A stretch of 60,403 bases of DNA from Flammeovirgaceae bacterium (GTDB lineage: Bacteria; Bacteroidota; Bacteroidia; Cytophagales; Cyclobacteriaceae). Positions 1-60,403 of this stretch are shown here, piece by piece. Within the stretch, counting starts at the first letter, position 1. The number at the start of each line of letters is the position of its first letter. Position numbers and translations under genes: made by a program. The stretch lies in the NCBI GenBank assembly GCA_013204595.1, contig JABMNK010000083.1, positions 1 through 60,403 on the forward strand, written 5' to 3'. A model generated the notes under the pieces. It was not told the DNA's origin and did not search any database. It saw only the letters and a list, made by a program, of their open reading frames with translations.

Positions 1-2
1 AT

Positions 3-1289
3 CATATAGCCCTCCACAATATTGCCTTTGTCTCACAAGGGATTGAAAAAGAAAACCTAGTCTTATCACTTGATTTTGATGATTTTGAATTACTCAATGA
101 TTCACTAGCAATCGTTTACAATCAAAATAACGAAGCGTTGCTATCCATTGCAGGTGATTTTCTGATCCCTTGGGAATCCGCTCGCAAAATTGTAACCACA
201 AAAAATTATCGCTACTCCAGAAGTACTAATGACTATAAAATTTACGATGAACAATACATCGACCATTTCGGAACCGACACTTTCAGTGAACTAATAGCAA
301 ATGATCATTGGTTTGCATTCAAAAATAATAAATGGAATTTAGTAATTGAAGAGGGTGGTCTGCTCTTAAGCCAAATTGATTCTCTGTTTTTGGTCAATGG
401 CATGTCTCTTGCCATTCTTGATACCGATTCTTCCTATGTGCTTTTCCCAAATGGCACACACCTCACACTGGACAAAAAAGAAAATTTAAGATCCCTCTCC
501 TATCGAGATGAGCGTGGTAAAATTGTGGCCGAATATCTTCAAAAAGAATTTGAAACTGTTAAAGAAGTTTATAACTCGGAGGGTGTGCTTATGTTCAAGG
601 GAGCGTTCGAGGACATCTACTGCCTAACGGACTCCCTCTTTAAAGTGACAAAAGACAAAAAGCAAGGTCTTTTAGATAAAGATGGTGAAATTATCATTTT
701 ACCACGCTATGATTTCATAGAACAAAAAGAGAATATCGCTCAGTTACTTCGAAACGGGAAAATTGAGGGATTTGATTTAGTACATAAAAAAATAATCATT
801 AATCCAGCCGATGGCTCGCTTGAACGATTTGGGTCTTATTACCTAACACAAAAAAACACTTCATCGGGCGTAATAGATGAAAATGGGGAAACTATTATCG
901 ATTTCAAATACGATGAAATTATCGCATTAAATGATTCTTTGAGTTGGGTTAAAAAAAATGATACGTGGGACCTTATCGCGATAAATGATCAAAACGTTAT
1001 TTTAACAGGGGTCAGGAAATTCCAATTACTGTCTAAGAAAGGAGAGGTCTATCGCTACTTTAATGGTGAAAAATATGGCCTGTTTTACGGGGATCAATCG
1101 CAACACTATGCTCCAGAATACACCGACATAAGAGCTATTTTTAATGACGACATAACCATTTTTTTATTCGAAATCTATATTCCCTCCGCACCTTTTCATA
1201 TTTTAATTGCAAAAAACTTCAATGGTGAACAACTCTATTCACGAGCTTATCGACCTGATGATTATGAGCGAATTATGTGTGAGTTTTAG
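3..1289 (+). CDS. WG-repeat protein, 5' truncated by the window
   Basis: The reading frame is open from position 3, so the true start lies left of the window and about 428 residues are visible. The protein contains degenerate WG repeats: units of the form G-L-L/V-I-D-x-x-G-E-x-I-I followed by a Y-D-x-I segment, seen for example around 665-720 (GLLDKDGEIII, then YDFI) and 865-925 (GVIDENGETII, then YDEI). Such repeats form stacked beta structures and are common in exported or surface proteins of Bacteroidota; the molecular role is unknown. The stop is followed by a 26-nt spacer to the convergent coaE gene. A TTG at 138 could be mistaken for a start, but the repeat-like sequence continues in frame upstream of it. 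Confidence 0.75.
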   Translation, partial: HIALHNIAFVSQGIEKENLVLSLDFDDFELLNDSLAIVYNQNNEALLSIAGDFLIPWESARKIVTTKNYRYSRSTNDYKIYDEQYIDHFGTDTFSELIANDHWFAFKNNKWNLVIEEGGLLLSQIDSLFLVNGMSLAILDTDSSYVLFPNGTHLTLDKKENLRSLSYRDERGKIVAEYLQKEFETVKEVYNSEGVLMFKGAFEDIYCLTDSLFKVTKDKKQGLLDKDGEIIILPRYDFIEQKENIAQLLRNGKIEGFDLVHKKIIINPADGSLERFGSYYLTQKNTSSGVIDENGETIIDFKYDEIIALNDSLSWVKKNDTWDLIAINDQNVILTGVRKFQLLSKKGEVYRYFNGEKYGLFYGDQSQHYAPEYTDIRAIFNDDITIFLFEIYIPSAPFHILIAKNFNGEQLYSRAYRPDDYERIMCEF

Positions 1290-1315
1290 TTTGAATCTAG
1301 TATCTCATCTTTGAC

Positions 1316-1930
1316 CTAGATCATTAAATGATCTATTTTTAACTTTATTTCTGCACACAACTTTATTACCTGAGGCACTACTGGTTCAACTTCGTCATTC
1401 TGGATCACAAACTTGGTCATTGCCAATTTTTCGGCATCTGGAAGTTGGCGAGCCATAATCGATTCAATTTCTGCTGGCATACGTTGGGGGTCTCGCTTCA
1501 AAACACGAGCCATCCTTAGTGCCTTAGGCGCTACCACTAAAATAGTTTGATCTAACTGTTTATATACGGACGTCTCAAATAGCAAAGCCGATTCTTTTAA
1601 AAGAATCGGATGGGCGCCTTGGACCGCGACCCAATCTGAAAAATCATGACCGACTGCTGGATGTACGATTCTATTAATTTTAGATAATACTTCTGGGTTT
1701 CCAAAAGATCGGTCTGCTATCAGCGTGCTATTTAATACACCCCTTTGATAGCTTTCTGGCCCAATTAACTCAATGATCTGTGCGCATATTTGATCATTAT
1801 AGTTCATCAAATACTTGGCTCTGGCATCGGCGTCATAGACAGGTATACCCATGGAAGAAAAAATCCTGCTAACCGTACTCTTCCCACTTCCTATTCCTCC
1901 CGTAAGCCCAATAAGTAAAGATTTAATCAT
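1316..1930 (-). CDS. coaE: Dephospho-CoA kinase
   Basis: Catalyses the last step of coenzyme A synthesis, ATP-dependent phosphorylation of the ribose 3'-hydroxyl of dephospho-CoA, in the cytosol. The 204-residue product has the P-loop GGIGSGKST at residues 11-19, then the family's YDAD segment (VYDADARAKYL) and a helical CoA-binding and lid region. Length is normal for CoaE. The ATG at 1930 is preferred over an upstream in-frame start at 1960 because it places the P-loop at the usual distance from the N-terminus and overlaps the ybbR stop codon by 8 nt, which indicates translational coupling. It is last in a minus-strand run that includes nusB, yajC and ybbR. Confidence 0.95.
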   Translation of the reverse strand: MIKSLLIGLTGGIGSGKSTVSRIFSSMGIPVYDADARAKYLMNYNDQICAQIIELIGPESYQRGVLNSTLIADRSFGNPEVLSKINRIVHPAVGHDFSDWVAVQGAHPILLKESALLFETSVYKQLDQTILVVAPKALRMARVLKRDPQRMPAEIESIMARQLPDAEKLAMTKFVIQNDEVEPVVPQVIKLCAEIKLKIDHLMI

Positions 1931-2864
1931 GATAGGTCCACTGAATCTCTCCTGGATCAAATATGATCTGGATCATGGTATCCAACGGATACTTCTTTAG
2001 TATTGGTATGGCAACGGTATCAGATTGACGCAACTCATAATCAAGCACGATTTGAAAATCGTCAGGCAAAAATCTGGCACCCACAGATTTTTCTACTATA
2101 TAGACAAGGGTTATTGCAGAATCCAAAAGTTGGATTGGCCGATTTGGAGGAAAATTTTTTAATTCTATAGGAACCGTAATGGTGAAATTTGAAACTTCAG
2201 ACACTTTAAAAGAGACCCGAACCTCATTGGGAGAAAATGATAGAATATTTTCAAAAATGATTGGTATTTTTATGGGTCTACTAAAATTTTCATCAATGTT
2301 TCTCTCCTTTGGTAAAAAATAATAATCACTTTCCAGAGAATTAATAATTGATTCCGGGCCTGTAAGCGTTACAGAGTTTGGCTCAATTAAGATAGGTGAG
2401 GTCACTCGATGCCCATTTTCAATCGAAAGATTGAGGGAATCTACTTTTAAATTGATTTCCTTAGATACTTTTCGCTCAATATTTAAGTAAAGCGTATCAG
2501 TCAGAATATAGTTGATCTTCAGTCCTTGTAGCTGTTCTTCAATGATAGGTGTCAAAAAAGACCTTGTAAGAAACAGTACTTCTGAAGGATTCTCCAATTC
2601 GACGCGGAGAGGTTCGATACTAAATAACAAGGTCCTTCGGAATATGTTCCATCCCCTGCTGTTAATGTCTATTTTTATTACGTCCGGAAGTGGCGACATG
2701 ACTACCGCCTGATCCTTATCAAAAACAAACTCAATAGGATAACTAATCAGCGCACTATGATCTTTATTCAAGGCCCTAAAAAACCAAAAGGTAGAAGCCA
2801 CCAATATTGAGAGCACTACTACCTTCCAATCTTTCAAGAAATTTTTAAACTTCAATTTGATCAT
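1923..2864 (-). CDS. YbbR-like (CdaR-type) membrane-anchored protein
   Basis: A protein of about 313 residues with a short cytoplasmic N-terminus, one membrane helix (about residues 14-31, VVVLSILVASTFWFF) and a long extracytoplasmic part. Residues from about 120 resemble YbbR domains, including an LTGPESIINSL segment typical of the family. In Firmicutes YbbR/CdaR proteins regulate diadenylate cyclase; in Bacteroidota the gene usually lies next to coaE and yajC and its role is not established. ATG at 2864 is chosen; the preceding codon is GTG (2867), which could also serve. It follows yajC by about 14 nt and overlaps coaE. Confidence 0.85.
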   Translation of the reverse strand: MIKLKFKNFLKDWKVVVLSILVASTFWFFRALNKDHSALISYPIEFVFDKDQAVVMSPLPDVIKIDINSRGWNIFRRTLLFSIEPLRVELENPSEVLFLTRSFLTPIIEEQLQGLKINYILTDTLYLNIERKVSKEINLKVDSLNLSIENGHRVTSPILIEPNSVTLTGPESIINSLESDYYFLPKERNIDENFSRPIKIPIIFENILSFSPNEVRVSFKVSEVSNFTITVPIELKNFPPNRPIQLLDSAITLVYIVEKSVGARFLPDDFQIVLDYELRQSDTVAIPILKKYPLDTMIQIIFDPGEIQWTYHD

Positions 2865-2878
2865 CACATCATAGATGT

Positions 2879-3184
2879 CTATTTCTGATCTGCATATTTT
2901 TTGCTTGTGTCTGATGAAATTGATGATTTCTCAACAACCAATTTATTCCCTCGATCAACATCAAGGGTAATGGTGTCGTCATCAACGGAAATCACTTTTC
3001 CATGAATTCCTCCAAGGGTTACAACGATATCTCCTTTTTTAATCGCTTCTATAAAACTCTTGGTTTCCTTCTGCTTTTTTTGCTGCGGTCTAATAAAAAA
3101 GAAATAAAATATAACAACCATACCTCCCAGCATGATAAACTGAGAATAATTCCCTGCTGCTTGTAAAATAATAGTTTGAATCAT
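2879..3184 (-). CDS. yajC: Preprotein translocase subunit YajC
   Basis: A 101-residue inner-membrane protein, accessory subunit of the SecDF-YajC complex that assists Sec protein export. It has one N-terminal membrane helix (about residues 17-32, MLGGMVVIFYFFFIRP) followed by the diagnostic IRPQQKKQKE motif, then a small beta-rich cytoplasmic domain with the usual GDIVVTLGGIHGKV segment. Length and order are typical. The start follows the DUF1573 gene by 7 nt, so the two are surely cotranscribed. Confidence 0.96.
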   Translation of the reverse strand: MIQTIILQAAGNYSQFIMLGGMVVIFYFFFIRPQQKKQKETKSFIEAIKKGDIVVTLGGIHGKVISVDDDTITLDVDRGNKLVVEKSSISSDTSKKYADQK

Positions 3185-3191
3185 AATGCTC

Positions 3192-3704
3192 TTAAGATGG
3201 ATCTGCCTTGTTTACGTTGGCTTGAATATTCAGTCGACTTACCTTGGGATACGTGTTGGCCGTAACAGTGACTGTTTTGTTTTGTACCCCTGGCTTACTT
3301 CTACTATTAAATTCTACTTTAATTTCACCTTTTCCACCAGCTGGGATAGGGTCTCTTGGCCAGACAGGAACGGTACATCCACATGAAGCAGTAGCGCTAC
3401 TAATGATCAAAGGCGCGTCTCCTTCATTTACAAATGAGAATACATGACTTACTATTTCACCCTCATTAATGGTGCCAAAATCATATGCTTCTTCTGAAAA
3501 ATTCAATGTCGGAAGAGGCCCTTCTGGCTTAACTGCCGAATCGTTGGTTGGCATTACTGGCTTGGGCGTTCTTATGCCACTAGTTTCCAATTCGGCCATT
3601 TTACCCTCTAATTTGGCAAGACGAGATTCTATCTCCTTGTTGGTACAACTAAATCCTATTAGGACTAATACAAACATTCCTGCAACTTTTTTTACGTTTT
3701 TCAT
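3192..3704 (-). CDS. DUF1573 lipoprotein
   Basis: A 170-residue exported protein. A signal sequence ends in a cysteine at about residue 20 (LIGFSC), so it is probably a lipoprotein. A short predicted coiled segment (ESRLAKLEGKMAELE) is followed by the DUF1573 domain at about 70-165: FGTINEGEIVSHVFSFVNEG, then the SATASCGCTVP segment with the conserved CGCT pair and a VEFNSRSKPG segment. DUF1573 domains are Ig-like (related to ASPM-SPD-2-Hydin) and very common in Bacteroidota envelopes; the function is unknown. The gene commonly sits beside nusB and yajC in this phylum, as here. Confidence 0.9.
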   Translation of the reverse strand: MKNVKKVAGMFVLVLIGFSCTNKEIESRLAKLEGKMAELETSGIRTPKPVMPTNDSAVKPEGPLPTLNFSEEAYDFGTINEGEIVSHVFSFVNEGDAPLIISSATASCGCTVPVWPRDPIPAGGKGEIKVEFNSRSKPGVQNKTVTVTANTYPKVSRLNIQANVNKADPS

Positions 3705-3768
3705 TATGATAAATATTTATTCACGAATAATATGACAAGTATCTGAAAATTTTCAATGCATTAATTAA

Positions 3769-4071
3769 TCAACGATTTTTCTTTATCCTATTAATCAATC
3801 CATTCACATCTTCAAGCAACTCATCTGCTTTTTGCTTTGCATTTACTATGATTTTCTCCCCTTCTGATTTAGCTTCATTATCAGAAAGATCTTTGCCTTC
3901 GACAAATTCAGACATTATTTCTTCCATTCTTTTTTTGTACTTATCCAACAAAAAAGAAAGCCTGTCCCGCGTATTGGAGCCCTTTTCTGGTGCATATAAA
4001 AGTGCCAGCATACCACCGGCCATCAGTCCAAACAAAAAGGCAAGAAACGAATTTTTTGAGTCTTTACTCAT
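3769..4071 (-). CDS. YtxH-domain protein
   Basis: A 100-residue protein with an N-terminal membrane segment (about 8-26, FLAFLFGLMAGGMLALLYAP) and the YtxH hallmark LYAPEKGSNTRDRL immediately after it, followed by a charged, probably coiled-coil tail. YtxH proteins are small membrane-associated proteins linked to stress in Bacillus; no mechanism is known. It begins 7 nt downstream of nusB on the same strand and clearly belongs to the same transcript. Confidence 0.85.
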   Translation of the reverse strand: MSKDSKNSFLAFLFGLMAGGMLALLYAPEKGSNTRDRLSFLLDKYKKRMEEIMSEFVEGKDLSDNEAKSEGEKIIVNAKQKADELLEDVNGLINRIKKNR

Positions 4072-4078
4072 CTATTTT

Positions 4079-5248
4079 TTATTTATTGTCAATTAATCCT
4101 CTGCCGCTTTTTTTAATAATACCCTTCGAAGATAGTTCGTTTGCCAAAACATCCAAAATTCCATTCACAAATTGTTTACTCTTTGGAGTACTATAATTTT
4201 TGGATATTTCAATAAATTCATTAATGGTCACCTTAACAGGAATACTTGGAAATATCATCATTTCAGTGAGTGCCATTTTCAGTATAATCATATCTGTCAC
4301 TGCCATGCGAGAAACATCCCAATTATTGGCTTTTTTGCCTATAATTTGCTCTAATTCATATTCCTTCTCAACGGTTTGGGAAAAAAGTTTTTTCAAATAA
4401 TCAAAATCCTCGTCTTCATTGTGACTGAGCGATTGTAATGTCAAAGATTCTTCTGCCCCGTCCTCGAAAATCTTAATGGTCTTTAAAACCATACTTTTAA
4501 TGATGGGCTTATTTTCATTCCATCTCAAATCATTTTTATCGAAATAAGCCTCCAAGACTTCATTTTTAAAAATAACCTTTTTAAAAATATATTTAACAAG
4601 ATCCAAGTGCTGTGCTGCCGTTGGCGTTTCTAAGGACTGGTTTTCGATAAAGTAGGGATCCTTCTTCAAAACATCCCTGTGCCATTGACGAATCTGATCT
4701 ATATCAGACTGCCAACTAATTTCATTTGATTTCACTAACCTATTCAGCTCTGGATGTGTTTTGATCCGATCGATAATCACGTTTTCAGATAACCCGCCGT
4801 ATCCATTTTTTTTAAGAAAGCTGCTTTTTATTTTTTCGCGATCTTGCTTATCAACAAACGCAAATTCAGCAGGCAGCAACAATATTTTCAAGTATAAATG
4901 AAGTATTTGCTCCCGCTCAGCCAACATGTTTTTTTGAATTTTGGCCAATTCTAAGTTTATGAGATACTCGTAACTAAGAATACTGTTTTTAATTGCTCGA
5001 ACGTCTTCTTCTGTTAAATCGGGTGATGTTCCATGATGACCCTCAGTGAAAAAAGCACCGAAGGAATTTTTGATCGTTAATTGTTTGGCCTCAAAAATGT
5101 CTCGATCGCCAAAATCATGTATCGCAGGATCTAGGGCGTATTTTAAGAGCAATTCCTCTTCCACCAATTCTCGTAATGATGCTTTCATTAAGAAATAGCT
5201 ATACAATGCTTGCATCGCTTTCACCCTTAAGACCCTTCTATTTAACAT
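4079..5248 (-). CDS. nusB: Transcription antitermination factor NusB, long form
   Basis: NusB with NusE (ribosomal protein S10) binds boxA RNA and supports antitermination of rRNA operons. At 389 residues this is far longer than the roughly 140-residue E. coli protein. The classical NusB fold is the C-terminal part (about 250-375), with NWDVSRMAVTDMIILKMALTEM and a KVTINEFIEISKNYSTPKS-type ending that are clearly recognisable; the start MLNRRVLRVKAMQALY also resembles the NusB N-terminal helix, so the extra sequence is a large insertion within the family fold. Long NusB proteins are usual in Bacteroidota. ATG start at 5248; the gene begins 29 nt after the leucine dehydrogenase-like gene. Confidence 0.92.
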   Translation of the reverse strand: MLNRRVLRVKAMQALYSYFLMKASLRELVEEELLLKYALDPAIHDFGDRDIFEAKQLTIKNSFGAFFTEGHHGTSPDLTEEDVRAIKNSILSYEYLINLELAKIQKNMLAEREQILHLYLKILLLPAEFAFVDKQDREKIKSSFLKKNGYGGLSENVIIDRIKTHPELNRLVKSNEISWQSDIDQIRQWHRDVLKKDPYFIENQSLETPTAAQHLDLVKYIFKKVIFKNEVLEAYFDKNDLRWNENKPIIKSMVLKTIKIFEDGAEESLTLQSLSHNEDEDFDYLKKLFSQTVEKEYELEQIIGKKANNWDVSRMAVTDMIILKMALTEMMIFPSIPVKVTINEFIEISKNYSTPKSKQFVNGILDVLANELSSKGIIKKSGRGLIDNK

Positions 5249-5277
5249 TTAAAGAACGTTTTAAACTAATCACTAGT

Positions 5278-6366
5278 TCATTTCAAATTAGCAAAATCTT
5301 CAATACGCTTTAAGGCAATTTCTAAGGCCGCCTCATGCGTAGTTATATCATTTCGTTCTGCAAGATTAATCACATCGGTGTTCAATTTATAAATATCCCC
5401 CGCCTTTTGATAAACTTTGTCTCTTTGATAATTTCCTTGTTGCTCAAAATAGACGTTAATGATGCCTCCGCCGTTAATTAAAAAATCAGGCGCATAAAGA
5501 ATTCCCCGGTCTTTAAGCATTTTGGCGTGTCTGAACTCATCTGCCAATTGATTATTGGCACCTCCGGCGACAATCCGACATTTTAATTTAGGAATCGTCT
5601 GATCATTAAGGGTGGCTCCAAGTGCACAAGGTGCATAAATATCAACATCTCTGTCATATACGTCCGTAGGCGCCACTACTTGAACTTTGAATCGATCGGT
5701 GATTTTTTTTAACTTTTCTTCAAAAATATCAGAAACAAAAACTTCAGCATGTTCTTTGACTAATTGTTCAATCAAATAAGAGCCTACATTGCCTGCGCCT
5801 TGAACCATTATTTTCTTTCCCTCAAGCGAATCACTGCCATATACCTTGTTTAGACAAGACTTAATTCCACAAAATACACCATATGCAGTTACAGGACTTG
5901 GATCGCCTGATCCCCCTTTTGCTTCAGGTATTCCAGCTACATAGCGCGTCTCCATACGGATATATTCCATGTCTTGGGTACTCATATTAACATCCTCGGC
6001 TGTCCAGTATCTCCCACCTAATCCGTCAATAAATTTACCGAAACGACGCATCAAAGCCTCATTTTTAATTTTTTTTACCTCTCCAATAATTACTGCTTTT
6101 CCTCCTCCGATATTCAGTCCAGCAATGGCATTCTTGAAGGTCATCCCTCTAGATAGCCTCAAAGCGTCATTAATTGCCTCTTCTTCAGTGGCATAATTCC
6201 ATAGCCTGGTCCCGCCCATGGCTGGTCCCAAAACTGTATTATGAATGGCGACGATCGCTTTAAGTCCCGTTTCTTTGTCACTACAAAAAACGAGCTGCTC
6301 GTGGGCCATCTCCGACATTTTATCTAAAATTGTCGAAGATTTCAATAGGGGTGAGTTTTCTGACAT
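5278..6366 (-). CDS. Leu/Glu/Phe/Val dehydrogenase (leucine dehydrogenase-like)
   Basis: Cytosolic NAD-dependent amino-acid dehydrogenase of 362 residues that interconverts a branched-chain amino acid and its 2-oxo acid with ammonia. The substrate domain has GPAMGGTRLW at about 47-56, the conserved lysines K78 (GMTFK) and K90 (GGGKAV), and a DVNMSTQDM stretch; the NAD domain has the Rossmann motif GAGNVGS near 190. Sequence and length fit leucine dehydrogenase best, but valine or phenylalanine preference cannot be excluded from sequence. It is the first gene of the minus-strand run ending in coaE and may carry the promoter of the whole run (see box at 6428-6435). Confidence 0.9.
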   Translation of the reverse strand: MSENSPLLKSSTILDKMSEMAHEQLVFCSDKETGLKAIVAIHNTVLGPAMGGTRLWNYATEEEAINDALRLSRGMTFKNAIAGLNIGGGKAVIIGEVKKIKNEALMRRFGKFIDGLGGRYWTAEDVNMSTQDMEYIRMETRYVAGIPEAKGGSGDPSPVTAYGVFCGIKSCLNKVYGSDSLEGKKIMVQGAGNVGSYLIEQLVKEHAEVFVSDIFEEKLKKITDRFKVQVVAPTDVYDRDVDIYAPCALGATLNDQTIPKLKCRIVAGGANNQLADEFRHAKMLKDRGILYAPDFLINGGGIINVYFEQQGNYQRDKVYQKAGDIYKLNTDVINLAERNDITTHEAALEIALKRIEDFANLK

Positions 6367-6427
6367 TATTAAAAGAAATTCTAGTCTAAATTTGTATCAT
6401 TCAGCGAAGCCATTTTTTTACTGGTCA

Positions 6428-6435
6428 CAAAAGTA
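6428..6435 (-). promoter_or_regulatory. Candidate -7 box before the leucine dehydrogenase gene
   Basis: Read on the minus strand the site is TACTTTTG, matching the Bacteroidota -7 consensus TAnnTTTG, about 61 nt before the ATG. A TTTG exists upstream, but only 12 nt away instead of about 19-20, so the -33 element is not convincing. The box overlaps a 12-bp palindrome AAAAGTACTTTT (6429-6440) that could be an operator. Confidence 0.3.
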
Positions 6436-6483
6436 CTTTTTTTGTACCAAATAATCATTTGGAAAAATATTCCTTTTAACACT

Positions 6484-8265
6484 GTGAAAGATTTAGCACA
6501 CCTCAATAAGTATTTGCTTAAATACAAGTCTCCACTTATTTTGGGTACTTTATTTATTATTGTTGCTAATCTCTTTTCAATAATGCCTGCTGTATTAGTG
6601 AGGTATTCGTTTGATCTTCTTCAAGGCAGCTTCGAATTATACCAGCTTTTTGAAGGCTTTGACCTCCAGAAAAATGCCTATTCATTATTCGCCCAATCGA
6701 TCTGGGTACTGGGTATCTTAATTTTAATTTCCGCTCTATTAAGAGGCGTTTTTATGTTTTTTATGCGTCAAACCATCATTGTGATGTCTCGACATATTGA
6801 ATATGACCTCAAGAATGAGGTTTTTGAACATTATCAAAGTCTACCGCTGAGCTTTTATAGGAGAAACAACACAGGCGACTTGATGAACCGTATCTCTGAG
6901 GATGTGAGTAAAGTACGTATGTACATTGGTCCGGCTATCATGTATGGTATCACGCTATTTACCCTGTTCATCATGGTCATTCCATTTATGTTTTCCATTA
7001 ATTATAAACTAACCCTTTACTCGTTAATTCCATTGCCTCTGCTCTCGGTCAGTATTTATTTAGTTAATAACATTATCAATAAGCGCTCTGAAAGAATTCA
7101 GCAAAGTCTTTCTAGACTTTCTACATTCGTACAGGAAGCTTTTTCTGGTATCCGGGTGATCAAGGCTTTCAATCGAGAAGACGACATCTCCGGGAATTTT
7201 GAAAAGGAGAGTATTGATTACCAAAATAAATCCTTGAAATTGGCGTTCGTCCAAGCGTTATTCTTCCCATTGATCATGGCTCTTATTGGCATGAGCGTGA
7301 TCCTTACTGTTTATATTGGAGGTATTGAAGTGTTCAATGGCTCAATTAGTACCGGAATTATTGCCGAATTTATTATTTATGTAAATCTACTGACATGGCC
7401 CGTAACCTCTTTGGGGTGGATTACGAGTATCATTCAGCAAGCTGCTGCCTCTCAAAAAAGGATCAATGAATTCCTTCAAACCCAGACTGATATCGTCTCC
7501 ACTGAAAATGTAACTTCTGCGATAAAGGGTGAAATTATATTTAGTCATGTCTATTTTACTTATCCTGATTCTGGAATTGAGGCGCTGAAAGACATCTCGT
7601 TTAAGATAAACTCCGGAGAATCGGTAGCCATCATAGGTAATACTGGTTCTGGAAAAAGTACTATTGCCAATTTGATTTGCAGGATGTATGATGTTTCTTC
7701 CGGTAGTTTGCAAATTGATGGCATTGATCTTCGCAAATATAGTTTGGACGCCCTAAGAGGACAAATAGGCTTTGTGCCCCAAGATGTCTTTTTATTTTCA
7801 GATACCATACGTAACAATATTGCCTTTGGAAACGCTGGCGTATCGGAAGATCGCATTATCAAAGCGGCAAAAGATGCGGATTTGTTGGATAACATCACTG
7901 AGTTACCCCTTGGCTTTGACACCCGCGTAGGAGAACGTGGAATAACCCTTTCTGGTGGCCAAAAACAGCGCGTTTCTATCGCGAGAGCTATTGTGCGAGA
8001 GCCCAAAATACTTATCCTAGATGATGCCCTTTCTGCCGTTGATACTAAAACAGAAAATGCTATCCTTGAAGCCATGGCCAGAATCATGAAAAACAGGACC
8101 TCACTGATCATCTCACATCGCGTGTCCTCAGCCAAATTGGCCAATAGGATACTTGTACTACAGGACGGAAGTATCATGGAACAGGGGACTCATGAAACAT
8201 TAATGGACCACGATGGCATCTATAAGTCCATTCACGACAAACAACTAAGTCAAGACACAGATTGA
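6484..8265 (+). CDS. ABC exporter half-transporter, BmrC/YheI-like (degenerate Walker B)
   Basis: A type IV ABC exporter half (about 593 residues): six-helix transmembrane domain (about 1-310) fused to an ATPase domain. Walker A is GNTGSGKST (385-393), the signature is canonical LSGGQ (489-493), and the H-loop IISHR is present. The Walker B end reads LDDALSAVD (D513-D514), with aspartate where the catalytic glutamate normally stands. This change marks the degenerate subunit of heterodimeric exporters such as BmrC/BmrD and TM287/288. The GTG at 6484 (then KDLAHLNKYL) is preferred because the family begins this way; a longer in-frame start at 6442 exists. It converges on the oppositely oriented ABC gene at 8812-10581, the likely partner. 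Substrate unknown; drugs or lipids are typical. Confidence 0.9.
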   Translation: MKDLAHLNKYLLKYKSPLILGTLFIIVANLFSIMPAVLVRYSFDLLQGSFELYQLFEGFDLQKNAYSLFAQSIWVLGILILISALLRGVFMFFMRQTIIVMSRHIEYDLKNEVFEHYQSLPLSFYRRNNTGDLMNRISEDVSKVRMYIGPAIMYGITLFTLFIMVIPFMFSINYKLTLYSLIPLPLLSVSIYLVNNIINKRSERIQQSLSRLSTFVQEAFSGIRVIKAFNREDDISGNFEKESIDYQNKSLKLAFVQALFFPLIMALIGMSVILTVYIGGIEVFNGSISTGIIAEFIIYVNLLTWPVTSLGWITSIIQQAAASQKRINEFLQTQTDIVSTENVTSAIKGEIIFSHVYFTYPDSGIEALKDISFKINSGESVAIIGNTGSGKSTIANLICRMYDVSSGSLQIDGIDLRKYSLDALRGQIGFVPQDVFLFSDTIRNNIAFGNAGVSEDRIIKAAKDADLLDNITELPLGFDTRVGERGITLSGGQKQRVSIARAIVREPKILILDDALSAVDTKTENAILEAMARIMKNRTSLIISHRVSSAKLANRILVLQDGSIMEQGTHETLMDHDGIYKSIHDKQLSQDTD

Positions 8266-8266
8266 A

Positions 8267-8815
8267 CTAGTTTTTGGACCAAGCCTCAATTACTTTTGAG
8301 TCATCTGGATAGTGTATTTCAAATATAAAATCGCCCAATGCTATATTTAAAGAATCGGCTTTGAATCTTAGGCGTTGTTCTACTTCGCTCGCCATGGGCA
8401 TCACGACAGGATGCATCGTTAAGAATATGGCCAATTTTTGTGTGCATTGAAATTCTCTTAACTCATATTGCATGGGCACTTTGGCACTTTCTCCCTCTAA
8501 AATCACACCAATAAATTGACTGATTTCATTAGGAGCCAACGAGGAATCTTGAAAATTCACAACTGCCAGCGTCCCTGGAAAGGTTTGACTCAATACCATG
8601 TCTCGCATCTCTATATAAAATTTTTCTATTTCCGCCGATGTCTGTCGACCCCTAAAGGACCGACCAACCATTAACCTACTTGTTTGACCCGATATATAAA
8701 CTTCCAGCTTCGTATAGCCCCCAAGTAACGTATAGGCATAATTAAGGGAAAAGGCACTTATTAAAATAGAACAAATAATAATAACCAAATAGGTTCTTTT
8801 GGATGTCTTTTTCAA
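8267..8815 (-). CDS. Membrane-anchored hypothetical protein
   Basis: A 182-residue protein with one N-terminal membrane helix (about 8-28, TYLVIIICSILISAFSLNYAY) and an extracytoplasmic domain of about 150 residues. The domain shows alternating beta and helical stretches ending EIHYPDDSKVIEAWSKN; it vaguely recalls GyrI-like/SOUL domains but no family can be assigned safely. It starts with TTG whose last bases form the stop of the upstream ABC transporter (a TTGA overlap), so translation is coupled to it and a role linked to that exporter is a fair inference. Its stop lies 2 nt from the stop of the convergent ABC gene. Confidence 0.7.
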   Translation of the reverse strand: MKKTSKRTYLVIIICSILISAFSLNYAYTLLGGYTKLEVYISGQTSRLMVGRSFRGRQTSAEIEKFYIEMRDMVLSQTFPGTLAVVNFQDSSLAPNEISQFIGVILEGESAKVPMQYELREFQCTQKLAIFLTMHPVVMPMASEVEQRLRFKADSLNIALGDFIFEIHYPDDSKVIEAWSKN

Positions 8816-10581
8816 ACCGCTACCTCTTTATATTGCATTTCATGGAGCTTCGCATAAAATCCATGCAGCTGCAACAAAGCTTCATGAGTCCCCATTTCTT
8901 TGATCTCGCCTTTATCCAAAACAATAATATTATCGGCTTTTTGAATAGTAGACAATCGATGGGCTACCACGATCGCCGTACGCCCTTTCATTAATTTGGC
9001 AATAGCAGCTTGTATCAATTCTTCTGTCCCCGAATCAACTGATGAAGTGGCCTCGTCGAGTACAATAATTTTAGGATCATAGACCATCGCACGCACAAAA
9101 GAAATTAACTGCCGCTGTCCCACTGATAAAGTAGCTCCTCGCTCCATGACATCATAATCAAACCCACCGGGCAACCGCTCAATAAAACCCCTAGCTCCAA
9201 CCAAATCTGCTGCTTCAATTACTTTTTCCCGAGATATATTGGGATTTTTAAGGGTAATATTATTAAAAATAGTGTCAGAAAATAGGAATACGTCTTGTAA
9301 GACTATTGCAATATTTTTGCGCAAATACGGTAGCTCATAGTGCTGTATTAATTCGTCATCGATCCTGATCTCACCTTGATTGATCTCATAAAATCTATTT
9401 AGTAAATTGACGATCGAACTTTTACCTGCACCTGTAGCGCCAACCAAGGCGAGGGTTTTACCTTGCTTAACTTCAAAAGATATGTTTTTAAGCACCCATT
9501 CTTCTTCATTATAGGCGAAAGATACTTTGTCAAATGTCACTTTTCCTTTGACCTCCTTTGATTTAAAAGTTCCTGTATTACTGATCTGCTCTCTGTTGTC
9601 AAGCAAGTCCGTAATTCGTTTGGCACAGACAATCCCCATTTGTAAGGTATTAAATCGATCAGCAATCATTCTGATCGGTCTAAAAAACATCTGAATGTAC
9701 ATGATAAAGGCAATCAGTACCCCTATCTCTACGCGTTCTTGAATAACTGCTCCTGCTCCGAACCAGACGACAAGACCGATACCTGAGGCTTGGATGATCT
9801 CAGCAACTGGAAAATAAATGGAATAATACATCACCGATTTAATATTGGCTTTGCGATGTTCCTTATTGATTTCTTTGAATTTTTTTAACTCTATCGCTTC
9901 ACTATTGAAGATTTGCACAATGCTCATCCCCGTAATGTGTTCTTGTACAAAAGTGTTGAGATTGGCGACCGCGGTTCGAACCGTGTTAAAGGAAACTTTG
10001 ATCTTCTCTTTGAAAATATACGTAGCCAATATCAGCAGTGGTAAGGTTGAAAGACTGATCAACGCCAACTTCCAATCTAGATAGAGCATAAATCCGAAAA
10101 TCACCAACAACTGAAGCAAATCCCCTATGATCGCAGCAACCCCTTGACTAAATACTTCGGCAAGTGTTTCAATATCCGATACGTTTCTGGTAACCAATCT
10201 CCCAATAGGCGTTTTATCAAAAAACTTCAATCGCAAACCTTGCAAATGCCTGAAAAGTTTAATCCGAATATCCTTAATAATGTATTGTCCCAAAACACCG
10301 GATAAGAAAGTATGTAGGTACTGAATAATTGATTGAATGACAAGTAAGCCCGTAAGGAGTAACATCATATTCAATAATCCCTGAAAATCTCTATTTGCTA
10401 TAGGTTCGTCAATGGTAAGCCTAATCACATATGGCCGGAGTGGCACTACTGCCGCCAACGCGATGGTCAGCAATACTAACATCCAAAATTGAAGCATATA
10501 AGGCTTTGCAAAAACAAATAACCTCCTCAAAATGGTCGAATCTACGATTGGTGCCTGTGTTGAAGTAATCTCTTTATTCAT
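8812..10581 (-). CDS. ABC exporter half-transporter, BmrD/YheH-like (non-canonical signature)
   Basis: A type IV ABC exporter half of 589 residues: transmembrane domain (about 20-320), then an ATPase domain with Walker A GATGAGKSS, Walker B LDEATSSVD with an intact catalytic glutamate (E510), and H-loop VVAHR. The signature is LSVGQ (485-489) instead of LSGGQ, followed by RQLISFVRA as in YheH/BmrD. A canonical Walker B with an altered signature is what the catalytic partner of a heterodimeric exporter carries, complementing the gene at 6484-8265. It overlaps truA by 4 nt (ATGA) upstream and the small membrane-protein gene by 4 nt downstream. Confidence 0.9.
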   Translation of the reverse strand: MNKEITSTQAPIVDSTILRRLFVFAKPYMLQFWMLVLLTIALAAVVPLRPYVIRLTIDEPIANRDFQGLLNMMLLLTGLLVIQSIIQYLHTFLSGVLGQYIIKDIRIKLFRHLQGLRLKFFDKTPIGRLVTRNVSDIETLAEVFSQGVAAIIGDLLQLLVIFGFMLYLDWKLALISLSTLPLLILATYIFKEKIKVSFNTVRTAVANLNTFVQEHITGMSIVQIFNSEAIELKKFKEINKEHRKANIKSVMYYSIYFPVAEIIQASGIGLVVWFGAGAVIQERVEIGVLIAFIMYIQMFFRPIRMIADRFNTLQMGIVCAKRITDLLDNREQISNTGTFKSKEVKGKVTFDKVSFAYNEEEWVLKNISFEVKQGKTLALVGATGAGKSSIVNLLNRFYEINQGEIRIDDELIQHYELPYLRKNIAIVLQDVFLFSDTIFNNITLKNPNISREKVIEAADLVGARGFIERLPGGFDYDVMERGATLSVGQRQLISFVRAMVYDPKIIVLDEATSSVDSGTEELIQAAIAKLMKGRTAIVVAHRLSTIQKADNIIVLDKGEIKEMGTHEALLQLHGFYAKLHEMQYKEVAV

Positions 10582-11330
10582 GCTTGGTCAATTTGATAAA
10601 TTTCTTTTGGATAAATCACCTCTGACAAGAATAGGCCACAAGCGGGCACAGAAACACCGGCTCCAGATCTATCTCTTTTTATCAATATATTTTGAAAATC
10701 TGCTATTGATAGCTTTTCGGTTCCCACCTCAATCAATGTTCCTACTAAGGCCCTAACCATCCCTCGAAGAAATCTGTTTGAGGTAACAAAAAAAGTATGG
10801 CCTTGCGCCGTCTGCTTCCAACTTGCTTTCATCAGCACACAATTAAAATTATTGACCTCTGTTTTGACCTTACTGAATGCTTCGAAATCTGTCCAATTTT
10901 CTAGTACTTCGCAGGCTATCGATATTTTATCCAAAGCTAATTCTGAATGCATAAAATAAGAAAATCCCTGCTTAAAAGGATTTTTAGATGCGTGCATATG
11001 GTATTGATAACTTCGCGAAACTGCATCAAACCTGGCATGCGCATCGGCCCTAACCAGATGTATTTTATTAATAGAAATGTCTTTGGGTAAATAAGCATTC
11101 AATTTATAGTGCAATCTTTCTTTATCTATCTCAGGTCCATCAAAATGGGCAAATTGCTGTGAGGCATGAACACCGGCATCAGTCCTACCACTACCCACGA
11201 TAGATGTGGGACTTCCGAGCAAATGTCCCAAGGCTTTTTCTATTACCTCTTGAACAGAAATTGCATTAGATTGCAATTGCCAGCCGTGGTATTGAGTTCC
11301 ATTATAGCTGATCTCGAGAAAATAGCGCAT
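10578..11330 (-). CDS. truA: tRNA pseudouridine(38-40) synthase TruA
   Basis: Converts uridines 38-40 of the tRNA anticodon stem to pseudouridine. The 250-residue protein has the N-terminal RYFLEISYNGTQYHGWQ segment and the catalytic aspartate D51 in GSGRTDAGVHA, then the second domain with SRSYQYHM and FLRGMVRALVGTLIEVG. ATG at 11330 is preferred to an upstream in-frame start at 11387 because homologs begin at this RYFLEISYNG-type sequence. It is first in a three-gene unit (truA, ABC half-transporter, membrane protein) joined by 4-nt overlaps, and diverges from the DUF4293 gene. Confidence 0.96.
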   Translation of the reverse strand: MRYFLEISYNGTQYHGWQLQSNAISVQEVIEKALGHLLGSPTSIVGSGRTDAGVHASQQFAHFDGPEIDKERLHYKLNAYLPKDISINKIHLVRADAHARFDAVSRSYQYHMHASKNPFKQGFSYFMHSELALDKISIACEVLENWTDFEAFSKVKTEVNNFNCVLMKASWKQTAQGHTFFVTSNRFLRGMVRALVGTLIEVGTEKLSIADFQNILIKRDRSGAGVSVPACGLFLSEVIYPKEIYQIDQA

Positions 11331-11401
11331 GTTGCAAAATAAAGCTAATCTATTTGTCTTTGTACAATCGGATGTATTCTTTTGCACAAATAATCCTTGT
11401 T

Positions 11402-11893
11402 ATGATTCAGCGACTTCAATCAATCTTTCTTTTCATTGCCGCCCTGTCTATGGGGCTTATCTTATTTTTTCCTATCTGGCAGAAATCCTCCTTGGAGCCG
11501 TCAGAAAGGGCTATATTGACTGCTTTTCACTTAAAATACGAAAGTAATGATGTTGATGCGGGTCAAGGTGAGGTCCTTTTTGAAAAGAATACCATTTACA
11601 TTGGTCTATTTGCTTTGATATCCACAGCCATCTCCATTTTTTCTATCTTTCAGTATAAAAACAGATTGTTTCAAATAAAACTCGGCGCACTGAATAGTTT
11701 GGTTATGGCCATTACCATGGGGATCGTTATTTACTTTATTTTTAAAGCAGAGCCTTTATTGGCCCAAGAATATCAAGGTAGTTACCTCTTTGGATTTTAT
11801 CTAATTGTATCTGGTATGATGAGCAATTTGGTATCCAATAGATTTATCCGAAGGGATGAGAAGCTAGTAAAAAGTATGGACCGAATTCGGTGA
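11402..11893 (+). CDS. DUF4293 membrane protein
   Basis: A 163-residue integral membrane protein with four hydrophobic segments (about 5-22, 62-80, 90-110 and 125-145). The start MIQRLQSIFLFIAALSMG is characteristic of DUF4293, a family of Bacteroidota often found beside truA and the ABC exporter, as here. No function is known. ATG at 11402 is the right start: the longer in-frame extension from 11354 would run back into the truA leader. It is divergently transcribed from truA with 71 nt between starts. Confidence 0.85.
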   Translation: MIQRLQSIFLFIAALSMGLILFFPIWQKSSLEPSERAILTAFHLKYESNDVDAGQGEVLFEKNTIYIGLFALISTAISIFSIFQYKNRLFQIKLGALNSLVMAITMGIVIYFIFKAEPLLAQEYQGSYLFGFYLIVSGMMSNLVSNRFIRRDEKLVKSMDRIR

Positions 11894-12024
11894 GACGCTT
11901 TCTTTGAATTATCTACTCTTTTTGACATAAATTCTGACAAGTTGACACGTTCTTGTGCCATTTTCTTCTGTGGAATAATATTTGATACTTGCTGCTCATT
12001 ACAGAACTAATTTAGTTAACGCAA

Positions 12025-13914
12025 ATGCAAGAAAAAGGTAATATTTCCATACATACAGAGAACATCTTCCCTATCATTAAGAAGTTCTTATATTCTGACC
12101 ATGAAATCTTTTTAAGAGAGTTGGTATCTAATGCCGTAGACGCATCCCAAAAATTAAAGCGTCTTGCCGCCCTTGGCGAATATACGCAGGAAGTCGGCTC
12201 ACTCATGGTGGAGGTTGTGATAAATAAAAAGAAGAAAACCATTTCCATAACTGATCACGGCATCGGTATGACCGCCGAGGAAATTAAAAAGTACATCAAT
12301 CAAATTGCTTTTTCAGGAGCTGCTGAATTTGTTGAAAAATACAAGGATAAGGGCGAAGATCAACAAATTATCGGTCACTTTGGGTTAGGTTTTTATTCTG
12401 CCTTCATGGTTTCCAAAAAAGTAGAAATAGACACCCTTTCCTTTAAAGAAGGATCTGAACCTGCCAAATGGATTTGTGATGGTGAAACCGAGTTTGAAAT
12501 AAAATCTTCAAAAAAGAAAACAAGGGGTACTACGATCACGTTACATATAGCAGAAGATTCCGAAGAATTTTTGGAGGACGCCAGGGTACAAAGTGTTTTG
12601 GACAAATACGGTAAATTTCTTCCTATCCCCATCAAATTTGGCACCAAAGAGGAAAGTGTTTCTGACGGAAAAGATAAGGATGACAAACCAAAATATAAAA
12701 CCATAAAAAAGGACAATATCATTAATGATACTGAGCCTATTTGGACCAAAAGCCCAAAGGATCTGAAGGATGAGGACTATTTGAAATTTTACAAAGAGCT
12801 ATATCCGTTTAGTGAAGATCCTCTTTTCTGGATTCATCTAAATGTAGATTATCCCTTTAATCTCACTGGTATTTTGTACTTTCCTAAACTTAAAAAGGAC
12901 TTGGAAATGCAACGCAACAAAATCCAGTTGTACTCCAGACAGGTATTTATTACCGATGAAGTAAAAAATGTAGTTCCTGAATTTTTGCAACTATTACATG
13001 GGGTGATTGATTCCCCCGACATTCCTCTAAACGTATCAAGAAGTTATTTGCAAGCGGATGGAAATGTCAAAAAAATCAATGGCTATATCACCAAAAAAGT
13101 AGCAGATAAATTGGCCGAGCTTTTTAGAGATGACCGAACAGGTTTCGAGCAGAAATGGAATGATATTGGTGTTTTCGTAAAGTATGGAATGATCTCGGAA
13201 GAGAAATTTAATGAAAAAGCGAAAGATTTTGTCCTCTTCAAAAATACAGAATCGAAGCTTTTCACGATCGAGGAATACAAAAAGCATATAGAGGCAAATC
13301 AAACCAATAAAGAAAAGCAAAAGGTAGTTTTATATACGTCCAATGAAGATCAACAACATAGTTATATTGATGCTGCTCAAAAGCGCAGATTTGACGTATT
13401 GGTATTAAATGAGATCCTAGATAGTCATTTTATCAATCATTGTGAACAAAAATTTGAAGTCACTTTTAAAAGAGTAGACGCCGATGTTGTTGATAAATTA
13501 ATCGATAAAGGAGAAGCCACGACCTCTGTTTTAAGCGAGAAAGAAGAAGTCGCTGTTAAGGAAGTTTTTGAAAAGGCAATTGACAATAAAAACAATTCTG
13601 TCAGCATAGAAACTATGGCTACAGATGACTTGCCCGTGACCATCACGCTACCGGAATTTATGCGGAGAATGAAGGATATGCAAGCTGCCGGAGGTGGCGG
13701 TCCCATGATGTTTGGTGATTTTCCTCTCAATCTTTCGGTGGCCATCAACGCCAATCATCCGATTGTTCAAAAAATCCTTTCGGCAAAAAAAGATGAGAAA
13801 AAAGTTGACTTGGCCAAACAAGCCTATGACCTAGCTTTATTATCACAAGGACTGCTTACAGGAAAAGCACTCACCGACTTTATTAAACGTAGTGTCGACT
13901 TGGCAACCAAGTAA
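12025..13914 (+). CDS. htpG: Molecular chaperone HtpG (bacterial Hsp90)
   Basis: ATP-dependent dimeric cytosolic chaperone of 629 residues, normal for HtpG. The GHKL ATPase domain (about 1-230) shows LRELVSNAVDAS, the DHGIGM loop, and GHFGLGFYSAFMV (the glycine-rich lid); the middle domain contains FPLNL/SRSYLQ-type conserved stretches (DIPLNVSRSYLQ) and the C-terminal part the dimerisation region. A charged linker (DGKDKDDKPKYKTIKKD) separates N and middle domains as expected. The gene is monocistronic: it has its own 131-nt upstream spacer, which carries three TGACA copies (from 11923, 11935 and 11943) and a TAATATTTG box near 11975, and a strong terminator downstream. Confidence 0.97.
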   Translation: MQEKGNISIHTENIFPIIKKFLYSDHEIFLRELVSNAVDASQKLKRLAALGEYTQEVGSLMVEVVINKKKKTISITDHGIGMTAEEIKKYINQIAFSGAAEFVEKYKDKGEDQQIIGHFGLGFYSAFMVSKKVEIDTLSFKEGSEPAKWICDGETEFEIKSSKKKTRGTTITLHIAEDSEEFLEDARVQSVLDKYGKFLPIPIKFGTKEESVSDGKDKDDKPKYKTIKKDNIINDTEPIWTKSPKDLKDEDYLKFYKELYPFSEDPLFWIHLNVDYPFNLTGILYFPKLKKDLEMQRNKIQLYSRQVFITDEVKNVVPEFLQLLHGVIDSPDIPLNVSRSYLQADGNVKKINGYITKKVADKLAELFRDDRTGFEQKWNDIGVFVKYGMISEEKFNEKAKDFVLFKNTESKLFTIEEYKKHIEANQTNKEKQKVVLYTSNEDQQHSYIDAAQKRRFDVLVLNEILDSHFINHCEQKFEVTFKRVDADVVDKLIDKGEATTSVLSEKEEVAVKEVFEKAIDNKNNSVSIETMATDDLPVTITLPEFMRRMKDMQAAGGGGPMMFGDFPLNLSVAINANHPIVQKILSAKKDEKKVDLAKQAYDLALLSQGLLTGKALTDFIKRSVDLATK

Positions 13915-13920
13915 TCAATA

Positions 13921-13955
13921 AAAAAGTCCACAGAAATTATTCTGTGGACTTTTTT
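13921..13955 (+). terminator. Rho-independent terminator after htpG
   Basis: A perfect 15-bp stem: left arm AAAAAGTCCACAGAA (13921-13935), loop ATTA, right arm TTCTGTGGACTTTTT (13940-13954), followed by another T. The A/T ends make it able to work in both directions, but only htpG reads into it. It lies 7 nt after the htpG stop. Confidence 0.9.
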
Positions 13956-14065
13956 ACTTAGTCACACAGAATTCGCTGATGACTAATGGTAACATTAAAA
14001 AATAATTTTCCGGTATTTACACGCGTAATCAACAATTTATTAAATTGATTTGCGTTAGCATCGCC

Positions 14066-14899
14066 ATGAAAGTCTATCTATTTTTTCTTTGTTCCTTTTT
14101 TACAATTTCACTAAATGCTCAGGATGCCGCAATTGTAGACTTGTTCAAAGTGGCCTATGATACCCCCTTGACTATTGAACTTAATGACCTCAATTCCTCA
14201 GAAGACCACGAGCCGCTTGAGGAAATCAAAAAAATAAAATCGGTCAATCCGAATGTTTACTACGGCATTAAATCAAAAAAAGGGTTTACAAAAAATGTCA
14301 AAGGTAAAAATGCAACCACGGAACTCTTCTTCTTTTTGAGCCCCGAAGACTTTGAAGACCCCACTACTTTTGATCAAAATTTCTATTATTTCGATCGAAA
14401 AAAAAAGAAAATAGTTAACTCAAAAAATATTCCAAAAAATCAGCAAATAGGCCTCTTACACGGACAATACGTCAGAAAAATTAACGACCAAATCATTGAG
14501 AAAGGATATTACTACAAAGGGAAAAAACACATGCGTTGGATCTTGCTGGATCGCAATGATATTCTACAAAACAAGGAAATCTATTGGAAAGGGTGGACCC
14601 AAGAGTCTTTACTCCGCTTTTATGACAAAAAAAGAACGCATTTAAGGGAGGTAATTCCTATCCACTTCGGAGATAGACAGGGCACCTACTACGCCTTTCA
14701 TTCTGACGGTGTGGTCGCCGCAACCGGAGAATATCGGTTTAACGAAAAAATCGGCATGTGGAAAGAATATTATCCAAATAAAAAACTAAAAAGAGAAATC
14801 AAATATCCAAATGAACCTTACGATCGAACAACCCCAGCGCTAATTACTAGAGAATGGAACGACAAGGGAACCCTCATTTATGATGTCAAAAAACCCTAA
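14066..14899 (+). CDS. Exported MORN/YwqK-like hypothetical protein
   Basis: A 277-residue exported protein; the first 20 residues (MKVYLFFLCSFFTISLNAQD) form a signal peptide with likely cleavage after NAQ. The C-terminal third contains MORN-variant motifs as in YwqK-type proteins: GTYYAFHSDGVVAATGEYRF, then GMWKEYYPNKKLKREIKYP. Such repeats are frequent in secreted Bacteroidota proteins of unknown role. ATG at 14066 is chosen over an in-frame upstream start because it begins the signal peptide. Its TAA and the TAG of the convergent acyltransferase gene overlap (14896-14899), leaving no room for a terminator. Confidence 0.75.
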   Translation: MKVYLFFLCSFFTISLNAQDAAIVDLFKVAYDTPLTIELNDLNSSEDHEPLEEIKKIKSVNPNVYYGIKSKKGFTKNVKGKNATTELFFFLSPEDFEDPTTFDQNFYYFDRKKKKIVNSKNIPKNQQIGLLHGQYVRKINDQIIEKGYYYKGKKHMRWILLDRNDILQNKEIYWKGWTQESLLRFYDKKRTHLREVIPIHFGDRQGTYYAFHSDGVVAATGEYRFNEKIGMWKEYYPNKKLKREIKYPNEPYDRTTPALITREWNDKGTLIYDVKKP

Positions 14900-15945
14900 T
14901 GTTGGACATTGGACCATTTGATCAAATATTGACGTAAATAGAGTAATGACACCCCAGATAGTGTAATAGCAAAGCCCCATTGTGCTCCCAGTAAATAACT
15001 ACTAGTTACCCAAATTAAGAAATACCAAATCGGAAAAATAATCAATGCAGTAGCCCACTTTATAGAGCCGTAAAATACAATGTCCTTAATTCCCCCTAAA
15101 ATAATTTGTAACAAGAGCAACGGTCCAAAATTAAAGATGCCCAATACCTTCCCCAAAAAATAGATACTTCGATTGGGTTTGCTCATCGTATGTAAGGCTT
15201 CCTGGGTAGTCAGTTGCTCCTTCATTTCATGAAAAGAGAGCGATTCATTAAGCCGGTTGATCTTTTTGATTTGATCATCATAAGTCAAGTTGTTTTCAGG
15301 AATTAACAAACACGATTTCATGCCCTCGGCGATGGCCTCCTTTAATTGATTAACCCCCTTGGCGCCATGTTCTAGATACAAATCAAAATATAATTTAACG
15401 CTAATTGCATTCCCATATACGACAGATACTTTGTGCAAGGGTCGCTGGTGATGATAATAATTAATCCCTACGGGAACGATCATCACATCAAGTTGCTTCA
15501 TTTTTGTCTGTGCTTCGAGGGCCATTCTCGCACTCCCCTTTGAAATTGATCGTAAATAATAATCATTTCCATGATTCCCTTCTGAAAATATCGTCACCGC
15601 ACTGCTGTCATTCAAAGCTTCATTAATTTTTTTAAAGGGCTCTTCATTTTTGGCTAGCTGATCATACCCATCTCTTATTCTGTAGATTGGGATCATTTTG
15701 ATAGCGTCCATGAACCATTTGAATAATGGCTTAAAAACATCTGCTCGCGTAATCGAATAGGTTATTTTAGGAGATAAATTCCCTACAATTAATGCATCCA
15801 TAAATGCATTCTGATGATTTACCGAATAAATAACTGGGTGTTCTTTCGGTATCCGCTCAATTCCTCTAACTTCTACTTTGCCAAAATATAGCCGCGTAAT
15901 AAGCTTAGAATAATTAGATATGAAGAAATATACCAAATTTTTCAT
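14896..15945 (-). CDS. PlsC-type glycerolipid acyltransferase
   Basis: A 349-residue membrane-associated acyltransferase, likely transferring acyl groups to a lysophosphatidate or glycerol 3-phosphate. The PlsC/LPLAT domain spans about 20-210: VNHQNAFMDAL (about 43-53; the His and Asp are separated by five residues rather than the classical four), FSEGNHGNDYY (the EGxH-like substrate loop, residues about 120-130) and VPVGINYYHH. The C-terminal part (about 265-335) has two or three hydrophobic segments, a layout seen in larger Bacteroidota acyltransferases. Whether it acts on phospholipids or another acceptor cannot be told from sequence. Confidence 0.85.
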   Translation of the reverse strand: MKNLVYFFISNYSKLITRLYFGKVEVRGIERIPKEHPVIYSVNHQNAFMDALIVGNLSPKITYSITRADVFKPLFKWFMDAIKMIPIYRIRDGYDQLAKNEEPFKKINEALNDSSAVTIFSEGNHGNDYYLRSISKGSARMALEAQTKMKQLDVMIVPVGINYYHHQRPLHKVSVVYGNAISVKLYFDLYLEHGAKGVNQLKEAIAEGMKSCLLIPENNLTYDDQIKKINRLNESLSFHEMKEQLTTQEALHTMSKPNRSIYFLGKVLGIFNFGPLLLLQIILGGIKDIVFYGSIKWATALIIFPIWYFLIWVTSSYLLGAQWGFAITLSGVSLLYLRQYLIKWSNVQH

Positions 15946-16668
15946 TTTTTTTTAAAAGTTATACGACTCCCTCTTCGTTAAAATACCGATGACCCCAATG
16001 CAGTCATGTTCTAAGTTCCTCAGAAAAAGCTATTTTTTTTTATTTCAGCCAGACAATATACTCACCAATAACATACCTTCAAAGCTAGCGCATTATGGAT
16101 GATGAGTAACAACGCAACCTATTGTGCAAGTATGACATAGTTTGAGCTAATTGACAAAAACAAAATGTCAAGAAAAACAATCATTGTGAGAAATTCAAAA
16201 TGGGATTTTACCAAATATCCCTATCCCTATCCCTACTACTGATAACAATTTCGTATAAGTATTTCTACCATGAAGGAAATTAAAGGAGAGGTGAAATCGC
16301 TGAAAAATATAAAAAAAATTCAATTTAGGAAGGCATAGTTAATGTCGAATGTACTATAAAACCCCTCAGGTGAAATTAATGGGCCTACAAGAACGCTTGT
16401 TAAGTGTAATCCCATAGTAAACACGATTTCTTTTTGAAAAGGCAAGGCCCTATAGCCAAAGTCTCCTGCACAGAAGTCCTCCATAGTACCCCGATTGAGA
16501 GTAATCATAAATTGACCATTAAATAACTAGGCAGTGAGGGCCGTATACAAATCAATTTAACTTTCACTGCTCATAACAAACTTTAAAAAATGAAATTTGA
16601 TAATAAATTAAAACTGCCTTGCGCTCTGGATTACCAGTAATTAAATTACAGCTTTACAATAAGTATCA
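15946..16668. other. 723-nt intergenic gap between divergent genes
   Basis: No convincing gene. The only notable reading frame is on the minus strand at 16320-16508 (62 residues, described separately). A run of three ATCCCT units occurs at 16216-16233. The gap must hold the promoters of the acyltransferase (minus) and the branching enzyme (plus), but no clear TAnnTTTG box was found. Confidence 0.6.
16320..16508 (-). pseudogene. Possible gene remnant with beta-barrel-like ending
   Basis: A 62-codon frame, preceded by an in-frame TAG six codons upstream. Its translation, ending GFYSTFDINYAFLN, alternates polar and hydrophobic residues and ends with aromatic strands as outer-membrane barrels do. 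It is too short to be a working barrel and has no signal peptide. It may be the tail of a decayed gene or simply chance; not recognised. Confidence 0.2.
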
Positions 16669-18687
16669 ATGTCAAAAAAATTAATACCCATATTGGTAAA
16701 GAATGATCCTTGGTTGACGCCTTTTTCTAAAGAGATTCAGGCAAGATTAAACCGGTTTGAAGATAAGAAACGCGCCATTGAACAGCAATTTGGTTCCTTA
16801 AAGGATTTCGCTAACGGCCATCATATTTTTGGGTTTAACTATGATCATAACAAACAAGGCTGGTGGTATCGAGAATGGGCCCCTGAAGCACATCGCTTAT
16901 CTCTTGTTGGTGACTTTAACGATTGGAATTCAAACAGTCATTTGCTGACTCGAGATGATCAAGGCATCTGGGAACTTTTTTTAAATGCCCAGCAATATCC
17001 CACTTTTGGTCATCTATCACAGGTAAAGGTACAGATAGTCACTAAAAATGGCACTTTAGATCGGTTACCAGCTTACCTCAATTTGGCCATTCAAGATCCC
17101 CACACCCATGATTTTAGGGGTGTTTTATGGAACAAAGGTTTTGATTGGAATGATGATGACTTTGATGCCTCAAAAGCGAAAAAACAACCCTTTATTTATG
17201 AATGCCATGTCGGTATGGCCCAGGAGACTGAAGGCGTTGGTTCCTACAGAGATTTCGCAAATCACCTCCTGCCGCGCATAAAAGCACATGGATACAATGT
17301 TGTGCAATTGATGGCAATCCAAGAACATCCATACTATGGCTCTTTTGGGTATCATGTCAGTAATTTTTTTGCAGCCTCCTCTCGATTTGGAACACCACAG
17401 GATCTGAAATATTTGATTAACAAGGCACATGAAATGGGACTTGCAGTGATTATGGATTTGGTACATTCTCATGCAGTAAAAAATATTGCTGAAGGACTTG
17501 CTCGATTAGATGGTAGCGATCAATACTTCCATGCTGGCGAAAGGGGCTATCACACCGGGTGGGATTCTTATCTTTTTGATTATGGCAAAGAAGAGGTCCT
17601 AAGATTTCTTCTTTCAAATGTGCGCTATTGGATTGAAGAATTTCATTTCGACGGCTTTCGTTATGACGGGATCACTTCGATGCTCTATTTTCATCATGGT
17701 GAAAATGTCTCCTTTGATGGTCTCGGGAAATATTTTGATGGCGTTGATTGGGATGTCCTGATATATCTCCAATTGGCAAATACTTTGATCCAAGAGCTCA
17801 AGCCTTCGGCCCTCTCGATTGCCGAGGACATGAGTGGCATGCCTGGTCTTTGTCGCCCCGTGGCAGAAGGTGGCATCGGATTTGATTTCCGATTAGCAAT
17901 GGGAATACCTGATTATTGGATCAAACTACTCAAGCACTCTCCTGATGAGGCTTGGAGCGTTGAAGAGATGTGGTATACGCTGAACAATCGGCGGCACGGA
18001 GAAAAGAGCATTGCTTACGCCGAATCACATGACCAAGCCCTTGTTGGAGATAAGTCTCTGGCCTTTTGGCTGATGGATAAAGAAATGTACACTCATATGA
18101 GTGTCTCCGCAGAAAGCCCGATCATCGATCGGGGCATTGCCCTACATAAAATGATAAGGCTCTTGACACTATCTTTGGGAGGTGAAGGTTGGCTCAATTT
18201 TATTGGTAACGAATTTGGCCACCCTGAATGGGTCGATTTCCCAAGAGAAGGAAACCATTGGAGTTACTATTATGCCCGCAGACAATGGTCTTTGGCGAAA
18301 AGCCCAGATCTACGATATCAATACCTAGATGCCTTCGATATTGAAATGATCGGATTAGCCAAAAAACATCAATTATTGGCTAATCCCCCTGGAGAAAAAC
18401 TCAACGTAGATACAAAAAACAATGTTTTGATATTTGAGCGAAGCAATTTGATCTTTATCTTCAATTTCAATGTATCGCAATCCATTCCCGACTATCGATT
18501 TAATTTGCCTAATCCGGGAATTTATGAAATCATTTTGAACAGCGATGACTTAAAATTTGGCGGGCATGGACGAGTAGATAATTCCCTTATTTATCCTGCG
18601 ACTGAGCTGTTAGGCCAATTTGTTATGCGGCTATATATTCCCAACAGGGTCGTAATGATCCTAGAAAAACAAAATCCTCAAGAATGA
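16669..18687 (+). CDS. glgB: 1,4-alpha-glucan branching enzyme (eukaryote-like GH13_8 type)
   Basis: Makes alpha-1,6 branches in glycogen-type polymers. The 672-residue protein has an N-terminal CBM48-like domain (about 45-130, EWAPEAHRLSLVGDFNDWN), a GH13 barrel and a C-terminal all-beta domain. Catalytic residues are visible: nucleophile D333 (DGFRYDGITSMLY), acid/base E386 (AEDMSG) and D455 (AESHDQALVGDK). The DGFRYDGITSMLY, ESHDQALVGDK and FWLMDKEMY stretches match the eukaryotic/plant-type subfamily rather than classical bacterial GlgB. No glycogen synthase or ADP-glucose pyrophosphorylase lies in the window. It overlaps the next gene by 4 nt (ATGA), so the two are coupled. Confidence 0.92.
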   Translation: MSKKLIPILVKNDPWLTPFSKEIQARLNRFEDKKRAIEQQFGSLKDFANGHHIFGFNYDHNKQGWWYREWAPEAHRLSLVGDFNDWNSNSHLLTRDDQGIWELFLNAQQYPTFGHLSQVKVQIVTKNGTLDRLPAYLNLAIQDPHTHDFRGVLWNKGFDWNDDDFDASKAKKQPFIYECHVGMAQETEGVGSYRDFANHLLPRIKAHGYNVVQLMAIQEHPYYGSFGYHVSNFFAASSRFGTPQDLKYLINKAHEMGLAVIMDLVHSHAVKNIAEGLARLDGSDQYFHAGERGYHTGWDSYLFDYGKEEVLRFLLSNVRYWIEEFHFDGFRYDGITSMLYFHHGENVSFDGLGKYFDGVDWDVLIYLQLANTLIQELKPSALSIAEDMSGMPGLCRPVAEGGIGFDFRLAMGIPDYWIKLLKHSPDEAWSVEEMWYTLNNRRHGEKSIAYAESHDQALVGDKSLAFWLMDKEMYTHMSVSAESPIIDRGIALHKMIRLLTLSLGGEGWLNFIGNEFGHPEWVDFPREGNHWSYYYARRQWSLAKSPDLRYQYLDAFDIEMIGLAKKHQLLANPPGEKLNVDTKNNVLIFERSNLIFIFNFNVSQSIPDYRFNLPNPGIYEIILNSDDLKFGGHGRVDNSLIYPATELLGQFVMRLYIPNRVVMILEKQNPQE

Positions 18688-19508
18688 AAATTATTTTAAC
18701 CCTGATGATTGCCCTATGGCTCCAACCCGCTTTTGCCCAAAAGGGTCTCAGCGTAATGACCTACAATATCCGATATGATAGCCCAAATGACGGTCCTGAC
18801 CATTGGGATATTCGAAGAAAAATGTTGGTAGATCAAGTAAATTTTTATGCTCCCGACGTTCTGGGTGTACAAGAAGCGATGTTGCACCAGATGGAATACC
18901 TTCAATCCAATTTAAAAGGCTATCGATATGTTGGTGTTGGAAGAGATGATGGTAACGATGCTGGGGAATTCAGTGCGATTTTTTATAAATTAGACCTAAC
19001 CTTGATAAATAGTGGTACTTTTTGGTTGTCCGAAACCCCTGATAGACCCTCCAAGGACTGGGATGCAGCACTTCCTCGTATTTGCACTTACGCACTCCTT
19101 GAGTTCCATGATAACCGCTTTTGGATTTTCAACACGCATTTTGACCACATAGGTCCAAAGGCCAGACTTGCTTCCTCAAAGTTGATCTTGAATCAAATGG
19201 CCCTTTTGAATTCAGAGAATTTACCCATTGTACTGATGGGGGATTTCAACGCACGCGAAAAAGAACCTCCCATCTTAGAAATCTCCAGTAAATATCAGGA
19301 TAGTCGATATTCAACTGATCAATTTTTTGGTGGCTCTGATACCTTTAATGGGTTTCAAATCGAACCCGAAGAAAATAGTCGTATTGATTATATTTTTCAT
19401 AATGACCAGCTTATTTCCAAAAAAACCGCCATACTTTCGCAACTAATTGAACAACATTATCCTTCAGATCATTTCCCAGTTATCTCTTATTTTGTTTTAA
19501 GCCAATAA
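18684..19508 (+). CDS. Secreted endonuclease/exonuclease/phosphatase-fold protein
   Basis: A 274-residue exported protein: signal peptide MKIILTLMIALWLQPAFAQ, then an EEP (DNase I-like) fold with its metal and catalytic motifs in order: TYNIRYD (about 26-32), GVQEAM (Glu, about 59-64), NTHFDHIG, GDFNARE (about 188-194) and the terminal SDHFPV. All core residues are present, so it should be active as a Mg-dependent phosphodiesterase or phosphatase; the substrate (nucleic acid, sugar phosphate, phospholipid) cannot be read from sequence. It overlaps the branching-enzyme gene by 4 nt and precedes the FAD/Fe-S oxidoreductase by 11 nt. Confidence 0.88.
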   Translation: MKIILTLMIALWLQPAFAQKGLSVMTYNIRYDSPNDGPDHWDIRRKMLVDQVNFYAPDVLGVQEAMLHQMEYLQSNLKGYRYVGVGRDDGNDAGEFSAIFYKLDLTLINSGTFWLSETPDRPSKDWDAALPRICTYALLEFHDNRFWIFNTHFDHIGPKARLASSKLILNQMALLNSENLPIVLMGDFNAREKEPPILEISSKYQDSRYSTDQFFGGSDTFNGFQIEPEENSRIDYIFHNDQLISKKTAILSQLIEQHYPSDHFPVISYFVLSQ

Positions 19509-19519
19509 AGAATTGAAAA

Positions 19520-22450
19520 ATGAATTTTAAATCGCTAGAACAAACTTTGAAAGGTGAACTCTTCACCGATGAAGCAACAAGACGGATCTATGCCACAGAT
19601 GCTTCCGCCTATCGAGAAATCCCTATCGCCGTAGCCATACCAGCAGACACGAAAGATATCCAAGTTTTGATTGCTTTCGCAAAAGAAAAAAAAACGAGTT
19701 TAATCCCACGCACAGCCGGCACTTCTTTAGCAGGTCAAGTGGTAGGTGGTGGAATCATCGTAGACGTTTCAAAGAAATTTAACCGAATCATAGAAATAAA
19801 TGAAAAAGAAGCTTGGGCATGGGTAGAACCTGGGATTGTCCGAGATGATCTCAATAAGCAACTAGCGCATACTGGCTACTTTTTTGCACCCGAAACATCA
19901 ACGGCCAATCGTGCCATGATTGGTGGCATGATTGGCAATAATTCATGTGGCTCAAATTCTATCATATACGGCAGTGTTAGAGAACATTTATTAGAAGTTA
20001 AAATGCTGCTTTCCGATGCAACAGAAGTCACCTTTGGTCCACTTGATGAACATGGATTTTTGGCCCATTGCAACGGCCATGATACCAGCGGAGATTTACA
20101 TACCGAAATTTACCTTGGGATTAAAGAAATGTTGTCGGATCCAATCAATCAAACAGCCATCCTTGAGGGCTATCCAAATCCTAAAATTCCAAGAAGAAAT
20201 ACGGGTTATGCAATTGACATGCTTTTGAGGCACAGACCATTCACCACCGAAAGCGATGAAAAATTTAATTTTTCCAAATTAATAGCTGGATCAGAAGGCA
20301 CCTTAGGATTTGTGACAGCAGCCAAAATCAAATTGAGTAAAATCCCTTCACGGCATCGAAGACTACTGGTGATTCATGCCAATTCTATCGATGAATCTCT
20401 TCGGGCCAATCTAGTTGCGTTGAACTATCAGCCTTCCGCATGTGAATTAATTGATCATTACATCTTAGAGGCGACCAAAAGAAATAATCGATTCTTGAAT
20501 AATCGATTCTTTGTAGAGGGCGACCCAAAAGCCCTATTGATAGTTGAATTGATTCGAGAAACCGAAGAGGAAGTCATCAATGCCACCACCTCTTTAATTA
20601 AAGAGCTAAAGGAAGCACAATTGGGGTACTCTTTTCCCATCATTGAGGGGGCAGATATGTCAAAAGTATGGGAATTACGTCGCGCCGGTCTAGGGTTGTT
20701 ATCCAATATTCCTGGAGATTCGAAACCTGTTCCCGTAATAGAAGATACCGCCGTAGATGTCCAAAGTCTGCCGGCATATATCGCCGATTTCAATGCTATT
20801 CTTGCCAAGCATGGGCTTTATAGCGTCCACTATGCACACGCTGGATCTGGCGAACTCCACTTAAGGCCCATTATTAATTTAAAAACAAGCCAAGGACAAA
20901 AGCAATTCAGAACGATCGCTGAAGAAATCGCCGTTTTGGTAAAATCCTACAATGGCTCATTGTCTGGAGAACATGGTGATGGTCGATTAAGAGGGGAATT
21001 CATTCCCAAAATGTTAGGTCCTCATAACTACGAACTGTGCAAACAGATCAAAAATACGTGGGACCCACACAACCTATTTAATCCAGGTAAAATTGTCAAT
21101 GCGGCACCTATGGATACTCATTTGCGATTTGAAATAGATCAACCCACGCCGGAATTCGACACGATGTATGATTTCAGTGAAACTCAAGGTATCGTGCGTA
21201 CAGCAGAATTGTGTAATGGAGCAGGTGATTGCAGGAAAACACCCTTATCGGGAGGTACGATGTGCCCGAGCTATCAGGCTACCAAAGATGAAAAAGATAC
21301 TACGCGCGCACGTGCTAATATCTTGCGGGAAATGTTGAGCAAAACGGATACTAAAAAACCCTTCTCTCGTCCTGAAATAAAAGAAGTCTTGGACCTATGT
21401 CTATCTTGTAAAGGATGTAGTTCTGAATGTCCCTCCAACGTAGACATGGCCAAATTAAAAGGCGAATGGCAATACCAATATTATCAAGACAAAGGCATCC
21501 CATTAAGGACCCGATTAATAGGCAACTTTACTACTGCTATGACTTTGGCTGCTAAAATTCCTTGGGCATATAATTTGACTTTTTCCAATCCCCTGACTGG
21601 ATCTATTGCAAAATCCTTAATGGGATTCGCCACCCAACGCTCTATGCCAACGCTCAGTAAAATACCTCTTAGAAAATGGATCAAAACAGCGTTCAACCCG
21701 AGTATTAAGACGCCCAAAAGATCACTTTATTTATTTTGCGATGAGTTTACCCAATTCAATGATTCGGAAGTCGGACAAAAGGCGATATTACTACTTGATC
21801 GCTTGGGATATGAAGTACGCTTTGTGGAGCACCCCGAAAGTGGAAGGAGCTTACTTTCTAAAGGATTACTTAAAGAAGCGAAAAAATTAGCAGAGAAGAA
21901 TATCGACATCTTTTCAAAATTAATATCTCAAGAGCATCCTTTAGTCGGTATCGAACCCTCCACCATTTTGTCTTTCCGAGATGAATACATTTCTCTGACC
22001 AGAGGAAAAACAAAAGAATTGGCAAAAGAATTGGCCCGAAATGTGATGACGATTGAAGAGTTCATCAGTCAAGAAATTGACCAAGGGAATATCTCTTCGA
22101 ATCAATTTACCGCTAAAACAAAACTCATCAAAGTGCATGGACACTGTCACCAAAAATCTTTGTCTTCCCTGACACCTACCAAAAAGATGCTTAGCCTACC
22201 AAAAAGCTATACGGTGCACATGATTCCATCTGGCTGTTGCGGGATGGCAGGGTCTTTTGGCTATGAAAAAGAGCATTATGACTTATCCATGAAAATTGGC
22301 GAACTGGTGCTTTTACCAACGATAAGAACGCTTCCACAAGAGGTTGCCATTGCTGCCGCTGGTACAAGTTGTCGCCATCAAATTAAGGATGGAACCAACA
22401 GAATTGCCCAGCACCCCGTGGTCCTTTTGTATGACGCATTACTTCCTTAG
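19520..22450 (+). CDS. FAD-linked oxidase fused to Fe-S/CCG domains (D-lactate/D-2-hydroxy acid dehydrogenase-like)
   Basis: A 976-residue cytosolic or membrane-peripheral oxidoreductase. The N-terminal half (about 1-530) is a PCMH-type FAD-binding and FAD-oxidase C domain: PRTAGTSLAGQVVGGGIIVD, NNSCGSNSI, and SGEHGDGRLRGEF near the end. The second half holds a 4Fe-4S cluster motif CLSCKGCSSECP (C627, C630, C633, C637), an earlier cysteine group (CNGAGDCRKT and CPSY), and a CCG domain with HGHCHQ and GCCGMAGSFGYE. This GlpC/YdiJ-like fusion oxidises D-2-hydroxy acids and passes electrons to the respiratory chain; the exact substrate is uncertain. It converges with the next gene, the stop codons overlapping by 4 nt. 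Confidence 0.9.
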   Translation: MNFKSLEQTLKGELFTDEATRRIYATDASAYREIPIAVAIPADTKDIQVLIAFAKEKKTSLIPRTAGTSLAGQVVGGGIIVDVSKKFNRIIEINEKEAWAWVEPGIVRDDLNKQLAHTGYFFAPETSTANRAMIGGMIGNNSCGSNSIIYGSVREHLLEVKMLLSDATEVTFGPLDEHGFLAHCNGHDTSGDLHTEIYLGIKEMLSDPINQTAILEGYPNPKIPRRNTGYAIDMLLRHRPFTTESDEKFNFSKLIAGSEGTLGFVTAAKIKLSKIPSRHRRLLVIHANSIDESLRANLVALNYQPSACELIDHYILEATKRNNRFLNNRFFVEGDPKALLIVELIRETEEEVINATTSLIKELKEAQLGYSFPIIEGADMSKVWELRRAGLGLLSNIPGDSKPVPVIEDTAVDVQSLPAYIADFNAILAKHGLYSVHYAHAGSGELHLRPIINLKTSQGQKQFRTIAEEIAVLVKSYNGSLSGEHGDGRLRGEFIPKMLGPHNYELCKQIKNTWDPHNLFNPGKIVNAAPMDTHLRFEIDQPTPEFDTMYDFSETQGIVRTAELCNGAGDCRKTPLSGGTMCPSYQATKDEKDTTRARANILREMLSKTDTKKPFSRPEIKEVLDLCLSCKGCSSECPSNVDMAKLKGEWQYQYYQDKGIPLRTRLIGNFTTAMTLAAKIPWAYNLTFSNPLTGSIAKSLMGFATQRSMPTLSKIPLRKWIKTAFNPSIKTPKRSLYLFCDEFTQFNDSEVGQKAILLLDRLGYEVRFVEHPESGRSLLSKGLLKEAKKLAEKNIDIFSKLISQEHPLVGIEPSTILSFRDEYISLTRGKTKELAKELARNVMTIEEFISQEIDQGNISSNQFTAKTKLIKVHGHCHQKSLSSLTPTKKMLSLPKSYTVHMIPSGCCGMAGSFGYEKEHYDLSMKIGELVLLPTIRTLPQEVAIAAAGTSCRHQIKDGTNRIAQHPVVLLYDALLP

Positions 22451-23148
22451 TTAGCCATAGAAGCGTGAAACTTCATTACTTCTTTAAGTTCAGCCTCCGT
22501 CTTAACGCTCAATTTATTTTCTTTAATAAATGCGGAAAGTTCTTTGGATTCCCCCAAAACATCGAGCAAAGCCTTTTTATTTAGTTTCAAAAGACTTAAT
22601 TTTTTTCCATCTCTTAAAATCCAATAATTAAAGAAAGGATTAAATTCATTAAAGTCGATAGTTTTACCAGGACTCTCCACGACTCTTTTATTTAACTGTA
22701 TTTTGAAATCTTTGAATATCACATAATCATCACTGGAATAAATCAAAACATAAAATTTATTGCTATTTTCTGGATTCAATCCTCTTACAAATAATGTCGT
22801 ATCAGACATGAAATCATCATAAAAACGATTATAATGAGTGGAGATAAATTCAAATTTGGTATAGTACTTATCTTCTAATACCGTGTGAATCCCTTTAGTG
22901 ATTGCTTCAAATTCCTGCGTATAGCCATTATAATTTAAGGACTCAGCAATTATAGGATCATTAAATTCATAGACATTGGCAGCAACGAAATCTTCAAATA
23001 ACATGGGGGATCCTTTTACCTCCTCGTATCTATTGGGATCTATTGGGGTCACCTTTTCCGAAGTGAGTTTATCTGCGGATTGAGCTTGAATAGGTGAAAT
23101 CAGCCTAACTAAAAGAAATAAAAATAACGTACTCCTTGATACCCTCAT
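22447..23148 (-). CDS. Exported hypothetical protein
   Basis: A 233-residue protein with a signal peptide (MRVSRSTLFLFLLVRLISPIQAQS, cleavage likely after QAQ). The mature part begins with a GSPMLFEDFVAANVYEF segment and ends with a lysine-rich region (KKALLDVLGESKELSAFIKENKLSVKTE), a layout seen in many exported Bacteroidota proteins of unknown role; no named domain is recognised. ATG at 23148 is preferred over 23172 because it starts the signal peptide. It is a single gene on the minus strand, diverging from the dehydrogenase-like gene at 23427. Confidence 0.7.
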   Translation of the reverse strand: MRVSRSTLFLFLLVRLISPIQAQSADKLTSEKVTPIDPNRYEEVKGSPMLFEDFVAANVYEFNDPIIAESLNYNGYTQEFEAITKGIHTVLEDKYYTKFEFISTHYNRFYDDFMSDTTLFVRGLNPENSNKFYVLIYSSDDYVIFKDFKIQLNKRVVESPGKTIDFNEFNPFFNYWILRDGKKLSLLKLNKKALLDVLGESKELSAFIKENKLSVKTEAELKEVMKFHASMAN

Positions 23149-23426
23149 AATATACTTCTTTTCAATCTCCATAAGTTCTATTTATAATCTGTTTTGACCA
23201 AACCCCTCGTTTCATGTACTTAATTTTAATAATTTATGACCCGGCATTATTAATTTGAAATAATGTAGCATTGAAACTTAAATCAAAGTTAAAGGTAATC
23301 CCAGCATAAAGTAGTGAAATTATACTTCATGCCAAATTTAAGGAATCTTTCATTTTTCTCAACTTCAACACAACTAATTACTGTATTGATTGCCTTATCT
23401 TAGCATTACTAAACTAAAAAATTAGC

Positions 23427-24854
23427 TTGAAATCATCGAATACCTTCATTGAAATTCTATTTTTTGCGCTTTCCGCACTTTTTTTTTCACGCTGTACAGA
23501 AAAGAAGTTATGGATCATGCCTACACCCGATGCAGACAATGGTGGTCTTTTTTTACCTGACGGATTTAGGGCATTGGTAGTGACAGACAGTATAGGGCCA
23601 ACGCGTCATATCGCCGTTAACGGAAATGGTGATATATATGCCAAACTAAGAATCCCCAATGGAGACAAAGGCAATGTAGCCCTCCGGGACACCAATGAAG
23701 ATGGAAAAGCTGATATCATTCAAAGATTTGGAAATTATAGAAATGATGGGACATTTGCCACGGAGATGAGGATTCATAAAGACTATCTCTATTTCAGCTC
23801 TGAACTCGTTATTTATAGACAAAAATTGACGGCTAATAAATTAATCCCTGAAGGAGTACCAGAAATATTACTAGTCGATCAATATCCTATCAGATGGCAT
23901 AATGCCAAATCTTTAGCCTTTGATGAACAAGACAATATGTATGTAACTTTTAGCGCCCCAACCAATGTCTGTGAAGATTGGTACAGCGTACCTGAAAATA
24001 CCGTCGCAAATGTTAAAGGCAAAATGCCCTGCCCTGAATTGAAGGGCCTGGCCGGTATCTGGAAATTTGATGCCAATAAACTGGATCAACGACAATCAGA
24101 TGGCCAGCTTTATGCAACGGGAGTCAGAAGTGTGGTCGCTATGTCATGGAACTCAGAAGACCATAGTCTGTACGCCGTAAACCATGGGCGTGATTATTTA
24201 AACACACATGCACCTGACCATTTTAGCGCTTGGCAAAACGCAGTTTTACCAGCAGAAGAATTTATAAAAATAAAAGAAGGCGATGACTATGGATGGCCCT
24301 ACAGTTATTTTGACCCATTTAAAAATAAACGAATGCTGGCCCCAGAATACAACGGTGACGGCAGTCAAGAGGTTACCGATTTTACAGACCCAATTATGGG
24401 ATTGCCCGCACATTGGGCTCCAAATGACTTATTATTTTATAAGGGCGATCAATTCCCAAAACGCTATCAACAAGGGGCCTTCATCGCCTTTCATGGCTCC
24501 ACCAACCGAACTCCTTACCCTCAAGCGGGCTATATCGTAGCCTTTATTCCTTTTATAAATGGTGCCCCAGTGGGTACTTGGGAGGTTTTTGCAGACGGCT
24601 TTACAGGTGTTGATACCGTTTTCCAAATGCCCGATGCTCAATTCCGTCCAATGGGTCTATCGGAAGGACCCGATGGATCCTTGTATATATCTGAATCTCG
24701 AAATGGGAAAATTTGGCGAATTCTTTTTCTCGAAGAAAAAGACCATTTCACTGATCAGCATCTTATTGGAATGGAATGCAGAAAATCCAGGAGTTACCTT
24801 AAAATTCCCAATGAAAAACTAGATGATTTATCTTATAAAAAACCGTCTTTATGA
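23427..24854 (+). CDS. PQQ-dependent sugar dehydrogenase-like (sorbosone dehydrogenase family) beta-propeller protein
   Basis: A 475-residue exported protein. Translation appears to start at TTG 23427: an in-frame TAA lies 12 nt upstream and no ATG precedes the hydrophobic signal (FIEILFFALSALFFSRC). The mature part is a beta-propeller of the sorbosone/glucose dehydrogenase group: DGFRALVVTDSIG, WHNAKSLAFDEQDNMYV, a VNHGRDYLN-type loop, EGDDYGWPYSYFDP and the terminal GPDGSLYISESRNGKIWRI. No CxxCH haem motif is present, unlike longer relatives fused to cytochrome c. It probably oxidises a sugar in the periplasm using PQQ; substrate unknown. Confidence 0.82.
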   Translation: MKSSNTFIEILFFALSALFFSRCTEKKLWIMPTPDADNGGLFLPDGFRALVVTDSIGPTRHIAVNGNGDIYAKLRIPNGDKGNVALRDTNEDGKADIIQRFGNYRNDGTFATEMRIHKDYLYFSSELVIYRQKLTANKLIPEGVPEILLVDQYPIRWHNAKSLAFDEQDNMYVTFSAPTNVCEDWYSVPENTVANVKGKMPCPELKGLAGIWKFDANKLDQRQSDGQLYATGVRSVVAMSWNSEDHSLYAVNHGRDYLNTHAPDHFSAWQNAVLPAEEFIKIKEGDDYGWPYSYFDPFKNKRMLAPEYNGDGSQEVTDFTDPIMGLPAHWAPNDLLFYKGDQFPKRYQQGAFIAFHGSTNRTPYPQAGYIVAFIPFINGAPVGTWEVFADGFTGVDTVFQMPDAQFRPMGLSEGPDGSLYISESRNGKIWRILFLEEKDHFTDQHLIGMECRKSRSYLKIPNEKLDDLSYKKPSL

Positions 24855-24885
24855 TCAATTAAAGACCTCTAGTTAAGATCTAACC

Positions 24886-25590
24886 ATAAAATTATCAAAT
24901 AACAAAATATTAATTACTGGAGGAGCAAGTGGACTTGGCCGCATAGAACGGATTCTAAAGTAAGAGAATGAGGTGATTATCTGTGGGCGCACAGGTCTAT
25001 TACAAGAGGAAATTAAGCAAAAATATCCTACCCCTATTACCAAAGAATATGAGTTATCTGTAGCCTAAAAAGATACGCTCTGCAAGATTGGATTGCTGAT
25101 GAGCCCCCTGACTTGAACGTGTTGATTAACAATTCACGGATTCAAAATTAGATGCATATCTCAGAAGAAGATTTTTATGAAACGGCACAAGAAGAAATCA
25201 ATACCAATATTTTGGTTCCCATTTACTTGAGCTCTCTGGTTATCAATTTAAATTCGTTGAAGACCATCATCAACGTTACTTCAGGTCTCACTTTTATGTC
25301 TTTCGCAAAAGTTCTCGTTTACTATGGGACAAAATCATTGCTGGGGTTCTTTGCCCTCTCGATGAGACATTAATAAAACTAAAGACATCGAGGTGATAAT
25401 CCACGCGCTCAATCTAGATTTGGGAGGCGCTGCCCGACATGATTACGCACCTAAGTTCAAGGAGTTTATTGCCTCAATTTCCGGACAATTAAAGGCAGGA
25501 AGCAATGAATTAACTTTTGGTCTGCGTGCAGAGATCAACGCAAATTTCGTCCCAATTAAAGCAGCTTTCAGTAAAATAAATACTCGCTAA
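24886..25590 (+). pseudogene. Decayed short-chain dehydrogenase/reductase (DltE-like SDR)
   Basis: Translating across frames gives a recognisable SDR: KLSNNKILITGGASGLGR (cofactor motif) from 24889, INNSRIQN, TIINVTSGL and YYGTK (the YxxxK site) in a second frame, and LNLDLGG with NELTFGL in a third segment ending at a TAA at 25588. The expected ATG is ATA (24886). In-frame stops lie at 24961 and 25066; a frameshift follows near 25070; a TAG at 25149 stands where family members have Trp after NN-x-x-I-Q-N; a TAA pair at 25371 and another frameshift precede 25393. This is a typical Bacteroidota DltE-type oxidoreductase that has lost function. Remaining frames (25152-25373, 25393-25590) are remnants, not genes. 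Confidence 0.85.
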
Positions 25591-25757
25591 GCGCTAGTTA
25601 TAAGCAGTTAAATAATAGGGGAAATAAAAAAGTTGTTTCTGTCCTTAGGGCGTTCTTACCTCTTTTCCATTGCTCACACCGCTCGTCCCTTTTATAAAGG
25701 TTCTCACGCTTTCTTTTAATTAAATTGAACTTCAAAACTCATACTACCTAAAATAAA

Positions 25758-26783
25758 ATGCTCAAAGAAAATCAAAAAAATGCAGTAATCGGCACCTCAC
25801 GGCGCGATTTTATTTATCAAAGTTCCTTGGCTGTCATAGGCGTTTTAGCTTCTGGTAAGGTTGCTTATGCCAATAGTCCAACCTGGATTAAAGGAAGTGG
25901 CTTTTCGAAAATTAAGGGTGTTCAGGTTGGTGCGATTACCTATTCATTTCGCGGCATGCCAGATAGTCCAGCAGACTTGATCAAGTACTGCCTTGAAGCA
26001 AACATATCTGACATTGAACTAATGGGGGATTCTATTGAGATCTATGCCGGGGCACCAAAAAATCCAATTTCATACGGAAGCTATCGCCGAAGAGAATGGA
26101 CTGATGAGATGAAGGCACAAGCCACGGCCTATAAAGAAGCGTTAACTAATTGGCGGCAAACTGCCTCCATGGAAAAATTTAAAGAGGTGCACGACCTCTT
26201 CAAGAAAGCAGGTATAAATATTTATGCCTATAAGCCAAACGCACTAGGTACTTCCAATACAGACGCTGAAATTATTTTCGCATTAAAGTCAGCCAAAACC
26301 TTAGGCGCTAATTCGGTGACAGTGGAATTACCAGAGGACGCATCACATACCCAACGCCTAGGTGATTTGGGAGAAAAGTACGGCATTTATATTGGCTATC
26401 ATGCCCACCTTCAGGCAACAGATACCGCATGGGACGAAGCTTTAGGACAGTCTTCCTTCAATACCATGAACTTAGATTGTGGTCATTATATTGCGGTCGG
26501 TGGTGATAATACCAAAGAAAGTTTATTAGCACTGATTGAAGCCAAGCACGATCGAATATCAAGCATGCATATAAAGGATCGTAAAAACAAAGAAGGTGAA
26601 GGAAAGAACATGCCGTGGGGACAAGGTGATACGCCTCTAAAAGAGATCCTTACCTTACTTAAAACAAAAAAATATCCCATTCCAGCAACCATCGAAATGG
26701 AATATACTGTACCTGAAGGATCCAATGCCGTTGTGGAAACTGGAAAATGCTGGAAGTACGCCAAGGCCATTTTAGAAGGGTAA
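25758..26783 (+). CDS. Tat-exported sugar phosphate isomerase/epimerase-like TIM-barrel protein
   Basis: A 341-residue protein. The N-terminus holds a twin-arginine signal (SRRDFIYQSSLAVIGVLASG), so it is exported folded. The rest is an AP endonuclease 2/xylose isomerase-like TIM barrel: VQVGAITYSFRG, ISDIELMGDSIEIYAG, YIGYHAHLQATD, NLDCGHYIAVGGD and MHIKDRKNKEGEGKNMPWGQG, with the His, Asp and Glu residues that bind metal in this fold. Such exported isomerases act on sugars or cyclitols in Bacteroidota. It stands alone between the SDR pseudogene and the efflux operon. Confidence 0.86.
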   Translation: MLKENQKNAVIGTSRRDFIYQSSLAVIGVLASGKVAYANSPTWIKGSGFSKIKGVQVGAITYSFRGMPDSPADLIKYCLEANISDIELMGDSIEIYAGAPKNPISYGSYRRREWTDEMKAQATAYKEALTNWRQTASMEKFKEVHDLFKKAGINIYAYKPNALGTSNTDAEIIFALKSAKTLGANSVTVELPEDASHTQRLGDLGEKYGIYIGYHAHLQATDTAWDEALGQSSFNTMNLDCGHYIAVGGDNTKESLLALIEAKHDRISSMHIKDRKNKEGEGKNMPWGQGDTPLKEILTLLKTKKYPIPATIEMEYTVPEGSNAVVETGKCWKYAKAILEG

Positions 26784-27028
26784 AATAAGGATGTAAATAC
26801 CTCCTGTTAACGGCTGATTGGGTCCTCACTTAGCGAGTATCTAACCGCATTTTTACATAGAAGATAAAGGCCATCTATTCGTTTTTGAAAAAAGGACAAA
26901 TAATATGCTACTGCCTATGCATAACAATGTAAACTGAAAAGTGACCCACATAATGACCATTTATGTCGGTATGCCTCCATTTGAAAAAAATCCATAGGCG
27001 ATTTTAAATTTAGGGCAATTTTCGGTGG

Positions 27029-27036
27029 TATTTTTG
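27029..27036 (+). promoter_or_regulatory. Candidate -7 box of the RND efflux operon
   Basis: TATTTTTG matches TAnnTTTG and ends 43 nt before the adaptor ATG. No TTTG was seen at the expected -33 distance, so support is modest. Confidence 0.35.
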
Positions 27037-27055
27037 ACCGAATCAAACCGAATCA
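27037..27055 (+). repeat. Tandem ACCGAATCA direct repeat (candidate operator)
   Basis: ACCGAATCA occurs at 27037-27045 and 27047-27055, a period of exactly 10 bp (one helical turn), directly downstream of the candidate -7 box and 24 nt before the efflux adaptor start. Position and spacing suit a repressor or activator site. Confidence 0.45.
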
Positions 27056-27079
27056 GTAAATTCAATATTACTTTGTCAA

Positions 27080-28156
27080 ATGAATAAACGCATCCGCAGC
27101 TTACTATTTTATTTAATCCTAGCAATAGTCATACTATTAATTGCGAATAAAAAATTTAATTTTATTTCCTTTAATAACGATGCACCCACGCAGGCCAGTG
27201 GTTACGGAAAATCACCAGCTATTCCGGTAAGTGCCCGTATTATTAGACCAAAACCCCTTGATGATAAGTTAGTTATAACAGGCGCCTTGATTGCAAATGA
27301 ATCGGTAGAAATTTCCTCTGAAATCTCTGGCGTTATTCAGGAAATTTATTTCAAAGAAGGCGCTAGCGTCAAAGAAGGCGAATTATTGTTGGAATTAAAT
27401 GTGGATGAACAAATTGCCCAATTAGAAAAATTGAAATTTGCCAAAAAACTCAGAGAAACCAGCGAATTCAGACAACGGCAACTCCTAGAAAAAGAGGCCA
27501 TCAGTCAGGAAGAGTATGATATTGCTCTGACAGAACTAAATACTTCTGGTGCTGATATCAAAGTCCTTGACGCCCAAATTGCAAAAAGTAAAATAAGGGC
27601 GCCTTTTGATGGCATTATTGGCCTTCGATATATTAGTGTGGGCGCCTTCATAAATTCCAATTCGCGCATCGCAAGTCTTATCAATATAAATCCAATCAAG
27701 ATTGAATTCTCAATACCAGGAAAATATGGTGCAGTAGTCAATCCCAATGACCTAATTTATTTTACCACCGATGCGTCCGATAACACGTATCAGGGGGAGG
27801 TTTATGCCGTTGAGCCACAGATTGATGAAGCTACCCGTACCTTGCGGATTAGGGCCGTTAGCGACAATGTCAGTGGCGAACTTTTACCTGGGTTGTTTAC
27901 AAGGGTCGAGGTAATATTAAGTCATAAGGACAATGCACTTATGGTCCCATCTATCGCGATATTAAATGATCTTTCTGGGCATAAAGTGTTTCTCCAAAAG
28001 AATGGAAAAATAACAGAACAATTCGTGATCACGGGCACAAGAACTTCGACTGAAATAGAAATACTACAAGGCGTGAATATTGGAGATACCATAATTACCT
28101 CAGGACTGCTCCAAATCAAACCCTCCTCATTAGTCATCATTTCTGAATTAAATTAA
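27080..28156 (+). CDS. RND efflux periplasmic adaptor (membrane fusion protein)
   Basis: A 358-residue periplasmic adaptor linking an inner-membrane RND pump to an outer-membrane channel. It has an N-terminal membrane anchor (about 8-24), a lipoyl half-motif VEISSEISGVIQEIYFKEG (about 77-95), a short alpha-hairpin with KLRETSEFRQRQLLEKEAIS, the second lipoyl half (KSKIRAPFDGIIG) and beta-barrel/membrane-proximal domains. First gene of a three-gene operon: the pump follows after 9 nt and the TolC protein after a further 16 nt. Confidence 0.95.
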   Translation: MNKRIRSLLFYLILAIVILLIANKKFNFISFNNDAPTQASGYGKSPAIPVSARIIRPKPLDDKLVITGALIANESVEISSEISGVIQEIYFKEGASVKEGELLLELNVDEQIAQLEKLKFAKKLRETSEFRQRQLLEKEAISQEEYDIALTELNTSGADIKVLDAQIAKSKIRAPFDGIIGLRYISVGAFINSNSRIASLININPIKIEFSIPGKYGAVVNPNDLIYFTTDASDNTYQGEVYAVEPQIDEATRTLRIRAVSDNVSGELLPGLFTRVEVILSHKDNALMVPSIAILNDLSGHKVFLQKNGKITEQFVITGTRTSTEIEILQGVNIGDTIITSGLLQIKPSSLVIISELN

Positions 28157-28165
28157 GCTTAAAAT

Positions 28166-31100
28166 ATGTCAGGGCTTTCAAATTTAAGTATCAACAGACC
28201 AGTTTTAGCAATCGTCATGTCATTGGTCATCATCATATTTGGTGTGATTGGGTTTAATTTCTTAGGAATTCGAGAATATCCAAGTGTGGATCCCCCAACA
28301 ATTTCTGTAAGTACGTCCTATACCGGCGCCAATGCCAGTGTGATAGAATCTCAAATAACCGAACCCTTAGAAGAATCAATCAACGGGATTGAAGGAATCA
28401 AAACACTTACCTCTTCTAGCCGAGACGGCGCAAGTAGTATTCAAGTAGAATTCGATTTAGAAGTCGATCTTGAGGCCGCAGCTAATGACGTCCGTGATCG
28501 TGTTTCACGAGCGATTCGTAATCTACCACCTGACTGTGATCCCCCCTCTGTGAGAAAAGCCGATGCTGATGCCATGCCTATTGTGGCCTTAACCATCACC
28601 AGTGATAAAAGAACCCTTCTGAGCCTTTCGGACATAGCCGAAAATATTTTTAAAGAAAGATTACAAACGATCAGTGGGGTAGCCTCTATTCAGATTTGGG
28701 GTGAGCGTCGGTATTCTATGCGACTTTGGATGGATCCCGTAAAATTAGCGGCCTACAAACTCACTCCCCTAGAAGTATTAAATGCCGTCACAAGAGATAA
28801 TGTCGAATTACCTTCTGGCAGGGTAGAAGGCGCTAACACAGAACTTACTGTGCGGACCATGGGTAGAATCTCAACCCCAGAAGAATTCAATAACCTCATC
28901 ATCAAACAAGATGACAATAACGTAGTGCGCTTTCAAGACATTGGTCGTGCCGAATTAGGTGCCGAAAATGAACGAACCATACTGAAACGAAATGGCATTC
29001 CCATGGTAGCCGTCGCCTTGCAACCGCAACCGGGCACCAATATTATTAATATTGTTGATGAATTTTATCAACGTATAGAATTCATCAAAAAAGATTTACC
29101 TGCTGACATTGAATTGGGGATTAGTTTTGATTCGTCTAATTATGTCAGGAAATCAATCGCTGAGGTTAAGGAGACAATTTTTCTGGCCTTTATTTTGGTG
29201 GTATTAATAATTTTTGCCTTCCTGCGCGATTGGCGCACCACCTTAATCCCTATCGTCACGATTCCTATTTCCCTTATAGGAACCTTTTTCATTATGTACA
29301 TTTCGGGATTCACTATCAATGTACTTACTTTATTAGGTATTGTGCTGTCCATTGGTCTGGTAGTGGATGATACGATCGTCGTTCTAGAAAATATCTACGC
29401 TAAAATTGAGGAAGGGATGTCCCCCATTGAAGCTGGCATCAAAGGCTCTAAAGAAATTTTCTTTGCAGTAATTTCAACAACAGTAGCACTCACCGCTGTA
29501 TTTATGCCGGTAGTATTCTTAGAAGGGCTTACAGGACGTTTATTTAGAGAATTCGGCATCGTGGTGGCGGCTGCCGTTACTATTTCGTCTTTTGTAGCCC
29601 TGACGCTAACACCAATGCTTTCTACCAAGATTTTGAAAAAAAGAACCAAACAGCAGTGGCTATACAAGAAAACAGAACCTTTCTTCGAATGGATGAATGC
29701 AGGCTATAATGCCTCACTTGATCGATTTATGAAACGTAAATGGCAAGCTATCGTGATTCTATTCGCTTCAATAGGATTGATTTTTTGGCTTACTACTGAA
29801 ATAAAAAGCGAACTCTCCCCAATGGAGGACAGAGGAGAATTTAGGGTGAATAGTACTGGTCCAGAAGGTGCTACTTTTGAATATATGGATCAATATCTTG
29901 ATAAAATTATTACCTTGATGACTGCAGAAATTCCTGAAAGTGAAGGTATCACAAGTATGACTAGTCCCAGCTATGGGTCTGTCGGATCTGTTAATTCCGG
30001 TAACGTTCGAATAACTTTGGCTGACGCCTCAGAAAGAACGCGATCGCAACAGGAAATCGTTAATACTGTTAATCAAAAGGTAATGAATCTCACTGAGGCT
30101 AGATCTTTTGTTTCTCAAAGTCAATCCATCGGTAATAGGCGAGGTGGTCTTCCTGTTCAATATGTATTACAAGCAGCCACCATTGAAAAATTGAAAGATA
30201 TTTTACCAAAATTCATTGAGGAAGCGACGAATGATCCACATTTTAGTTTTGTAGATCTCAATCTCAAATTCACCAAACCTGAAATCAATATAGAAATCGA
30301 TCGGGACAAAGCCAGAAGTCTAAACGTATCTGTTCGTGACATCGCCCAAACGCTGCAACTGGGCCTTAGTGGGTCGCGATTTGGCTATTTCATCAAAGAT
30401 GGTAAGCAATATCAAATCATCGGACAAGTCGATCGCGAAGATCGAAACGATCCCTTAGATTTAAAATCTCTTTACGTCAAAAATCAGCAAAATGACCTTA
30501 TTCAATTAGACAATGTGGTTAACCTCAGCGAGCAAAGCACACCACCGCAACTTTATCGATACAATCGTTTTGTCGCTGCAACCATTTCAGCTTCATTACA
30601 GTCAGGATATACAATAAAGGACGGCATTGATGCCATGGATGCCATCGCTGCAAGGTTACTTGACGGCAGTTTTCAGACTGACTTGGCAGGACCCTCTGCT
30701 GAATTCAGAGACTCCTCTTCAAGCCTCTATTTTGCTTTCATATTTGCCTTAATTCTCATTTACTTGGTACTCGCGGCTCAATTTGAGAGTTTTACCGATC
30801 CCTTAATTATTATGCTCACCGTTCCCATGGCCATTGCAGGTGCCTTTTTAGCCTTGTGGTATTTTGGCCAGACCCTAAATATATTTAGTCAAATAGGGAT
30901 CATCATGCTGGTAGGTCTGGTAACCAAAAATGGCATATTAATCGTCGAGTTTGCCAATCAGAAGAAGGCTCAGAACATGTCATTAGAAGAGGCCATCGTC
31001 AGCGCAACACAACAAAGATTCAGACCTATTTTGATGACTAGCCTTTCCACTATATTAGGAATTCTCCCCATCGCACTCGCCCTTGGTGCTGGCTCTGAAA

Positions 31101-31225
31101 GTCGGGTATCTATGGGAATTGCTATTGTCGGAGGGCTGTTATTTGCTACCATTTTAACCCTTTACGTAATTCCTGCCATGTATATCTATCTTTCTAGCAA
31201 AGGAAAACGAATGGCACGGTTTTGA
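28166..31225 (+). CDS. RND efflux pump, HAE1-type multidrug permease
   Basis: A 1019-residue inner-membrane, proton-driven trimeric exporter of the AcrB type. Twelve membrane helices with two large periplasmic loops are evident; helix 4 carries the proton-relay aspartate pair in GLVVDDTIVVLENI (about 405-418), and the two halves show the duplicated SPTGFVP-like/TLTPMLSTKIL and ILMTSLSTILGILP segments. Length is normal. Substrates cannot be read from sequence, but drugs, dyes, bile-like detergents or metabolites are typical for HAE1. Confidence 0.96.
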   Translation: MSGLSNLSINRPVLAIVMSLVIIIFGVIGFNFLGIREYPSVDPPTISVSTSYTGANASVIESQITEPLEESINGIEGIKTLTSSSRDGASSIQVEFDLEVDLEAAANDVRDRVSRAIRNLPPDCDPPSVRKADADAMPIVALTITSDKRTLLSLSDIAENIFKERLQTISGVASIQIWGERRYSMRLWMDPVKLAAYKLTPLEVLNAVTRDNVELPSGRVEGANTELTVRTMGRISTPEEFNNLIIKQDDNNVVRFQDIGRAELGAENERTILKRNGIPMVAVALQPQPGTNIINIVDEFYQRIEFIKKDLPADIELGISFDSSNYVRKSIAEVKETIFLAFILVVLIIFAFLRDWRTTLIPIVTIPISLIGTFFIMYISGFTINVLTLLGIVLSIGLVVDDTIVVLENIYAKIEEGMSPIEAGIKGSKEIFFAVISTTVALTAVFMPVVFLEGLTGRLFREFGIVVAAAVTISSFVALTLTPMLSTKILKKRTKQQWLYKKTEPFFEWMNAGYNASLDRFMKRKWQAIVILFASIGLIFWLTTEIKSELSPMEDRGEFRVNSTGPEGATFEYMDQYLDKIITLMTAEIPESEGITSMTSPSYGSVGSVNSGNVRITLADASERTRSQQEIVNTVNQKVMNLTEARSFVSQSQSIGNRRGGLPVQYVLQAATIEKLKDILPKFIEEATNDPHFSFVDLNLKFTKPEINIEIDRDKARSLNVSVRDIAQTLQLGLSGSRFGYFIKDGKQYQIIGQVDREDRNDPLDLKSLYVKNQQNDLIQLDNVVNLSEQSTPPQLYRYNRFVAATISASLQSGYTIKDGIDAMDAIAARLLDGSFQTDLAGPSAEFRDSSSSLYFAFIFALILIYLVLAAQFESFTDPLIIMLTVPMAIAGAFLALWYFGQTLNIFSQIGIIMLVGLVTKNGILIVEFANQKKAQNMSLEEAIVSATQQRFRPILMTSLSTILGILPIALALGAGSESRVSMGIAIVGGLLFATILTLYVIPAMYIYLSSKGKRMARF

Positions 31226-31241
31226 TTTAATTCCTTACTAT

Positions 31242-32567
31242 ATGAAAAAGTTTGCTGGATTTATTACTGGACTACTACTGTTTTGGAGCGGTTGCAACGC
31301 TCAAGACGTCCTGTCACTTTCAGAAGCCATTAAGGTCGCTTTGGAAAATAATTTTGCTATCAAGATTGCGGCCAATCAAAAAGCTATATCAGAGAATAAT
31401 TATACCTTGGGTAATGCTGGCTTTTTGCCTATTGCAGGAGCTACTTCCATCCAGAATTTCGCATCCAACGACACCTATCAGGAAAGAAATGATGCCAATA
31501 AAACCATTATTGACATAAAGGGAGCGGAATCTCAGCAATTCAATGTGGGTACCGCGGTAAACTGGGTAATCTTCGATGGTCTAGGAATGTTCCGTACATA
31601 TGAAAGACTGAGTGAGCAGCAACAATCCAGTAATTATCAACTGAAGATTACTATGGAAAATACCATTTCTGACGTCTTAACTATCTATTATTCGGTAGCC
31701 CTAGAAAACGAAAGGATTAAAGTACTTAATAACTCTTTACAGCTATCCGAACGTCGAACAGACATTGCTAAAAATAAATACGAAATAGGCAAAGCAAGTA
31801 AAATGGAGTACCTAGCCGCTCAAGTAGATTATAATTCAGACAAAACTTTGCTCATCAATCAAGAGCAACTGCTGTATCAAGCCAAGGTGGATTTAAATAG
31901 ATTATTAGCCAGAGAGGTAGCTGCCGAAGTGATCATCAATGACACAATAACCATCAATGAATCATTACTCTTAGAAGCGCTTTTGGAATCCGCTAATTTA
32001 AAAAATCCCTTATTGCTCAAATCACAAAGAGACCTCAATATTGCCCATCTACAATTACGCGAAATTAAGAGCGAAAGATCTCCAATGGTTAGTCTCAATT
32101 CGGGCTATTCCAAAGGGCGTAATTCGTCTCAAGTGGGGTTTTCAGCACTGACCCAAACTAGCGGGTTTTATTATGGCATTTCTGCTAGCTTAAATCTTTT
32201 CAATGGATTTAATTTAAATCGACGAATTGAAAATGCTCGAATACAAACCCAAATAGTCAATCACACCATCGATGATCTTAAACTTTCGCTACAAGCAGAC
32301 ATCAACAAAATGTATAATAAATATACAACAAGTCTAGACTTAATCAATATTGAGCGGCAAAACCTAGGCGTAGCCAAGGAAAATGAGAATATTGCACTAG
32401 ATCGTTATACCCTCGGAAATTCAACCCCATTGGAATTACGTGAAGCACAAATCAACGCGGTAGCAGCAGAAAGTAGATTAATCAATGCTGCCTTTTCAAC
32501 AAAACTCGCCGAAATTGAACTATTGCGGCTCAGTGGACGGCTCATTGAATCCTATTCTAATCCTTAA
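31242..32567 (+). CDS. TolC-family outer-membrane efflux protein
   Basis: A 441-residue outer-membrane channel that completes the tripartite pump. After a signal peptide (about 1-20, ending CNAQ) come two copies of the OEP domain, recognisable from LSEAIKVALENNFAIKIA at the start, the coiled-coil rich middle, and LNLFNGFNLNRRIENARIQ at the start of the second half. A cysteine at the signal end (WSGC) suggests possible lipidation, but the lipobox is imperfect. Confidence 0.94.
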   Translation: MKKFAGFITGLLLFWSGCNAQDVLSLSEAIKVALENNFAIKIAANQKAISENNYTLGNAGFLPIAGATSIQNFASNDTYQERNDANKTIIDIKGAESQQFNVGTAVNWVIFDGLGMFRTYERLSEQQQSSNYQLKITMENTISDVLTIYYSVALENERIKVLNNSLQLSERRTDIAKNKYEIGKASKMEYLAAQVDYNSDKTLLINQEQLLYQAKVDLNRLLAREVAAEVIINDTITINESLLLEALLESANLKNPLLLKSQRDLNIAHLQLREIKSERSPMVSLNSGYSKGRNSSQVGFSALTQTSGFYYGISASLNLFNGFNLNRRIENARIQTQIVNHTIDDLKLSLQADINKMYNKYTTSLDLINIERQNLGVAKENENIALDRYTLGNSTPLELREAQINAVAAESRLINAAFSTKLAEIELLRLSGRLIESYSNP

Positions 32568-32648
32568 GTGTTGTTACCAAATATTAATGATCGAACGTTG
32601 CTCTGTTGAGAAAGGAATTCTTCCATAATACTTGCAGCAATTGTGTTA

Positions 32649-34223
32649 CTATTTGATAGGGTACAACAACGCCAATTGCTCCATACAGCGCTGACCGTCC
32701 ATGGCTGCCGAAACAATGCCTCCAGCATAACCCGCACCTTCTCCACAAGGAAATAATCGTTTGACGATAATATGCTCGCAGGTAGTTTTGTCTCTTGGAA
32801 TGCGGACCGGTGAGGAGGTCCTACTTTCAATACCTATGATTTGGGCTTCATTGCTCAGGTATCCCTTCATCTTACGTCCAAAAGAATAAAATCCTTGTTT
32901 TAATCGTTCGGTAATAAACCTAGGCAATACTTGACACATATCAACAGCTGATAAGCCTGGCTGATAAGATGTATCATTTAATGATGCGGATTCCGTTTTA
33001 TTCATAAAATCTTCTAGACGTTGCGCTGGCGCGACCTGACCTACCCCGACAGCTTCCCACGCTCGTTTTTCAATGCTTGCCTGAAATTCCATACCTGCCA
33101 AAGTGCCAAAAGAACCAAATCCCTTTAAATCTTGGTTTTCAATAGCCACTACGATACCCGAATTGGCATATTTGCTGTCCCTTCGAGATGGACTCATCCC
33201 ATTCACAACAATCTCCCTTGGACTGGTCGCTGCTGGTACTATAAATCCTCCAGGACACATGCAGAAAGAGAAAACGCCTCTAGTAATTCCTGAAAGTACT
33301 GATTGATGAACAAGAGAATAACTGGCAGCAGGAAGGTAGTCGCCTCGCTCGTCGCAATGATATTGAATTTGATCAATACGTTGCTGGGGATGCTCAACTC
33401 TCACGCCCAATGCAAATGGTTTCGCCTCGATGGCAATACCCTGCTGATCACAACATCTAAATATATCCCTTGCGGAGTGTCCCGTTGCCAAGATTACACC
33501 AATACCTCTGTGCTCATGCCCATCTTGAGTAATCACTCCTTGCATGATACCCTCTTCTAAGATAAATTTTTCAAGCCTTGTATTAAAATGTATTTTACCA
33601 CCATGGGCTTCAATAGTTTCGCGTATAGCAGTCACAATATTGGGTAGTTTATTGGTGCCAATATGAGGGTGCGCATCTATCAAAATATCTTCTGGCGCAC
33701 CATGTGCAACTAGAATCTCAAAAACATTCCTAACATTTCCACGCTTGGTAGCGCGTGTATAAAGTTTTCCGTCCGAATAGGTGCCGGCACCTCCCTCACC
33801 AAAGCAGTAGTTGCTGTCTGGATTGACCAATCCTTGCTTATTGACATCGGCTAAATCTCGTCGTCTCGCTCGCACGTCTTTACCTCGTTCAATTATTATC
33901 GGCTGATAACCCAGCGATATGGCCTTAAGTCCTGCAAAAAGCCCTGCAGGTCCAGCTCCCACAATGATCACAACAGGGGCCGCTGATACTTCGTTTTGTG
34001 AAGGAACATATTCAACAAACTCATGGCGTAATAAGCTATCCGAAATCGTCAGACTGATATTGACTTTAACATTTGATTTTCTCGCATCAATTGACCGTCT
34101 ATCAACAAGCAAAAATTGTTCCTCACTTAGCCATCCCTTCCCCTTCAAAAAAGATCGTAGGTTCTGATCATCCAATGCGATCTCAGGATTAAGCACTAGT
34201 TCAAATGTTCTCGCAATAGCCAC
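32649..34223 (-). CDS. NAD(P)/FAD-dependent dehydrogenase (COG2509-like)
   Basis: A 524-residue flavoprotein. An N-terminal domain of about 85 residues precedes the dinucleotide-binding motif VIIVGAGPAGLFAG (about 87-100), an ERG segment, GEGGAGTYSDGKLYTR (about 143-158), and a C-terminal FPCGEGAGYAGGIVSAAMDG flavin motif. This is the COG2509 family of widely distributed, poorly characterised FAD-dependent dehydrogenases. It stands alone between the convergent efflux operon and the nearby minus-strand genes. Substrate unknown. Confidence 0.9.
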   Translation of the reverse strand: MAIARTFELVLNPEIALDDQNLRSFLKGKGWLSEEQFLLVDRRSIDARKSNVKVNISLTISDSLLRHEFVEYVPSQNEVSAAPVVIIVGAGPAGLFAGLKAISLGYQPIIIERGKDVRARRRDLADVNKQGLVNPDSNYCFGEGGAGTYSDGKLYTRATKRGNVRNVFEILVAHGAPEDILIDAHPHIGTNKLPNIVTAIRETIEAHGGKIHFNTRLEKFILEEGIMQGVITQDGHEHRGIGVILATGHSARDIFRCCDQQGIAIEAKPFALGVRVEHPQQRIDQIQYHCDERGDYLPAASYSLVHQSVLSGITRGVFSFCMCPGGFIVPAATSPREIVVNGMSPSRRDSKYANSGIVVAIENQDLKGFGSFGTLAGMEFQASIEKRAWEAVGVGQVAPAQRLEDFMNKTESASLNDTSYQPGLSAVDMCQVLPRFITERLKQGFYSFGRKMKGYLSNEAQIIGIESRTSSPVRIPRDKTTCEHIIVKRLFPCGEGAGYAGGIVSAAMDGQRCMEQLALLYPIK

Positions 34224-34329
34224 GAATAATGATGTTAAATTGTTCTAATTGGTATTGTCACTGACTAGGGATAAAAAATGCGCACACCACTAGCGCCCTA
34301 TAGCTTCGCTTCACGCATAACCTAAATCC

Positions 34330-34914
34330 TTACACTCCGACCGCTTCAACCTCTTGAACCTCTGGAACCATTCTCTTCAATAAATTTTCTATGCCTGCCT
34401 TAAGCGTGAGCGTTGAACTTGGACATCCAGAGCAAGACCCTTGTAATAATACTTTCACTTTTCCTTCGGAAAACGAATCAAAGGTAATAGCACCACCATC
34501 CATCTCAACAGCCGGCCTGATATACTCATCCAAAATGCCTTTTATTTTTACTTCCAAATCGCTATCACTTGCCTCAATATGGTGATCTTCTTTAACTTCT
34601 TGCTCGGTTAATATCTGTAGTCCCGCCTCTAGGTGGGACTTGATAATCCCTAATATTTCTCCTTTTATTTCATACCAATCGGATGTATCATCTTTTGTGA
34701 CGGTAACAAAATTACTCATGTAAAATACCCTCTTCACATATGGCATTTCGAAAAGCTTAATGGCCAATGGGGCTTCTTGCGCGGTGCTAATGTCAGGAAA
34801 ATCACGACTGACACCTTCTGGCATCAACATGAAATTTGCGACAAATTTCAACGAATTCGGATTGGGATTGGCCTCTGTATAAATATTGATAGGCGTCTTT
34901 ACTGCGTCTGACAT
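34330..34914 (-). CDS. NifU-family Fe-S scaffold (Nfu type)
   Basis: A 194-residue Fe-S cluster carrier. The N-terminal Nfu_N domain (about 8-95) shows NPNPNSLKFVAN and a PYVKRVFYMSNFVTVTK segment; the C-terminal NifU domain (about 115-190) has VEMDGGAITFDSF and the cluster-binding CSGCPSS (C-x-x-C). Both domains are normal for eukaryote/Bacteroidota Nfu proteins. ATG at 34914 (MSDAVKTPINIYTE) is preferred over 34935 because it fits the domain start and the upstream TAGCTTTG box. Confidence 0.92.
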   Translation of the reverse strand: MSDAVKTPINIYTEANPNPNSLKFVANFMLMPEGVSRDFPDISTAQEAPLAIKLFEMPYVKRVFYMSNFVTVTKDDTSDWYEIKGEILGIIKSHLEAGLQILTEQEVKEDHHIEASDSDLEVKIKGILDEYIRPAVEMDGGAITFDSFSEGKVKVLLQGSCSGCPSSTLTLKAGIENLLKRMVPEVQEVEAVGV

Positions 34915-34932
34915 AATGTTTAAATTAGGGTA

Positions 34933-34940
34933 CAAAGCTA
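34933..34940 (-). promoter_or_regulatory. Candidate -7 box of the NifU-family gene
   Basis: Minus-strand TAGCTTTG fits TAnnTTTG and ends 18 nt before the chosen ATG, giving a very short leader. No TTTG at the expected -33 position was seen. Confidence 0.3.
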
Positions 34941-34999
34941 ACCTTCAATAAGATAATATGTTGTTTAAAACTCATTTTCCTTATTATAAGGCTTTTGGG

Positions 35000-36412
35000 C
35001 TAAGAATATTTAGGCAATTCCCCTTCTGACTTGGCAATTAAAGTAGATACTACCATATCCCCTGTTACATTTACCACCGTCCTGCACATATCTAAAATCC
35101 GGTCTACAGGAAAAATAATTGCCACCCATGCAGGATTTAAGCCCACAGATTGCAACACCATGATCATCATGATCAATCCAGCACTTGGAATGGCTGCCGA
35201 GCCAATTGACGCCGCGGCCGCGGTCAAAACGATAGTGAGCTGCTGGGCAATCGTAAGGTCAATGAAGTGTAATTGAGCCAAAAAAACGACTGCTACACCT
35301 TCAAACATGGAAGTGCCATCCATATTAATGGTAGCCCCAATCGGCAACACAAAGCTTGAAATACTTTTGGGGACTCCCACATTTTCTTCTACACACTCCA
35401 TGGTGACCGGCAATGTTGCCGCACTAGAACTTGTAGAAAACGCCAAAAACTGGGCAGGACTGATATTCTTATAAAAATCCTTAAATCCCATCTTGGGAAC
35501 AAATAATTTTACAATCAATGGGTACACCACAAACGTTAATAAAAACAAGCCACTGAACAACGTGAGCGAATACGATCCTAGTCCAACAAAAATCTCAAAA
35601 ACTTCACCCGGTGTATCGGCCATCTTGGCGACCACCCCTGCCAATAAGCAAAATACAAAAAAGGGCGCCGCTTTCATAACCAGATCAACCATCTTTAAAA
35701 AAACAGCATTGATTCCATTTACAACGGCAATAATTGGCTCTGAATGCTCCGTTGGAATCATGATCATAGTGATCCCAAAGAATATAGCAAAGAATATCAC
35801 CTGCAACATCAAACCATTTCCTGATAAGGCAGCAAAAATATTATCAGGAACCATATCAACAATAAACTGCAAAGGTGAGCTCTCTTTTTGGGCATCGACC
35901 GATTTGATCTTTTGAGTCAAATCATTTTTTTGATTCTCACTTTGTTGTTGCGTTACCTGAGACTCTGACAGGTACTTGCTGTATTGAGGGTCATCAAGAA
36001 AATGTTGGCCATCCTGAGAAGGTCCCATGTTATTGTCCTGCAACCAAATTTCATATCCGATGCGGTTTTTGATCCGTTGCTCCTCATCCATTTGGTTACC
36101 CGGCTTGACAATATTAACCAATAACAAGCCTATCCCAACAGCCAATAACGTAGTCAGCATGTACGCCAATAAAGTTTTGCCTCCCAAACGACCCAGTTTA
36201 GACACATCCCGCAAACCAGACACACCCCCAATAATAGAAAACAGTACCAAGGGAACCGCAATGAACTTCAACAATCGAATGAATATGGTACCAAATGGAT
36301 CTATCCAACGAATGGTAAATGCATTCCACCCCATAGAACTGGATAAAAAAGCCCATCCAATTCCTAAAAGGAGACCTATTACTATTTTGGTATGGATTGG
36401 TATCTTTTTCAT
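35000..36412 (-). CDS. Dicarboxylate/amino acid:cation symporter (DAACS)
   Basis: A 470-residue inner-membrane Na+ or H+ coupled carrier for C4-dicarboxylates, glutamate or similar acids. Hydrophobic helices, the re-entrant serine-rich loop AFSTSSSAATLPV (about 340-352) and the TM7 signature GATINMDGTSMFEG (about 372-385) are intact. A hydrophilic insertion of about 70 residues (about 110-180, rich in Q, S, D and K) lies between early helices; this is larger than in GltP but common in Bacteroidota members. Which acid it carries cannot be stated. Confidence 0.92.
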   Translation of the reverse strand: MKKIPIHTKIVIGLLLGIGWAFLSSSMGWNAFTIRWIDPFGTIFIRLLKFIAVPLVLFSIIGGVSGLRDVSKLGRLGGKTLLAYMLTTLLAVGIGLLLVNIVKPGNQMDEEQRIKNRIGYEIWLQDNNMGPSQDGQHFLDDPQYSKYLSESQVTQQQSENQKNDLTQKIKSVDAQKESSPLQFIVDMVPDNIFAALSGNGLMLQVIFFAIFFGITMIMIPTEHSEPIIAVVNGINAVFLKMVDLVMKAAPFFVFCLLAGVVAKMADTPGEVFEIFVGLGSYSLTLFSGLFLLTFVVYPLIVKLFVPKMGFKDFYKNISPAQFLAFSTSSSAATLPVTMECVEENVGVPKSISSFVLPIGATINMDGTSMFEGVAVVFLAQLHFIDLTIAQQLTIVLTAAAASIGSAAIPSAGLIMMIMVLQSVGLNPAWVAIIFPVDRILDMCRTVVNVTGDMVVSTLIAKSEGELPKYS

Positions 36413-36422
36413 AACACTTTTT

Positions 36423-37508
36423 TTAGTAATATAATTTATTAGTTCTGCTTATCAAATAGAAATCTGCTATGACGAGTGCCGACATAGCTTCCACAATCGA
36501 TACTGCCCTTGGTACCACACAAGGATCGTGACGCCCTTTGCCCGAAACAGTAACCTCATTGCCCGCGTTATCAACACTTTTCTGATCTTGCATAATGGTT
36601 GCGACAGGCTTAAATGCCACATTAAAATAAATATCTTCCCCATTGGATATCCCTCCTTGTATCCCCCCAGATCTATTGGTAAGGGTTCTTACCTTTTCCC
36701 CTTCCATGTAAAAGGAATCATTATGATCAGAACCATTCATTTTAATTCCCTCAAAGCCACTACCATATTCAAAGCCCTTTACGGCATTTATACTTAACAT
36801 GGCCTTCCCGAGCTCAGCATGAAGCTTGTCAAAGACAGGCTCACCTAGTCCCGCCGGCACCTTTTTTATGACCCCTGTCACGACACCTCCAATAGTGTCC
36901 TGAGCCTTACGGACCCTATCTATTAGTTCAAACATTTCAGTAGCCATTGGCCCATCTGGACAGCGTACATCATTGGTGTCAATTTTGGTAAGGTCCAATT
37001 CGTTATAAGGCTTTTCTAGCTTTAAATTGCCCACCTGCGACACATAAGCATAAAATTCTGCACCAAAGGCTTGGGCCAGAAATTGTTTGGCTACTGCCCC
37101 TGCAGCCACACGAGCCGCTGTTTCTCTCGCTGAACTTCTCCCCCCTCCTCGATAATCACGCACTCCATACTTTTCTTGAAAAGTAAAATCCGCGTGACTC
37201 GGTCTGAATTGTTGCGCAATATGGTTATAATCTTTACTTTTTTGATCCTGATTGCGGATGATCATGGCCATCGGCGTACCCGTGGAGATCCCTTCAAAAA
37301 TGCCTGATAAAATTTCAACTTCGTCCTCCTCCTTGCGTTGAGTCGTGATTCTTGACTGGCCTGGCCTTCTCCTTGCAAGCTCGTTTTGTATGGATTCGAT
37401 ATCTATGATAATACCTGCCGGCAATCCATCAATTGTCACCCCTATTGCAGGGCCATGAGATTCACCGAAAGTTGAAATTTTGAATATTTTGCCGAATGTG
37501 CTGCCCAT
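36423..37508 (-). CDS. aroC: Chorismate synthase
   Basis: Catalyses the final shikimate-pathway step, EPSP to chorismate, using reduced FMN, in the cytosol. The 361-residue enzyme has all three signature blocks: [18 protein letters not shown] at the start, [20 protein letters not shown] in the middle, and the C-terminal [17 protein letters not shown]. The ATG shares one base with the BatD stop (TAATG), so the two are translationally coupled even though they have unrelated roles. Confidence 0.97.
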
Positions 37509-38941
37509 TATTTTTTTAAAATTAACACTACTGAAAACACCAGTACGGCTAAGATAAAGAGGTTAATAAAGATCTGATAACTTGATACCAAATTAATTGA
37601 TGTTAATTCATTGTCTTCAAAGTCAATCCTATCATAAAATGACCCTAAATCGCTCGAAGAAATATACTCGTTCTTTCTGCTTTCGCCCACGACCACTACC
37701 GACAGGTCGGACCTGAGCGTATCATATTTCTCCTTGATTGGATCAAAAAATATCCATTGAATTACGTCTCCCAATTGGTAGGTCCCTGGCTCATTAGGTA
37801 TGGCGTAATAATCAAATTTTTTATTCCCTGAAACCATATTTGATGCCCTTCGGATGTTCTGGGCAGTGTTGGGCTCATAGAAATCAAAAATTTCAGTTTG
37901 CATAATGGCTGGTAAATTTATGGCACTAATATTGCCTTCTCCTCGTATGTCAAAGGAATAATTAAAACTTTGTCCAGTAGTTAATTGCTGGGTACTGATC
38001 GCCTCTTTTAAACGAAAATTCCCTACATTCACACGCTCTTTTAAAGGATGTGGAGGCAATTCCCTTATATTGATCGTCTTCGGTTTACTATTAAAAGTTT
38101 CATAATCCTCCTCTCGATTTCGTCCAAAAAAGGAAGGATTTTTAGCCTGTTTATATTTAATTAATTTCAGCGCTACAGAGGGGAATTTTATCGGCTCCAA
38201 GTTTAAAGGAAAATAGGTAGCCTGATAAATTTTGTACTGGGTATAACGTTCGCCTTTTATTTCAATAGGCTCTCCATTAATGTTATCTATGCTGAAATTC
38301 TCCTCCCAACAACTTTCAGGCCTAATCTGCTTGACAATTTCCGTGATTTGAGTCCCCAAATCATAAAATCTCATATCTGCCCGATTAGAGGCCGCTACAT
38401 AAAACGCAAGTGTAGTCGTGATTCCTTCCCCCAAATAGGCTTCGTTTTTGTCTGTAGTCAACGCCAAAAAAGCTTCGGACTCTACCTCAATAAATTCAGT
38501 GGGTCCAGGCTGCTGGAAAAAATCCTGAAACGGATCCTGTGTATTTTGCCTGCGCTGCTGCGCAGGTGCTGTAATAGTTATTTTTTTACCCTTAATCGTG
38601 TAATCCTGATCATTGATGGTCATGGCAAAATCAGGAATTACAAGGGGGCCTTCCTTAACTGCCTGATAATTTTGGATAATACTTTGAGAAGAGGACATCT
38701 GTCCATTGATGTAATTAGTAGAGGTCGATGACGAGGTCCCTCTCTTTACCAGTCCATCTATTTCCGGAAAATCACTATACTTTCGTAATCGATCATTTTC
38801 CACGGTGATTGTAATCGTCCAATTTTGATTCAAAGCAAATTGATCAGGACCATAAGTTACACTCACGTTTTGAGCAAACGCCGCCTGCACTAGTAACAAC
38901 AATCCAATAGTATTCAAAAAGCCTCTAAATATACTTTTCAT
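37508..38941 (-). CDS. BatD-family protein
   Basis: A 477-residue exported membrane protein: signal peptide (about 1-23, ending AFAQ), a large periplasmic region of Ig-like beta domains ([19 protein letters not shown]-type repeat, [34 protein letters not shown]-like stretches), and one C-terminal membrane helix (about 457-475). These match BatD, an oxygen-tolerance protein usually encoded in a batABCDE operon with a MoxR ATPase. Here no batA, batB or moxR is adjacent, only aroC. A TAAATTTG box lies 79 nt upstream. Confidence 0.85.
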
Positions 38942-39441
38942 TAAAACAGTATTATAAAAATTAATAAACGCTATGGTGATTCAAAATAGTATGGTGATAT
39001 CAGTCTTTTGATCAGCAAACAAATTTAGAACATCGCAAGAGACTTTGAAACAAAAGGATGCAATCCTGTTAAAAAACAAAGTTCTCTTCCCTTGCTAAAG
39101 ACCCTCAATCGAGGGGTATTAAACTTAAGTCTGATCCTTGTTTAATGCCACCACCGCACAATATAAGATACCTCAGACAATTGATATAGAGAAACTGAAA
39201 AATAGCATGTACTCATCTTGGGAAAGATCAATCAAGAAACATAGAGAATCATACAATTACTTAATAATCAGAGACCATCGTATGTCTAACATATATTTGA
39301 CCGAATATGACATACCAACGTTGATCTAGGTGTAATCTAGAACTTTATCAAAAAAACTAATGAAAAACCCCAAATGATCTTGATAGGCATTAATAGTCAA
39401 ATAGCTACTTGAATTTAATATATTATGCGACGGAAAATGTC
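38942..39441. other. 500-nt intergenic region
   Basis: No supported gene. It contains a TATGGTGAT direct repeat (38972-38980 and 38990-38998, 18 bp apart), a TAAATTTG box for the BatD gene, a small hairpin CCCTC-aatc-GAGGG near 39103, and a 63-codon plus-strand frame (39138-39329) with no recognisable domain, judged non-coding. Confidence 0.5.
39020..39027 (-). promoter_or_regulatory. Candidate -7 box of the batD-aroC unit
   Basis: Minus-strand TAAATTTG fits TAnnTTTG. A TTTG (minus strand, plus 39051-39054) lies 23 nt upstream, slightly further than the usual 19-21. Confidence 0.4.
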
Positions 39442-40086
39442 TTATTCTACAAATACAAAATGATCTATATGATCCTCTGGGACAATTTTAAGGGCATTAC
39501 TCACGGTAAGGTTAATCAGGATTTGAGAGGCTTCATTACGACTAATATTAGCAATTACAGCATATTCTTCGACGGTGATATTTTCATGATTCCCTAGATA
39601 ATTAAAAAGTATCTTTTCATTTTTTCCGTAAGAAAAAGCCCTTGGTGTTCCCTGCGAAGAGAATTTTAATATCTGCCGAAGCTCTCTGCTCGCTTGGATA
39701 CATCTATCTTGAATTCTAAAAAATGCCTTACCTCGTTTGTGCATGGATGTAAGCAACCCAAAATAAGGTTTAGCATCGCCTGAGTAAATGTAATAGTGAA
39801 GAATGGATTGCTTGAGACTAATGGGAATTACCTCATAATCATAACGAATCTTTGGCCTACAAAGCTCCGAAATAGCTTTTTCCATGACAAAATGCTCTTC
39901 ATAGACGTCTTTAAGCCCGACGATTGTACCGTCGTCATCGACACCTATGAAAAGATGGCCACCTGATGAATTAGCAAAAGCCACTACTTCTTTGATGATT
40001 CTTTCGGGATACTTGGCCTTTCTTTTAAACTCTACTAGATCCCCTTCACCTTGACGAATCAATTGCTGTGCCTCGAAGAGTGTCAT
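39442..40086 (-). CDS. AlbA_2 (Schlafen-type) domain protein
   Basis: A 214-residue protein. The N-terminal AlbA_2 domain (about 10-125) shows EGDLVEFKRKAK (about 14-25), VVAFANSSGGHLFIGVDDDG (about 35-54) and a VEFK/IGVDD pattern typical of this putative ATP or nucleic-acid-binding family. The C-terminal part (about 145-214) has a winged-helix-like segment (ITVEEYAVIANISRNEASQILINL) of the kind found in regulators. It is the last gene of a minus-strand run with the AAA ATPase and VWA genes, 19 nt after the ATPase; a regulatory role is plausible but unproven. Confidence 0.85.
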   Translation of the reverse strand: MTLFEAQQLIRQGEGDLVEFKRKAKYPERIIKEVVAFANSSGGHLFIGVDDDGTIVGLKDVYEEHFVMEKAISELCRPKIRYDYEVIPISLKQSILHYYIYSGDAKPYFGLLTSMHKRGKAFFRIQDRCIQASRELRQILKFSSQGTPRAFSYGKNEKILFNYLGNHENITVEEYAVIANISRNEASQILINLTVSNALKIVPEDHIDHFVFVE

Positions 40087-40105
40087 GTGCTAACAAATTA
40101 CGCTG

Positions 40106-41617
40106 TTAGAGGTCTTCGGCGGCATGATCCTCCAAATTAAACATACTGCTGATAAGGTCCTTGAATTGAATACCTTCTTCAAGGGCATGCTTACTCAATA
40201 AGCTATATTCCGCTAATCCATGTAGGGCCAGTTCCATCAAGAATAATTGATACGCTTCGGGCTCTTTTTTAAACTTCGCTGTTACCAAATCCGAGAGACC
40301 TGGAACGGAGTGCAACGTTTCCTTGTACTCCTTATCGCTTGCATCTAGCAAAAGATCTAGCATATTTCCCTTTCCAAACCAGTCTGAAATGGTTTTATAG
40401 GGATTTTCAGTTTTTTTATTCTTCCTGATTTTTTCAGGATCCGGAAAAAAATTGATAAACTGCGTCCGAATGGCTTTACTAATCAAATTGGCCGCCACAA
40501 TACCTGGCCCCTCTTGTTCTCCTTCATAGACCAACTCAACTTTACCGGTAATTGCCGGGATTACTCCTACGAAATCAGAAACCCTAATAACTGTATCCTT
40601 TGAGCCATTGATCAACTTCCTACGCTCAGCAGCGCTTACCAAGTTTTCATAGGCCGAAATAGTCAAACGTGCAGATACGCCACTTTTGGCATCCACAAAT
40701 TCACTAATACGTGCTTCAATAGCAATTTGCTCAACTAAATCTTTGACCAACTCAAAGGATTGCACAGTCTTCAACTGAATAGATTCAAGACGCGCCTCTT
40801 GTTGAGTGATTTTTTTTCCAATTTCGATGCTTTTTGGATAATGTGTGATGATCTGACTGTCAATCCGATCCTTTAGTGGTGTGACGATACTACCACGGTT
40901 GGTGTAATCTTCCGGATTTGCTGTAAAAACGAATTGGACGTCCAATGGCAATCGCAACTTAAATCCACGAATCTGAATGTCTCCTTCTTGCAAAATATTG
41001 AACAATGCTACTTGAATTCTCGCTTGCAAGTCTGGCAGCTCATTGATCACAAAAATACATCTATGGGATCTTGGAATAAGTCCATAATGAATGACCCGCT
41101 GATCTGAATAGGCCAATTTCAAACTAGCCGCTTTGATGGGATCAACATCTCCAATCAAATCCGCAATAGATACATCCGGTGTAGCCAATTTCTCGGTATA
41201 ACGGTCCGCTCTATGCAACCATGAAATAGGCATTTTGTCTCCCTGGGCTTTCAATAAATCGATGCCATATTGTGAGATAGGGTTTAAAGGATCATCGTTT
41301 AAGACCGACCCCTCTATGCAAGGTATCCACTCATCTAGTAGCAAAGTCATCATTCTGGCAATTCTTGTTTTTGCCTGTCCACGAAGACCAAGAAAATTAA
41401 TATTGTGCTTGGCCAAAATCGCCCTTTCAATATCTGGAATTACGGTGTGCTCATAGCCCCAAATTCCCGAAAATACTGATTTTTCAACCTTCAATGCAGC
41501 TATAAGATTTTTTCTTAATTCATCCTTGATGCCGATGGACTCATAACCAGAAGCCTTTAATTCTTCAAGTGCGGTAATTTTTAATAGTTGCTTTGCTGGT
41601 ATATCGTAATAGCTCAT
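40106..41617 (-). CDS. Magnesium-chelatase-like AAA ATPase
   Basis: A 503-residue AAA+ ATPase related to ChlI/BchI. The Walker A region is unusual, GLRGQAKTRI (about 77-86, GxxGQAKT), followed by FVINELPDLQARIQVALFNIL (Walker B, ~200) and FTANPEDYTNRGSIVTPLKDRID (sensor and arginine-finger region). ATG at 41617 is chosen: the longer frame begins with TTG at 41659 inside the upstream VWA gene, while 41617 lies 4 nt after that gene's stop. ATPase plus VWA pairs of this kind remodel metalloproteins or protein complexes; the client here is unknown. Confidence 0.85.
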   Translation of the reverse strand: MSYYDIPAKQLLKITALEELKASGYESIGIKDELRKNLIAALKVEKSVFSGIWGYEHTVIPDIERAILAKHNINFLGLRGQAKTRIARMMTLLLDEWIPCIEGSVLNDDPLNPISQYGIDLLKAQGDKMPISWLHRADRYTEKLATPDVSIADLIGDVDPIKAASLKLAYSDQRVIHYGLIPRSHRCIFVINELPDLQARIQVALFNILQEGDIQIRGFKLRLPLDVQFVFTANPEDYTNRGSIVTPLKDRIDSQIITHYPKSIEIGKKITQQEARLESIQLKTVQSFELVKDLVEQIAIEARISEFVDAKSGVSARLTISAYENLVSAAERRKLINGSKDTVIRVSDFVGVIPAITGKVELVYEGEQEGPGIVAANLISKAIRTQFINFFPDPEKIRKNKKTENPYKTISDWFGKGNMLDLLLDASDKEYKETLHSVPGLSDLVTAKFKKEPEAYQLFLMELALHGLAEYSLLSKHALEEGIQFKDLISSMFNLEDHAAEDL

Positions 41618-41621
41618 GTAA

Positions 41622-42719
41622 TCAGAGATTTTTTCTGCGGTTTTTTTTATAATCTTCAAATATTAGGTGACCCAAACCTTGCAAGCTGCTATAATAGGCA
41701 TTGCCGTTATTCACCTGGGTAAACTCTTGAACAAACTGCTTCAAATAAGGGTCTGACGCAATCATAAATGTAGTAATAGGGACATTATTTCTACGGCATT
41801 GGGCTGCCAAATTGAGTGTTTTGTTAAGAATTTTTGGATCCAAACCAAAACTATTTTTATAATACTTTAAGCCAACTTTCATGCAGGTTGGCTTACCATC
41901 AGTAATCATAAAAATTTGCTTGTTCTTGTTTTTCTTTCTTCGAAGAATATCTATAGCCAACTCAAGCCCTGCCACAGTATTGGTGTGATATGGGCCTACT
42001 TGAAGAAACGGCAAATCTTTGATTTCAATTTGCCATGCGTCATTTCCAAATACGATAATATCCAAAGTATCCTTAGGGTATTTTTGCTTGATCAATTCGG
42101 CCAAAGCCATGGCGACTTTCTTGGCTGGGGTGATTCGATCCTCTCCATACAGAATCATAGAATGGCTGATATCTATCATCAGCACGGTGGAAGTCTGAGT
42201 TTTATAATCCTTATCTTGAATTTCCAAATCACGTTCCGTGAGCATAAAATTTTCTGCGCCATTATTGACTTGCGCATTTTTGAGACTTTCAGTGAGCGCT
42301 ATTTGATCTGGTGCATCACCAAATTCAAATGCCCTGAAATCTGTACTCGCCTCATCCCCTTGCCCTGTATAATGCGTTTTATGATTCCCTTTTCCTGTTT
42401 TTTTTAGTTTACCGAAAATCTCATCTAGGGCATTTTTCCTGATCTTTTGCTCCGCCTTTGGAGTGCTTTTAAATGTTGCGTCATCTGCCCCTTGTTTGAT
42501 ATAGCCCTGGTCATTTAGGTCATCCATAAAATCTCCAATCCCATACTCTGGACTTGTCAAATTGTATCGCTTGTCAAGATTGGAAAGCCAGCTTAATGTT
42601 TCTGAGACATCTCCACCGGTGATAACCATGAGCTGCAAGAAAATATCGAGTAAATTTTCAAAAGTTCCATTTTTCTGATCTTTATCCGGTATATATTCTG
42701 TAAATCTATGTCCAATCAT
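41622..42719 (-). CDS. VWA-domain protein paired with the AAA ATPase
   Basis: A 365-residue protein with a helical N-terminal region (about 1-165) and a von Willebrand factor A domain (about 175-355). The metal-ion-dependent adhesion site reads DISHS (D183, S185, S187), followed by FGNDAWQIEI and MITDGKPTC. It has no signal peptide, so it acts in the cytosol. Gene order (VWA, then ATPase 4 nt downstream) matches chelatase- or MoxR-like pairs in which the VWA protein recruits the substrate to the ATPase ring. No porphyrin or cobalamin genes are nearby. Confidence 0.88.
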   Translation of the reverse strand: MIGHRFTEYIPDKDQKNGTFENLLDIFLQLMVITGGDVSETLSWLSNLDKRYNLTSPEYGIGDFMDDLNDQGYIKQGADDATFKSTPKAEQKIRKNALDEIFGKLKKTGKGNHKTHYTGQGDEASTDFRAFEFGDAPDQIALTESLKNAQVNNGAENFMLTERDLEIQDKDYKTQTSTVLMIDISHSMILYGEDRITPAKKVAMALAELIKQKYPKDTLDIIVFGNDAWQIEIKDLPFLQVGPYHTNTVAGLELAIDILRRKKNKNKQIFMITDGKPTCMKVGLKYYKNSFGLDPKILNKTLNLAAQCRRNNVPITTFMIASDPYLKQFVQEFTQVNNGNAYYSSLQGLGHLIFEDYKKNRRKNL

Positions 42720-42790
42720 GATCCGTTTTTCCTTGATTGATAACCAAATTTTTTCAAGAAAGATTTCATCTTTTGAGATTTAAATTAAAA

Positions 42791-42804
42791 AATTTCATGA
42801 AATT
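42791..42804. repeat. 14-bp palindrome upstream of the VWA gene
   Basis: AATTTCATGAAATT is perfectly self-complementary and lies 72 nt upstream of the VWA start, between that gene and bshA. It may be an operator; AT-rich palindromes also arise by chance. Confidence 0.3.
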
Positions 42805-42832
42805 AAAATATAGTTTTTAAGGCATTTTACCT

Positions 42833-43948
42833 TTATAGCACTTCCTTATATACTTGCTCATACAATGGCAGAATTTTGGACAATTCAAAAAGCTTCGCAC
42901 GTTTCAACGCGGCGGCCTTGAACGTATTCAAATTGCGGTCGTCCAAAATATGAATGGCCTTTTCAGCCATCCTATCAATATCTCCAATTTCACAAACATA
43001 TCCCGTTTCACCATCTATATTCAATTCGACAAGTCCACCAGCATTTGTTGAAATTAGCGGCACCTCACAAGCCATCGCCTCAAGCGCAGCCAATCCAAAG
43101 CTTTCTTTTTCCGAGGTCATAATAAAAAGGTCACTTACCGAAAGTACCTCCTCAACTTTCGACATTTTTCCCAAAAACCGAATGTCTTCGAAACTACAAT
43201 TGTCTCTAGTAAATTGCTCTAACTCTGATCTTTCAGGACCATCCCCTATCAAAAACAACTTGACAGGCATCTGCTTACTCACTTGACAAAACACTTTAAT
43301 CACGTCTTCCACTCGCTTTACTTTCCTGAAGTTTGACGTATGAACGATTAGCTTTTCCCCATTGGGACAAATCGCCTTTTTGAAATGATCCTTTTTCTGC
43401 TTTTTAAATCGATTTAAGTCTACAAAATTGGGAATGACGGTAATCTCTTTGGTAATATCAAATAGGTCATAAGTATCTTGCCGTAGCGAATTGGAGACGG
43501 CAGTAACCGCATCCGACTGATTGATGGCATAGGTCACTACCGGCTCGTAGGTAACATCCTTTCCTACCAAGGTAATGTCTGTGCCATGTAATGTTGTGAC
43601 GACCGGAATCACAATCCCTTTAGTAGCCAATATTTGTTTTGCTAAAAGCGCTGCGGAGGCATGCGGAATGGCATAATGAACATGTAAAATATCTAATTTC
43701 TCATGCTGAACCACGTCAACCATCCGACTAGCCAAAGCTATCTCATAAGGAGGGTATTCAAACAAAGGATATTCCTTAATGATCACTTCATGATAAAATA
43801 GATTCTCACTGAAATAATCTAATCTAGTCGGCTGAGAATAGGTAATAAAATGAACCTTATGTCCCTCCTTTGCCAACGCCTTCCCTAATTCGGTCGCCAC
43901 TACTCCACTACCGCCATATGTTGGATAACAAACAATTCCAATTTTCAT
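42833..43948 (-). CDS. bshA: N-acetyl-alpha-D-glucosaminyl L-malate synthase (bacillithiol pathway)
   Basis: First enzyme of bacillithiol synthesis: joins GlcNAc from UDP-GlcNAc to L-malate. The 371-residue GT4 glycosyltransferase has the characteristic BshA start MKIGIVCYPTYGGSGVVATE, LHVHYAIPHA (about 95-104), HTSNFRKVKRVEDV, and EKESFGLAALEAMACEVPLI with the E-x7-E retaining GT4 motif. Its presence suggests the organism uses bacillithiol as its low-molecular-weight thiol; the partner genes bshB and bshC are not in the window. It stands alone with a 113-nt spacer to the VWA gene. Confidence 0.95.
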   Translation of the reverse strand: MKIGIVCYPTYGGSGVVATELGKALAKEGHKVHFITYSQPTRLDYFSENLFYHEVIIKEYPLFEYPPYEIALASRMVDVVQHEKLDILHVHYAIPHASAALLAKQILATKGIVIPVVTTLHGTDITLVGKDVTYEPVVTYAINQSDAVTAVSNSLRQDTYDLFDITKEITVIPNFVDLNRFKKQKKDHFKKAICPNGEKLIVHTSNFRKVKRVEDVIKVFCQVSKQMPVKLFLIGDGPERSELEQFTRDNCSFEDIRFLGKMSKVEEVLSVSDLFIMTSEKESFGLAALEAMACEVPLISTNAGGLVELNIDGETGYVCEIGDIDRMAEKAIHILDDRNLNTFKAAALKRAKLFELSKILPLYEQVYKEVL

Positions 43949-44045
43949 CTTAGTCTAGATATATTTAATAATCTGAATTAACGTATTATGCTTTAAATAG
44001 TTCCAAAATATTGGCTAGTATGATCGCCTCAGAAAAATTTCTTTC

Positions 44046-44061
44046 ATTGGGGATCCCCAAT
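44046..44061. repeat. 16-bp perfect palindrome upstream of bshA
   Basis: ATTGGGGATCCCCAAT is self-complementary with a GC-rich centre, in otherwise AT-rich intergenic DNA, 98 nt before the bshA start. Size and placement suggest a dimeric regulator site. Confidence 0.45.
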
Positions 44062-44257
44062 AGCAGATACTAGTGTAAGTTAATAGCTATTCTTGAATCA
44101 AAACTTGAAAATAACAAACTATTAGCAGATCATTTGATTCCAATTCGTGCCAAAGGAAGGCCTTTTTAACATCAGAAAATAAATAATAAGTCGGTGCTCA
44201 TTGTTGCCTTTCCAAAACTAAATTACAATTTTTTTAACCTCCTTAGTTAGTTTTCAA

Positions 44258-44265
44258 TAAATTTG
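44258..44265 (+). promoter_or_regulatory. Candidate -7 box of the mutL unit
   Basis: TAAATTTG fits TAnnTTTG, 121 nt before the first gene of the unit. No clear -33 TTTG precedes it. Confidence 0.25.
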
Positions 44266-44386
44266 AACTAGTTAAAATACAGATGACCCCTGGCGGCGCT
44301 TTTTTTTGTGAATAGTCGGTTTCTGACAAGCAGTTAAATGGTCTTCTAAATAAATTCGCTTTAAATATTTAATTGTTCTTTAGACA

Positions 44387-44728
44387 ATGAAAATACCCTC
44401 ATTCATCAAATTACCCAATCACAAGAAATTCATCATAACCCCTCGTCACTATGATCCCATTAAAGAGGAAATAGCTGAAAGAACGGAAATGATTAGGAAA
44501 GAGATGTCTGGTGAAGAGCATTTTGGCACTCGCTCAAGTAGAATTACTTTTGATCGACGCTCAAGTCCAGGACCATTAACATCGGGGCTGCAGCTTGTGA
44601 TCGCAGCAATTTTAGGATTATTTGTGCTCGGATGGCTTTATTTTGGGAATCAAATAGGCTATATACTATGGTTGGCTTTACCCGTTTATGGTTATTTTAA
44701 ATTTAGAAAAAAAGCGCCTAAGACCTAA
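44387..44728 (+). CDS. Small conserved-looking membrane protein
   Basis: A 113-residue protein with a positively charged N-terminal part (KIPSFIKLPNHKKFIITPRHYDP) and two adjacent C-terminal membrane helices (about 66-83 and 88-103), ending in a basic tail. Genes of this type precede mutL in several Bacteroidota. It shares one base with mutL (TAATG), so they are co-translated. No function is known; the middle SRITFDRRSSPGP stretch is probably disordered. Confidence 0.75.
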   Translation: MKIPSFIKLPNHKKFIITPRHYDPIKEEIAERTEMIRKEMSGEEHFGTRSSRITFDRRSSPGPLTSGLQLVIAAILGLFVLGWLYFGNQIGYILWLALPVYGYFKFRKKAPKT

Positions 44729-46551
44729 TGGAAGATATCATTCGTGTCCTTCCTGAAAATATTGCCAACCAGATAGCCGCCGGTGAAGTAGTACAACGAC
44801 CCTCGTCAGCTGTAAAAGAGCTATTGGAAAATAGTATTGATGCAGCTGCCTCAGATATAACATTGGTCGTAAAAGAAGCGGGAAAGGTTTTGATCCAAGT
44901 GATCGATGATGGCAAAGGCATGACACCAAATGATGCCCTTATGAGTTTTGAAAGACATGCGACATCAAAATTAAAAGAAGCCAAAGATTTGTTCAAATTA
45001 AAATCAATGGGTTTTAGAGGGGAGGCGCTCGCCTCCATTGCGGCAGTCTCACAGGTAGAACTAAAAACAAAAGATGCCCACCATGAATTGGGTACTTTAT
45101 TGACAATTGAAGCAAGTGAAATTCGCAAGCAAGAATCCGTAGTCCTTCAAAAAGGCACCAGTATTTCTATCAGAAATCTTTTTTATAATGTTCCTGCTAG
45201 GCGAAATTTTTTAAAAAGTAATCCTGTGGAATTTCGTCACATCCATGAAGAATTTCAACGGGTAGCATTAGCAAATCCCCATATCAAATTTTCATTCTAT
45301 CACAACGAAGAAGAAATATATTGCCTTGAAAGTGGCAAACTGAGTAAACGAATTGTTCAACTCTTTGGGAAACAATATCAGCAACAATTGATCCCCTGTG
45401 AAGAATCCACTTCTTCCATTCGAGTTACCGGCTACTTAGGAAAACCTGAATTCGCAAAAAAAACACGTGGTGAGCAGTTTTTTTTTGTCAACAATCGCTT
45501 CATAAAAAACGCCTACCTAAACCACGCCGTCGTCAAAGCTTATGAAAATATGCTTAGCCCAGATTGGCATCCTTTCTATGTTCTGTTTATTGATATAGAT
45601 CCGAGTAAAGTAGATGTAAATGTACATCCCACTAAAACCGAAGTCAAATTCACAGATGACCGCATCTTGTATGGTATTATCTCCTCTGCCGTCAAGCAAT
45701 CACTTGCCACCTCCAATGTAGCCCCATCATTGGATTTTACTACCGATGTCAACTTTTCGCTATTTGCTTCCAAAAGCAACGATTATCGGGTCTCTGAATC
45801 CGATAAAAAATATACTGAATTCAAAAATATTCCTTCAGAACGCACTTCCTCAAAAAACTGGGAGCTACTATATGAGAATGCTCATAATGAAGATTCGCTA
45901 AGTAGAGAACATGCCAAAAAAGAACTGAGTACTCCTGAAAACGTACTGCTCAATAGCGAACTACCCATCGCCTCAGACAAAAATGAGGTAGGAAAAAATA
46001 CGTTGTGCATTCACAATCGGTTTTTGATCAGACAAGTTAAATCAGGTATGGTAGTCGTCGATCAAAGAGCGGCCCATGAACGCATACTATTTGAACGCTA
46101 CCTGGACCGTTACCAGCACCATCAGGGATTATCACAATCTTGCCTGTTTCCAAGCCAAGTCAACCTAAATGCTGCAGACTTTAATTTGGCCATGAGTTTA
46201 AAATCAGAAATCCAAAAGCTTGGTTTCGAATTTGAGGCCTTCGGAAAAGATTGTATTGTGATCAATGGCGTACCGCCTGAACTTGGAAAATTCTCTGAAA
46301 AAGAACTTTTCGAAGAGCTCCTAGAGCAATTTAAATGGAACCAATCTGAACTAACCCTCAATACCTTTGAGAATCTGGCACGATCATTGGCCAAACGAAC
46401 GGCAATTAAGATGGGTCAACAACTGGTAGATGAGGAAGTCAATAAAATATTTGACCTGCTTTTTGCCTGTCATCAGCCCAATTTTACCCCAGATGGTCAA
46501 GCAACTTTCGTAGTTTTGAGTCTGGATAAAATTATTTCCTTATTTAATTAA
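44728..46551 (+). CDS. mutL: DNA mismatch repair protein MutL
   Basis: Mismatch-repair mediator acting between MutS and downstream nicking or excision. The 607-residue protein has the GHKL ATPase domain (about 1-330) with NQIAAGEVVQRPSSAVKELLENS, DDGKGM and FRGEALASIA, a variable linker and the C-terminal dimerisation domain. The endonuclease metal site is DQRAAHERILFE (a DQHA-x2-E-x4-E variant) and the C-terminal CHQPNFTPDGQATFVVL resembles the second metal-binding block, so nicking activity is likely, as in Bacteroidota lacking MutH. Shares its start with the preceding stop. Confidence 0.96.
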   Translation: MEDIIRVLPENIANQIAAGEVVQRPSSAVKELLENSIDAAASDITLVVKEAGKVLIQVIDDGKGMTPNDALMSFERHATSKLKEAKDLFKLKSMGFRGEALASIAAVSQVELKTKDAHHELGTLLTIEASEIRKQESVVLQKGTSISIRNLFYNVPARRNFLKSNPVEFRHIHEEFQRVALANPHIKFSFYHNEEEIYCLESGKLSKRIVQLFGKQYQQQLIPCEESTSSIRVTGYLGKPEFAKKTRGEQFFFVNNRFIKNAYLNHAVVKAYENMLSPDWHPFYVLFIDIDPSKVDVNVHPTKTEVKFTDDRILYGIISSAVKQSLATSNVAPSLDFTTDVNFSLFASKSNDYRVSESDKKYTEFKNIPSERTSSKNWELLYENAHNEDSLSREHAKKELSTPENVLLNSELPIASDKNEVGKNTLCIHNRFLIRQVKSGMVVVDQRAAHERILFERYLDRYQHHQGLSQSCLFPSQVNLNAADFNLAMSLKSEIQKLGFEFEAFGKDCIVINGVPPELGKFSEKELFEELLEQFKWNQSELTLNTFENLARSLAKRTAIKMGQQLVDEEVNKIFDLLFACHQPNFTPDGQATFVVLSLDKIISLFN

Positions 46552-46556
46552 AAAAC

Positions 46557-47357
46557 ATGTTCGGCAGACTAACACCCATTGTAAAATACATTTTGATCAT
46601 CAATGTGATTATTTTTCTAGTCCAATCCCTGCTGAATTTACCCTTTTCGCAGCTTTTCGGACTACGGGTTGTTTTTTCAAATGAATTCGCTCCAGTTCAA
46701 TTTCTTACCTACATGTGGCTGCATGCAAATTTTAGTCATTTACTTGGCAACATGTTTGCCGTTTTCGTTTTTGGGCCATTATTGGAGCAAACCTTTGGGG
46801 GGAAAAACTTTTTAATTTTTTATCTCGTCTGCGGTATCGGTGCTGGCATTCTGTTTGGAGGGGCCAATTTCACTGAAAAATACCAATTGAAGGTGGATAC
46901 TGAATCTTTCATGGCGGATCCAACGCCCGAAAAATTCAGTATTTATATCTCTGAATACAAATCAAGGCGATTTAATCTTCAAGTGCTCGCAGAACTCTCC
47001 GATGGCTATTATGAAAACCCAAATGAACCAGATTATCGCAGTCGAACCATTAATGCCGTTTCACAAATTTTTGAAATTACCACCAATGTGCCTATGGTCG
47101 GTGCTTCGGGCGCCGTTTATGGCATATTAATGGCCTTTGCGCTACTCTTTCCCAACCTACAACTCTTTCTCTTATTACCACCCATACCAATCAGGGCAAA
47201 ATACTTGGTGTTTATTTATGGGGCCATAGAACTTTACTCTGAAATAAATCGTACAGAAGGAGATAATGTGGCCCACCTGGCCCACCTAGGAGGTATGCTC
47301 ATCGCATTTGTACTGATCAAGATTTGGAAAAACAATGGTACCATCAAATATTACTAA
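46557..47357 (+). CDS. Rhomboid-family intramembrane serine protease (first copy)
   Basis: A 266-residue polytopic membrane protease with about six helices. The active site is intact: Ser184 in GASGAVYG and His243 in HLAHLGG, with an early WLHANFSHLLGNM segment that supplies the conserved HxxHLxxN block. A soluble insertion (about 110-165) sits between helices, as in many Bacteroidota rhomboids. It follows mutL by 5 nt and precedes a second rhomboid by 6 nt. Confidence 0.92.
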   Translation: MFGRLTPIVKYILIINVIIFLVQSLLNLPFSQLFGLRVVFSNEFAPVQFLTYMWLHANFSHLLGNMFAVFVFGPLLEQTFGGKNFLIFYLVCGIGAGILFGGANFTEKYQLKVDTESFMADPTPEKFSIYISEYKSRRFNLQVLAELSDGYYENPNEPDYRSRTINAVSQIFEITTNVPMVGASGAVYGILMAFALLFPNLQLFLLLPPIPIRAKYLVFIYGAIELYSEINRTEGDNVAHLAHLGGMLIAFVLIKIWKNNGTIKYY

Positions 47358-47363
47358 ACCATT

Positions 47364-48287
47364 ATGATAAATAATAGCTTACTTGAGGAATTTAAAAACG
47401 CTTGGAACAAACCCAACAATGCCATCGCACAGATCATTCTGATCAATGTCGGCCTTTTTATGACCCTTTTGATACTGAAAATCACATTAACCTTAGCGGG
47501 AAGTGGTATTTTTTATAACTACCTTCTTCAGCATTTGATGCTCCCTGCCGATCTAAATTCCTTCATTATTCAACCTTGGTCAATCATTACCTATTTTTTC
47601 TTACATGAGGAAATTTTTCATATCATCTTCAATATGCTGGTATTCTACTGGTTTGGGAAATTAATTGCAGAGTATTTGGGTAGTGCAAAAGTAATCGCTT
47701 TATATGTCCTTGGGGGACTTTCAGGAGGTGTGCTCTATCTATTAATTTACAATTTGATCCCTTATTATGAAGGGCAACAAATAGCTAAAATGCTAGGGGC
47801 ATCGGCTGGGGTTTATGCAATTGTCACTGCTGCCGCTACTTTTCTGCCAAACTATACTTTTTATTTGCTTTTCATAGGGCCTGTAAAAATCAAATATATC
47901 GCATTATTTTATGTGCTGCTTTCATTTTCCCAAACTATAGGCCCCAATGCTGGGGGCGAATGGGCACATTTGGCAGGTGCCGCCATGGGCTATTTGTATA
48001 TCACACAACTACAAAAAGGACAGGACTTAGGTGGCTGGATCATGAAGGTCATTCGATTTTTCAAAAGTTTTCTCATACAATCACCAACCATAAAGGTTTC
48101 CCATAGAAGTAGTACAAAAAAAACTCCCCAATCTTCGGTAAAAAAGAACGCCTCCAATAGCACTTCCACGGCAGTTTTGACAGATCAGGATGAAATTGAC
48201 GTGATTTTAGATAAAATATCGCATGGTGGTTATGAAAGTCTGACCAAAGAGGAAAAACAAAAGCTTTTCAACGCAAGCAAAAAATAG
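47364..48287 (+). CDS. Rhomboid-family intramembrane serine protease (second copy)
   Basis: A 307-residue rhomboid with six or so helices (to about 225) and a basic, serine-rich cytoplasmic tail (RSSTKKTPQSSVKKNASNS). The dyad is Ser147 (GASAGVYA) and His202 (EWAHLAGAAMG), and the FFLHEEIFHIIFNML block is present. Tail and sequence differ clearly from the first copy, so this is an old duplication or two independent family members. It converges on rlmN with 2 nt between stops. Confidence 0.92.
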   Translation: MINNSLLEEFKNAWNKPNNAIAQIILINVGLFMTLLILKITLTLAGSGIFYNYLLQHLMLPADLNSFIIQPWSIITYFFLHEEIFHIIFNMLVFYWFGKLIAEYLGSAKVIALYVLGGLSGGVLYLLIYNLIPYYEGQQIAKMLGASAGVYAIVTAAATFLPNYTFYLLFIGPVKIKYIALFYVLLSFSQTIGPNAGGEWAHLAGAAMGYLYITQLQKGQDLGGWIMKVIRFFKSFLIQSPTIKVSHRSSTKKTPQSSVKKNASNSTSTAVLTDQDEIDVILDKISHGGYESLTKEEKQKLFNASKK

Positions 48288-48289
48288 CT

Positions 48290-49321
48290 CTATAATTTAT
48301 TTGCTAGCTGTCCACAGGCTGCGTCAATGTCTTTTCCACGACTACGTCTCACGTTCACGATGAGTTTTTTTGATCTCAAAAAAGTAGCAAATCTTTCGAG
48401 TTTATCTTCTTCCGTATTTTGATAATTCGCCTCAGCAATCGGATTATATTCAATGATATTTATTTTGACGGGTATGTTCTTACTGAACTGCCACAACTCC
48501 TGGGCATCCTCGAGACTATCGTTGAAGTTATTAAAAACGATGTATTCAAAGGTGATTTGATTCTTCGTTTTTTGATAAAAATAAATCAAGGCCTCTTTGA
48601 GTACTTCCAATGTATTGGTCTCATTGATCGGCATGATTTGATTCCTTTTGGTGTCATTTGCCGCGTGCAGCGATAGTGCCAAATTGAATTTTACACGATC
48701 ATCGGCAAGTTTATTGATCATTTTTGCGATACCGGCGGTTGAAACAGTAATGCGCTTCGGCGAAATATTTAAACCATCGGGCGCAGTAATTCTTTCAATC
48801 CCTTGAATGACGTTTTTGTAATTTAATAAGGGCTCTCCCATCCCCATAAAAACAATATTGGTAAGTGGGGTTTTGAAATGAGCTTGTGCCTGTTGGTCAA
48901 TGGCCACTACCTGATCATAAATCTCAGCAGGATCTAAGTTTCTCTTTCGATCCATATAGCCCGTTGCACAAAATTTACAGGTTAAAGAACAACCCACTTG
49001 AGATGATACGCATGCAGTCATCCGGTCATCAGCAGGAATTAACACCCCTTCAATCAACTCTTGATCGTACAAAGAAAAAGCTAGCTTAATGGTGCCGTCA
49101 TTTGACTTTTGATGGGTATGTATGGTGATGGGGCGAAATTCAAAATCTTTAGTTAATTGCACCCTTAGCGCAAGCGACAAATTGGACATCTCCTCAAAAG
49201 AATGCGCTGACTTTTCCCAAAGCCACTGCCAGATTTGTTTTCCCCGAAAAGCCTTATCTCCTACCTCTATAACGTAGGCCATCAATTCAGTAAGCGCCAA
49301 CTTGCGGATATCTTGCTTCAT
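48290..49321 (-). CDS. rlmN: 23S rRNA A2503 / tRNA A37 methyltransferase RlmN
   Basis: Radical SAM enzyme that methylates C2 of A2503 in 23S rRNA and A37 in some tRNAs. The 343-residue protein contains the cluster motif CSLTCKFC (C-x3-C-x2-C), the N-terminal SLRVQLT-type region, FMGMGEPLLNY, and ISPKRITVSTAGI. The methyl-carrying cysteine near the C-terminus is present (DAACGQL). Length is normal. A TAACTTTG box ends 4 nt before the ATG. Confidence 0.96.
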   Translation of the reverse strand: MKQDIRKLALTELMAYVIEVGDKAFRGKQIWQWLWEKSAHSFEEMSNLSLALRVQLTKDFEFRPITIHTHQKSNDGTIKLAFSLYDQELIEGVLIPADDRMTACVSSQVGCSLTCKFCATGYMDRKRNLDPAEIYDQVVAIDQQAQAHFKTPLTNIVFMGMGEPLLNYKNVIQGIERITAPDGLNISPKRITVSTAGIAKMINKLADDRVKFNLALSLHAANDTKRNQIMPINETNTLEVLKEALIYFYQKTKNQITFEYIVFNNFNDSLEDAQELWQFSKNIPVKINIIEYNPIAEANYQNTEEDKLERFATFLRSKKLIVNVRRSRGKDIDAACGQLANKL

Positions 49322-49325
49322 ATAG

Positions 49326-49333
49326 CAAAGTTA
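49326..49333 (-). promoter_or_regulatory. Candidate -7 box immediately before rlmN (leaderless?)
   Basis: Minus-strand TAACTTTG fits TAnnTTTG with only four bases (CTAT) before the ATG. If used, the transcript would begin near the start codon, i.e. be nearly leaderless. Confidence 0.3.
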
Positions 49334-49347
49334 GGGGGAATACCCCA

Positions 49348-51546
49348 CTATTCTACCACCAAAGTCCGGATCTCCTGGACCAATTCTCCAGATGGCCCAA
49401 TTCCAGTCATTAGGACTTCAAAAGTTCCTACAACATCGGAAGTATAAAAACCCAATTTTTGATTTAAATGAGCGATATCTCTAAATTGCCAAGACAGGAT
49501 CTTGCGCCTATCCGGAATTCTCATCTCTTTTGGTTGGTCATGATCGGGAGAAAAGTAAATTTTTTGCCTCTGGAGACCCTTATAGTTGTACTTAGTCCCT
49601 TGAGGTTTGAATCCATATAAATCCCCATCTTTGGTTTTTAATGAGATGATACCATCAAACATTGCGGCACCTATATAATACCGCTCCCCAAGAATTTGGA
49701 TATCACTAATGTTATAAGGAGAATATTCAAGTACCTCTTTGGGACTTGCTAATATTCCATCAAAAAGCACCAAATAACTACCTGATTGCTTGAAGTAGGT
49801 CAAGGCCTCTGGCCAATTTATTCGTAAATCATACTTCTGATCACTTTTACTGACACTCACCTCCGGTATCAATTCTATAAAAACATCTCTCATGGTGGGG
49901 AATCTTGTATACTCATCAAGATGATAATTTTTAAAATTCAGGATTTCATACTGAACCTGTTGATCATATAACATGGCATCCTTCTTCAAATGTTCATACG
50001 CATTTTCAATTTGTAGACCAATACTCTCCTGTTGAATTTGAACCACAGTGAGCGAATCATAACGAAGTGGCCAGTTTTCAAAATTGGGATATTCACTATA
50101 AAATTCTGAGTTCATCTCTACCTGATATTCAGTACCTTCAAAATCAAGTACCCTTATATACCCTTCTTTGTCCCCTGACACTTCTTCAATATTGAGCAAA
50201 AACTTACCTTGAGGATCCGTTGTGGCCAGACTCATTTCGTAAGCCTTGCCCGGAATAGAAAACACAACAATTTGATTGGAGATGTTGGCGCCATTTTCCG
50301 CCCTAATAACGCCTTCAAGTAAATCATTACGGTATTCCGGCATTGTCGCTACCGTATCTATCAATAGCCATTCGGGCCAACCTACCTTTGACAAAATTAG
50401 CCAGTCATCTATATTGGCTTGATCTACCAAATCTGATCGCAAGGGCAGCGATATCAATTGACTATTTAGTTTATTCAAAGCAGGAGAACTTATTATGGAC
50501 TCCTTAGGTTTAACCACGATAGAAGAAACTATATTATCCGAATGTTGCCAGGGCAGTTCAACCATAGTTCTCTGCTTAGAACGTATTTTTTCCAAACTAG
50601 GTGAAGCTATTTGGCCATTATAAAATAGTCTATTGGCTTGCATTTTGCCCTTCGTATCGAAATATTCTACACTATATAATCCACTAGGTATATTCTTTTT
50701 TTCTATAATGATAGATTTATCAAGACCAAGGCTCTCCTGTAAATAAACCTTATAGCGATCTCTAATTTTCAAAATCCCCTTATTTTCAATCGACGCTGCT
50801 TGCTGTCTACTCACCTTCAAAACAAAGCTCCCTGAAACATCCACTACTGAAATGCCAATACAGTCTTTACATGCCATTGGCAGATTTATGAATTTAAAAT
50901 CACCAAAAGCCTCCTCATATACCATTCTATATTGTGTCTCAGCGTCAGGTGTCAAATAAAATGTTGCCATCCCCTTTTTCGAAGCTATGTCCGCCAACGT
51001 ATTGCCTACATCGTCCACAATCTTGGCTTTAAAATCAATTCCTTCCAGCAAATGGTTTGTATAACGTACCACGACCTTATTTTTGACTCCTGCAACTAAC
51101 GAGCCACTCTCTGGATGAAAATTCATTTTGGCGTCTTCTAAAGGGGTTGAAGTATATTCCTCAAAAGGATTATAAATGCTAATAGGTACATGATAATAGT
51201 CGCCAAAATTTTTCATCCATCCGGTATAGGCCACCAACTGATAACTACCAGATTCAATTAAACTAGTTATGAAAAAATCTCCAGCCCCTTGGCCATTTTC
51301 AATCTTTACTTTTGATTGCAAGATCGGTTTTTGCGCATCATCTAGTAATTCTACATAAAGGATGGAACTTAAATTTGAAAGCTTCCCAGTCGCTTTGCTC
51401 CGTACCAAAGCATGGAAAAGAATGCGATCCCCTGAAACAAAGCGATCCCCACTGGTTTGCAGCAATACTTCTTCATAAATATTTTCTTGTGCATTTGCAG
51501 ATAAATGAACAACTATTAAGAGCGATATGAACGAGTACTTCCACAT
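49348..51546 (-). CDS. Large exported protein, MG2-like start, part of the TonB receptor operon
   Basis: A 732-residue exported protein with signal peptide (MWKYSFISLLIVVHLSANAQ). The N-terminal region (about 25-130) resembles an alpha-2-macroglobulin-like MG2 domain (LLQTSGDRFVSGDRILFHALV, then ESGSYQLVAYTGW). Mid-protein Ig- or carboxypeptidase-like beta domains follow (SNQIVVFSIPGKAYEM, DPQGKFLLN), and the C-terminal third recalls a TonB plug-like region (DISDIQILGERYYIGAAMF). Its start lies 1 nt after the DUF4249 stop. Related large Bacteroidota proteins occur beside TonB receptors; role unknown. Confidence 0.75.
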   Translation of the reverse strand: MWKYSFISLLIVVHLSANAQENIYEEVLLQTSGDRFVSGDRILFHALVRSKATGKLSNLSSILYVELLDDAQKPILQSKVKIENGQGAGDFFITSLIESGSYQLVAYTGWMKNFGDYYHVPISIYNPFEEYTSTPLEDAKMNFHPESGSLVAGVKNKVVVRYTNHLLEGIDFKAKIVDDVGNTLADIASKKGMATFYLTPDAETQYRMVYEEAFGDFKFINLPMACKDCIGISVVDVSGSFVLKVSRQQAASIENKGILKIRDRYKVYLQESLGLDKSIIIEKKNIPSGLYSVEYFDTKGKMQANRLFYNGQIASPSLEKIRSKQRTMVELPWQHSDNIVSSIVVKPKESIISSPALNKLNSQLISLPLRSDLVDQANIDDWLILSKVGWPEWLLIDTVATMPEYRNDLLEGVIRAENGANISNQIVVFSIPGKAYEMSLATTDPQGKFLLNIEEVSGDKEGYIRVLDFEGTEYQVEMNSEFYSEYPNFENWPLRYDSLTVVQIQQESIGLQIENAYEHLKKDAMLYDQQVQYEILNFKNYHLDEYTRFPTMRDVFIELIPEVSVSKSDQKYDLRINWPEALTYFKQSGSYLVLFDGILASPKEVLEYSPYNISDIQILGERYYIGAAMFDGIISLKTKDGDLYGFKPQGTKYNYKGLQRQKIYFSPDHDQPKEMRIPDRRKILSWQFRDIAHLNQKLGFYTSDVVGTFEVLMTGIGPSGELVQEIRTLVVE

Positions 51547-51547
51547 A

Positions 51548-52756
51548 TTATTCCCAAAAATTTGGTACTTCTATATTGCCTTGAATCCGACAGTCCGTGC
51601 AGCCCTCTGGAAGCATTACATACAGACCCAGAGCCAAATCAAAAGTCCATATTCCCTTTCCCGCCGACAGATATGAACTAAAATAGTTCTCTAAATCTGA
51701 TGTCGGAATAGAATCTGCAATCCCATTAATACTAATGTTGCACCCTCTAAACAAGGGAGGAATATTGAATCCCTCTGCAAGAAAATTTCTAGACTCAAAA
51801 AATGCCAATTTGGACGATACGCCTGAGACTTCAAAATTGCCCATTACCGATTCCTGAGGATCTGTTAAAGCCTCAATATTACCCACAATATTTCCTTTTT
51901 GCTTATCAAATAGTGACCCGCCAGATTCATTATTTTCTTTCAGTCTCTTGTAATACTGATAGGTATCTGTAGATACAGCGTATTGCTTAATATTTACTGC
52001 CGTCTTAAAGGCTAAATTAGGATCATCTTCATTAATAAAATGGACTGGAAATTCAGTCAATTTAGGTTTATTTAACTCTAGAGAAGAGCCTACCAACAAA
52101 GAATTGCTAGTGTCTCCTCTGAAACACTTCTCTACACTCAGCAAATCTGTGGTTGCTCTTGCAATCGCCGTTTCAGTCTTTTCATCCCAAAAATAGGATG
52201 AGGCATATGGGACTCTCCACTCGTAGGTTTCCTCCCAGACATACCTAAACGTACTAACTTCGTAATCACTCCAGTCAGTGTCAATAAATAGCTGAACCCC
52301 ATTCAATAATTCCCCGCTCTCTTTAGAGGGTAGTTGAAGGTATCGCCCATACAAACTGTCAATGGGAGGCGCCGCATTCAAGGTTTGCTCGGTAGATAGA
52401 TATTCATGACCATTTTTGGTCTTGATCCTCAAACGATAGCTTTCACCAACAATCCCTTCATAGGTAGACGCCGTCGCATAGTTGCCCGGTTGCCATTCTG
52501 TTAAAGTGACGATATTCCCATCACCAGACTCAATGCTTACTATGGCCCCATCAACGGTCGTTAGATCTCTCGTCCCTAGTCCGTAGGTATAAGATAATAA
52601 TATATTGTGAACCTTTGCTTCATTGGTCAACACCGCATCCACCACCAATAGAGGATCTCCATTAATATCAATTGAATTGTAATCATAGGGTTCTATGCAA
52701 GCAAACAGCACTGCTAAAATCAATAAATTAATCTTGTTTTTATTGCCCCGCATCAT
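51548..52756 (-). CDS. DUF4249 lipoprotein
   Basis: A 402-residue lipoprotein of the DUF4249 family. A signal of about 20 residues ends in LFAC, a good lipobox, followed by EPYDYN. Ig-like beta segments (LLVVDAVLTNE, VSIESGDGNIVTLTEW, GESYRLRIKTKNGHEYLS) and the ending EGCTDCRIQGNIEVPNFWE (a CTDC motif near the end) are characteristic. In Bacteroidota DUF4249 genes accompany TonB receptors much as SusD does SusC, so it is probably on the surface. It overlaps the receptor gene by 4 nt and precedes the MG2-like gene. Confidence 0.9.
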   Translation of the reverse strand: MMRGNKNKINLLILAVLFACIEPYDYNSIDINGDPLLVVDAVLTNEAKVHNILLSYTYGLGTRDLTTVDGAIVSIESGDGNIVTLTEWQPGNYATASTYEGIVGESYRLRIKTKNGHEYLSTEQTLNAAPPIDSLYGRYLQLPSKESGELLNGVQLFIDTDWSDYEVSTFRYVWEETYEWRVPYASSYFWDEKTETAIARATTDLLSVEKCFRGDTSNSLLVGSSLELNKPKLTEFPVHFINEDDPNLAFKTAVNIKQYAVSTDTYQYYKRLKENNESGGSLFDKQKGNIVGNIEALTDPQESVMGNFEVSGVSSKLAFFESRNFLAEGFNIPPLFRGCNISINGIADSIPTSDLENYFSSYLSAGKGIWTFDLALGLYVMLPEGCTDCRIQGNIEVPNFWE

Positions 52757-55524
52757 ATCTTGAAATTGTAAGTAATCGTAGGAATCATTTTAGAGAAAAC
52801 AGTCATTTTATATCCCTCAACAGTGCCGTCAACCGTCTTAAAAAAGATAGAATAAACATTGTCTCGTCCCGTGAGATTATAAATCGAAAACGTCCAAAAA
52901 GAATGTGCCAACTTTTTAACCTTGTGGCTGCCCTCTATATTAAATCCAAGGTCGATCCTAAAATAATCAGGAATACGAAAGGCATTTCGATCAGAATATT
53001 GAAGACTTTCAAAATTACTATAATTCCATTTTCCAATCGGATAGGTAACAGGTCTTCCTGTAGCATAAATGACATTTAAGGATAGAATATACCTTCTAGT
53101 CAATTTGTAGTTGGTCACCAAATTCAAATAATGAGGTCTGTCATAGCTAGTCCGGAAAAAGGCCCCACCATTGACTCGTTCCTCGGCAAAGTCTCCATCC
53201 AATTTGATCAAACTTCTCGAAAGCGTATAATTCATCCAGCCAGTAAACCATCCATTTGATTTTTTTGCTGATAATTCAAATCCATAGGAACGTCCGGCTC
53301 CTTGTAACAAATCAGTTTCAATGTTTTTATTGAATTGCAAATCTGAACCAACTTTAAAATCCACTAGGTTCTGTATCCACTTATAATAAACCTCTGCAGA
53401 AAACTCTAGCGCATTACTCCCTACCGTATTTTTATAATAGCCTATTGAAATGAGATCTGCTATTTGAGGTGCGATGTATTTGCCCGACAATCTCCAAATA
53501 TCGGTCGGTGCCAAAGAAGCGGAATTAACGAGCATATGAACATATTGTCGCGACCTGTTATAGCTGGCCTTTATCGAACTCAAATGTGGAAGAGAAAACC
53601 TTCCTGATAAGCGTACTTCAGGGCCGTGGTAAGTAGCAATCGGCGCTCCCTTTTGGTAGGAAATAGTATCTACTATGAAATCTTGACTCAAAGGTTTATC
53701 ACTGGCATACTGATAAGATTCTGACGGACCCAAATTAGAAAATAGGGAATATCTTAGACCCGCGTACAGAGAAATCTGTTTGGACGGTTCATACTGATCG
53801 GAAAAATAGATGGCAGATTCAATTCCTTGCTCGGGGTTAATCTCATCATAACGAATGTCGGATAGCTCCCCCAAAGACTCTCGAACCCCTGGATTTACCT
53901 GATATCTTTTCGCAGTCATTCCAAAATTGAAATAGTTTTTATCTCCTAAATAATAATTGAAATCCGCAGTGCCGGCCAATTCGGAGATGTCATAATTGAT
54001 ATCAAAAGCCTGCGTTGCCAACGCATCATACCCAATATTATAGCGGTATCGACTGCCTGTAAATCTTAACGTCCCATCAAAAATATCATTAAATTGATGC
54101 TTCCAGTTTATAGAAAAATTTGAATTGGTATAACTAAAATCAGAATAACCAAGTAAGGAATCCGAATCAAGTTGAAAACTATCAAAACTATAATAACCTG
54201 TAGCTGAAAGGGTGTTTTTTTCATCAATTTTATGATCCATTTTGACAATCAAATCATAAAATGCGGCCTCTTGATTGGCAAAAGGAGATTTGGTCAGTTG
54301 TTTTAGCACAAAATCAGAATATGTTGCCCTTCCGCCCAACATAAAAGATGTTTTGTCTTTTATGATAGGTCCTTCAAGCAATAAGTTTGAGGTAACAGGT
54401 CCAATCCCCCCATTTAAAGAAAATTTTTCTTTATTGGGGACCCTAGTTGTTACTTCAAAAACCGAAGATAGCCGACCTCCGTATTTCGCTGGAATACCCC
54501 CTTTGAAGAGTTCCATTCCCTCCACAGCTTCCGAATTAAACACGGAAAAAAAACCGAAAAAATGAGAAGTATTATAAATAGGGGCACCATCGATCATAAA
54601 AAGATTTTGATCTGCCTTCCCCCCTCTTATGTTGATACCCGCAGCCCCTTCTCCAACTACCTGAACCCCAGAAGTCGTCGTTGCTGCCTTGACAATGTCT
54701 CGCTCACCCAAAAGTACAGGTACATTTTTAGTCTCTTCAATTCCTATTCGAGTAACACCCATTTGAGACTGATCTATATTAATATCTCGATCTGAACTGA
54801 CGGTTACCTCGTTCAGAGCGATTACATCTACCTCCATCTCTACATTTAAAGTGCCTTCAGAAAATACGACGATCGTACGATCGGTGTTTTTCATTTCTAA
54901 AGATTGAAATAATAAAATATGCCTACCGGTGGGGGCATTCAATGTGTAAAAGCCTGTCGCATCAGTTGTGGTCCCAATGAATGGAGATTCTAAATATATA
55001 AAAGCGCCCTCAACGGGTATCTGACTTCCTTCTTGTCTGACATAACCCGCTATTGGAACGGTCTTGCCAATAGTAAACTGATTCCGATCACCAACCTCAA
55101 ATACTTTTTCTTGCTGATTGATACCCTCCTCCTCTTTTTGGTATTCCTTCGCAAAAATCAATCCCTTTTTAATCGGCTCATAGGTTGCCTCTCCATTAAA
55201 AAATTTTCCTATTCCAAACTGAGTAATTATCGGTTTTTGGTAAGAAATGTATACTTGATCTCCACTCAATAAATAATTCAATTTGTTACTGCTAAACACT
55301 TGATGTAAAACCGTATCTAATGAGGCATTTACGAAATTGTCAGAGACTTTAACAGTATCAATCCAATTTATGTCATAGAAAAACTTGATTTTAAATTGTG
55401 CTTCTAAGTCTAGAATCACCGAGGCGAGTGACTCTTCAGAATAATTTTCTGTAAATCTTGCCGTCATCTGAGCATAGGAAGAGACTGATGTTATTAAGAT
55501 AAATATGACCAATAAAACTCTCAT
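52753..55524 (-). CDS. TonB-dependent outer-membrane receptor with STN and carboxypeptidase-like domains
   Basis: An outer-membrane receptor of about 923 residues that imports an unknown ligand using TonB energy. After the signal peptide (MRVLLVIFILITSVSSYAQ) comes an STN domain (about 22-95, FTENYSEESLASVILDLEAQ), a carboxypeptidase-D-like beta domain (about 160-240, VPVEGAFIYLESPFIGTTTD), a plug (about 250-360, GGKADQNLFMIDGAPIYN) and a beta-barrel. The ATG at 55524 is chosen because its ATGA overlap with the upstream stop is the usual arrangement; ATGs at 55548 and 55533 also exist. STN domains usually contact FecR-type anti-sigma factors, but none is nearby. Confidence 0.92.
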   Translation of the reverse strand: MRVLLVIFILITSVSSYAQMTARFTENYSEESLASVILDLEAQFKIKFFYDINWIDTVKVSDNFVNASLDTVLHQVFSSNKLNYLLSGDQVYISYQKPIITQFGIGKFFNGEATYEPIKKGLIFAKEYQKEEEGINQQEKVFEVGDRNQFTIGKTVPIAGYVRQEGSQIPVEGAFIYLESPFIGTTTDATGFYTLNAPTGRHILLFQSLEMKNTDRTIVVFSEGTLNVEMEVDVIALNEVTVSSDRDINIDQSQMGVTRIGIEETKNVPVLLGERDIVKAATTTSGVQVVGEGAAGINIRGGKADQNLFMIDGAPIYNTSHFFGFFSVFNSEAVEGMELFKGGIPAKYGGRLSSVFEVTTRVPNKEKFSLNGGIGPVTSNLLLEGPIIKDKTSFMLGGRATYSDFVLKQLTKSPFANQEAAFYDLIVKMDHKIDEKNTLSATGYYSFDSFQLDSDSLLGYSDFSYTNSNFSINWKHQFNDIFDGTLRFTGSRYRYNIGYDALATQAFDINYDISELAGTADFNYYLGDKNYFNFGMTAKRYQVNPGVRESLGELSDIRYDEINPEQGIESAIYFSDQYEPSKQISLYAGLRYSLFSNLGPSESYQYASDKPLSQDFIVDTISYQKGAPIATYHGPEVRLSGRFSLPHLSSIKASYNRSRQYVHMLVNSASLAPTDIWRLSGKYIAPQIADLISIGYYKNTVGSNALEFSAEVYYKWIQNLVDFKVGSDLQFNKNIETDLLQGAGRSYGFELSAKKSNGWFTGWMNYTLSRSLIKLDGDFAEERVNGGAFFRTSYDRPHYLNLVTNYKLTRRYILSLNVIYATGRPVTYPIGKWNYSNFESLQYSDRNAFRIPDYFRIDLGFNIEGSHKVKKLAHSFWTFSIYNLTGRDNVYSIFFKTVDGTVEGYKMTVFSKMIPTITYNFKI

Positions 55525-56261
55525 TCTTTCCATCCCATTTGATGACAATACATTGCCAATCGTTTAATATCTTGGTCTTGATTTGGTTTAATTAATAATG
55601 TATTTGACTTTATAAAATTTTTAATTTCTTGTTTATGAATCGGATAAGCCTGAAAAAAAGCAGATTTATTCTTTATTTTAATCCGCTGATTCTGTAGGAT
55701 TAAAAAATAGTGATCCAGTGAATAATAGGCTACTGCTGGATATCCTTCAGGGCCATTTTCAAAATGCTCTTTTTTTGTCTTTTTCACCAAAATCTTGATC
55801 TCGGGCGCTTCAAATAAAACCTGATAAAAACCAGGCATATCTGGCGCCTGATTTCCTTCAAATCTTTTAAATACATTATTCCCGATTTCAAATTCAGAAA
55901 TAAGATACTGCGCCAATTTCAGCGGTTCTGTCTTGGTCAAGAGATTTGTTTCATTTTGAATCAGCAACAAATCCCGGAAGGTATTATAAAGCATGCTCAC
56001 TTCAAAAGTTTGACCCTTGTAGGTGAGTTTTCCTCGCTGCCAATTCTTCTCAAGATAATATTCATGACTCCTTACAGATTGGGTCACGAACGGATAAAAA
56101 GAACCCCTAATCAGAACTGTGTTTTCAATCTTTATTGTCGAATCATACCAATTCGAGACATCCTTATCCAAATCCAGATTACCAATCAAGTATTGGCCAT
56201 AAAGGGGTCCGGTAATACCGATACCTATTGAAAAAATAAAATACTTTAAAAATGAAATCAT
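55521..56261 (-). CDS. Exported hypothetical protein, first gene of the TonB receptor operon
   Basis: A 246-residue protein with signal peptide (MISFLKYFIFSIGIGITGPLYGQ). No domain is recognised. The mature part looks like a beta-rich fold (NTVLIRGSFYPFVTQSV, KLTYKGQTFEVSMLYNTF) with a C-terminal helical stretch. Its stop overlaps the receptor start by 4 nt, so it is transcribed with it and its role is probably tied to the transport system. Its upstream leader has a 12-bp inverted repeat. Confidence 0.7.
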   Translation of the reverse strand: MISFLKYFIFSIGIGITGPLYGQYLIGNLDLDKDVSNWYDSTIKIENTVLIRGSFYPFVTQSVRSHEYYLEKNWQRGKLTYKGQTFEVSMLYNTFRDLLLIQNETNLLTKTEPLKLAQYLISEFEIGNNVFKRFEGNQAPDMPGFYQVLFEAPEIKILVKKTKKEHFENGPEGYPAVAYYSLDHYFLILQNQRIKIKNKSAFFQAYPIHKQEIKNFIKSNTLLIKPNQDQDIKRLAMYCHQMGWKE

Positions 56262-56677
56262 AAATAAATACTACTCTTTTTTATTGTTGAATTATTGCTA
56301 TACCCAACTAACAATAAAAAAGTTGACCTAAAATCATCATAGGCTGCACAAAAATATAACTTAAACCTTTTGCAATTCAGAATCCTGACGAAAGATTAAA
56401 TCAAAGATACTTCTATAATAACCGTTATACGTTACCTCCCGTAAGTAAAAGGATCAATCTTTACAGAAATCTCAGAATCAGCTTCACATAAAAGCGCTGA
56501 TGGTGTGAATTTATAGATAAATAAATACAATGACTTCAATATCTCCTCCGCTCATCACAAATACCAGAAATACCCCGCCCTATCACTGGGTGTGAGCTTT
56601 TAAGATAACCATAAATGTTCGTACCGAATCCAATGATCCGTTATTTTAAATCCACTATTTTCAATATATTAGCAGTC
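56262..56677. other. 416-nt divergent intergenic region
   Basis: Lies between the TonB operon (minus) and the TRAP genes (plus). It holds the 12-bp inverted repeat at 56276-56322 and little else recognisable. The frame that extends the DctQ gene to 56615 is also here. Confidence 0.5.
56276..56322. repeat. 12-bp inverted repeat in the TonB operon leader
   Basis: CTTTTTTATTGT (56276-56287) pairs perfectly with ACAATAAAAAAG (56311-56322), 15 nt upstream of the operon's first start codon. AT-rich and separated by 23 nt, so it may be an operator or leader hairpin. Confidence 0.35.
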
Positions 56678-57172
56678 ATGAATCGTATGATTACTCAGAT
56701 TAATAACCTTACTCAAAGCATAGGGAAAATCGTATCTTGGTTTTCTATTCTTTTAATCATCATCATCATTGTCGATGTTTTTTTTAGGTATTCGTTTAAT
56801 ATCACCACAACGGCAACTTTTGAAATAGAATGGCATCTTTTTGGATTAATGTTTATGCTTGGAGCAGCCTGGACACTTGAACAAGATAAACATGTCCGTG
56901 TTGACTTATTTTATCAAAGTTTTGGATCCAAAACCAAAGCACTCATCAATTTATTTGGGACCCTGCTACTTTTAATCCCTTTTTGCTGGGTTGGCATGGT
57001 CGAAAGTATTGATTTTGTGACACATTCCTATGCTCAAAATGAAACTAGTCCAGATCCAGGCGGACTCCCTGCAAGATATTTGATCAAAGCCACTATCCCC
57101 TTGGGGTTTGCCTTATTGCTGTTGCAAGGTATTTCCTTGATATTAACTTCAATAAAAACCTTGATTAGGTGA
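56678..57172 (+). CDS. TRAP transporter small permease (DctQ-type)
   Basis: A 164-residue membrane protein with four helices, the small permease subunit of a tripartite ATP-independent periplasmic transporter. The VDVFFRYSFN and WHLFGLMFMLGAAWTLEQDKHVRVDL segments are characteristic. The ATG at 56678 (MNRMITQINNLTQ) gives the usual N-terminus; a longer frame from 56615 adds 21 residues without hydrophobic or conserved features. Its stop overlaps the large-permease start (TGATG). Confidence 0.88.
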   Translation: MNRMITQINNLTQSIGKIVSWFSILLIIIIIVDVFFRYSFNITTTATFEIEWHLFGLMFMLGAAWTLEQDKHVRVDLFYQSFGSKTKALINLFGTLLLLIPFCWVGMVESIDFVTHSYAQNETSPDPGGLPARYLIKATIPLGFALLLLQGISLILTSIKTLIR

Positions 57173-58473
57173 TGGCAGAATACCTACCTATACTGTTTTT
57201 TGCCGCTGTCTTTATATTAATCTTGGCTGGATATCCGGTAGCTTTTACCTTGGGGGGTATCGCTGTGATCGTAGGGGTATGGGTTTTTGATATGGACTTT
57301 TTCTATCTGCTCTCCTTGAGGGTTTATGGGACCATGCAAAATTTCGTCCTGTTAGGAGTCCCTCTTTTTGTATTTATGGGTATGATGCTTGAAAAATCTG
57401 GAATTGCTGAGAAGTTACTGGAAACTATGGCCTTGCTTTTTGGTAAATTTAAAGGTGGTTTGGCACTATCGGTAATTGTAGTTGGTGCCTTACTCGCAGC
57501 TTCCACAGGAATCGTAGGTGCCACGGTGGTGACTATGGGATTAATCAGCCTCCCAACAATGCTTAAACGCGGTTACGCTCCAACCCTCGCCTTAGGCACT
57601 ATTGCGGCTTCCGGAACGCTCGGACAAATCATACCTCCCTCGGTCATTTTGGTTTTATTGGCAAGTGTATTGAATGTCCCCGTAGGCACTTTGTTTGTGG
57701 CAGCAATCGTTCCTGGCAGCTGCCTAGTCCTCTTTTATGCCTTGTATGTCATTGTCTATGCCCAAATCTTTCCCAACAGGGCACCGGCAATGCCAAAAGA
57801 AGAAGTCGCTTCATTTAGAGCCATCGGATTTTCCAAGGAAGTAATTCAATCCTTTTTGTTGCCGCTGTTACTCATTGTAATGGTTTTGGGTACCATCATT
57901 GGAGGCATTGCCTCCCCAACCGAAGCAGCAGGGGTCGGTGCTATGGGGGCCATTTTATTGACGCTATACAAGCGTAAGCTTACGATAAAAATTCTTTCAG
58001 AAGTGACCAAAGAAACGATCATGTTGACTTCCATGGTGTTTATGATATTGATAGGTGCTACTGCCTTTTCGCTCGTGTTCCGAGGACTTGAAGGTGATAA
58101 AATGTTTCTACAAATAGTATCCGAATCTCAACTAGGACCAGATGGGTTTTTACTGCTGGTCATGGCGCTGGTATTTATCGCAGGGTTTTTTATTGATTTT
58201 ATTGAAATCATCTTCATTGTCGTCCCTGTCGTGGCGCCAATATTTGCAAGTATGGGCATTGATCTTGTATGGATTGGCATCCTGCTCGCCATCAATCTTC
58301 AAACGTCCTTTCTTACTCCTCCTTTTGGCTTTGCACTTTTTTATCTCAAGGGCGTCGCACCTCCTGAGATAAAGACCAAACAACTCTATCTGGGCGTACT
58401 TCCCTTTGTCTTTATTCAAATAGTTTTTTTGACCTTACTTATCCTATTTCCAGGATTACTGAAGTTATTTTAA
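57172..58473 (+). CDS. TRAP transporter large permease (DctM-type)
   Basis: A 433-residue membrane protein with about twelve helices, the ion-coupled large permease of a TRAP transporter for carboxylates or similar acids. The segments PLFVFMGMMLEKSGIAEKLL, TIAASGTLGQIIPPSVIL (with the conserved GxLGxxIPPS), GIASPTEAAGVGA and FLTPPFGFALFYLKG are typical. ATG at 57172 is used; a GTG one codon earlier is possible. It follows DctQ with TGATG overlap. No DctP binding protein is adjacent. Confidence 0.93.
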   Translation: MAEYLPILFFAAVFILILAGYPVAFTLGGIAVIVGVWVFDMDFFYLLSLRVYGTMQNFVLLGVPLFVFMGMMLEKSGIAEKLLETMALLFGKFKGGLALSVIVVGALLAASTGIVGATVVTMGLISLPTMLKRGYAPTLALGTIAASGTLGQIIPPSVILVLLASVLNVPVGTLFVAAIVPGSCLVLFYALYVIVYAQIFPNRAPAMPKEEVASFRAIGFSKEVIQSFLLPLLLIVMVLGTIIGGIASPTEAAGVGAMGAILLTLYKRKLTIKILSEVTKETIMLTSMVFMILIGATAFSLVFRGLEGDKMFLQIVSESQLGPDGFLLLVMALVFIAGFFIDFIEIIFIVVPVVAPIFASMGIDLVWIGILLAINLQTSFLTPPFGFALFYLKGVAPPEIKTKQLYLGVLPFVFIQIVFLTLLILFPGLLKLF

Positions 58474-58639
58474 TTTTTTAACTACCTCATTAATAATATA
58501 TTAGAAAAATATTATTGTCGTTCAAGTCATCCTATTTTTTCCAAAAAACTTGGTGATTTTAGATGACGTTAAAAGAAAAATCAGCAATTTTTCCAACCAA
58601 AATACGTTAAACTCGTCTTAAGAACTTAACCCGTTCAAT

Positions 58640-59107
58640 ATGAAAAAGTATTCATTCCTCTGTTTATTCTCAATGCTGCTCACCATACCGTCTTTATCTC
58701 AACCAAAAATGAGTTCAAAAGCACTATACGGTAAATGGAAACTTCATGTCGACATCAAAGAAGCACTAAAAGAAGAACAATTTGATCGTAGTTTTCTAGA
58801 ATCCATTTTCATTTCGGGAATATCGGACATGGTCGAATCCATTTTAAACGAAGTACTAATCACTTTTTATTTTGATAAAAACAATGAACTGATAGTAACT
58901 GTTGTGATCAATATCGAAGATGCTGAAACGGAAATTGAAACCTTAACTTGGGAAATCAATTCAAAGGGTCAATTGCTGATTGAAGACATTGACAACGACG
59001 AAGTTAATCTTCAAAACGATGGTTTTTGGTTATTGAAAAATGGGGTTTTGATCAATTTTGATGAACAAGGTACTTTGCGAGAACACATTTACTTGGTGAG
59101 GGAATAA
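58640..59107 (+). CDS. Small exported hypothetical protein, lipocalin-like
   Basis: A 155-residue protein with signal peptide (MKKYSFLCLFSMLLTIPSLSQ). A GKWKLHVD segment after the signal and repeated beta strands (VLITFYFDKNNELIVTVVINI, LTWEINSKGQLLI, GVLINFDEQGTLREHIYL) recall lipocalin-type folds, but no family can be assigned. It is monocistronic, with a terminator-like hairpin downstream and the tRNA-fragment junction 59 nt after its stop. Confidence 0.7.
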   Translation: MKKYSFLCLFSMLLTIPSLSQPKMSSKALYGKWKLHVDIKEALKEEQFDRSFLESIFISGISDMVESILNEVLITFYFDKNNELIVTVVINIEDAETEIETLTWEINSKGQLLIEDIDNDEVNLQNDGFWLLKNGVLINFDEQGTLREHIYLVRE

Positions 59108-59118
59108 CCACTCAAATT

Positions 59119-59153
59119 AAAAAAACCTATCAGCTAAACTAAGAGGCTTTTTT
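59119..59153 (+). terminator. Probable Rho-independent terminator
   Basis: A stem of AAAAAAACCT (59119-59128) against AGGCTTTTTT (59144-59153), with one mismatch or bulged C at 59147, ending in a six-T run. It lies 12 nt after the stop of the small exported protein gene. Confidence 0.6.
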
Positions 59154-59165
59154 AACTCAAAAAAA

Positions 59166-59188
59166 TGTCGGGATGACTGGATTCGAAC
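59166..59188 (-). other. tRNA 3'-end fragment, probable attachment site of a mobile element
   Basis: Read on the minus strand, 23 nt match the T-loop and 3' acceptor strand of a tRNA: GTTCGAATC (T-loop with its closing pair), AGT, then CATCCCG as the 3' acceptor strand, discriminator A and CA. The acceptor implies a tRNA starting CGGGATG, i.e. a C1-G72 pair, which points to tRNA-Pro. The 5' side of the T-stem (AAGAG) does not pair, and no anticodon or D arm exists, so this is a fragment. It is what remains at one end after integration into a tRNA 3' end; the intact tRNA should be at the other end, to the right. Confidence 0.75.
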
Positions 59189-59241
59189 TCTTGTTGTATA
59201 TACTTGATAATCAATGATTTATAATATTTAATCTTTAATTT

Positions 59242-59281
59242 TGGTGAGTATATAATAAAAAATGGTGAGTATTACTCACCA
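59242..59281. promoter_or_regulatory. TGGTGAGTA operator-like repeats in the element end
   Basis: TGGTGAGTA occurs at 59242-59250 and 59263-59271, 21 bp apart (two helical turns); the second copy forms a perfect inverted repeat with TACTCACCA at 59273-59281 (1-nt spacer). This resembles binding sites for a dimeric regulator or excisionase. Confidence 0.5.
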
Positions 59282-59328
59282 ATATTTTTTATCTATCAAC
59301 CCTATATTCATTACTAATATATACAAAA

Positions 59329-59360
59329 AATGGGATACTATATAGTTACAGTATCCCATT
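59329..59360. repeat. 11-bp inverted repeat in the element end
   Basis: AATGGGATACT (59329-59339) and AGTATCCCATT (59350-59360) are perfect complements around a 10-nt loop. No T-run follows, so it is more likely a protein site or structured RNA than a terminator. Confidence 0.5.
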
Positions 59361-59479
59361 ACCAAAGGTGGATTTGTACATAGGTATTGAAGACAATTGA
59401 ATCGATGTTAGAATCCTAAATAGAAATAATTTCAATATTTTTCATTCATTTTTTATCGTTTTCCTACACTTCGTAATAC

Positions 59480-59788
59480 TTATATAAGATACTGGTGTCC
59501 AACATAGGGTTCAACACCAACCACCCATGAGGAGTACATTAGTAGTGGGTCAGAAGTCGGATAGTATTCTGTGGGATTGAAATAATATCTAAACATAACG
59601 GAAGAGGTTTCTCCGATAGTATCAAAAATGATTCTACTATAAATCAGATATGGGGGATTCCAACGGACTGGTCTGAGGAAGTGTAGAATTAACTCACTGA
59701 AAGGATTGTAAAAAATCTCTAAGGGGATTGGTGTATCTAGTTCTGAATAAGTTGAAACAATAAAAAAGTTTGAATAAAAAATTCCCAC
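59480..59788 (-). CDS. Hypothetical element protein (doubtful)
   Basis: A 102-codon frame with a GTG start (59788); an in-frame TGA lies six codons upstream and there is no ATG. The translation is rich in Y, F and P (YFNPTEYYPTSDPLLMYSS) and matches nothing known. It may be a genuine small cargo gene or a chance open frame in AT-rich DNA. Confidence 0.3.
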   Translation of the reverse strand: MGIFYSNFFIVSTYSELDTPIPLEIFYNPFSELILHFLRPVRWNPPYLIYSRIIFDTIGETSSVMFRYYFNPTEYYPTSDPLLMYSSWVVGVEPYVGHQYLI

Positions 59789-59839
59789 CTCTTCACTAAA
59801 AATTCAAGGTTGATACTATTTATAATAAACTGTTTAAAG

Positions 59840-60082
59840 ATGAAACAAAACAAACTAACACCTGAATCCTTACAATGGATAAAAGACCATCCAAAAGAGT
59901 TCATGGAGGAGTTAATCAGAAAATCAGAACTGGTTAAAAACTTCTCCCATAAATTAGAAGAATTCAGAATCAGAAAAGATAAAATCGGTTACAGTTTGAA
60001 ATTCAATGAATTATTAAAAAAAGAAGAGGATAAAATAAATGGAAGAAAGAATAACCAAACAACAACTAATGAAGATGTATAA
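59840..60082 (+). CDS. Small hypothetical element protein, possibly coiled coil
   Basis: An 80-residue product starting MKQNKLTPESLQWIKDHPKE at ATG 59840 (a longer frame from 59810 adds ten poorly supported residues). It is charged and helix-rich, with a possible coiled coil (SELVKNFSHKLEEFRIRKDK) and a basic, asparagine-rich tail. No domain is recognised. It overlaps the next gene by 44 nt in a different frame. Confidence 0.5.
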   Translation: MKQNKLTPESLQWIKDHPKEFMEELIRKSELVKNFSHKLEEFRIRKDKIGYSLKFNELLKKEEDKINGRKNNQTTTNEDV

Positions 60083-60227
60083 TGTAAATAGAAGTACCAT
60101 AGAAGAGTGGAGGAGAAGGTTTGGATTACCGATGATACAAATATCCTCTCATAAAAAATACATCCGTAGAGAGGATTTAATGAAGTGGGAGAATGAGATG
60201 AAAGATGGGGTATGTGAAGTGAATTAA
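60039..60227 (+). CDS. Excisionase/MerR-like winged-helix DNA-binding protein
   Basis: A 62-residue protein consisting of a single small winged-helix domain of the excisionase (HTH_17) type: TKQQLMKMYNVNRSTIEEWRRR for the two DNA-reading helices, then GLPMIQISSHKKYIRREDL for the wing and YIRREDL recognition end. In integrated elements such proteins act as recombination directionality factors or repressors. Its overlap with the upstream gene and the presence of TGGTGAGTA repeats about 0.8 kb upstream suit a regulatory role; direct binding is inference. Confidence 0.65.
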   Translation: MEERITKQQLMKMYNVNRSTIEEWRRRFGLPMIQISSHKKYIRREDLMKWENEMKDGVCEVN

Positions 60228-60403
60228 ATACTGAGGACTATATGAAAATAGGAATTAATCAAAGGTTGATACTCTTTCTAATCTTTTTATGAGTCTTTAA
60301 TCTACCATTACCTTTAAAAGAGGTTCTTTATTGATTGGGTAAGTTTGAGTTGGAAAGAACTTTTGAAATCAAATATTTTTACAGAATTTGGATAGGGTAA
60401 TAC
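60228..60403. other. Element DNA at the window edge
   Basis: No ORF of note. AAGGTTGATACT at 60262-60273 repeats a 12-mer at 59806-59817 (the latter just before the small coiled-coil gene), suggesting a shared regulatory or promoter sequence ahead of successive element genes. Confidence 0.4.

Follow-up and report, generated by a model that had tools for sequence, protein, structure and literature searches.

The right end of a Flammeovirgaceae contig as the very probable attR end of an integrative element inserted in tRNA-Pro

The kind of element described here is already well known. Phages that insert into tRNA-Pro have been described in Porphyromonas gingivalis, with the proposed family Nixviridae (PMC10367356). 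The arm-binding integrases of Bacteroidetes elements constitute the IntCTnDOT subgroup, including CTnDOT and NBU1 (PMC8138268); according to the title of a reference cited there, the site used by NBU1 is a tRNA gene 3' end. The element analyzed here may resemble the IntCTnDOT subgroup in a tyrosine recombinase with an arm-binding domain (seen on a relative with 68% identity) and in subterminal arm sites (putative here), but its target is tRNA-Pro rather than tRNA-Leu, and the recovered parts contain no recognised mobilisation or resistance gene. With the Nixviridae it shares insertion into a tRNA-proline gene (PMC10367356), whereas those are phages with capsid genes, and its own recovered parts showed no recognisable phage gene. 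Likewise, integrative and mobilizable elements have a tyrosine integrase, a small excisionase-like protein (RDF) and site-specific integration (PMC5704250); in the recovered parts of the present element, no oriT or relaxase was identified, a 58-bp block being at most a candidate for such a site.

The window, that is, the whole stretch of DNA analyzed, corresponds to the entire contig C70 (60,403 bp) of the source genome G000, an assembly of 137 contigs and 3.01 Mb with a computed completeness of 99.85%. The last 1.2 kb of this contig form one end of an integrated element, and we consider it very probable that they are the attR end of an integrative element inserted in tRNA-Pro. The element reaches the end of contig C70 itself, beyond the mere edge of the window. 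The element DNA (59189..60403) is absent between DctM and tRNA-Pro in seven same-genus loci and has a G+C content of about 30%; the values of 29.5-30.5% in 59200-60399 versus 31-47% in seven 600-bp blocks of 55000-59199 agree with the AT-rich DNA that the initial annotation placed to the right of a tRNA-Pro 3' fragment. Past 59495, the end of C70 had no other match in G000 at E 0.001, and Rfam gave no match at E 1 for 58400-60403.

The fragment, TGTCGGGATGACTGGATTCGAAC at 59166-59188, is the sole copy in the window even when 3 mismatches are allowed, against a shuffle expectation of 0.00. ARAGORN called 0 tRNAs in the window, and the fragment is not part of a full tRNA, as had been read from the letters. 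Elsewhere in G000, TGTCGGGATGACTGGATTCGAAC occurs once more, with 1 mismatch, on the minus strand at C93:26799-26821. The stretch common to the fragment and the intact tRNA-Pro is 22 nt (59167-59188), not the 23 nt originally counted, because base 59166 differs. The attachment-site core (attR) is accordingly placed at 59167..59188 on the minus strand, identical to C93:26799-26820 in 22 of 22 nt, so that the far side of the element carries the 3' end of the tRNA again as a direct repeat. The complete tRNA-Pro with this same 3' end, which the initial annotation had proposed to look for, occupies C93:26745-26820. ARAGORN gave it the anticodon AGG and called no other tRNA-Pro at the loci of the 22 listed tRNA-model matches (150 of 170 candidates scored in G000).

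A 498-aa tyrosine recombinase ORF starts at C93:26921, 100 bp after the intact tRNA-Pro and directly 3' of it, in the order that had been predicted. The ORF matched PHROG 1 (integrase) at E 1.1e-18 and Pfam Phage_integrase at E 4.8e-6, with 26.9 bits, 0.2 below the curated cut-off of 27.1. In an alignment of four integrase homologues including that of G000, residues R292, K319, H400, R403, H427 and Y436 (numbered on the first row of that alignment) are invariant, and were assigned by eye as the catalytic R/K/H/R/H/Y set. At E 0.001, the G000 integrase gave no match to Arm-DNA-bind_5; the 68% identical relative shows Arm-DNA-bind_5 (E 8.1e-5) together with Phage_int_SAM_5. Between tRNA-Pro and the integrase on C93, an inverted repeat with a T run was noticed by eye, as were inverted repeats at this place in the other four integrase ends. 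The next ORF after the integrase (297 aa, opposite strand) had no family matches. The expectation that the intact tRNA and the integrase lie to the right therefore holds for their order, but they are found on another contig: the two ends of the element are on separate contigs, C93 and C70, which no contig joins. A repeat and an unassembled middle lie between the two, and we infer their physical join.

On the host side, the element is preceded by the TRAP transporter genes for DctQ (Pfam E 2.4e-22) and DctM (E 2.4e-84) at 56615..58473 on the plus strand. Between DctM and the attachment site there is an intact 155-aa ORF (58640..59107, plus strand), which lies outside the element, begins by eye with a signal-peptide-like sequence, and had neither a family match nor a tblastn match in the same-genus dctM loci examined. 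Since this ORF has no counterpart at this place in the relatives, and since the gap from dctM to the tRNA core is wider (692 bp in G000 versus 205-277 bp in the same-genus loci), the conserved host flank is DctQ-DctM. The initial annotation had placed an intact gene and its terminator before the fragment. The ORF is indeed intact; the possible terminator, an inverted repeat at 59117..59155 with 17-nt arms that are 82% complementary, is missing from the four sites that the terminator scan reported.

The same locus was compared in relatives by searching nine same-genus genomes for DctM, of which eight scored above the threshold and one (G006) did not, with one locus taken per genome. An intact tRNA-Pro follows DctM after 205-277 bp in seven of these eight loci. 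In all five loci that show both flanks, DctM is followed without interruption by one intact tRNA-Pro and a DUF4403 gene; this run is the empty site, and the segment is missing from these five relatives, as had been expected of an integrated element. In two further loci, the contig stops 19-23 bp past the tRNA and only the DctM-tRNA side is visible. The DUF4403 proteins of the relatives are 41-44% identical to the one encoded upstream of tRNA-Pro on C93, and the DNA 5' of the C93 tRNA-Pro resembles that of the same-genus relatives. The G000 locus is split: C70 has DctM and the fragment, and C93 has DUF4403 and the intact tRNA-Pro. In the eighth genome (G003; a second DctM copy there was left out of the comparison), about 8.5 kb of genes that appear by eye to be sugar-transport-like (L072, G003:C9, 1939-10462) separate tRNA-Pro from DctM, with no second core copy within 4 mismatches. 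The tRNA-Pro/DctM junction looks like an insertion hotspot that takes other insertions too. These comparisons bear on the proposal that the fragment is a chance or duplicated piece of tRNA, produced by chromosomal rearrangement or chimeric assembly and unrelated to an element. The location of the locus halves on two contigs of a 137-contig assembly speaks for it, but the tRNA whose 3' end the fragment repeats is the one adjoining the integrase gene, the 9-bp repeats described below agree at both ends, and five relatives have the locus uninterrupted, which makes this proposal extremely improbable.

The C93 side of the element is interrupted 2.87 kb from its start by a multi-copy repeat that begins at C93:29691, just upstream of the 297-aa ORF, and C93 terminates 99 bp beyond the repeat start. 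The sequence at C93:29691-29789 begins with TGTAAAACGTCAGCC (start set by eye) and also occurs at the ends of C87, C39, C102 and C32, so that five contig ends lie in it. The repeat is probably the end of an insertion sequence; no transposase was seen, and its repeated occurrence is what suggests this identity. The contigs C87, C39, C102 and C32 were considered as the missing middle and rejected, because by gene content they look like other chromosomal copies of the repeat (the ORFs of C102, C87 and C32 resemble acyl-CoA-dehydrogenase, gyrB, photolyase and trmE genes, named by eye). As a refinement of the integrated-element reading and not an alternative to it, the element may by now have become inactive, a remnant that an insertion sequence and decay have broken up. 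The probable insertion sequence in the C93 side points in this direction, as does the integrase frame of the same-genus G006, which contains a stop and runs off its contig. In G000, however, the integrase frame is free of stops, the two cores are identical, and the arm repeats and the 62-aa ORF are intact; we regard inactivation as unlikely, though a real possibility, and infer that the element may still be mobile today.

Near the attR core, the 9-mer TACTCACCA occurs at 59242..59250 (minus strand), 59263..59271 (minus) and 59273..59281 (plus), giving three copies within 93 bp of the window fragment, and two copies are found between tRNA-Pro and the integrase on C93. Elsewhere in the window there is one copy, at 16059. 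In simulated DNA matched to the base composition of the element, the mean number of copies in 1215 bp was 0.007 and the largest was 1 in 5000 simulations, and any 9-mer repeated in both of two paired 150-bp ends was obtained in 5 of 2000 simulated pairs. These 9-bp repeats are probably integrase arm sites, a putative assignment made from sequence. Together with a 14-bp hairpin at 59329..59360 (minus strand), which is followed by a T run and looks like a terminator, they bear out the earlier description of this region as repeat-rich.

Four homologous integrases were found, in G059 (68% identity), a Flavobacteriaceae metagenome-assembled genome with the integrase at locus L051, and in G317, G215 and G006 (45-47%), and all four lie directly after a tRNA-Pro gene. 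Such homologues are rare: among the matches listed, with at most three candidates scored per genome, they occurred in 4 of 390 family genomes at E 1e-40 and in 2 of 390 genomes order-wide at E 1e-60, with G000 counted in both. The element of G006, which belongs to the same genus as G000, is cut off by a contig end, and both ends are seen in four of the five elements (G000, G059, G215 and G317). Each element has its own word, namely TACTCACCA in G000, TAGTCCCCA in G215 and G006, TACTCCCCA in G317, and TAGTCTCC (followed by A or G) in G059. When words were counted within 200 bp of the core, three of the four elements had their own word exactly at both ends, with 2 + 3 copies in G000, 1 + 2 in G215 and 2 + 2 in G317. 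In G059, the word is exact twice at the far end and the integrase end has only TAGTCTCCG, with one mismatch. None of the nine ends examined contained another element's word exactly, and single 9-mers of the form TA[CG]TC[ACT]CCA also occur away from the ends. The presence of an element's own word at both of its ends is as expected of integrase arm sites.

The G215 element is complete: it runs for about 4.4 kb between L066 4189, at the 3' end of tRNA-Pro, and L066 8571, where the far end is an exact 13-nt copy of the core end. Besides the integrase, it contains genes for a serine recombinase (Pfam Resolvase), for a 130-aa protein and, near attR, for a homologue of the 62-aa protein, as well as a small ORF similar to the 80-aa ORF of the window. 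It resembles the G000 element in the integrase after tRNA-Pro, the 46% identical 62-aa homologue, the similar small ORF, the layout of arm sites and the core repeat. It differs in its arm word, TAGTCCCCA instead of TACTCACCA, and in the serine recombinase and the 130-aa HUH-like protein, neither of which is present in the recovered G000 parts. The 130-aa protein (L066 7738-8130 and L083 3256-3576) is 92% identical between two genera over 107 aa, and a search for it gave matches in G215 and G317 and 0 in G000, G006, G003 and G059. By eye, the G215 protein contains the motifs HIHLLLH and YINKK, which we take to be HUH-like and YxxK-like, respectively. Pfam, PHROGs, NCBIfam and PDB gave no support for the HUH label (one PHROG match had E 0.13), and none of these proteins was found in plasmids.

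Considering these relatives together, one may suppose a family of small elements specific to tRNA-Pro, each with an integrase that would read its own 9-bp word, written at both ends, some members carrying a miniature HUH-like protein and two sharing an end block that is possibly an origin. We offer this only tentatively and lean against it, because insertion of a Bacteroidota phage into tRNA-Pro is already in print and because the word at the integrase end of G059 is inexact.

The excisionase-like protein mentioned in the initial annotation was corroborated as a 62-aa ORF at 60039..60227 (plus strand), with matches to Pfam HTH_17 (E 2.5e-7) and to PHROG 66, "excisionase and transcriptional regulator" (E 8.2e-7). 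A single-sequence AlphaFold model is a winged helix with a pLDDT of 77.5; compared with PDB folds, it had no significant match, the best being RacA (E 0.092), with the GIsul2 excisionase 8c3t in fourth place. The homologue in the complete 4.4-kb G215 relative, 46% identical over 54 aa, makes the 62-aa winged-helix protein probably a good candidate excisionase (Xis/RDF) and suggests that it probably belongs to the core set of the element family. The 80-aa ORF at 59840..60082 (plus strand) resembles, in an alignment, small ORFs in the G215 element and in G317 (contig C4); it had no Pfam or PHROG match and one NCBIfam match far below the cut-off.

The 58-bp block at 59438..59495 (minus strand) is 98% identical to C29:1-58, and by eye a part of it is also present in G215, about as far from attR, and a shorter part in G317. 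When three copies were folded, no common hairpin could be seen. The block could serve as an origin, for replication or for transfer, or be bound by a protein. The matching C29:1-58 is the end of a different insert, which splits a comM-like (Mg-chelatase) gene between C3:80637-81030 and C29:1-510 of G000; both ends of that insert carry the inverted sequence TTGATAGGAGGTT, and its right end has the 58 bp (98%) in common with the window. C29 was rejected as the continuation of C70, because its left end belongs to the comM-like insert, whose other half ends C3.

The element DNA recovered in G000 amounts to 4.1 kb over both ends, and contains no gene of recognised accessory function. The missing middle was sought in G000 with the C70 end, the C93 end, a gene common to the G059 and G317 elements, and the 130-aa protein, and was not recovered; the search with the common gene, which did not find it in G000, had no positive genome, so its empty answer shows nothing. 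The G059 element is longer, extending 13.6 kb from the tRNA to the contig end and a further 4.2 kb at the other end if the two are joined. Its island at L051 encodes a ParB-N6/N4 methyltransferase, has two ORFs with parts of a PbeA-like helicase, and encodes a GHKL ATPase matching MzaB (E 1e-6), a content that makes the defence cargo guessed at in the initial annotation plausible for the element family; the cluster at L051 11493-21482 is a possible defence cluster. An HNH-endonuclease-like protein (PHROG 559, E 1.5e-26) is also located in this interval. An 880-aa SLBB/Poly_export protein, encoded at L063 (G059:C2) 596-3238, adjoins the far end of the G059 element and is perhaps its cargo.

The unseen middle leaves room for a prophage or a conjugative element instead of a small mobilizable or satellite-like island, and the size of the G059 relative and the tRNA-Pro prophages of P. 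gingivalis (proposed Nixviridae, PMC10367356) fit with this. However, no phage-structural, relaxase or transfer gene and no oriT was recognised in the recovered 4.1 kb, no integrase relative was found in 50,697 phage records at E 1e-10 or by a pattern search of viral contigs, and the complete G215 relative is just 4.4 kb in size; we judge a prophage or conjugative element to be improbable. A plasmid search returned one weak match, a Bacteroides integrase with 27% identity over 37%, and PDB sequence searches gave nothing significant. No paper on the G000 integrase family was noticed in the literature searched, which is weak evidence of absence.

In the integrative-element reading that we prefer, the element-borne tyrosine recombinase would recombine the 22-nt core of the element with the identical 3'-terminal 22 nt of the host tRNA-Pro gene. 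Integration would leave an intact tRNA-Pro at the integrase end on C93 and a bare 22-nt copy at the window end (59167-59188). The integrase probably binds TACTCACCA as its 9-bp arm site, of which the integrase end has two copies and the window end three, and the role of the 62-aa winged-helix protein is probably that of the directionality factor, which would favour excision. From a tRNA fragment noticed by eye where a contig ends, an element was correctly predicted whose other end is on a different contig of a fragmented genome. The putative arm sites differ between the elements and agree within each, and they provide a natural test set for the choice of DNA by the arm-binding domain. If each integrase does read its own arm word, arm specificity would be readable from sequence.
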